37,977 nucleotides of DNA from Sphingomonadaceae bacterium (lineage in GTDB: Bacteria > Pseudomonadota > Alphaproteobacteria > Sphingomonadales > Sphingomonadaceae), in assembly GCA_025356175.1 (NCBI GenBank), contig JANXUP010000144.1:1-37977 (forward strand). The letters run 5' to 3'. The stretch's first letter is position 1, and every line of letters begins with the position of its first letter. Below, piece by piece: positions 1 to 37,977 of the stretch. The position numbers and the translations under genes are program-made. Under the pieces are notes generated by a model that did not search any database, was not told the DNA's origin, and was given only the letters and a program-made list of their open reading frames with translations.

Positions 1-141
1 TTCGGCCGCTGTGGCAGATCGGCTACTTTTGGCCCGTTTAAAACCTTCCCTGCCCGGGAGGGGCGGCAATCCCGCCGCAGCGGAGAAAAGACCGGCGGAA
101 AAACCGCCCGGCCGGAAACATCAGTGTAGGAACACTCATAT

Positions 142-1869
<1,728 letters not shown>

Positions 1870-1875
1870 TAAGCC

Positions 1876-1956
1876 GTCGTCCCCGGCTCGACCGGGGACC
1901 GCTGGCCGCCAGGTTGTACCCAGCGGCCAGCGATCCCGGATCAAGTCCGGGATGAC
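1876..1956. repeat. Intergenic palindromic repeat ('gtc.tcccgg.ct.ga.c.ggga' type)
   Basis: Arms gtcgtccccggctcgaccggggaccgctggccgc and cagcggccagcgatcccggatcaagtccgggatgac are imperfect inverted repeats; each arm is itself a hairpin. Confidence 0.7.
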
Positions 1957-1964
1957 GAGTTGGC

Positions 1965-1998
1965 AAAGCCCGTCCGGAGCGATCCGGGCGGGCTTTTG
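1965..1998 (+). terminator. Rho-independent terminator after rpsA
   Basis: aaagcccgtccgg-agcgat-ccgggcgggctttt: strong GC stem followed by Ts. Confidence 0.7.
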
Positions 1999-2024
1999 CT
2001 TGGGGCGAGATAGAAAGATTTGGA

Positions 2025-2170
2025 TCGCGCAGAGACCGCAAAGATCGCAGAGATGTCGCACCGGCGGCGAGGCAGCCTGGAATTTCAAGCGGCAAGTTAA
2101 AATCACGAAACTTCGGCTTGTCTTGAACCCTACTTTCTCGGCGTTCTTTGCGGTCTTTGCGCGAACCATT
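2025..2170. repeat. Intergenic element with 9-nt periodic 'cgcagagac/cgcaaagat' arms
   Basis: Left arm cgcagagaccgcaaagatcgcagag; right arm ttctttgcggtctttgcgcg in roughly inverted orientation; 9-nt periodicity. Confidence 0.5.
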
Positions 2171-2220
2171 CCTCTTCCGCCCCAGCGCAATTGCGTTATG
2201 CTTCGCACAGGAGACCCATC

Positions 2221-2979
2221 GTGCTCGAAATCCACCAGTTCGCCTGCCTCAGCGACAACTATGGCTACCTGGTCCATGACCCGGAAAGCCTTGAGACGAC
2301 CTGCATCGACACCCCCGATGCCGAGGCTTACCTGCGCGAGGCCAAGGCCAAGGGCTGGCAGATCACGCAGATCTGGAACACCCACTGGCATCCCGATCAC
2401 GCCGGCGGCAACGCGGCGATCAAGGCGGCGACTGGCTGCACTGTCACTGGACCCGCAGAGGTAGATAAACTGGGCACCGCACCGGACCGGGTCGTGGCGC
2501 ACGGCGATACTGTAATGTTGGGCGATTTCACCGCGCAGGTGATCGACGTCTCAGGCCACACCAACGGCCACATCGCCTACCACCTGCCAGAAGCCGAGAT
2601 AGCCTTTGTCGGCGACGCGGTGTTCGCGCTGGGCTGCGGGCGGATGTTCGAGGGGCAACCCGACCAGTTCTGGGCCAGCCTCAGCCGGATCAAGGCGCTG
2701 CCGCCCTCAACCATGCTCTACTGCGCGCACGAATACACCGCCTCCAACGCGCGGTTCGCGCTGCATGCCGATCCCGACAACGCCGAGCTCAGGGAATACG
2801 CAGTCCAGATCGCCAAGCTGCGCGCCGAAGGAAGGCCGACCGTGCCGACGATCCTGTCGCGCGAACTTGCCACCAACCCTTTTCTCCGCGCCGACGATCC
2901 GGCGCTGGCCGCACGCTGGGGCGGCGGCGATGCGGTAGCGACGTTTGCAGCGCTCAGGGCGGCGAAGGACAGCTTTTAA
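2221..2979 (+). CDS. gloB: Hydroxyacylglutathione hydrolase (glyoxalase II)
   Basis: Metallo-beta-lactamase fold motif THWHPDHAGGN, C-terminal CAHEYTASNARFA typical of GloB; GTG start at 2221 preferred over 2191. Confidence 0.93.
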   Translation: MLEIHQFACLSDNYGYLVHDPESLETTCIDTPDAEAYLREAKAKGWQITQIWNTHWHPDHAGGNAAIKAATGCTVTGPAEVDKLGTAPDRVVAHGDTVMLGDFTAQVIDVSGHTNGHIAYHLPEAEIAFVGDAVFALGCGRMFEGQPDQFWASLSRIKALPPSTMLYCAHEYTASNARFALHADPDNAELREYAVQIAKLRAEGRPTVPTILSRELATNPFLRADDPALAARWGGGDAVATFAALRAAKDSF

Positions 2980-2982
2980 GCG

Positions 2983-3957
2983 ATGAAGGCTCTTCAGGTA
3001 GCGCAGCTTAGCCCCGACCTTTCCGGGGTCGAGTTGGTCGATCGCGAAATGCCCGCCCGCAGCAGCGGCGAAGTGCTGGTCAAGGTCCGCGCGGCCTCGC
3101 TCAATTTCCCTGACCTGCTGATGACCAAGGGCCTCTACCAGTTCAAACCGGAACTGCCCTTCACCTCTGGCCTCGAATTTGCCGGCGAGGTCGTCGAGGC
3201 TGACGCGGACAGCGGGCTCGCCCCCGGTGACAAAGTTTACGGCGGCAACAAGACCGGGGCCTTCGCCGAATACGCCGTCGTACCGGCACGCTCGCTGAGC
3301 CGCATCCCCGAAGGGATCGGCTTCCCTGCGGCGGCGGCCTTGGGGGCAGCTTACGGCACAGCCTATACCGCACTGGTCGAGATCGGCGAGCTCAAGGCCG
3401 GGCAATGGGTGCTGATCCACGGCGCCAGCGGCGGAGTTGGCCTCGCCGCAGTCGAGCTGGCCAAGCGTCTCGGCGCGCATGTCATCGCCACTACTGGTTC
3501 AGCCAATAAGGTCGAGCGGCTCAAGACGGCGAGCCTCGCCGATGCGGTGATCCTGGCTGAGGGCCGCTTCCGCGAGGCCGTGATCGAACTTACCGGCGGT
3601 GCGCTGTGCGATCTGGTCTACGATCCAGTCGGCGGAGACGTATTTGACGAGAGCACCCGCTGCGTCGCCTTCGGCGGCAAGCTGCTGGTGATCGGCTTTG
3701 CCGGTGGGCGGATCGCCGAGATATCGACCAACATCCCGTTGATTAAGGGCTTCAGCGTGGTTGGGGTGCGCGCCGGCGAATATGCCCGGCGCTTCCCCGA
3801 ACGCGGGCGTGCGATCCGTGAGGCGGTCGCCACCCTCGCCGCTGACGGGCGGCTCAATCCGCACATCGACCGCGTGCTGCCGCTCAGCCGCTGGCGCGAG
3901 GCGTTTGACGCCATGGCTACGCGGGAAGTGGTCGGGAAGATCGTGCTCGAACCTTAA
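2983..3957 (+). CDS. NADPH:quinone oxidoreductase / zinc-type alcohol dehydrogenase family protein
   Basis: MDR superfamily: GDKVYGGNKTGAFAEYAVVPA, nucleotide-binding IHGASGGVGLAAVELAKRLGAHVIATTGS. Confidence 0.9.
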   Translation: MKALQVAQLSPDLSGVELVDREMPARSSGEVLVKVRAASLNFPDLLMTKGLYQFKPELPFTSGLEFAGEVVEADADSGLAPGDKVYGGNKTGAFAEYAVVPARSLSRIPEGIGFPAAAALGAAYGTAYTALVEIGELKAGQWVLIHGASGGVGLAAVELAKRLGAHVIATTGSANKVERLKTASLADAVILAEGRFREAVIELTGGALCDLVYDPVGGDVFDESTRCVAFGGKLLVIGFAGGRIAEISTNIPLIKGFSVVGVRAGEYARRFPERGRAIREAVATLAADGRLNPHIDRVLPLSRWREAFDAMATREVVGKIVLEP

Positions 3958-3970
3958 AGCCGCCAAAGAA

Positions 3971-4000
3971 GGAAGGGCGGCCCTTCGGACCGCCCCTTCC
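3971..4000. terminator. Bidirectional-type hairpin between convergent qor-like gene and atpF
   Basis: ggaagggcggcc-cttc-ggaccgccccttcc stem-loop between convergent genes; no strong T-tract. Confidence 0.5.
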
Positions 4001-4024
4001 CCCCTCTCCAGCTCGTGAATTTCG

Positions 4025-4549
4025 TTAAAGGTCGGCGATAGCGCCGTCGACCAGCGCCTTGTCGGCCCTGGCGTTGTGATTTTCGGCGATCAGGCCGCGC
4101 GCAGCGGCAGCGGCGGCGCTGGCAGCGGTCGCCCGGACGTCGGCAAGTGCCGAGCGCTCGGCGGCGCCGATCTTGTCCTGCGCCATCTTTTCGCGCCGTG
4201 CGATCAGCGCGGTGATCTGCGCGGACGCCTGCGCGACGATCGCTTCGGCTTCATGTTTTGCATGTTCAACCATGGCCGCGGCATCGGCTTCGGCACCGGC
4301 GATCTTGGCGGCGTACTGGTTGCGCAGAGTTTCGGCTTCGGCGCGCAGCGCCTTGGCATCATCAAGCTGTTTGCGGATTTCGGCGATTTGCTTGTCGAGC
4401 AATCCGGCGACCAGCTTTGGTACGCCTGCCTTGAGCATGATGCCGAAGACTCCCAGCATCGCCAGCGCCACCCAGCCACCTGCGTTGAGGCCCCAGGCGG
4501 TCGCTTCTTGGTGCTCGGCAGCAGCAGAGAGCAGGGTAAGACTAAACAT
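4025..4549 (-). CDS. atpF: F0F1 ATP synthase subunit B
   Basis: N-terminal TM then long Ala/Glu/Lys-rich helix; position downstream of b' in a split F0 operon. Confidence 0.9.
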   Translation of the reverse strand: MFSLTLLSAAAEHQEATAWGLNAGGWVALAMLGVFGIMLKAGVPKLVAGLLDKQIAEIRKQLDDAKALRAEAETLRNQYAAKIAGAEADAAAMVEHAKHEAEAIVAQASAQITALIARREKMAQDKIGAAERSALADVRATAASAAAAAARGLIAENHNARADKALVDGAIADL

Positions 4550-5036
4550 TGGCCAGTACCGCCTTTACCGACTTTGCCGCCGCAGCCGCAGTCACTTTCG
4601 CGCCCGAAACCTTGGCAACGATGTCTGCCGCCGCTTCAGCCGCAACGCTTTCGATGCTGGCCAGCGCGGCGCTGCGCGAAGTGGCGATCCGCGCTTCGGC
4701 CGCGGCCAGCAGCTTGGCGGTTTTCGCATCAGCCGCAGCCAGCCGGACTTCGCCGGCCTTGGCCGCTTTGGCCTTGGCTTCGGCGATGGCGGCCTGGGCA
4801 TTGCCGCGCGCCGCTAGGTCGTTGGCCTTGAGCTGCGCTTCGGCCGCATCGGCCTCGGCCCGGGCAGCTTCGGCAGCAGCCAGGTCAGCGGCGATGGTTG
4901 CGTCGCGCTGGTCCACAGTCGCCTCGACCTTGGGCACGATGCCCTTGCCGACGACGAAATAAATCCCCGCCAATACGACGAGCAGCCAGAACCATTGCGA
5001 CTGGTAAACCAGTGCGAGTTGCGCGATTTGCGGCAT
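4542..5036 (-). CDS. atpF': F0F1 ATP synthase subunit B'
   Basis: MPQIAQLALVYQSQWFWLLVVLAGIYFVVGKGIVPKVEATVDQRDATI: typical alphaproteobacterial b'; overlaps atpF by 8 bp. Confidence 0.92.
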   Translation of the reverse strand: MPQIAQLALVYQSQWFWLLVVLAGIYFVVGKGIVPKVEATVDQRDATIAADLAAAEAARAEADAAEAQLKANDLAARGNAQAAIAEAKAKAAKAGEVRLAAADAKTAKLLAAAEARIATSRSAALASIESVAAEAAADIVAKVSGAKVTAAAAAKSVKAVLANV

Positions 5037-5102
5037 TTCTACTCTCGATCAAAATGTCGGCCGGAGAACAATTCCCCGGCCGGACAATATCACTGCCAAG
5101 TC

Positions 5103-5330
5103 TTATTGGGCGTAGAGAATGATCATCGAAACCGCAAAGGCCATCAGGCCGAGCAGTTCCGCAGCCGCGAAGCCGATGTACAGCGTGGTGGTCTGGCCGC
5201 CAGCAGCACCCGGATTGCGCAGCGCGCCCTGAAGGAAGCTGCCGAACACGTTGCCGACGCCAGCCGCAGCAGCGCCTGCACCAATTGCCGCGAGACCGGC
5301 ACCGATGACCTTTGCAGAAGCGAGATCCAT
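5103..5330 (-). CDS. atpE: F0F1 ATP synthase subunit C
   Basis: 75-aa proteolipid with GAGLAAIGAGAAAAGVGNVFGSFLQGALRNP and second TM FAAAELLGLMAFAVSMIILYA (conserved Glu). Confidence 0.97.
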   Translation of the reverse strand: MDLASAKVIGAGLAAIGAGAAAAGVGNVFGSFLQGALRNPGAAGGQTTTLYIGFAAAELLGLMAFAVSMIILYAQ

Positions 5331-5378
5331 TTTGATAACTCCGTTTGTAAAAGCGTTGAAACTATTGAGTTTTAAGGT

Positions 5379-6158
5379 TCAGTGAAGATTGACCGCGTCG
5401 TTGATGTACAGCGCGGTGAGCAGTGCGAAAACGTAAGCCTGGATCGCCCCGACCAGCAGTTCGAGCGCATTGACCCCGATCACCGCGACGAAACACAGCG
5501 CCGAGATGGCATAGCCAAGCGGCCCGCCGGCGTTAAGCCCCTGGACCACAAAATTGCCGAACACGTCGAGCAGGACGTGGCCTGCGAACATCGCGATGAA
5601 CGGCCGCAGGCCAAGGCTGAACGGGCGCACCATAAAGCTGACGAATTCGATCGGCGCGACGAACATCTTAACCGGGAGCGGCGCGCCCTTGGGCACGAAC
5701 AGGCTGAAGAAGTGCAGGCCATGCTTCCAGAAACCGACCCCCAGCACGATGGCGAAGCTCAGCACGCTCATGAACATGGTCACGCTGAACTGGCTGGTGA
5801 CGGTGAAAGGATGCGCGCCGGGGACGATGCCGAACGGCATCGCGCCGATCCAGTTCGAAAACAGGATAAAGACGAAAGCAGTGAAGATCCACGGCAGGTA
5901 ACGGCGGCCGTCGGCTCCGATCGAGGTACGAGTAATATTGTCGAGGAAGCCGGTCATGCCTTCGACCGCGACTTGCCAGCGGCCGGGCACAACCTGGCGC
6001 TTCATCCCGCCCCACATGAACAGCAGCACGCACGCGAAGACGATCAGCATCCACAGCGCCGAATTGGTGAACTGGAACGGCGAGGCTGCCAGTTGGTCAC
6101 TGCCAATCGGCGTGATCAAAAACTGGTGCATCGGATCGATTTTGGCTTCAGCTGCCAC
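5379..6158 (-). CDS. atpB: F0F1 ATP synthase subunit A
   Basis: Subunit a signature RPFSLGLRPFIAMFAGHVLLDVF and C-terminal LELLVGAIQAYVFALLTALYINDAVNLH. Confidence 0.97.
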   Translation of the reverse strand: MAAEAKIDPMHQFLITPIGSDQLAASPFQFTNSALWMLIVFACVLLFMWGGMKRQVVPGRWQVAVEGMTGFLDNITRTSIGADGRRYLPWIFTAFVFILFSNWIGAMPFGIVPGAHPFTVTSQFSVTMFMSVLSFAIVLGVGFWKHGLHFFSLFVPKGAPLPVKMFVAPIEFVSFMVRPFSLGLRPFIAMFAGHVLLDVFGNFVVQGLNAGGPLGYAISALCFVAVIGVNALELLVGAIQAYVFALLTALYINDAVNLH

Positions 6159-6188
6159 TGTGCATTGGTCCCCGAATTTGTCCCGCGC

Positions 6189-6515
6189 TTAACTGTTGCG
6201 CTTGTTGTTGCTGCCCACCACCTGCAGCAAGGCTCCCGCAAACGCGGCGAACATCATGACGAGCATAATCCAGGGGTGCGTGCCGAAAATCTCGTCAAGC
6301 CCCCAGCCGATGACGATCCCGCCCAGCGGATAGCCAAGCATCGTCGCAGCGACCTGCCCAGCCATGGCCCGGCTCTCATCGCGCAGCGGCGCATGTTCGC
6401 GGGCCAGACGCGCCTCTTCCGCCTGCCGCGCAGCATCGAGCCGCGCCTGCAGCGAGCCAACTGCCGGGTCTTCACCAGGCGTAGGGCTTTTTGGATCGGT
6501 GAGATCTTGCGCCAC
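6189..6515 (-). CDS. atpI: AtpZ/AtpI family protein
   Basis: Two-TM small protein (MLGYPLGGIVIGWGLDEIFGTHPWIMLVMMFAAFAGALLQVV) immediately upstream of atpB. Confidence 0.88.
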   Translation of the reverse strand: MAQDLTDPKSPTPGEDPAVGSLQARLDAARQAEEARLAREHAPLRDESRAMAGQVAATMLGYPLGGIVIGWGLDEIFGTHPWIMLVMMFAAFAGALLQVVGSNNKRNS

Positions 6516-6694
6516 GGAGGTCTATTGTTCCCAGGTCAAGCGACGTGCGAATGATACGAAAATCCGCCGGAAAAACTGCCTTTCCCGGCGAAGCGAGGCC
6601 CCCTTAGGCAAGGACCCCCCGCGAGTCAACTGAAGTGCAGAAAGGGCGTCGACGCGCTGGGCCGCCCCGATTTCAGCTTCCGGTCTGGCCCAAT

Positions 6695-7123
6695 TCACCC
6701 CGGCAAGGCATCGGCTGCCGCGCACTTGGGGTCGCGCGAAGGCGCTTCACCAGCGGTGCGGGCGTGCCAGGTCCCGTCGGGAGCCTGATACTTCTCGCCG
6801 AGAGCGGTCTTGAGGATCAAGCGGCAAGCCGTGGTGAAGGCATATTCCTCAACCGTGGAATGCTGAGTCAGCGCGCGCTGGGTATAAATCCTGCGGCGGG
6901 TGATGTTCACCGAATCCGCCACGCGGCGCACTTCTGCGGTGGGCGAAGAAGGGAACCCAAGGTAGCCATCAACCTGCTCGCCCACCTGCCCCGCGGCACG
7001 GGCGGCTTCATAGGCCGGGTCGCGCGCCTGGCCCAGGGCTGGCACGGCCAGCGCGGCAAGTGCGAACACCGCAGCCGATTGCAAGGCAACACGGCCGGGA
7101 TTGCGCAGGAACTGAACAGTCAT
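6695..7123 (-). CDS. ydbL: YdbL family protein (DUF1318)
   Basis: Signal peptide then RDPAYEAARAAGQVGEQVDGYLGF; downstream of ynbE-like and ydbH-like genes. Start chosen at MTVQFLRN (7123). Confidence 0.8.
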   Translation of the reverse strand: MTVQFLRNPGRVALQSAAVFALAALAVPALGQARDPAYEAARAAGQVGEQVDGYLGFPSSPTAEVRRVADSVNITRRRIYTQRALTQHSTVEEYAFTTACRLILKTALGEKYQAPDGTWHARTAGEAPSRDPKCAAADALPG

Positions 7124-7154
7124 CTCAACAACTCCAATCTCTCTCGCAAGATCC

Positions 7155-7439
7155 CTAGAAAGCCCCAGGGTTTTCGTCGATCGTCTTGGCAACGTCTGTC
7201 GCCAGGCGGTAGACCACATCTTGCTTGATGTTGATGTTCAGCTCGATCACGATCGGCTTGTCCGGTGCAGAAACCGAAACACAGCCGCCGATCGCCAGCG
7301 CGCCTACCATCACCATCGTCGCCGCGGTTACCCTGCGGCGCTGCGACCTTCGTTTCCCGGTTGCGATTTGAACGGATGATCCCTGCATGGGTCCGGTTTT
7401 CGCAGCCAAGGCGCGGTAGGTCAATTCGAAGCTGTTCAT
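7155..7439 (-). CDS. ynbE: YnbE family lipoprotein
   Basis: Lipobox GALAIGGC followed by APDKPIVIELNINIKQDVVYRL, characteristic of YnbE; start uncertain (7388 possible). Confidence 0.85.
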   Translation of the reverse strand: MNSFELTYRALAAKTGPMQGSSVQIATGKRRSQRRRVTAATMVMVGALAIGGCVSVSAPDKPIVIELNINIKQDVVYRLATDVAKTIDENPGAF

Positions 7440-10400
7440 GAACCTGTCCTGCTGTCTGAATGCTGAATGTTGCCGTTCTTCGGCGGGGTCGGTGGTGCTG
7501 CAGGCACCACGGCGGGCGGGGGCGCTGGCGCTGCAGGCATGCGTTCGCCCGGCTTCGGCGGCGCGCCCGGGATGAGTCCCAGCCCGCGCGGATCCTTCAC
7601 GTAAGTCGGATCGTAGAGCGAGCGGAACGAGCTAAACAACTGGTGGAACGGACCCTTGATCGAGATATTGAAGCGGATCGGCAATTTGGCGAAGCGCTGT
7701 GTGAGGAAATTGCGCTTGGCCCCCAGCCCCTGGCTGATGCCATCTATCCGCATCTTGGTCACGATTTCACCATCGAGCCGCCCCTGCAGCGCCACTTCCA
7801 TATGCTTGTAATCAAGGCTGCGCAGCGCCTGAAAGGCAAAGTTGCCCATGGTCGACAGGTCCTTGTAGGTCAGCTCACCGACGTAGGAGAGGTTTCCGCC
7901 CGGATCGCGCGAGACGAGGATCCCGTTTTCGATCCGTCCGCCATTCTGGTCGAACACCAGCGGCAGCTCGCCGTCGAAAGTGCCGCTGGCCGAAATGTTG
8001 GTGAGGCTCAGCCGCGACACGAATTTTTCGAGATTGAGCGCGCGCACCTGGATAGTGAAGCGCCGCGTTTCCGAACCGCCGATGACGAAGCGGGTCGGCA
8101 GCAGTTCGAGCGAACCATCGATGTAGGGCCACTTGGCGCCGTTGACCACGAGCAGGTGGCCCGGTTCGAGCTGGAACGAAACGTCGCCGTCGTTGACCTC
8201 GATCCCGGGATTGATCGACGCGACATGCAGGGTCTGGTTGGGCGATGTGACCAAGGCCAGCAGGTCGCTGAAATGGACCGTGCCGCGCACCCCTTTGACC
8301 GGGCCGAACAGCGCCCCGAAATCGAGTTTGTCAGTGGCGAAGTCGCCCGAACTGGTCACGCCTCTGCGGTCCCAGTCAATCCGGCCCTGGCCATAGACAG
8401 TGCCCCGCGCATCGCCGATCACACCTAGCGTGAAATAGGTGAGCTTGTCCGGCTGGAGCTTCTGATCGAACACGATGCCCGAAACCAGCAGGTCGGCATG
8501 GCCGCTGGCGACATCCAGATCGTGCACGATCCTGGCTTCGGTCACCACGCGGTCGCTGGTCGGTTCACGCAGCAGCGCATCGGCAGTAAAGGTGGTGGAG
8601 ACCAGGCTCAACGTCGCATCGCGGGCGATCAGCGGATAGAACCGAGCCTCCTTTTCGGGCAGCCGGTCCTTGACCGTCAGGCTGGCGCCGCTGACATCGA
8701 ACCGCTTGTTGGCGAACCGCCAGTTACCGGCCGCATTCAGCACATCAAGCGGGACTGCGAAGAGCTTCAGCTCGGTACTGGCAAAGGTTCCGATGATATC
8801 CTTGCCAAGTATTGCATTAAGCTGCGCAATCCTGAGCGTGGACGGCCCGGACAGCGGCCCGAACGAGACGTCGATGCTCTGGGCCACCAGCGCGCCGGGC
8901 CAGGCCATGCCAACTGCGCCGCTGCGCAGGCGGATCGCAGTGCTGCCCAGCGTGCCGTTCAGGGCAAGGCCCGCTGTACCCGCCGAGACCCGGGTGCCGC
9001 GCGCATCGCTACGCACGATCGCGCCGCCCGATCCGGGGCACAGGGTCAGCGATTGGCCGGCCAGCGTCAGGTTCGAAATGCTCAAGCGGTCGAACCGCAC
9101 CGGGGTGCAGCGGCGCAGCGCGGACAGTCCGCCCGCCGCAGACCAGTTGCCCTCGATCGGCAGCACCAGGTTTTCCACCCTGCCCCCCGGCAGTGCACCA
9201 CTGGCCAGCGCACGACCGGCAAACCCGATCGCGCCGCCGGGCAATTGCACCAGCTTGAGTTCGGGCAAGGCAATCATGGCATCACCGGCGCGATAAGGTG
9301 CAAGCACAAGCGAGGCGATCCCGCCTCCCCCAAAGGCAGTGTTGCCGCGCCGTTCGAAGCGCCCTTCGATCTGCGGGAGACCCGGCCCGTCGCTGAGCAG
9401 GTTGCCGGCAATGATCGGTCCGTTCTTGCCGCCAAATGTCACCGAAACGCGTGACAATGCCGCCAGCCGTGCCCCCGACCCGCCGCGCCACAAAGCTCCG
9501 GGCAAGGTCAGGCTGGTTAGCTGGCCGGACTGCCGCAGCTGGTATGTCGCGGCAAAGCTGCTGCCCGGGGCCTCGCGCAGCAGCGTGCGGTGCAGCTGCG
9601 CGGCCAGCGGGGCAACGAGCGTGCCCTGCCCCGATTTCTCGAGCCCAGCGAGCGTGGTTTCCAGCCCGTGGCCCGGCGACAGCCCAGCTGCTTTCAACGC
9701 GCCTTCGCTGCTAAAGCTCACCATCCGGTCATGGCTGCGCGCCTGACCGTCGAGCTCGAGCGATACCGCCTTGACCCCGCTGGCGGTGAGGCCCTGCCCC
9801 TGTAGCTTGTAGTCCAGCACCACATCGCCCTGGGCGAGCGTAAAGCGCCCCGCACCGGTACTTCGCTCAAGCCGGTTGCCGGCGAAGTCCAGCGCGCCGC
9901 TGTTGAGCGCGTAAGTTCCATCGACCCCGTCAAACAGGGGGTTGAGCGTGGCGACCAATCCCAGCGTGGCATTGCGCAGCGCGAGTTGGCTCTTGCGGCA
10001 ATCGAGCGATTTCAGCCTGAGCGGTCCATCGAAGCTGGCCTTGGCCGAAGCGGTGGTAACCTTGCCATAAGCGCTCAATTGCTGCGCGGTGCATTGGCCC
10101 AGGTGCAGGTTCGGCGCGATTGCCGCGAGCGTTCCGGCAAAACCGCTGCGCACGTTGCCGCTGCCATCGGCCTTGAGCCCGATAGCACCCGATGGGGTAT
10201 CGATGCGCCCGCGACCGTCGACCAGCACCAGCGCGAGGTCAGGCAAACCGTTGGTGCCGCCCTTGTTCGCATAAATGACTTTGTCGAGCGAACCAAAGCT
10301 GACCTTGCCGTCCGCCCAGCGGCCATGGAGCCGCGGGCGCAGCAGCGTCACCGCGCCAATGGTGGGCAAGCCGAAGGTCGGGATAATCCGCACCTCGGCG

Positions 10401-10687
10401 CGTTCGACGGTAAGATCCGGGTTTGCGGGATCACCGATCACGATATCGGTCAACACCTCGCGGGTCGGGCCGATCCGCTCGATCTTGTAGGTCGCCGGAA
10501 GACCAAGGTCAGCCAGGCTACGGTTGATCACCTTGTGCGCGATATTCTCGCGGGCCAGCCACAGGCCGAGCAGCGCCGCACCCAGCAGCGCGGCAAGCAA
10601 GGCTGCGATCCGCCAACGCCGACGCTGCCAACGCGGGACGCGCGGGACCGGCGGGTCTTCCAATTCTTCGCGGTCGGCACCGGACAT
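7436..10687 (-). CDS. ydbH: YdbH-like intermembrane (AsmA-related) protein
   Basis: About 1080 aa, one N-terminal TM (RWRIAALLAALLGAALLGLWLA), repetitive beta-rich body, next to ynbE/ydbL. Start MSGADREE at 10687. Confidence 0.85.
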   Translation of the reverse strand: MSGADREELEDPPVPRVPRWQRRRWRIAALLAALLGAALLGLWLARENIAHKVINRSLADLGLPATYKIERIGPTREVLTDIVIGDPANPDLTVERAEVRIIPTFGLPTIGAVTLLRPRLHGRWADGKVSFGSLDKVIYANKGGTNGLPDLALVLVDGRGRIDTPSGAIGLKADGSGNVRSGFAGTLAAIAPNLHLGQCTAQQLSAYGKVTTASAKASFDGPLRLKSLDCRKSQLALRNATLGLVATLNPLFDGVDGTYALNSGALDFAGNRLERSTGAGRFTLAQGDVVLDYKLQGQGLTASGVKAVSLELDGQARSHDRMVSFSSEGALKAAGLSPGHGLETTLAGLEKSGQGTLVAPLAAQLHRTLLREAPGSSFAATYQLRQSGQLTSLTLPGALWRGGSGARLAALSRVSVTFGGKNGPIIAGNLLSDGPGLPQIEGRFERRGNTAFGGGGIASLVLAPYRAGDAMIALPELKLVQLPGGAIGFAGRALASGALPGGRVENLVLPIEGNWSAAGGLSALRRCTPVRFDRLSISNLTLAGQSLTLCPGSGGAIVRSDARGTRVSAGTAGLALNGTLGSTAIRLRSGAVGMAWPGALVAQSIDVSFGPLSGPSTLRIAQLNAILGKDIIGTFASTELKLFAVPLDVLNAAGNWRFANKRFDVSGASLTVKDRLPEKEARFYPLIARDATLSLVSTTFTADALLREPTSDRVVTEARIVHDLDVASGHADLLVSGIVFDQKLQPDKLTYFTLGVIGDARGTVYGQGRIDWDRRGVTSSGDFATDKLDFGALFGPVKGVRGTVHFSDLLALVTSPNQTLHVASINPGIEVNDGDVSFQLEPGHLLVVNGAKWPYIDGSLELLPTRFVIGGSETRRFTIQVRALNLEKFVSRLSLTNISASGTFDGELPLVFDQNGGRIENGILVSRDPGGNLSYVGELTYKDLSTMGNFAFQALRSLDYKHMEVALQGRLDGEIVTKMRIDGISQGLGAKRNFLTQRFAKLPIRFNISIKGPFHQLFSSFRSLYDPTYVKDPRGLGLIPGAPPKPGERMPAAPAPPPAVVPAAPPTPPKNGNIQHSDSRTGS

Positions 10688-10755
10688 TGCACCACCCTTG
10701 CGCGAGGTGCCTTGGAAAGGCAATGAATTGCGGGTCAGCCGCCAAGGGGAAACGC

Positions 10756-11448
10756 GTGACTGCATCGAACGATCCGCCGTCTTACGGCACCGGGCACCGT
10801 TCCCGGCTGCGCGCGCGGCTGCTTGGCGGCGGCGCGGAGGCGCTGGCCGATCACGAACTGGTCGAATATCTGCTGATGACGGCCATTCCGCGCCGTGACG
10901 TAAAGCCGCTCGCGCATGACCTGCTGCGCCGGTTTGGCGGCCTCGCCGGCCTGTTCAACGCTGATCCGCGCGCCATCGCGCAGCACCCCGGCATGGGCGA
11001 AACCAGTGCCGCCGCGCTCAAGATCGTGGCCGTGGCGGCGCGGCGTATGGCGCGCACCGGGCTGCAGGAACAGCCAGTTCTGGGCAGCTGGCAAGTGCTG
11101 ATCGACTATCTGACGATCGACATGGCGCACCTCAACCACGAGCGCGTGCGGGTGCTGTACCTCGACACGAAAAACCGCCTGATCCTCGACGACCAGCTCA
11201 GCGACGGCACGCTTGACGAAGCGGCGATCCACCCGCGCGAGGTGGTGAAGAAAGCGCTCGAACTGGGCGCTTCAGCGCTGATCCTGGTACACAACCATCC
11301 TTCGGGTTCGCCCGAACCGAGCCGGGCAGATGTGCAGATTACCAACAAGATCGCCGAAGCCGGACGGCTGCTCGGCATCACCGTCCACGACCATGTGATC
11401 ATCGGCAAGGAAGGCCACGTCAGCCTGAAAGCCAAGGGGCTGATCTGA
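10756..11448 (+). CDS. radC: DNA repair protein RadC (JAB/MPN domain)
   Basis: Helix-hairpin-helix region plus MPN motif ILVHNHPSGSPEPSRADVQIT; GTG start at 10756 preferred. Confidence 0.94.
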   Translation: MTASNDPPSYGTGHRSRLRARLLGGGAEALADHELVEYLLMTAIPRRDVKPLAHDLLRRFGGLAGLFNADPRAIAQHPGMGETSAAALKIVAVAARRMARTGLQEQPVLGSWQVLIDYLTIDMAHLNHERVRVLYLDTKNRLILDDQLSDGTLDEAAIHPREVVKKALELGASALILVHNHPSGSPEPSRADVQITNKIAEAGRLLGITVHDHVIIGKEGHVSLKAKGLI

Positions 11449-12149
11449 TGTGCGTGGCCGCGATCGCTTGGGCCGCGCATCCGCGCTGGCGGCTGGTCGC
11501 GATCGGCAACCGCGATGAATTCCGCGCGCGGCCGACCGCACCGCTGGCAGTTTGGAACAACGGCATCGTTGCGGGCCATGATCTTGAAGCGGGCGGGACC
11601 TGGCTGGGGGTCCACCCGGACGGCCGCCTCGCGCTGGTCACCAATCTGCGAACGCCGGGTTTTCCGCAGCCAGGCCTCGCCTCGCGCGGCGCACTGATTA
11701 CGGACTGGCTGCTTGGCCAGCCGCCGGAGCCGGTCCCCGCGCGCAATCCGTTTAACCTCTGGCTGGCCGATGAGCACAGGCTGCGCTTCGCCAGCAATCA
11801 CCCCGAATGGACCGAGCACGACCTCCAGCCGGGCATCCACGGCCTGTCAAACGGCGCGCGCGGCGACCGCTGGTTCAAAACTGCACGGCTCGAAGACGCG
11901 CTGGCCGAATGGCTCGAGCGCGATCAGCCGGTGGAACGCCTGTTCGCTGCCCTGCGCGACGAAACCCCGCAAAGTCCCGACCCCGAGGACGCCTTCTCGC
12001 CAGTGTTCATCGCCAATCCGGCTTACGGCACGCGCTGTTCGACTGTGATCCTGGTGGGCGACGATGGCCGGGGACGGATCATCGAGCGCAGTTTCGATGC
12101 GTCGGGCGCGACCACCGAAACCGTGGAACTCACCTTCAACTGGATGTAA
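11448..12149 (+). CDS. NRDE (TANGO2-like) family protein
   Basis: N-terminal MCVAAIAWAAHPRWRLVAIGNRDEFRARPTAPL contains the NRDE motif; overlaps radC stop by 1 nt. Confidence 0.92.
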   Translation: MCVAAIAWAAHPRWRLVAIGNRDEFRARPTAPLAVWNNGIVAGHDLEAGGTWLGVHPDGRLALVTNLRTPGFPQPGLASRGALITDWLLGQPPEPVPARNPFNLWLADEHRLRFASNHPEWTEHDLQPGIHGLSNGARGDRWFKTARLEDALAEWLERDQPVERLFAALRDETPQSPDPEDAFSPVFIANPAYGTRCSTVILVGDDGRGRIIERSFDASGATTETVELTFNWM

Positions 12150-12257
12150 CCAACCCCCGTTCGTCCTGAGGAGCCGCAAAGCGGCGTCTCGAAGGACCAC
12201 GCGCAGCCCGCAGTCCTTCGAGACGGACTTCGGCCTCCTCAGGACGAACGGGCCTTT
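12148..12257. repeat. Palindromic intergenic repeat (family A, copy 1)
   Basis: aaccaacccccgttcgtcctgaggagccgc...aaggacc ... ggacgaacggg; first 22 bp identical to copy at 17127; overlaps NRDE stop codon. Confidence 0.8.
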
Positions 12258-12263
12258 TGGTAA

Positions 12264-13709
12264 TCAGGTATAAATCGCCGCTAGTAAGTGCGGGCGCTCA
12301 TTCGCCACCTTGACCACCAGTTCGCCGAACAGCCCGTTGACCCAGGCGAACCACTTACGGGTGAACTTGGCTGCATCGTCCTGATCGAAGGCTTCGTGCA
12401 TGAAGCCGGTGCCAGCATGTGTTGCACGCAAGGTCTTCAGCGCCCCGGCGATCATTGCGTCATCATTGCTCGATAGAGCGCGCACGATGATCGACATCGG
12501 CCAGACCTGCCCCTCACCGATATGCGGCCCGCCGACACCGGCGGCTGCCTTGCCAGAGAAGAACCACGGATTGGCATCGCTCCACACCGCATCGGCAGTC
12601 GCACGCCACAGCGGATTGTCCGCGCGGACGCAGCGCAAGTACGCAAGGCCGAGCAGCGACGGGACGTTGGCATCGTCCATGAACAAGTGGTTGCCGTAGC
12701 CGTCGGTCTCATAGGCGAACACCTGCCGCCCATCGGGCAACAGCATAGTACCGTGTTTATACACCGCCGCCTCGACCTCATCGGCCAAGGCGCGCGCTTC
12801 GGTGGCGAAGGGGGCGTCGAGCAACACCGCATCGGCGAGCGCCGCAAGTTCACGCAAGGTCGCCACCGCGAACAGGTTGCCGGGGACATTGCAGGGGAAG
12901 GTGCAAGCATCGTCTGATGGGCGGAAAGCGGAGTGGATCAGCCCGGTTTTCTTGGTCGGCACGCCAACTCCGGCCAGCGTCGTCTCGGTCGGCTGGTCAC
13001 TGCGCCGCTGGAACCGGTACGGGCCGGGATCGGTGCGGCGCTGCTGCGCCTTGAACGTCGCGACGATGGTCTTGGCGGACGCGGCAAAGGTCGCGTCGAA
13101 CGGTTCGCTATCTCCGCTCGCCTGCCAGTAATCGCAAGCCAGCCGCAGCACATAGCACAGCGAATCGACCTCCCACTTCCGTTCCGCGACGCCGGGCTTC
13201 ATCTCGGTCCGGTCGACCTTGGCCCAGCCGAGGTTCGACATGGCGGCCGGATCGCGCATAAAGGCATTGGCGTAAGGATCGATCTGCACGCATCGCGCGT
13301 GGCGGCGGATCAGGCCGCGGAACAAGCGCGTCAGGTCCGCATCGCCGCGCGCCAGATGCAGGTACGGCCGCAGCTGAGCAGCCGAATCGCGCAGCCACAG
13401 GCACGGAATATCGCCGGTGATCACAAAGGCATCCGGGTGCCCGTCCACCTCGCCCATGAACACCGTGGTGTCGAGCGTATTGGGCAAGCAGTTCTGGAAC
13501 AGCCAGGCGAGCTCCGGATCGGCAATCAGCGCCGATACGCGGGCAATCTCCGCCTCGACCGCCTTGCTGACAAAGCGCCGCGCGGCGGGCGCGGGACGCT
13601 GGGATGGAAACATGGCAATGGTCTCCTTGGCGCGAACGCCCCTCGGCATGAGCAGCAAGGCTGCCCCGGCAAGCATGAACGAACGGCGATGGAACTGGGC
13701 GGACTGCAC
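12264..13709 (-). CDS. Glycoside hydrolase family 125 protein (exo-alpha-mannosidase-like), Tat signal
   Basis: RRSFMLAGAALLLMPRGVRA Tat-type signal; GH125 features LPNTLDTTVF, GDIPCLWLRDSAAQLRPYLHLA, YANAFMRDP, SAFRPSDDACTFPCNVPGNLFA, FMHEAFDQDDAAKFTRKWFAWVNGLFGELV. Confidence 0.9.
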   Translation of the reverse strand: MQSAQFHRRSFMLAGAALLLMPRGVRAKETIAMFPSQRPAPAARRFVSKAVEAEIARVSALIADPELAWLFQNCLPNTLDTTVFMGEVDGHPDAFVITGDIPCLWLRDSAAQLRPYLHLARGDADLTRLFRGLIRRHARCVQIDPYANAFMRDPAAMSNLGWAKVDRTEMKPGVAERKWEVDSLCYVLRLACDYWQASGDSEPFDATFAASAKTIVATFKAQQRRTDPGPYRFQRRSDQPTETTLAGVGVPTKKTGLIHSAFRPSDDACTFPCNVPGNLFAVATLRELAALADAVLLDAPFATEARALADEVEAAVYKHGTMLLPDGRQVFAYETDGYGNHLFMDDANVPSLLGLAYLRCVRADNPLWRATADAVWSDANPWFFSGKAAAGVGGPHIGEGQVWPMSIIVRALSSNDDAMIAGALKTLRATHAGTGFMHEAFDQDDAAKFTRKWFAWVNGLFGELVVKVANERPHLLAAIYT

Positions 13710-13810
13710 TGGTGACTTGGTGACGCGAACTCTGCGTCTTGTCGAGGCGGAACCAATTTCATTCCGGCGGATGTAATGATAGCCTTATCCAAACTCAGCG
13801 GGAGACAGCC

Positions 13811-14497
13811 ATGACCACCCAGCAGCCCGACGGCATTCACCACATCGCGATCATGTCCGCCGACATGAAGGCGCAGCTGACGTTCTTTACGCAGGTGCTG
13901 GGCTTCCCGCTGGTCGGGCTGTTCGATATGCACGGCGTTCCCGGCGGCAAGCACGCCTTCCTCAAGATGGCCGACGACAGCTTCTTCTCGGTGGTCGAAC
14001 TGGACGGCGTGGGCGATATCCCCGCAACCATCGGCATAACGCATTCGGGCACCGGCGCGGGCAAATGCGCTGCCGGAACCATGCAGCACATCGCCTTCCG
14101 TGCGCCCGACGAGGCCGGACTGATCGCGTTGCGCAACCGCATTCGCAGCCACGGTGTTCCCGCGATCGGCCCGATTGGCCACGGCTTCTGCAAGTCGATC
14201 TACTTCGCCGGACCCGAGGGGCTGACGCTCGAAGTATCCACCCAGATGACCCCGCTCGATCCGGCGCACTGGGTCGATCCCACGGTGCTCGAAGCCTGCG
14301 GGATCTCGGGCGACGAAGCGCATGCGATGTTCAACCCCGCGCCCTGCACGGCAGCAGAACCGGTGGCTCAACCAGCTTACGATCCAGCGGTGCCCAACAT
14401 GGCTTACCCGTCCGAAGAGCTGAAACACATCCTTGCGACCCCCGACGAAGCGATCACCGCGCAGGGCAGCTACAACGAGCCGCCGGTTCCGGCCTGA
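13811..14497 (+). CDS. VOC family (glyoxalase/dioxygenase-like) protein
   Basis: GIHHIAIMSADMKAQLTFFTQVLGFPLVGLFDM ... MQHIAFRAPDEAGLIALRNRIRSHGV: vicinal oxygen chelate repeats. Confidence 0.9.
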   Translation: MTTQQPDGIHHIAIMSADMKAQLTFFTQVLGFPLVGLFDMHGVPGGKHAFLKMADDSFFSVVELDGVGDIPATIGITHSGTGAGKCAAGTMQHIAFRAPDEAGLIALRNRIRSHGVPAIGPIGHGFCKSIYFAGPEGLTLEVSTQMTPLDPAHWVDPTVLEACGISGDEAHAMFNPAPCTAAEPVAQPAYDPAVPNMAYPSEELKHILATPDEAITAQGSYNEPPVPA

Positions 14498-14726
14498 ATC
14501 GGGCAACTTTCCTACATCTTTTCGGTTCGGCATGATTGGGCCATGCTGTTCGTCGCCCGCCACGCCCTCGCTTTGTGTTTTTCGGATAGGCGGATGAGGA
14601 GGCCGGTTTTTTGCGTCCAGGACTATGGTCCAAGCGGTCCAGCCGCTGTGCAACTTTGCAGTGCGCGGCTTGCCTTCTGCCGCCCCTCCCCCTAGCGGCA
14701 GCGTCACCAAGCCCAAGGAGTCGAAC

Positions 14727-16043
<1,317 letters not shown>

Positions 16044-16111
16044 CACTTTCCATTGCGACCAAACCCGCCTAGCTTCGTTGTACAGGTCTGGCCGAACAGG
16101 AGAAAGCCCCC

Positions 16112-16432
16112 ATGCAGATCATCCGCACCATCGTCTGGGTCATTTTGCTGATCGCGCTGCTGTTGTTCTCGGTAAACAACTGGCAGGACGTCGAAGTGAA
16201 GATCTGGGAAGGGCTGATCCTCCAGACCAAGCTGCCCGCGCTGGTGGTGGTCTCGTTCCTGCTCGGGCTGCTGCCGATGTGGCTGCTGCACAAGACCGCT
16301 GCGTGGCGTTTGCGGCGGCGGATTGGCACGCTGGAGAATTCGGTGCGCGCGGCGAGCGTTTCCACCCCGGTTGAGACCGCACCGGCCCCGGTCGTAACCA
16401 CGACGACGGAGCCGCCGTTCGGCACCCTATGA
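16112..16432 (+). CDS. LapA domain-containing (DUF1049) membrane protein
   Basis: Two TM segments: MQIIRTIVWVILLIALLLFSVNNWQDVEVKIWEG ... VVVSFLLGLLPMWLLHK; overlaps pyrF by ATGA. Confidence 0.85.
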   Translation: MQIIRTIVWVILLIALLLFSVNNWQDVEVKIWEGLILQTKLPALVVVSFLLGLLPMWLLHKTAAWRLRRRIGTLENSVRAASVSTPVETAPAPVVTTTTEPPFGTL

Positions 16433-17106
16433 ACACCAACCCGATTTACCTGGCGCTCGATTTTCCGCGGCTCGATACGGCGATTGAAGTCGCGAAAAAG
16501 GCCTCTGCGCACATTGGCGGGCTGAAGCTGGGGCTCGAATTCTTTCTCGCTCACGGTCACCACGGGGTGCATGAAGTCCACAAGCTCGGCTTGCCGATCT
16601 TCCTTGACCTGAAACTGCACGATATCCCCAACACCGTCGCCGGGGCGATGCAGGCAATCCATGTGCTCGAACCTTCGATCGTTACCGTCCACGCCAGCGG
16701 CGGGCAGGCGATGATGGAGGATGCCAAGGCCGCCGCCGGTGAGCATTGCCGCGTGGTCGGTGTAACGCTTCTCACCAGCCTCGACGAAGCCGACATGACG
16801 GCGACCGGAATTGGCGGGGAGCCGCATGACCACGTGCTGCGCCTGGCGGAACTCGCCAAGACGGCGGGGCTCGACGGGATCGTCTGTTCGGGGCACGAAG
16901 TTGGTGCAGTCCATGCGCAGTGGAAGGACGGCTTTTTCGTCGTCCCCGGACTGCGCCCGGCGGGTGACGCGATGGGCGATCAGAAGCGTGCTGTCACGCC
17001 GCGCGCCGCGCGCGATGCCGGGGCCAGCGTGCTGGTGATTGGCCGGCCGATCGCGCGCGCGGAAGACCCTGCGGCCGCTGCCCGCGCAATCGAAGCCACT
17101 CTTTGA
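16429..17106 (+). CDS. pyrF: Orotidine-5'-phosphate decarboxylase
   Basis: PIYLALDFPRLDTAIEVAKK ... FLDLKLHDIPNTVAGA catalytic DxKxxD motif. Confidence 0.96.
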   Translation: MNTNPIYLALDFPRLDTAIEVAKKASAHIGGLKLGLEFFLAHGHHGVHEVHKLGLPIFLDLKLHDIPNTVAGAMQAIHVLEPSIVTVHASGGQAMMEDAKAAAGEHCRVVGVTLLTSLDEADMTATGIGGEPHDHVLRLAELAKTAGLDGIVCSGHEVGAVHAQWKDGFFVVPGLRPAGDAMGDQKRAVTPRAARDAGASVLVIGRPIARAEDPAAAARAIEATL

Positions 17107-17126
17107 GGAATAGGGCCCGAAAGATG

Positions 17127-17240
17127 AACCAACCCCCGTTCGTCCTGAAGAGCCGCCCTGCGGCGTCTCGAAGGACGAGGCGCAGCGCTTGGTGGTTCGA
17201 GACGGGGCGGAGCCCCTCCTCACCACGAACGGAGGTTGGG
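17127..17240. repeat. Palindromic intergenic repeat (family A, copy 2)
   Basis: aaccaacccccgttcgtcctga... ... cacgaacggaggttggg: inverted arms; same left end as 12148 element. Confidence 0.8.
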
Positions 17241-17316
17241 TTTGTCGAAGGGCTTATCAGGTTCAGCAAACGGCAAGCCGATGCGGCCTAGCCGATCCGC
17301 TAAGGAGACCTCACCC

Positions 17317-18057
17317 ATGAAATCGCTCAAGTTCGCTCTTGCCCCGCTCGCTCTTGCCCTTTCCTTTCCCGGAGCCGCCATGGCCAACGACCTGCAGACC
17401 CCGATCGCGGCGACCAGCACGCTGCTGACCGTCTCCGCCGATGGCAAGACTGCGCGCACCCCCGATCTTGCCGTGTTCAACGCTGGCGTGACCAGCCAGG
17501 GCAACACTGCCGGCGAAGCTCTCAGCGTCAATTCCGCGGATATGACCCGCATAATCGCGACGCTCAAGAAGGCCGGTATCGCCGACAAGGATATCCAGAC
17601 CAGCCAGATCAGCCTCAACCCGATCTATGGCCAGCCGGTCGTCCAGCCCAATGGCATGGTGCTGCAGGAACCGAAGATCGTCGGCTATCAGGCGACCAAC
17701 ACCGTCTCGATTCGCAGCCGCGACATCAAGAATTTCGGCAAGGTCCTCGACGCGCTGGTCGCCTCGGGTGCCAACCAGGTGAACGGCCCCAGCTTCCAGA
17801 TCGCGGAACCGGATGCGGCGACCGACGAAGCCCGGGTCAACGCGATGAGGGCCGCGCGCGCCCGTGCCGATCTCTATGCCCGCGCCGCTGGTCTCCGCGT
17901 CGTGAGGATAGTCTCGATCAGCGAGAGCGGCGGCTATTCCCCGCCGCAGCCGATGTACGCGATGGCCGTGCGTGCCAAGGCCGATTCCACGCCCATCTCG
18001 GCGGGCGAGGTCGAAGCGCAAGTGAGTGTCACAGTGCAGTTCGAACTGGCGCCGTGA
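17317..18057 (+). CDS. SIMPL domain-containing periplasmic protein (DUF541)
   Basis: Signal peptide; GKTARTPDLAVFNAGVTSQGNTAGEAL, DIQTSQISLNPIY, ARADLYARAAGLRVVRIVSISE motifs; ATG at 17317. Confidence 0.93.
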   Translation: MKSLKFALAPLALALSFPGAAMANDLQTPIAATSTLLTVSADGKTARTPDLAVFNAGVTSQGNTAGEALSVNSADMTRIIATLKKAGIADKDIQTSQISLNPIYGQPVVQPNGMVLQEPKIVGYQATNTVSIRSRDIKNFGKVLDALVASGANQVNGPSFQIAEPDAATDEARVNAMRAARARADLYARAAGLRVVRIVSISESGGYSPPQPMYAMAVRAKADSTPISAGEVEAQVSVTVQFELAP

Positions 18058-18081
18058 ACCTGATGGGCTAAGGGGCGGGTT

Positions 18082-18723
18082 ATGCCTGCCCCTGCCATCA
18101 AGATCTGCGGTATATCGACTCCCGAAACGCTGGCGGCGGTGATCGCCGCCAGCGCCGACTATGTCGGATTCAATTTTTACCCGCCCAGCCCCCGCTTTAT
18201 AACGCTGGATCAGGCGCAGGCTCTGGGTGCGCAAGCTGCGGGCCGGCTCCAGCGGGTTGGTCTGTTCGTCGACGCGGCGGATGATGCAGTGAGCCAGGCT
18301 TTGGCAACCGGCGCGCTTGATGTGTTGCAGCTTCATGGCGCGGAAAGCCCGGCGCGGGTGGCGGAATTGCGCGCCCGCTGCAGGCTGCGGGTGTGGAAAG
18401 TGATCCCAGTCGCAACCCGCGCCGATCTTGAACGCGCGGCGGATTATGTCGGTGCTGCGGACTTCGTGTTGCTCGATGCGAAACCGCCGGTTGGAAGTCT
18501 ACCCGGCGGGATGGGTCTGAAGTTCGACTGGACGCTGCTGCGCGATTGGAAAGCCCCGCTGCCCTGGGGCCTTGCGGGCGGGCTGACTGCGGTAAATGTG
18601 GCCGAGGCGATTGTCATGACCGGTGCCCCGCTGGTCGATGCCGCCTCAGGCGTCGAAAGCGCACCTGGCGTCAAGGACGTTGCCAAAATCGCCGAACTTT
18701 GCGCTGCGGTGCGCATCGCATAG
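18082..18723 (+). CDS. trpF: Phosphoribosylanthranilate isomerase
   Basis: IKICGISTPETLAAVIAASADYVGFNFYPPSPRFI ... LAGGLTAVNVAEAI ... VDAASGVESAPGVKD. Confidence 0.96.
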   Translation: MPAPAIKICGISTPETLAAVIAASADYVGFNFYPPSPRFITLDQAQALGAQAAGRLQRVGLFVDAADDAVSQALATGALDVLQLHGAESPARVAELRARCRLRVWKVIPVATRADLERAADYVGAADFVLLDAKPPVGSLPGGMGLKFDWTLLRDWKAPLPWGLAGGLTAVNVAEAIVMTGAPLVDAASGVESAPGVKDVAKIAELCAAVRIA

Positions 18724-18757
18724 AAAAAGGACGGTCCCGCAAGGAACCGCCCTTCTC
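18722..18757 (+). terminator. Possible terminator hairpin after trpF
   Basis: aaaaaggacggtcccgcaaggaaccgcccttctctt: imperfect stem at gene end facing a convergent gene. Confidence 0.45.
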
Positions 18758-18795
18758 TTGCCTGGCCGGAGGTGGCGTCCGGCCAAACTCGTTAC

Positions 18796-19260
18796 TTAAA
18801 ACCGTACGCCGACGCCGCCGACGACAGCATTCGAATCGGGAACGCTGCTACCGGTGAAATAGTGGCGATATTCGGCCTTGATATAGACCGGCCCCATGCC
18901 GATGCCTTGTTCGAGACCAGCGCCAGCATTCCAGCTGCCTTCGCACAGGTCGCACGGCTTGGTGGTGTAACCGCCAGCCACAAACAGCTTGGTCAGCGGA
19001 CCAGCCTTGATGCCGAAGCGGCCGGTGGCGCCATAAGCGACCTTGGTGCCGCTCTGGTCGATCTTGTCAGCCGACACTTCGACGCCGGCAAAGGTCATCG
19101 GGGCGAGATCAAAATCGTAACCGGCAGCAGCACCGTAAGTGGCTTCAGTGGTGCCGTTCGACCAGATCGCACCGCCGCGCACTTCGACGCGGGTGTCGTT
19201 GGCCAGCGCCGGGGTGGCGAATGCCAGCGAGGCGATGAGCGGCAGGATGAATTTACGCAT
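18796..19260 (-). CDS. Outer membrane beta-barrel / opacity-family porin
   Basis: Signal MRKFILPLIASLAFATPALA, alternating amphipathic beta strands, terminal VVGGVGVRF (C-terminal Phe). The upstream extension to 20463 in the ORF track is antisense to trpB and rejected. Confidence 0.85.
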   Translation of the reverse strand: MRKFILPLIASLAFATPALANDTRVEVRGGAIWSNGTTEATYGAAAGYDFDLAPMTFAGVEVSADKIDQSGTKVAYGATGRFGIKAGPLTKLFVAGGYTTKPCDLCEGSWNAGAGLEQGIGMGPVYIKAEYRHYFTGSSVPDSNAVVGGVGVRF

Positions 19261-19373
19261 GGTATGCTCCTTGGTGTTCCAGTCCTGCGGGAGGACAGGC
19301 CGACAAAATGGGTGGTGGGACCTGTCAGTGCAATGAACGGACCATTCAGAAGTTCCACATAAGCGTTTGATTG

Positions 19374-19379
19374 TGTCAA
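19374..19379 (-). promoter_or_regulatory. Possible -35 (TTGACA) upstream of the outer-membrane protein gene
   Basis: TTGACA on the minus strand in an AT-rich island between divergent omp and trpB; no convincing -10 seen. Confidence 0.25.
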
Positions 19380-19491
19380 TTTTACCACAGATACGGACAT
19401 GAATGGAATGTAATCTTACCGACTGATTAACCATCGCTTGCTGCGCCGAGGCTGGACTTCGCTGCAAGCCTCTGCCAAGCGCGAACGCGAT

Positions 19492-20709
19492 ATGACCACT
19501 GCGCCGAACCATAATTCTTTTCGCACCCAACCCGACGAACGCGGCCATTTCGGCCAGTTCGGCGGGCGCTATGTCGCCGAAACCCTGATGCCGCTCGTGC
19601 TCGAGCTGGAAGCCGAGTACACCAGAGCCAAGGCTGACCCGGCATTTCAAGCAGAGTTCGATGACCTGCTCGAACATTACGTCGGACGCCCCAGCCCGCT
19701 CTATTTCGCGCCGCGCCTCACTGAAGAACTGGGCGGTGCGCAGATCTGGTTCAAACGCGACGAGCTCAACCATACCGGCGCTCACAAGATCAATAATTGC
19801 GTCGGGCAGATCCTGCTCGCGATCCGCATGGGCAAGACCAGGATAATTGCCGAAACCGGAGCGGGCCAGCACGGGGTTGCCACCGCCACGGTCTGCGCGC
19901 GGTTTGGCCTGCCTTGCGTGGTGTTCATGGGCGCGACCGATGTGGCGCGGCAAGCGCCCAACGTGTTCCGGATGAAGCTGCTCGGCGCCGAAGTTCGCGC
20001 TGTTACTGCGGGGGCGGCGACGCTGAAGGACGCGATGAACGAGGCGCTGCGCGATTGGGTCGCCAATGTGCATGACACCTTTTACATCATCGGCACCGCG
20101 GCGGGCCCGCACCCTTACCCCGAACTGGTCCGCGATTTCCAAAGCGTGATCGGCAAGGAAGCCCGCGCCCAGATGCTGAGCCGCGTGGGCCGCCTGCCCG
20201 ACCTGCTGGTCGCGGCGATCGGCGGAGGCAGCAATGCGATCGGGCTGTTCCATCCGTTCCTTGACGATCCCGAAGTAAAGATGCTCGGGGTCGAAGCAGC
20301 GGGCCACGGGCTCGACAAGGAACACGCGGCGAGCCTTGCAGGCGGACGCCCCGGCATCCTCCACGGCAACAAGACCTACCTGCTGCAGGACGCCGACGGC
20401 CAGATCACCGAAGGCCACTCGATCAGCGCCGGACTCGATTATCCCGGGATCGGGCCGGAGCACGCCTGGCTGCGTGATGTCGGCCGGGTCGATTACACCA
20501 GCGTCACCGATGTGGAAGCGCTCGACGGGTTTCAGCTACTGTGCCGCACCGAAGGCATCATCCCGGCGCTCGAACCGGCCCACGCCATCGCCGCAGTCAA
20601 GAAGATCGCGCCGACGATGGACAAGGATCAGATCATCCTGCTCAACCTGTGCGGGCGCGGGGACAAGGACATTTTCGCGGTGGCGGAGCATCTGGGGGTG
20701 AGTCTTTAA
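19492..20709 (+). CDS. trpB: Tryptophan synthase beta subunit
   Basis: [24 protein letters not shown] motif [28 protein letters not shown] at 19492. Confidence 0.98.
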
Positions 20710-20711
20710 AG

Positions 20712-20746
20712 CCCTCTCCCCTTCAGGGGAGAGGGTTGGGAGAGGG
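20712..20746. repeat. Left 35-bp inverted repeat flanking DUF559 gene
   Basis: ccctctccccttcaggggagagggttgggagaggg; reverse complement differs at 1 position from 21096-21130; contains its own hairpin. Confidence 0.9.
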
Positions 20747-20748
20747 GA

Positions 20749-21138
20749 ATGCGCGATCCAGGTTTAACGGAGTTTGCGAAGGCCAATCGCAAACAAATGT
20801 CCGAGCCCGCCATGCGTATGTGGCTGCAACTTCGAGCGAAGCGGTTTGAGGGCATCAAATTTTATCGGGAGAAAGTGATTGGTGCTTACATTGCTGATTT
20901 TGCCGCCAACGAACCCAAGCTGGTCATTGAGATCGACGGAGATACACACGATGCGGACGATCAGGCAGACTTGGTCCGGACACGTTATCTTGAGAGCCGA
21001 GGTTATCGTGTGAAGCGGTATTCCAACGTTGATGTAATGCAGAATTTAGAAGGTGTTTTGATGCATTTGACCTCGGTGGTTGCCGCGATGCGGCCCCCTC
21101 TCCCAACCCTCTCCCCTCAAGGGGAGAGGGCTAAGTGA
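20749..21138 (+). CDS. DUF559 domain-containing protein (Vsr/PD-(D/E)XK nuclease-like)
   Basis: [98 protein letters not shown]559 core; start 2 nt after left repeat, last codons encoded by right repeat. Confidence 0.9.
21096..21130. repeat. Right 35-bp inverted repeat flanking DUF559 gene
   Basis: ccctctcccaaccctctcccctcaaggggagaggg; encodes [11 protein letters not shown] at DUF559 C-terminus. Confidence 0.9.
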
Positions 21139-21140
21139 CA

Positions 21141-21344
21141 ATGACCCGCCTCTCCTCGACCTTCGCCCGCGGCCCAGCCCTCGTCACCTTCATCACCGGC
21201 GGCGACGGGCCGACCGATGCGATTGCGGCGGTAAAGAAGATCGCGCCGACCATGGACATGGACCAGATCATTTTGGTCAACCTGTGCGGGCGGGGAGACA
21301 AGGACATCTTCGCCGTCGCGGAGCATTTGGGTGTGGAGTTGTGA
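21141..21344 (+). pseudogene. Chimeric mini-ORF: trpA 5' end fused to trpB 3' end
   Basis: [25 protein letters not shown] (resembles TrpA N-terminus [25 protein letters not shown]) joined in frame to [41 protein letters not shown] (38/41 identical to resident TrpB C-terminus). Confidence 0.93.
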
Positions 21345-21604
21345 GTACGCGCTTGCCAAATTCTGCGATCACGCTCCTAGTTGCGATCCTTGGGGTGCTT
21401 GGTGGGTGCTCCAATCCGGTCAGCGACGCCAAAGAGCGGTATGAGATCGTCCAACGGACGGGCGATAAGCAGGAAATTTGCGCTAAGAGCAGAGAGCTAG
21501 CCGAGGCATACCTGAATCAAAAAGACGAAGAGGGCTACAAAGATCAGAAGCTAACGGCGGCCATAGAATGTCAAAGCGCTGAACTAGAACGGCGAGGCAG
21601 CTAA
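21341..21604 (+). CDS. Small putative lipoprotein
   Basis: [87 protein letters not shown]; lipobox LGGC; GTG overlaps preceding stop (GTGA); stop directly abuts trpA ATG. Confidence 0.72.
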
Positions 21605-22381
21605 ATGACCCGCCTCTCCACCGCCTTTTCCCGCGGCCCCGCGCTCATTACCTTTATCACTGGCGGAGATGGCCCAACGGCTGACATCCTCGACGCGCTA
21701 GTCACGGGCGGCGCGGATGTGATCGAGTTGGGGATGCCGTTCACCGATCCGATGGCTGATGGCCCGGCGATCCAGCAGGCCAACCTGCGCAGTCTGGGTG
21801 CGGGCACCACCACCGCCGAGATCTTCCGCATCGCCGCCGCCTTCCGCGCGCGCCACCCGGAAGTGCCGCTGGTTCTGATGGGCTATGCCAATCCGATGAT
21901 CACGCGCGGGGCCGAGTGGTTCGCTGACCAGTGCCAGCAGTCCGGGGTCGACGGGGTAATCTGCGTCGATATCCCGCCCGAGGAAGACCCCGAACTCGGC
22001 CCGGCCTTGCGCGGAGCGGGCGTCGCGCTGATCCGCCTCGCCACCCCGACCACCGATGCGGCGCGGTTGCCCGCCGTGCTCGATGGCTCGTCGGGGTTTC
22101 TCTATTACGTCTCTGTCGCCGGGATCACCGGGTTGCAACAGGCCGCGCAAGCGAGCATCGAAGAAGCCGTGGCGCGGATCAAGGCCAGCGCGACAATCCC
22201 CGTCGTGGTCGGCTTCGGGGTGCGCACGCCCGAACAAGCCGCCGCGATTGCCAAGGTGGCGGACGGCGTAGTGGTCGGCTCCGCCCTGGTCGAACTGGTG
22301 GCCCAGCACGGCGCGAATGCGGCAGGTCCGGTGCGCGATCTGACGGCTGCGCTCGCCGATGCGGTCCACAGCGCCAGGTAA
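21605..22381 (+). CDS. trpA: Tryptophan synthase alpha subunit
   Basis: [75 protein letters not shown]. Confidence 0.97.
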   Translation: MTRLSTAFSRGPALITFITGGDGPTADILDALVTGGADVIELGMPFTDPMADGPAIQQANLRSLGAGTTTAEIFRIAAAFRARHPEVPLVLMGYANPMITRGAEWFADQCQQSGVDGVICVDIPPEEDPELGPALRGAGVALIRLATPTTDAARLPAVLDGSSGFLYYVSVAGITGLQQAAQASIEEAVARIKASATIPVVVGFGVRTPEQAAAIAKVADGVVVGSALVELVAQHGANAAGPVRDLTAALADAVHSAR

Positions 22382-22541
22382 GCGCACAGTGCGGCCTGGC
22401 ATTGTCCTACTTCACCCAAATGTGCCATGAGGCGCCGATGACTTCACACGCGACATTTTCCGCCCGCCGTTTGCAACCCGGCAAAAGCGACAGATTTTTA
22501 TTGCTCTGGACTGTGGTCCAAGCGGTCCACGCAGGTGCGGC

Positions 22542-23402
22542 ATGAGCTGGATTGACCGTGTCCGCAAAGCGTTGCCCTTTCAGGACAAGCGCGACACCCC
22601 CGACAACCTATGGACCAGCTGCCCTTCGTGCAAGGAAATGCTGTTCACCAAGGAATACGAGGAAAACCTAAGCGTCTGTCCGCGCTGTGACCATCATGGC
22701 CGGATCGGGGCTGATGCGCGGTTTGCGCAGTTGCTCGATCAGGGCTTCGAAGTGCTTGAGACGCCACGCGTCAAGGAAGACCCGCTCAAGTTCCGCGACC
22801 AGAAGAAATACCCCGACCGGCTCAAGGCAGCGCGCCTCGCAGTTGCCGGGCATGGGCCGCACCCCGATGCGCTGACCAATGCGCTCGGCGCGATCGAAGG
22901 GCACAAATGCGTGCTCGGCGTGCAGGACTTTGGCTTCATGGGCGGATCGATGGGCATGGCGGTGGGCCAGACCTTCGTTGCCGGGGCCGACCGCGCGATC
23001 AAGGAGAAGGTCCCTTACGTGATCTGTACCGCCGCGGGCGGCGCGCGGATGCAGGAAGGTATTCTCAGCCTGATGCAGATGCCCAAAGCGACTGTGGCGA
23101 TCAGCCGCCTCAAGCGCGCCGGGCTGCCCTACATCGTGGTGCTGACCGATCCGACCACCGGCGGGGTCACCGCCAGCTATGCCATGCTCGGTGACATCCA
23201 GATTGCCGAACCGGGTTGCCTGATCGGCTTTGCCGGCCAGCGGGTGATCCAGGACACGATCCGCGAGAAACTGCCCGAAGGCTTTCAGAGGGCGGAATAT
23301 CTGCTCGAACACGGCATGATCGACATGGTCACACATCGCCACAAGCTGCGCGATACGCTAGCGAGCGTGCTTGATTATCTGGGCGCAAAGGCGGCGGCGT
23401 GA
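22542..23402 (+). CDS. accD: Acetyl-CoA carboxylase carboxyltransferase subunit beta
   Basis: Zn-ribbon [29 protein letters not shown]; carboxyltransferase core [33 protein letters not shown]. Confidence 0.97.
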
Positions 23403-23410
23403 ACATGCTG

Positions 23411-23544
23411 ATCCTCCCCGGAACGGGGAGGTACCCCGCAGGGGCGGTGGGGTCAGGACCTCTCCGCAAACACAGAGCTTGGCTGCTAGCAACCGATCCC
23501 TCCGTCACCTCTTCGGGGTGCCACGTCCCCGTTCCGGGGAGGAT
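23411..23544. repeat. MITE-like element with perfect 19-bp terminal inverted repeats (family B)
   Basis: atcctccccggaacgggga at 23411-23429 and exact reverse complement tccccgttccggggaggat at 23526-23544. Confidence 0.85.
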
Positions 23545-23547
23545 TTG

Positions 23548-24882
23548 GTGAAAGACATCGCCACCTCCAGTTCGCCTGCAGTCCAGGCCCAGCTCGACCG
23601 CCTTGCCGCGTTGAGCCTGCCGCAAGGCCGGTTCGGGCTGGAAACCATCCACGCACTACTCGACCGGCTGGGCAACCCGCAGCGCGATCTGCCCCCCACT
23701 TTCCATGTCGCCGGGACCAACGGCAAAGGCTCTACCTGCGCCTTCTTGCGCGCCATGCTCGAAGCGCAGGGCCTTCGCGTCCACGCCGCGACCAAACCGC
23801 ATCTGGTGCGCTACAACGAGCGCATCCGTATCGCGGGGAAGCTGATCGAGGATGACCATTTGGCGGCGCTCCTCAAGGAAGTTCTTGATGCAGGCGAAGA
23901 CCTTGGCCCAAGTTTCTTCGAAGTCACTGCAGCTGCAACCTTCCTCGCCTTCCACCGCGAACCAGCTGACGTCTGCATCATCGAGGTGGGACTGGGCGGC
24001 CGGTTCGATGCGACCAATGTGCTCGATGGCCAAGCCGCTTGCGGGATTGCTTCACTGGGGATCGATCACGAAGGCTTCCTGCTGGTGCCCGAAGAAGGTG
24101 TGCCGCAGGACCCGCTGTGCCGCATCGCATTCGAGAAGACCGGGATCGCCCGCCCCGGCGTGCCGCTGGTGACGCAGGCTTATCGCCCCGACATGACCCG
24201 CACGATCATCGAGCACGCCATGCTGGTGGGTGCAAGGACTGCCATCCGCGATCTGGATTGGTTTGCCAAGGTGGGCGATGGGATCGCTTACCGGGACCGT
24301 CACGGAACACTCGACCTGCCTGTGCCTGCACTTATCGGAGCGCATCAAGCGGACAATGCTGCACTGGCAGTGGCGATGCTGCGGCACCAGTCTCAGGTCG
24401 AAGTTTCGCCCGAGGCGATGGCGCAGGGTATTCACTCTGCGCGATGGCCGGCGCGGTTGCAAACGCTCGGCCCCGGTCCGTTCACCGCGCTGTTCCCCGG
24501 CAAAACGGTGTTGCTCGACGGCGCGCATAACCACGCCGCAGCAGTGGCATTGGCCGAGGCGATGAAGCCATATGCGCCATACGATCTGATCTTCGGCCTG
24601 CTGGGCAACCGCAGGGTATCCGACGTGCTGTTCCCGCTCGCCCCGGGGGTGCGCAAGGCCTACGTGGTGCCGCTATACGGCCACGATCATCATGATCCAC
24701 GCGATATCGCGGCCTTTGCCCAGTCCAAAGCCAGCCCGCGCCATTGTTATCCCGCGTTTACGCTTGAACAAGCAGCAGGGTGGCTCGGTGCAGATCCGAA
24801 CGGTGCCGACACCGTCCTCATCGCCGGCTCGCTTTACCTCGCGGGCGAAGTGTTGCGGCTCAACCGGGAAGTGCCGGACTGA
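23548..24882 (+). CDS. folC: Bifunctional folylpolyglutamate synthase/dihydrofolate synthase
   Basis: FHVAGTNGKGSTCAFLRAMLEAQGLRVHAATKPHLVRYNERI; LDGAHNHAAAVALAEAM; GTG start 23548 after the element. Confidence 0.95.
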   Translation: MKDIATSSSPAVQAQLDRLAALSLPQGRFGLETIHALLDRLGNPQRDLPPTFHVAGTNGKGSTCAFLRAMLEAQGLRVHAATKPHLVRYNERIRIAGKLIEDDHLAALLKEVLDAGEDLGPSFFEVTAAATFLAFHREPADVCIIEVGLGGRFDATNVLDGQAACGIASLGIDHEGFLLVPEEGVPQDPLCRIAFEKTGIARPGVPLVTQAYRPDMTRTIIEHAMLVGARTAIRDLDWFAKVGDGIAYRDRHGTLDLPVPALIGAHQADNAALAVAMLRHQSQVEVSPEAMAQGIHSARWPARLQTLGPGPFTALFPGKTVLLDGAHNHAAAVALAEAMKPYAPYDLIFGLLGNRRVSDVLFPLAPGVRKAYVVPLYGHDHHDPRDIAAFAQSKASPRHCYPAFTLEQAAGWLGADPNGADTVLIAGSLYLAGEVLRLNREVPD

Positions 24883-26560
24883 CCTTGCGCTCCTGATGCG
24901 CGACCCGTGCCCATTCGATCAGCACGAAGGTCACCGAAACCACCGCCGTCAATGCAGTCCAGCGGAACACTGCGGGATAGCCGTATTGCTGGAACGCCTC
25001 GCCGGTCCAGCCCCGCCCGAGCGTGCCGACCAGCGAAACCAGCGAGCCGAGTAACGCATACTGGATCGCGCCATACTGTTTGCTGACGATGCTCGAAACG
25101 TAAGCGACGAAGGCGGTCAGCGCGAGGCCGGTGACGATGTTCTCGTAGCAGATCGCCAGCAGCAGCCGCACGATCCGTTCATCCGAACCGAACCAACCGG
25201 CCAAGACATCGAGCCGCAGCAGGTGCGAGAAGGTATCAAGTCCCGCCCCGCCTTCCGCCAGGTCGGCGTACAGGAAATTGCCCAGCGGCGGCAGGATCGC
25301 GCCCATCAGGATCGTCGGAAAGCGGCCCAGCTTGGCGAAAAAATATCCACCGAGGCTGATCCCGGCCATGGTCATGAAGATGCCGAAGACCTTGGAGGCA
25401 AACGCCACTTCGTCCTTCGTATACTTCATTTCCTGGAGGTAGAACGGGTAAGCGAAGCTGGCCCAGATATTGTAGCAGATCGCGTAAGTCAGGATGAACC
25501 CAATCACGCTCAGCACCCCCCAGCGCAACCGCCCTGACAGCTCACCCAGCGGCGCGACTAGCGCGGAGTAGAGGTGGTTGGTTGCGGTGCGGACGGGGTG
25601 ATGGGTGTCGTCATGCGCGCTCAACACATAACTGGAACGACTGCCCATCCAGTTGGTCAACGCGGCCACGCCGAGCGGAACCAGCACCGTCGCAAAGATG
25701 ATCCAGGGGCCATAATGCTTGGTGAAATCGCCCGCCGATGGTGGCGGCGTGCCAGCAGGCGCAGCGCCTGCCGCGAGCATTCCGATCATGAAATTGACGA
25801 TGATGGAAATCGCCCACAGCCAGCTCAACCCGACGATGATCAGCGCTATCGAGCGGTAGCGCGGCAACAGCGCGCCGGGTTCTGCAAGAACGCCGTGCAG
25901 CTTGCCCGGATCGGGTCGCGGGCTGTCAGGCGCGCGCAGGGTTACGCCCAGCGCGGTCAGCAGCAGCACTCCGCCCATCACCAGATAGACCACCGGCCAT
26001 GCCATCGTGCTCGCCATGACCAGCGCCACCGCGCCGCCAACAATCGAGGCGGTGCGATAGCCGAACTGGTTGAGCGCCGAGAGCAGTTCGATCGGGGCAG
26101 CTTCATCGGCCTGATCGATCCGCCAGCCGTCGATTGCAATGTCCTGCGTGGCCGAAGCAATCGCGCCGATGAAGGCGACCAGCGCGAACCGCCCGATTGC
26201 ACCGGTCGGATCGGTCAAGCCAAGCACCACGAAGGACAGCACCAGGATCGCCTGGCATAACAGGATCCAGCTCTTGCGGCGGCCCAGCGCCTCCAGCCCG
26301 GGCAGCTTGACCCGGTCGACAATCGGCGACCACAGGAACTTGAACGAATAGGCGAGCCCGATCCATGACAGCACGCCGATGGTCGCAAGGTTCACCCCGA
26401 CCTCGCCCAGCCAGGCGTTGAGCGTGCCGACCAGCAAAGCAAACGGCAGGCCCGAGGCAAAGCCGAACCCCAGCATCGTCGCGGCCTTGCGGTTGCCCAC
26501 TGCTGCGGCGAGCAGTTTCAGCCCTTTTGGCCGTACCTTCGGTGCTGCTTCGTCGGCCAT
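24860..26560 (-). CDS. AmpG-family MFS transporter (muropeptide permease-like)
   Basis: GFASGLPFALLVGTLNAWLGEVGVNLATIGVLSWIGLAYSFKFLWSPIVDRVKLPGLEALGRRKSWILLCQ: AmpG family signature; start MADEAAPK. Confidence 0.88.
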   Translation of the reverse strand: MADEAAPKVRPKGLKLLAAAVGNRKAATMLGFGFASGLPFALLVGTLNAWLGEVGVNLATIGVLSWIGLAYSFKFLWSPIVDRVKLPGLEALGRRKSWILLCQAILVLSFVVLGLTDPTGAIGRFALVAFIGAIASATQDIAIDGWRIDQADEAAPIELLSALNQFGYRTASIVGGAVALVMASTMAWPVVYLVMGGVLLLTALGVTLRAPDSPRPDPGKLHGVLAEPGALLPRYRSIALIIVGLSWLWAISIIVNFMIGMLAAGAAPAGTPPPSAGDFTKHYGPWIIFATVLVPLGVAALTNWMGSRSSYVLSAHDDTHHPVRTATNHLYSALVAPLGELSGRLRWGVLSVIGFILTYAICYNIWASFAYPFYLQEMKYTKDEVAFASKVFGIFMTMAGISLGGYFFAKLGRFPTILMGAILPPLGNFLYADLAEGGAGLDTFSHLLRLDVLAGWFGSDERIVRLLLAICYENIVTGLALTAFVAYVSSIVSKQYGAIQYALLGSLVSLVGTLGRGWTGEAFQQYGYPAVFRWTALTAVVSVTFVLIEWARVAHQERKVSPALPG

Positions 26561-26620
26561 TGTGTCCCTCACGCAAATTTTTGGCGAGACTAGCGAACAA
26601 ACGCGCTATGACCAGTCCCG

Positions 26621-27790
26621 ATGGATCGCGCGACGACTTTGTCCGGCAACCCGCCAGCACTTGGCCCGACCCCCGGCCAGCTAGAGCTCGCCCGGCTGAT
26701 TTCTGCGGGCGAGGCCCGACCCAATCGCGGGATAACCACAGTACCTGCAGCGGTTTACACCGATCCCGCGCATTGGCAGCGCGAGGCCGAGCTGCTGTTC
26801 GCGCGCGCGCCGCAAGTGCTGTGCCCCTCGGCCTTGCTGCCCGGCAATAACATGGCCGTGCCGCACGATGCCGCCGGAAGGCCACTGCTGATCACCCGCG
26901 ACGATGCGGGTACGGTGCATGTCTTCATGAATGTCTGCCGCCACCGCGGCACCCGGCTGGTCGAAGGGCAGGAGGTGCACTGCTCCAAACGGCTGACCTG
27001 TCCTTATCATGCCTGGACCTACGCCACCGACGGCCGCCTGCTCGCCCTGCCCCGGCCCGAGACTTTCCCCGGTCTCGACAAGAGCGCGAACGGTCTGGTC
27101 GAATTGCCCAGCTGCGAAGCGGGCGGGATGATCTGGTACGCCAACGGGCCCGGTGCCGATTTTGGCTTCGCGCGTCAGCTTGGCGACGATTTCGACCGGT
27201 TCGAAATGCGCGGCCTCCACCTGTTCGAACGGCGTACCCACAGCGTCGCTTCCAACTGGAAGCTGATCATGGACGCGTTCCTCGAAAGCTACCACGTCAC
27301 CCGGCTCCACGCCGCCACAATCGGGCCGTTCTTCAAGGACGGGGTGTCGAGCGGCGACCAGATCGGCCCGCACCAGCGCAGTCTGGTCTGCCGCGCCGAG
27401 GAACTGGACGGGGTGGACTTCACCCAGATGGCCGAATTGCGGCGCGTCGGGACTTTTGCCTACCAGTTGTTCCCGGCGACTGTGGTGGTGGTCAGCCCCG
27501 ATTACATCAACGTGATGGCGCTGTGGCCGCAGGCGCATGACCAGACGCTGGTCGAAGATTTCATGCTGATCCCTGAGGCGCCGCGAGACGAAAAAGCACA
27601 GCGCCATTGGCAGCGCAGTTGGGACTTGCTCGACGGCGGGGTCTTTGCTGGCGAGGACTTCCGCGCCGCCGAACTTGGCCAGCAGGGGTTGAGCACTGGC
27701 GTGGTCCCCGACCTGATGCTGGGCACGCTCGAAAGCGGGATCCGGCGCTTCCACGAAATCCTCGAAGAACAGATGGCCGCTGCCGAATAG
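26621..27790 (+). CDS. Rieske [2Fe-2S] aromatic ring-hydroxylating dioxygenase alpha subunit-like protein
   Basis: Rieske motif [11 protein letters not shown] ... CPYHAWTY; mononuclear iron region [19 protein letters not shown]. Confidence 0.9.
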
Positions 27791-27934
27791 GTCCTCTCCA
27801 TTTTCACCAAGTGCAAATGGGGAGGTGGCAGACGCGAAACGACTGACGGAGGGGTATCCGGGCGAGCGTCGATACCCCTCCGTCTCGCCTGCGGCGATCC
27901 ACCTCCCCATTTGGCTACGCAAAATGGAGAGGAC
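27791..27934. repeat. MITE-like palindromic element with nested inverted repeats
   Basis: gtcctctccatttt ... aaaatggagaggac perfect outer repeat; inner gacggaggggtatc (27845) / gataccc ctccgtc (27871-27884) perfect. Confidence 0.85.
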
Positions 27935-27978
27935 TAAGGCAGGGTGACCTTTGCGCGTGATGCCGCTAAGGCGCGGCG

Positions 27979-28803
27979 ATGACAAATTCCGAAACTCCCC
28001 GCGCCGGTGATCGCATTGCCAAGCTCCTTGCCCGCGCCGGCATCGCCAGCCGCCGGGAAGTCGAGCGGATGATCGCAGACGGCCGCGTCAAGCTGGGCGA
28101 GGACGTGCTGACAACGCCCAACACTGTGCTCACCAGCTTGAAGGGCGTGACGGTTGACGGCAAGCCGGTGAAGGCACCCGAAGCCGTAAAGCTTTACGCC
28201 TTCAACAAGCCCCCCGGACTGATCACTGCCGAGCGCGATCCGGCGGGGCGACCGACGATCTATACCGCGCTGCGCAATGCCATGCCCGAGGGCGCTGGCC
28301 GGGTGATGCCAATCGGGCGGCTCGATTTCAACACCGAAGGGCTGCTGCTCCTCACTAACGACGGCGGTCTGAAGCGGGCGATGGAACTGCCCAGCACCGG
28401 CGTCCCGCGCACCTACCGCGCGCGCACTTTCGGCGACATCACCCAGAACGAGCTTGAGGCGCTGTCCGAAGGGATCGAGATCGACGGAATGCGCTACGGC
28501 AATATCAACGCCAATATCGAGCGCAGCACGGGCCGCAACCGCTGGATCGAAATGACCATCACTGAGGGCAAGAACCGCGAAGTGCGCCGGGTGCTGGAGC
28601 ATCTCGGGCTTGAGGTCAGCCGCCTGATCCGTACCGCTTACGGACCCTTTCGCTTGCTCGATCTTCCGCGCGGCATGGCGGTCGAACTGCGCGAGGCCGA
28701 AGTCGAGAAGTTCATCGCGACGCTCAAGCTGCCCGGTGCCAAGACCGAGGTCAAAAGTCCGCAAGACCACGCGCGCGACCGCGTCATGCGGAGCAAGCGC
28801 TGA
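27979..28803 (+). CDS. rluB: 23S rRNA pseudouridine synthase (RluB/RsuA family)
   Basis: S4 domain RIAKLLARAGIASRREVERMIADGRV; catalytic motif MPIGRLDFNTEGLLLLTNDG. Confidence 0.9.
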   Translation: MTNSETPRAGDRIAKLLARAGIASRREVERMIADGRVKLGEDVLTTPNTVLTSLKGVTVDGKPVKAPEAVKLYAFNKPPGLITAERDPAGRPTIYTALRNAMPEGAGRVMPIGRLDFNTEGLLLLTNDGGLKRAMELPSTGVPRTYRARTFGDITQNELEALSEGIEIDGMRYGNINANIERSTGRNRWIEMTITEGKNREVRRVLEHLGLEVSRLIRTAYGPFRLLDLPRGMAVELREAEVEKFIATLKLPGAKTEVKSPQDHARDRVMRSKR

Positions 28804-29354
28804 TGCGGATTGTTGCGGGGCAGTGGCGCGGCCGCAAACTGCTCGCGCCACCCGGTGAGACCACCCGGCCCACGTCTGACCGGACCCGTGAGACCTTGTT
28901 TTCGATGCTGGTCAGCCGGCTCGGTTCGTTCGAGGCGCTGAAGGTCGCGGACTTGTTTGCCGGCTCGGGCGCGCTGGGAATCGAAGCCTTGTCGCGCGGC
29001 GCGGGGACCTGCCTGTTTGTCGAAACGGATGCGGCGGCGCTGCGCGCGCTACGCAGCAATATCGCCAATCTGCAGGCCGCACCGCAAACCGATGTCCGCG
29101 CCGCGTCAGTGCTGGCCCTCGGCCCGGCGCCTGCCCCGCTTGATCTGATCCTGCTCGATCCGCCCTATGGTTCCGGCGCGGGGGTGGTGGCGCTTGAAAA
29201 GCTGCAACGGCTCGGCTGGATCGGTCCCGCGACCTGGATCAGTCTTGAGACTGCACTGAAGGAAGACGCCAAGGTCAAAGGCCTTGAAATAGATTCCGAG
29301 CGCAAGGTCGGCAAGGCCCGGATTACGCTGCTGCGGCTTGCGCCCTCAGCTTGA
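28803..29354 (+). CDS. rsmD: 16S rRNA (guanine(966)-N(2))-methyltransferase
   Basis: MRIVAGQWRGRKLLAPPGETTRPTSDRTRETLFSML, DLFAGSGALGIEALSRGA, LLDPPYGSG. Confidence 0.96.
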   Translation: MRIVAGQWRGRKLLAPPGETTRPTSDRTRETLFSMLVSRLGSFEALKVADLFAGSGALGIEALSRGAGTCLFVETDAAALRALRSNIANLQAAPQTDVRAASVLALGPAPAPLDLILLDPPYGSGAGVVALEKLQRLGWIGPATWISLETALKEDAKVKGLEIDSERKVGKARITLLRLAPSA

Positions 29355-29412
29355 CCCTGCCGACAAACAGGCGCAGCTTTTCGGGCGGGTCGATTTGAGG
29401 AGAAGCACCGTC

Positions 29413-29913
29413 ATGCTTGCAACGCATAAAGCCCACTTGTTCACCGCCGCTGCGGCACTGGCCCTGGTTACTGGGTGCCATCACAAGCCTGACGCAACCA
29501 AGACCAGCGTCGAGGTCAAGGCCAACATGACCGAGATGGTAGCCGCCTTCGCCGCGCGTGACGCAGACAAGGCAGTGTCGTGGGATGCGCCCGATTTCAC
29601 CGGGATGTTCCATGGCATGGCCGACGTCCACGGCCAGGAAGCCGACCGCGCATTGACCAAGCAACAGGTTGCCGACCCGGCGATGAAATTCTCGGTCAGC
29701 GACGTGATCGTCGATGCGGGCAAGTCAGGCGACCTTGCGGTGTGGCGCGCAAAATACAGCTACACTTACACCGACCCGGCAACGAAACAGCCCAAGACTG
29801 AGGTCGGAAACTGGATCGTCGGGTGGAAGCGCGATGGCGACGGCAAGCTCAAGGAAGCGTGGGGCGTTGTGTCCGATACTCCTTCGGCACCGGCCGCACA
29901 GCCACCCGCCTGA
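29413..29913 (+). CDS. SnoaL/DUF4440-like (NTF2-fold) putative lipoprotein
   Basis: Signal peptide with lipobox LVTGC; AFAARDADKAVSWDAPDFTGMFHGM and C-terminal NWIVGWKRDGDGKLKEAWGVVSDT typical of NTF2-like fold. Confidence 0.7.
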   Translation: MLATHKAHLFTAAAALALVTGCHHKPDATKTSVEVKANMTEMVAAFAARDADKAVSWDAPDFTGMFHGMADVHGQEADRALTKQQVADPAMKFSVSDVIVDAGKSGDLAVWRAKYSYTYTDPATKQPKTEVGNWIVGWKRDGDGKLKEAWGVVSDTPSAPAAQPPA

Positions 29914-31185
29914 TCAGACCGTTGAAGCTGGCCGGGCAACCATAACCCCGGCCAGCGTCAACGCTCCGGCGCCGACCAGCAGCAGCCCGATCGAGCCGCC
30001 CATCCCCGCGTTGACCATCTGTTTGGCGAGTAACGGCGTCACCGCGCCGCCGATGATCCCGCCCAAATTAAACGCCACCGAGACGCCTGAATAGCGCACC
30101 GGCACCGGATAAAGACTCGCGAGCCAACCGCCGAGCGGGCCGTAGACGAAGCCCATCGTGAATAGCGCAAAGGACAGCGTGGCGAACACCATCGCGCCCG
30201 ATCCTGAGCGCAGCCCTGCGGCAAAGATCAGGCCGACTGCCATTGTCGCCAATGCGCCAAACAGCAAAACGCGCCGCGGACTGGTGCGGTCAGCCCACCA
30301 GACCGCTATGATAATCCCCACGGCGAGGAAGCAGTTGGCCCCCAACTGCAGCAGCAGGAACTGCTCGCGCGCGTAGCCCAGCTGCTTGGTTGCCAGATCG
30401 AGCGCGAAAGCGGTGGAGAGGTAGAACAGCGCGAAGCAGGCGATCACGCCAGCGCTTCCCGCGAACACCGCACCCCAGTGCCGGGTCAGCAATGCTCCGA
30501 TCGGGATGGCCGGCGGCGGGGCATGGGCCAGCGCAGCCTTGAAAGCCGGGGTCTCGGTCAGCCTCAGCCGGACCCACAACCCGATGCCGACCAGCACCGC
30601 GCTGACCAGGAACGGAACGCGCCAGCCCCAGCGGAGAAACTGGTCATCGCTGAGCCAGAGGCCGAGCAGCAGGAACAGTCCGTTGGCGGCTAGAAACCCC
30701 ACTGGTGCGCCCACTTGCGGGGCCGCGCCGAACCGCGCCTCCCAGCCCTTTGGCGCATTCTCGACCGCGAGCAGTGCCGCCCCGCCCCATTCCCCGCCAA
30801 GGCCGAAGCCTTGGCCGAAGCGCAGAACGCAGAGCAGCAGCGGCGCAAGGTATCCGGCACTGGCGTAGGCGGGAAGGAACGCGATGGCGAACGTCGATCC
30901 GCCCATCAGCAGCAGCGAGGCCACCAACGTCGCCTTGCGTCCGGTCCGATCTCCGAAGTGCCCGAAAGCCACCGCGCCGAGCGGACGCGCGAGGAAGGCG
31001 AGGCCAAACACCATGAACGCTTGCAAGCCCTGAGCCTCGGGCGAACTCGCAGGGAAAAACAACTGCCCGAACACCAGCGCCGTCGCGGTGGCGAAGACGT
31101 AGAAATCGTAAAATTCGACCGCTGTCCCGGTCAGTGCAGCGGTCAGAATACGGGCGTTGGCGCGCAGCGGGTGCATGCGCAGCAC
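29914..31185 (-). CDS. MFS transporter, metabolite:H+ symporter (MHS) family
   Basis: AALTGTAVEFYDFYVFATATALVFGQLFFP, ARPLGAVAFGHFGDRTGRKATLVASLLLMG: MHS family motif. Confidence 0.9.
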   Translation of the reverse strand: MLRMHPLRANARILTAALTGTAVEFYDFYVFATATALVFGQLFFPASSPEAQGLQAFMVFGLAFLARPLGAVAFGHFGDRTGRKATLVASLLLMGGSTFAIAFLPAYASAGYLAPLLLCVLRFGQGFGLGGEWGGAALLAVENAPKGWEARFGAAPQVGAPVGFLAANGLFLLLGLWLSDDQFLRWGWRVPFLVSAVLVGIGLWVRLRLTETPAFKAALAHAPPPAIPIGALLTRHWGAVFAGSAGVIACFALFYLSTAFALDLATKQLGYAREQFLLLQLGANCFLAVGIIIAVWWADRTSPRRVLLFGALATMAVGLIFAAGLRSGSGAMVFATLSFALFTMGFVYGPLGGWLASLYPVPVRYSGVSVAFNLGGIIGGAVTPLLAKQMVNAGMGGSIGLLLVGAGALTLAGVMVARPASTV

Positions 31186-31225
31186 CGCTGCTGCGCGCCA
31201 GGGCTCAAGTCAAATCAAATCCGGC

Positions 31226-31810
31226 TTACTTGCCGCCCGGATTACGGCAACTGTCCCGCAACTTGCGGGTACAGAGCGGGTAGGTCTTGTTCATCGCTTC
31301 AGCAGGCGGAGCGGTCAGCGCGCCCTTGTAAGGACCAGCCTGGTAGGACGGATCGGCCGGTGTGGCAGGCGGGACCGGATCGGCGGCGGTGGCCGGGTCC
31401 GGCGGGACATCGCTTGGCACTGCCGCCGAGCCGACCGGGTTGGCCTGGACCACGCCCGCCGGTGCCTGACTAGAAATCTGCGCTTCGACCGAGGTCCAGG
31501 TGGCTGCGCGCTGCTCGGGCGTCATCGCCATCATCTGGCCGCGCTGCGCCGCCGTCAGGCGCCACCAGCCGTTCATCTGCACCGGGCTGAGGGTCCAATA
31601 GTAGGCTTGATAATCGGCAGGCCATGAACCGTACGATGCGCGCTGATCGGCGGCCCAGCTGCCATAATCGGTCTGCTGGGCGGCGGTCAGAACAGGCGCG
31701 GCCATTGGCGCCATAGCTGCGGTTTGCGCAGCACCGCTCGATACGATCAGCGGACCTGCTGCGCACAGCAGTGCAATTGCAGAAGCGGCGGGAAACAACA
31801 GTTTACGCAT
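31226..31810 (-). CDS. Exported hypothetical protein with YGSW repeats
   Basis: Signal MRKLLFPAASAIALLCAAGPLIVSSGAAQ; QTDYGSWAADQRASYGSWPADYQAYYWTLSPVQMNGWWRLTAAQRGQMMAMTPEQRAATW; start at 31810. Confidence 0.75.
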   Translation of the reverse strand: MRKLLFPAASAIALLCAAGPLIVSSGAAQTAAMAPMAAPVLTAAQQTDYGSWAADQRASYGSWPADYQAYYWTLSPVQMNGWWRLTAAQRGQMMAMTPEQRAATWTSVEAQISSQAPAGVVQANPVGSAAVPSDVPPDPATAADPVPPATPADPSYQAGPYKGALTAPPAEAMNKTYPLCTRKLRDSCRNPGGK

Positions 31811-31969
31811 GACAAATCTCCGAACTTTCGGGCGTGATAGCCTTACAACTACGCACGGCGCGGGAATCGGTTCCGGCGGCGGCCGGGCCACGTGACATAT
31901 GGTGGCATCGCCGCGACGAGCGGCAGACTGCGCTTGCGCAGTGGTCACCCGTTCCCTAACTGTTCGCTC

Positions 31970-34258
31970 GTGCAACCCCCCAGCGAATCCCTGTCCGAGC
32001 CCTATCTCGAAGGGCTGAACGCGCCCCAGCGCGAAGCGGTGCTGACCACCGAAGGTCCGGTGCTGATGCTTGCCGGAGCGGGTACGGGCAAAACCGCAGC
32101 GCTCACCACGCGGCTGGCGCACATCATCCGCACCCGCCGCGCCTGGCCGAGCGAAGTGCTGTGCGTCACTTTTACCAACCGGGCCGCGCGCGAAATGAAG
32201 GAGCGGGTCGCGCACCTGCTCGGGCCAAGCAGCGAGGGCCTGCCGTGGCTTGGCACCTTCCACTCAATCGCCGCCAAGCTGCTGCGCCGCCATGCCGAAC
32301 TGGTGGGTCTGCAATCCAACTACACGATCATCGATACTGACGACCAGCTGCGCCTCCTCAAGCAGCTGATCCAGGCCGAAGGTCTCGATGAAAAACGCTG
32401 GCCGCCCCGGCTGCTCGCTGGATTGATTGACCGCTGGAAGAACAAGGGGCTTGGGCCCGCAGACATCGGCGTGGCCGAAAGCGAGGCCTATGCCAACGGG
32501 CTCGGGCAGAAATTCTATCAGCTGTACCAGAACCGGCTCAAGGCGCTCAACGCCTGCGATTTCGGTGATCTGCTGCTCCACATGCTCAACGTGCTGCGCG
32601 GACATCGCGAGATCCTCGAGGCTTACCAGCAGCGCTTCAAATATATCCTGGTCGACGAATATCAGGACACCAACCAAGTCCAGTACCTTTGGCTGCGCCT
32701 CCTCGCACAGGGTCACCGCAACATCTGCGTGGTCGGCGATGACGACCAGTCGATCTATTCATGGCGCGGCGCAGAAGTGACCAATATCCTGCGGTTCGAA
32801 AAGGATTTTCCCGGTGCGAAGGTAATCAAGCTGGAGCAGAATTATCGCTCCACTCCCGATATCCTCGCCGCCGCCTCAGGCCTGATCGACGCCAATTCGC
32901 AGCGGCTCGGTAAGACGCTGTGGACGGAAAAGAATGGCGGCGACAAGGTCCGCGTGATCGGCGTGTGGGACGGCCCCGAAGAAGCGCGCCGGGTGGGCGA
33001 AGACGCCGAACGGCTCGAGCGCGAAGGCGCTTCGCTGGCGCAGCTCGCGATCCTGGTTCGCGCCCAGTTCCAGACCCGTGAGTTCGAAGACCGGTTCATC
33101 GCGATCGGGCTCAATTACAAGATCGTCGGCGGCTTCCGGTTTTACGAACGCGCCGAAATTCGCGATGCGTTGGCTTATCTGCGGTTGATTGCGCAGCCGA
33201 GCGATGATCTGGCCTTCGAACGCATCTACAACACCCCGAAGCGAGGCCTGGGCGACAAGTCGCTGGAGAAGCTCCACCGCCACGCCCGCGCGCGCAACGT
33301 GCCGCTGGCGATGGCCGCGCTGGAAATGGTCGACAGCGACGAGCTTCCGGCCCGCGCACGCAACACACTGCTGGGCTTGATGCGCAATTTCGCGCGGTGG
33401 CGCGAAGCTTCGGCCACGCTGTCGCCGGCTGAGCTGGTGCGCACCCTGCTCGACGAAAGCGGTTACACCGATATGTTGCAGGCCGAGCGCAGCGCCGAAA
33501 GCGCCGGGCGACTTGAAAACCTCACCGAACTTTCCCGCGCGATGGAAGAATACGAAACGCTCGGCGATTTCCTTGAGCATGTCAGCTTGGTCATGGACAA
33601 CGACAAGGCCGACGATGCCGAAAAGCTGACGATCATGACAATCCACGCCGCCAAGGGGCTGGAGTTCGATTACCTTTATTTGGTCGGGTGGGAGGAAGGC
33701 GTGTTCCCCTCGCAGCGCGCGATGGACGAAGGCGGGCTGGCTGCGCTCGAGGAAGAACGCCGCCTAGCCTATGTCGCAATCACCCGCGCGCGACGGCAGT
33801 GCACGATCTTCCACGCTGCCAACCGCCGCATCTATGGCCAGTGGACCAGTTCCATTCCGAGCCGCTTCATCGCCGACCTCCCCGCCGCGCATATCACGCA
33901 GGAAAACACCATGAGCGGCGGCGCGTCATTGTGGCGAGCGCAATTCTCGGAGCATTCCGATCCGTTCGCGCACGTTGCCGCGGCTCAGCCCAGCCGCATC
34001 ATGACCCGCGGCCCCGGCTGGCAACGCGCCGCTGCGCAAACCTATGATCCCGCCCCGCGCCGGATCACCGAAAACACCCGCAGCGCCGCCAGCTTCGCTG
34101 CGAAGCCGCGCGGCGACATCGCGCTGGGTGCGCGAGTATTCCACGAGAAGTTCGGCTACGGCACGGTTGTGTCACAGGAAGGCAACAAGCTTGAAATCGA
34201 GTTCGAAACCGCCGGACCGAAGCGGATGATCGACAGCTTTGTAAAGCTGGCTGACTAG
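31970..34258 (+). CDS. uvrD: UvrD/PcrA-type ATP-dependent DNA helicase
   Basis: LNAPQREAVLTTEGPVLMLAGAGTGKT, VDEYQDTNQVQYLWLRLLA, VGDDDQSIYSWRGAE, TIHAAKGLEFDYLYLVGWEEGVFPSQRA; GTG start 31970. Confidence 0.95.
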   Translation: MQPPSESLSEPYLEGLNAPQREAVLTTEGPVLMLAGAGTGKTAALTTRLAHIIRTRRAWPSEVLCVTFTNRAAREMKERVAHLLGPSSEGLPWLGTFHSIAAKLLRRHAELVGLQSNYTIIDTDDQLRLLKQLIQAEGLDEKRWPPRLLAGLIDRWKNKGLGPADIGVAESEAYANGLGQKFYQLYQNRLKALNACDFGDLLLHMLNVLRGHREILEAYQQRFKYILVDEYQDTNQVQYLWLRLLAQGHRNICVVGDDDQSIYSWRGAEVTNILRFEKDFPGAKVIKLEQNYRSTPDILAAASGLIDANSQRLGKTLWTEKNGGDKVRVIGVWDGPEEARRVGEDAERLEREGASLAQLAILVRAQFQTREFEDRFIAIGLNYKIVGGFRFYERAEIRDALAYLRLIAQPSDDLAFERIYNTPKRGLGDKSLEKLHRHARARNVPLAMAALEMVDSDELPARARNTLLGLMRNFARWREASATLSPAELVRTLLDESGYTDMLQAERSAESAGRLENLTELSRAMEEYETLGDFLEHVSLVMDNDKADDAEKLTIMTIHAAKGLEFDYLYLVGWEEGVFPSQRAMDEGGLAALEEERRLAYVAITRARRQCTIFHAANRRIYGQWTSSIPSRFIADLPAAHITQENTMSGGASLWRAQFSEHSDPFAHVAAAQPSRIMTRGPGWQRAAAQTYDPAPRRITENTRSAASFAAKPRGDIALGARVFHEKFGYGTVVSQEGNKLEIEFETAGPKRMIDSFVKLAD

Positions 34259-35670
34259 AGCGCCGAAACGCCCAGGAAGCTTGGCACCGGGCCGTTCCAG
34301 ACATCGGCATCGCCTTCTTCCACCGGCGTACGCTGGGCGGCGCGGCGCGGTTCGGACTTCGGCGGCTTGGTGCCGTCGCGCTTGGGCCGGTCGGCGCGCG
34401 GAGAGGCTTCGGCGGCCGGTTCTGAAGCCGCTTCCACCACTTCGGGTTCGGGCTTGGCGGCGCGCGGGGTGCGTTCGGCGCGGACCGGCTTGGCAACGCG
34501 AGCAGGTTTGTCCTCACGCGGCGCGGGCGCGGGCTCGGTTTTGGCGCTCTTGCCACCGATCTCGTAGACCGGGATCTGCATGCCAGTCAGCTTTTCGACA
34601 TTGGCGATGGCTTCGGCATCTTCAGGCGCAACCAGCGTGAAGGCCTTGCCGGTCGCGCCAGCGCGGCCAGTACGACCGATGCGGTGGACGTAGTCATCGG
34701 GGTGCCACGGCGTGTCGTAGTTGAACACGTGGCTCACGCCCTTTACGTCGATACCGCGTGCGGCCACGTCAGAGCAGCACAGGATCGTCACGGTCCCGGC
34801 CTTGAACCGGTCCAGTTCGGCGATCCGTGCCGGCTGGTCCATGTCGCCATGGATTTCGCCAGCAGAGAAGCCCTTCTGCTTAAGTGCCTTAGCCAAATCA
34901 CGCACCGTCGTCTTGCGGTTGCAGAAAATCATCGCGTTGGTCACGTCGTCTTCGCGCAGCAAGTCGATCAGTACGTCCCGCTTGGCCCGTGAAGAGCTGA
35001 CCATCACCTTGTGCTGGGCAATGTTCAAGTTGGCCGATGCCGGGCGGGCAACCTCAATGTACTTCGGATTGCTGAGGAATTTATCCGCAAGCTTCTTGAT
35101 CGGCGGCGGCATTGTCGCGCTGAACAACAGCGTCTGCCGCGTCGCCGGAAGCTTCGAACAGATCGTTTCAATGTCCGGAATGAAACCCATGTCGAGCATC
35201 CGGTCGGCTTCGTCGATCACCAGCAGATCGCAGCCAGTGAGCAGAATCTTGCCGCGTTCGAACAGGTCCATCAGCCGGCCTGGGGTGGCAATCAGCACAT
35301 CGACCCCGTCCTTCAGCGCCTTGACCTGGTCGCCCATCTGCACGCCGCCAATCAGCAGCGCCATCTTGAGATCGTGGTTGACCCCGTACTTAGTGAATTC
35401 GTCGGCCACCTGCGCCGCCAGTTCGCGGGTTGGTTCAAGGATCAGGCTGCGCGGCATCAGTGCGCGGCGGCGGCCATGCGAGAGCACGTCGATCATCGGC
35501 AGCACGAAGCTGGCGGTCTTGCCGGTGCCGGTCTGGGCCACACCGATGATGTCGCGCATCATCAGCACACTGGGGATCGCCTGCGCCTGGATTGGCGTGG
35601 GCGTATCGTAGCCCTTGGCGGTAACCGCCGCGAGCAGTTCGTCTGACAGGCCGAGATCGGCGAATTTCAT
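34255..35670 (-). CDS. rhlE: DEAD-box RNA helicase (RhlE-like)
   Basis: AQTGTGKTASFVLPMIDVLS, PTRELAAQV, VIDEADRMLDMGF, HRIGRTGRAG; charged Pro/Lys-rich tail; start MKFADLGLSDELL. Confidence 0.93.
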   Translation of the reverse strand: MKFADLGLSDELLAAVTAKGYDTPTPIQAQAIPSVLMMRDIIGVAQTGTGKTASFVLPMIDVLSHGRRRALMPRSLILEPTRELAAQVADEFTKYGVNHDLKMALLIGGVQMGDQVKALKDGVDVLIATPGRLMDLFERGKILLTGCDLLVIDEADRMLDMGFIPDIETICSKLPATRQTLLFSATMPPPIKKLADKFLSNPKYIEVARPASANLNIAQHKVMVSSSRAKRDVLIDLLREDDVTNAMIFCNRKTTVRDLAKALKQKGFSAGEIHGDMDQPARIAELDRFKAGTVTILCCSDVAARGIDVKGVSHVFNYDTPWHPDDYVHRIGRTGRAGATGKAFTLVAPEDAEAIANVEKLTGMQIPVYEIGGKSAKTEPAPAPREDKPARVAKPVRAERTPRAAKPEPEVVEAASEPAAEASPRADRPKRDGTKPPKSEPRRAAQRTPVEEGDADVWNGPVPSFLGVSAL

Positions 35671-35788
35671 AGGTTTCTTCAAAGCTAGGGGAACGGGTCC
35701 GGCACCGTCCGAAACGGGCGGCACCCAGCAGCCGCGCCCTAAGCGCATTCTGCCGCAGGAGTCAAGAAAACCCGAGGATAACCCCTCG

Positions 35789-36292
35789 TCAGTCGCTGGC
35801 GTCGATCAATTGTCGAAAACCGCTCACCTGGCAATTCGAGCCACTGCGCGATAGCAGTTCGTCGCGGTTCACGCAGACCTGGCCGTCGACATTGCGCTTG
35901 ACGATGAAGCCGGAATAGAACTCGCGCGCCTCGCAGCCCTTGGAAAGCTTGGCGGTAAACAGGCGATTGTCGCGCAGGATCAGCAGCAACCGCCCGGCAT
36001 CGAGCGGCTGAACACCCGCGATCGAACCCAGCGGCAGGCACTTGCCGGCCTTGCGCTCGACCATGCGCGGTTCGCTGTCGCTATCGGCCCCGGCAGCGAC
36101 GAAATTGGCAACGTTCGGCATTGGCGCGGGCCGCGGGTTGATGCGGATCGTAACCCGCTGTTCGATGCTGACCTGTTCGGCGGGCTCGGACACCGGAATC
36201 GGCGCGCGCTCCAGCGGCGCCTGCTGGTCCACCGCAATGGCAGCGGGAAACAGCAGGGCCAGCGGGGTCATGAGTTGCGCGACAGGATTCAT
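35789..36292 (-). CDS. Conserved hypothetical exported protein
   Basis: MNPVAQLMTPLALLFPAAIAVDQQ leader; RKAGKCLPLGSIAGVQPLDAGRLLLILRDNRLFTAKLSKGCEAREFYSGFIVKRNVDGQVCVNRDELLSRSGSNCQV; four Cys. Confidence 0.7.
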   Translation of the reverse strand: MNPVAQLMTPLALLFPAAIAVDQQAPLERAPIPVSEPAEQVSIEQRVTIRINPRPAPMPNVANFVAAGADSDSEPRMVERKAGKCLPLGSIAGVQPLDAGRLLLILRDNRLFTAKLSKGCEAREFYSGFIVKRNVDGQVCVNRDELLSRSGSNCQVSGFRQLIDASD

Positions 36293-36405
36293 GACGGTGT
36301 AAATAGCCCCAGTCTTTGAACCATCGCTTAACCCGGCTGGCCTGCGTTTGCAAAATGACCGCGCCGGGGCTGGTAACAAGCAGCTGTTGTGCCATAGCCG
36401 CAGCA

Positions 36406-37848
36406 ATGTTCGCCCCCGATCCTCTCTTCATCGAAACAGCCGCCGCGCTCCTAGGACGGCGTGGCTGGACGATCGATCCTGACCAGATGGCTCCCTGGCT
36501 GACCGACTGGCGCGGACGCTACACCGGCCGCGCCTGCGGCCTCGCATCACCAGCCGATACCGCAGAGGTTGCAGCCATTGTCGCGCTGTGCGCCAGCTAC
36601 AATGTCCCGATCGTCGCCCAAGGCGGCAACAGCGGGATGTCGGGCGGAGCTACCCCGGACCCGAGCGGCGCTGCGCTGCTCCTATCGCTGCGCCGGCTTA
36701 ACTGGATTGGCGAAATCGATACCGCCGCCCGGCAGATCATCTGCGGTGCGGGAACGGTGTTGCAGAATCTGCACGAAATGGCCGAACGATCAGGCTTGCG
36801 CTTTCCGCTGACGCTGGGCGGCAAGGGTTCGGCAACCGTGGGCGGACTGATTTCGACCAATGCCGGGGGCAGCCAGGTGCTGCGCCACGGATCGATGCGC
36901 GCACAAGTGCTTGGCCTCGAAGCCGTCTTGGCGGACGGCAAAGTCTGGTCGGCGCTGACCCCACTGAAGAAAGACAACCGGGGGTTCGACCTCAAACAGT
37001 TGTTTATCGGCAGCGAAGGGACGTTGGGGATCGTTACCGCGGCCACGTTGAAGCTCGAACCGGCGATCGCGCAGCGCCGGGTGGCATGGGTCGGGCTTGG
37101 CAGCATCGGTGCGGCGCGCGCGCTCTTGCTGAAGGCCCAGGCCGAACTTGGCGAGGCGCTCGAAGGGTTTGAGGTGCTGCCGCAAAACTGCCTCGATGCG
37201 GTGCTTGCGGGCAATCCGCGCGCACGCGCGCCGCTTGCCGCGCTTCACGCCTGGCATGCGCTGATCGAGGTAACCAGCCCGGCGGCTGGCGCGGATCTTC
37301 AGGGCGATCTTGAAGCAGTGCTTCAACCGGCACTGGAAGACGGAACGATCAGCGATGCAGCAATCGCCGCTTCAGAAAACCAGGCGGAAGCCTTCTGGAC
37401 TCTGCGCGAATCGATTTCGGGTGCGCTGCGGGCCAAGGGCGCGGCGATGCAGCACGACATCTCGGTACCAGTAGCCCGCATGGCAGACTTCATCGCCTTT
37501 GCCATTCCCGAGGTTGAGCGGGCCTGGCCCGGCTGCAGCGCTTTTGCCTTCGGGCACCTGGGCGATGGCAACGTGCATTTCCACGTGACCGCTCCCCCAG
37601 GCGCGGTGCGCGGCAAATGGGAGCTGGATCAGGGCAAAGCGGTGAGCCGCTTCGTCCATGACCTTGTCACGCAGTGGCATGGCTCGATTTCGGCCGAGCA
37701 CGGCATCGGCCAGATGAAACGCGATGAGCTCGCCAGGCTGGCCGATCCGGTTTCGCTGGAGTTGATGCGATGGGTCAAGGATGCACTTGATCCCGCCGAC
37801 CGGTTCAATCCTGGCAAGCTGCTTGCACCGCGCGAGACGAGCGCCTAA
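36406..37848 (+). CDS. FAD-binding oxidoreductase (D-2-hydroxyglutarate dehydrogenase/GlcD-like)
   Basis: PIVAQGGNSGMSGGATPD, LGGKGSATVGGLISTNAGGSQVLRHGSMRAQVLGLEAVLADG, GHLGDGNVHFHV, SAEHGIGQMKRDEL; ATG 36406. Confidence 0.93.
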   Translation: MFAPDPLFIETAAALLGRRGWTIDPDQMAPWLTDWRGRYTGRACGLASPADTAEVAAIVALCASYNVPIVAQGGNSGMSGGATPDPSGAALLLSLRRLNWIGEIDTAARQIICGAGTVLQNLHEMAERSGLRFPLTLGGKGSATVGGLISTNAGGSQVLRHGSMRAQVLGLEAVLADGKVWSALTPLKKDNRGFDLKQLFIGSEGTLGIVTAATLKLEPAIAQRRVAWVGLGSIGAARALLLKAQAELGEALEGFEVLPQNCLDAVLAGNPRARAPLAALHAWHALIEVTSPAAGADLQGDLEAVLQPALEDGTISDAAIAASENQAEAFWTLRESISGALRAKGAAMQHDISVPVARMADFIAFAIPEVERAWPGCSAFAFGHLGDGNVHFHVTAPPGAVRGKWELDQGKAVSRFVHDLVTQWHGSISAEHGIGQMKRDELARLADPVSLELMRWVKDALDPADRFNPGKLLAPRETSA

Positions 37849-37909
37849 AGGCGCGGGTTCGCGCCGGAATCACCCCGGCTTGATGTGATTTCAAACCCGG
37901 AGAGTTACC

Positions 37910-37977
37910 ATGGCCAGCGCGCCGCAAGCCGCCAATCTGCCGATGTTCTACAACGACCTGATGCCGCTTAACAGCCG
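37910..37977 (+). CDS. SapC family protein (partial, truncated by window end)
   Basis: MASAPQAANLPMFYNDLMPLNS resembles the SapC N-terminus; runs off the window. Confidence 0.6.
   Translation, partial: MASAPQAANLPMFYNDLMPLNS

Follow-up and report, generated by a model that had tools for sequence, protein, structure and literature searches.

A DUF559 nuclease gene bracketed by intrastrand triplex repeats: a candidate partner for a dispersed class of bacterial repeats

Introduction

At the trpB-trpA junction of a Sphingomonadaceae bacterium, a gene for a predicted nuclease of the DUF559 family lies between two inverted copies of a folded repeat, and matching inverted repeats also flank most DUF559 genes of other Pseudomonadota. 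As the same pairing recurs around most relatives, DUF559 suggests itself as a candidate for the long-missing partner that spreads or maintains triplex repeats. Our reading, to which we give a probability of about 0.6, is that repeats and gene form one unit, a partnership of the REP/RAYT kind in which a nuclease of the Vsr/EDxHD fold would have its own cognate folded repeats, spread or kept by cut-and-repair.

Intrastrand triplex motifs occur abundantly in more than 260 bacterial genomes and have been linked to genome instability, and according to Holder et al. 2015 no genes providing mobility were ever found near them (PMC4666352). The repeats and the protein family are each known; what is new is the proposed partnership between repeat and nuclease, which would work like REP/RAYT without being a member of that group. 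A search of mainly open-access journal literature on DUF559, COG2852 and PF04480 returned no paper linking them to repeats.

The element at the trpB-trpA junction

The window, meaning the whole stretch of 37,977 nucleotides that was analysed, contains the following features around the junction:

19492..20709, + strand: trpB, the upstream neighbour, its stop codon abutting the left repeat (from the ORF list, sequence and tblastn context)
20710..20747, + strand: left repeat, consisting of Y arm CCCTCTCCCC, loop TTCA, R arm GGGGAGAGGG, spacer TT and mirrored R' GGGAGAGGGG
20726..20747, + strand: G-quadruplex motif GGGGAGAGGGTTGGGAGAGGGG (R plus R'), one of two in the window
20749..21138, + strand: DUF559 (PF04480) gene, PD-(D/E)XK / EDxHD-like predicted nuclease of 129 aa
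21095..21132, - strand: right repeat, an inverted copy of the left (37/38), encoding the last codons of the ORF
21094..21116, - strand: second G-quadruplex motif, on the opposite strand and pointing inward
21135..21344, + strand: diverged duplicate in which the first ~25 codons of trpA are fused to the last ~45 codons of trpB (83% to 20575-20700)
21341..21604, + strand, coordinates approximate: small ORF with a lipoprotein-like N-terminus and no Pfam match
21605..22381, + strand: trpA, the intact downstream neighbour

The two repeats form an inverted pair of 38 nt (20710-20747 / 21095-21132) with 97% complementarity (37/38) and 347 nt between the arms. The 35-bp inverted repeats with one mismatch given in a preliminary description of this DNA correspond to 20712-20746 / 21096-21130 inside this pair, and the rest of the architecture outlined there holds as well: the ORF (ORF list, sequence) starts 2 nt past the 35-bp repeat, its last codons run through the matching right repeat, and the internal hairpin CCCTCTCCCC-TTCA-GGGGAGAGGG is present in both arms, with a DNA fold of -11.8 to -11.9 kcal/mol (z -2.5 to -3.5). 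All six occurrences of CCCTCTCCC in the window fall inside the two repeats, compared with 0.37 expected, and the window has just two canonical G-quadruplex motifs in its 37,977 bases, the R-R' halves of the repeats. Likewise, no recognisable transposase was found, the element holding only DUF559 and a sub-threshold match to MTES_1575. No methyltransferase gene adjoins the locus, whose neighbours are trpB, trpA and accD, and a search against a defence-system library gave no match. The Rfam search returned sub-threshold matches only; among these is a match of the right repeat (21095-21130, - strand) to whalefall-1, at 19.4 vs 37 bits and probably due to chance.

The junction itself had been described as otherwise conserved, which has to be corrected, as a trpA-head/trpB-tail duplicate and a small ORF precede the true trpA and the junction is variable among relatives. 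The region 21135-21604 is merodiploid, as if a second junction allele had recombined in, comparable to an ORF-bearing allele in a related genome (G019).

The DUF559 protein

The window protein matches PF04480 with 103.4 bits against a curated cut-off of 20.6 (E 7.7e-30) and contains the core D...E-x-D-G-x-x-H...D-x-x-R, in agreement with its original assignment to DUF559. Seven residues (R14, E61, D63, G64, H67, D74 and R77) do not vary across 164 homologues, and D50 is found in 99%. The protein is related to PDB 3hrl, and a profile of 23 diverse DUF559 proteins retrieves 3hrl first (E 6e-40), followed by I-Bth0305I, an EDxHD homing endonuclease (PDB 3r3p, E 1.5e-5). Foldseek places 3r3p at rank 2, but with E 0.34 on a low-confidence AlphaFold model from 12 sequences (pLDDT 63), which lends weak support only. 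As the profile matches to 3hrl and I-Bth0305I go together with the invariant D/E/D/H/D pattern, the sequence data support an active nuclease. VsrA (CCNA_02930), the DUF559 protein of Caulobacter, drives the SOS response in a cytosine-methyltransferase mutant (PMC12907096). This DNA-damage signalling when the methyltransferase is missing implies that members of the DUF559 family are able to act on the chromosome in living cells.

DUF559 is carried in one of 50,697 phage records and in 26 of 72,556 plasmid records. For the Azospirillum plasmids, the gene is present in all close relatives.

Flanking repeats around other DUF559 genes

A survey of DUF559 genes for flanking repeats, which the preliminary description had proposed as a check, found matching inverted repeats at 74% of 143 unique genes from Pseudomonadota, the corresponding shares being 9.6% for 324 control windows and 23% for crossed flanks. 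Left and right flanks were aligned de novo with a match score of at least 20 as the threshold, and the controls were gene-sized windows in the same loci. In the genus and order set the share with a repeat pair rises to 95%, while overall about a quarter of DUF559 genes lack one. Where several DUF559 genes share a genome, the ends of each gene match each other better than crossed ends do (median 33 vs 17; P 2e-12), and in 46 of 64 cases they beat every other combination. The genome of the window (G000) carries three DUF559 genes, each with a different inverted pair: that of the window, a CCCTCTCCC variant and a CCTCCCCC-type, the other two genes being L003 (G000:C145:301-612) and L001 (G000:C11:24782-25090).

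The same layout is found in Deinococcota (L084, L265, L266) and in a cyanobacterium (L267), with inverted pairs of 60-70 nt in L265 and L267, and the E. coli gene ycjD and the Neisseria gene NGO0050 have recognisable repeats on at least one side. Other operons also host a DUF559 unit, namely sufB-sufC on a Sphingomonas plasmid (L080, 3.0-3.4 kb) and paaD-paaZ on a Deinococcus plasmid (L265, 1.46-1.82 kb). At G108:C26, G125:C143 and G095:C15 (L009, L008, L007) the gene is bracketed by repeat doublets instead of single repeats, and on five contigs (G064:C76, G059:C1, G009:C1, G084:C13 and G030:C2) two DUF559 genes lie 0.5-3 kb apart, possibly as paired elements.

The repeats follow a triplex plan

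The sequences of the repeats differ between nuclease lineages, with classes such as CCCTCTCC, CCCCTCCC, CCCTCCCC, CCTTCCCC and CCTTCTCC among others, but share a common plan of pyrimidine arm, loop, purine arm, spacer and mirrored purine tract. The 5' arm is pyrimidine in 200 of 212 hairpins and purine in one. In the window repeat GGGGAGAGGG and GGGAGAGGGG are exact mirrors of each other (mirror score 1.0). A mirrored third purine tract occurs on both sides of 66 of 126 elements, compared with 8 of 606 single control windows, and where mirror and direct fits of this tract differ the mirror wins by 50:1. G-quadruplex motifs are present on both sides of 83 of the 126 elements and in none of the 606 control windows, the G-rich strand pointing mostly inward. 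By this plan the repeats flanking DUF559 are the intrastrand triplex motif (TM/PIT) of Holder et al. 2015 (PMC4666352), and the window repeat is predicted to be able to fold as a hairpin, an intrastrand triplex or a G-quadruplex.

Stable hairpins at both ends of a small gene that has entered the trp, suf and paa operons could also be taken for expression signals, with the repeats serving as terminators or mRNA-stabilising structures. We consider this highly improbable, as there is no T tract at the repeats, as PIT elements had neither promoter nor terminator activity in published tests (as cited in PMC4666352), and as such a role leaves the dispersal of repeats away from the gene unexplained.

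Coupling of repeat and nuclease

On a tree of 51 DUF559 loci, in which orthologous loci were collapsed and repeats were scored as stem classes, repeat class is clustered, with 23 changes vs 26.8 after shuffling (3/200). The CCCTCTCC class requires 11 changes vs 16.7 (1/500) and the CCCCTCCC class 3 vs 5.8 (0/500). This clustering with the protein shows up at the level of stem classes only. When full repeat arms were compared with protein identity in a raw Mantel test, no significant correlation emerged (rho 0.06, 68/500) because the aligned arms carry unrelated extensions, which is why stem classes were used instead.

The presence of the repeats in a genome is also tied to the gene. Among 150 genomes, compared with no phylogenetic correction, 468 of 478 palindromes of the form CCCTCTCCC-N2-8-GGGAGAGGG (>97%) occur in genomes with DUF559, and such palindromes are found in 51 of 84 genomes with the gene vs 4 of 66 without it (Fisher 5e-13, kinship ignored). 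At the level of the order, the corresponding counts with two or more are 7 of 8 vs 1 of 52. The preliminary description had named a lack of statistical association as an observation that would speak against a link; among the 67 exact palindromes of 12 congeneric genomes, 7 adjoin DUF559 genes vs 0.05 expected (P about 1e-13), the other 60 lying elsewhere. All four palindromes of the window's own genome adjoin DUF559 genes, while G004, G019 and G030 carry the exact window repeat without the trpBA element.

RAYT and TIRYT genes are flanked by REPs or TIRs, some of them with a GGGGWSAS motif (PMC3733652) that resembles GGGGAGAG, so that a Y1 transposase of this type might mobilise the repeats in trans with DUF559 as mere cargo. 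This is a very remote prospect: cargo would not be expected to retain an invariant active site or to covary with the repeat class, no PF01797 gene was found in G000 (an assembly of 89.8% completeness) or in many congeners with the repeats, a Y1 transposase being absent also from G004, G011, G013, G015, G026, G030 and G036, and none of the 14 scorable Y1 loci of relatives is flanked by these repeats. For G000 itself a RAYT/Y1 enzyme in trans was rejected on these grounds.

Selection and history of the trpB-trpA site

Orthologues at the same site without repeats would have counted against the association; all 12 orthologues found in the genome contigs searched lie between trpB and trpA, and 11 of the 12 have recognisable repeats at both ends. 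Their hosts include Novosphingobium, Altererythrobacter, Qipengyuania, Citromicrobium and Sphingomonas koreensis. Within this trpBA family the repeats are 93% identical and the coding sequences 63%, with synonymous sites near saturation (pS about 0.8), and dN/dS of DUF559 is 0.05-0.2 where measurable, which is purifying selection. Repeats that remain 93% identical despite saturated synonymous sites, together with a low dN/dS, imply that enzyme and repeats are both kept.

DUF559 identity tracks trpA identity (rho 0.70; 0/2000), which shows inheritance mainly in place. Vertical descent under purifying selection would also fit a host repair gene: DUF559 would be a Vsr-like mismatch nuclease maintained for the benefit of the host, a role proposed for VsrA, which drives the SOS response (PMC12907096), while triplex-prone repeats gather at gene ends for other reasons. 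Such a role alone is unlikely, as random gene-sized windows in the same loci rarely have repeat pairs, as the two ends of a gene match each other better than they match the ends of other DUF559 genes sharing the genome, and as no methyltransferase gene is adjacent.

Exact empty trpB-trpA sites, the search for which had been suggested at the outset, were found among relatives. In sites such as G013, G015 and G026 the 4-nt trpB/trpA overlap is intact, and presence or absence is therefore exact to a few bases. A trpA tree of 45 loci holds 18 filled and 27 empty sites, which are not to be read as frequencies because the filled set was partly picked by DUF559 search; the two states alternate, with 13 changes of which at least 6 are forced, and the empty G015 and G026 are nested among filled relatives. 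The element has probably been at this site for a long time, mainly by vertical descent, and has repeatedly been lost or regained with precision.

A scattered pattern of filled and exactly empty sites with nested empty alleles is what a homing cycle would produce, and among solved structures outside DUF559 the closest relative is a homing endonuclease catalytic domain, that of I-Bth0305I. DUF559 could then be a selfish gene whose product cuts the trpB-trpA allele lacking the repeats, homologous repair copying the unit in, with the repeats as boundaries or transcript insulation only. We regard homing as improbable, since it does not explain why nearly all DUF559 genes, at unrelated sites, have lineage-specific repeats, why the repeats are far more conserved than the gene, or why miniatures without the gene share the ends of the element.

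Movement of the whole unit in recent times was seen only once, because DUF559 genes of at least ~80% identity almost always occupy the same locus; the single case consists of two copies 5.7 kb apart in G321 that are 89% identical and have different flanks. A second shared site exists downstream of accD, with the full unit in L041, G378 and G350 and a repeat-50bp-repeat pair in L045. A clean target-site duplication was not established at any compared site, the intergenic DNA at most of them being too diverged; RTGAC is found on both sides of the element in L042 and may arise otherwise than by target duplication.

Miniatures and dispersed copies

A gene-less family of ~125 bp, found in G011, G027, G019, G030 and G004, has the left end of the element at its start and a variant hairpin, ATCTCTCCCCTGAAGGGGAGAGAG, at its end. 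It occupies nine loci, seven of which are independent sites, and other gene-less pairs consist simply of both ends without the gene. Compared with six congeners, the miniatures of G011 and G027 are lineage-specific (the intergenic DNA being too diverged for target duplications to be read), and the dnaK-dnaJ miniature, of six genomes, is present in G027 only and absent in five congeners. More distant members of the order have 40-50 palindromes per genome, many of them as doublets about 35 bp apart. Two repeat pairs of G108 are absent in G125, the junctions not being clean. In G108 a second, unrelated palindromic insertion (CCGCC...GGCGG) sits inside the hairpin loops of dispersed triplex repeats (L217, L218, L220, L222).

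Of 59 E. coli genomes, drawn evenly from 5,391, 23 have the ycjD-type repeat between pstB and pstA and 36 lack it. The two forms differ by 92 bp bounded by AACCGTGT (L255 1060-1275 vs L260/L261 461-585), which may reflect an insertion with an 8-bp duplication or a deletion between 8-bp repeats; the 8-bp AACCGTGT may arise otherwise than as a target duplication. For ycjD itself no simple empty site was found, the sapF-fabI interval holding other genes where ycjD is absent: many E. coli strains lack the gene because an efflux operon takes the place of the ycjD-fabI side of sapF (L087, L089 vs L088). Support for the term mobile cassette from the preliminary description is indirect only: the gene mainly stays in place, and dispersal is visible for miniatures without the gene and for single repeats.

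A model for repeat and nuclease

In the unit that we propose, and by analogy to REP/RAYT, the nuclease would recognise the folded repeat, probably in single-stranded, replication-associated DNA, and would then nick or cut at or near it. Repair could copy the repeat, a repeat pair or, in rare cases, the complete repeat-gene-repeat unit to a new location, and the outcome would be dispersed single repeats, REPIN- or MITE-like pairs and an occasional full unit. The data show the architecture and its generality, the covariation of repeat class with the enzyme, selection on protein and repeats, the dispersal of gene-less miniatures that share the element's ends, and the polymorphism of filled and empty sites. 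From these we infer that DUF559 would bind the repeats, cut them and promote their spread or upkeep, whether by copying or transposition. A wider and more tentative proposal, which in our estimate falls a little short of even odds, is a new class of minimal selfish element in which a PD-(D/E)XK/EDxHD nuclease acts on triplex- or G4-forming terminal repeats in at least three phyla, its gene-less derivatives being the scattered intrastrand-triplex repeats, including those of E. coli K-12.

A conserved nuclease bracketed by triplex repeats of lineage-matched classes would be a directly testable partner for repeats that were reported without a mobility gene (PMC4666352), and it would give a candidate role to an uncharacterised family that includes E. 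coli ycjD and N. gonorrhoeae NGO0050. If true, it would be a second, enzymatically unrelated solution to the problem solved by REP/RAYT.

Comparison with known systems

The closest match for the repeats is the G/C-rich TM/PIT class, whose E. coli motif 2 of TMECO is CCCTCTCCCTTGAGGGAGAGGGTTAGGGTGAGGGT, with the same Y-R-R' mirrored plan; it also occurs in a tandem inverted configuration and is abundant in enterobacteria, Neisseria, Pseudomonas and cyanobacteria (PMC4666352). That paper describes neither a DUF559 partner nor inverted bracketing or cognate families, which come from the present analysis. On the protein side, DUF559, YcjD, NGO0050 (PDB 3hrl) and Caulobacter VsrA share family and fold; a mismatch repair role has been proposed for VsrA, and the passages on it in PMC12907096 do not mention a repeat partnership. 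The Vsr mismatch nuclease has a linked cytosine methyltransferase that is missing here, so that only an unlinked partner could apply. I-Bth0305I (PDB 3r3p) is related in its catalytic domain by profile and fold, but is intron-encoded and has no bracketing repeats, and the recognisable transposase of an insertion sequence is missing from the window element.

The resemblance to REP/RAYT (REPtron, REPIN) and TIRYT systems lies in a small gene bracketed by inverted palindromic repeats that are also dispersed, in a repeat class tied to an enzyme lineage, in dispersed doublets and in a mainly vertical gene (PMC3733652). The differences are an enzyme of PD-(D/E)XK type instead of an HUH tyrosine (Y1) transposase and the lack of a GTAG/CGTC tag at the foot of the hairpin (sequence 20705-20750). 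As transposase and tetranucleotide tag are both absent, the DUF559-repeat unit is not a member of REP/RAYT, and the likeness drawn in the preliminary description is apt for a way of working, not for membership.
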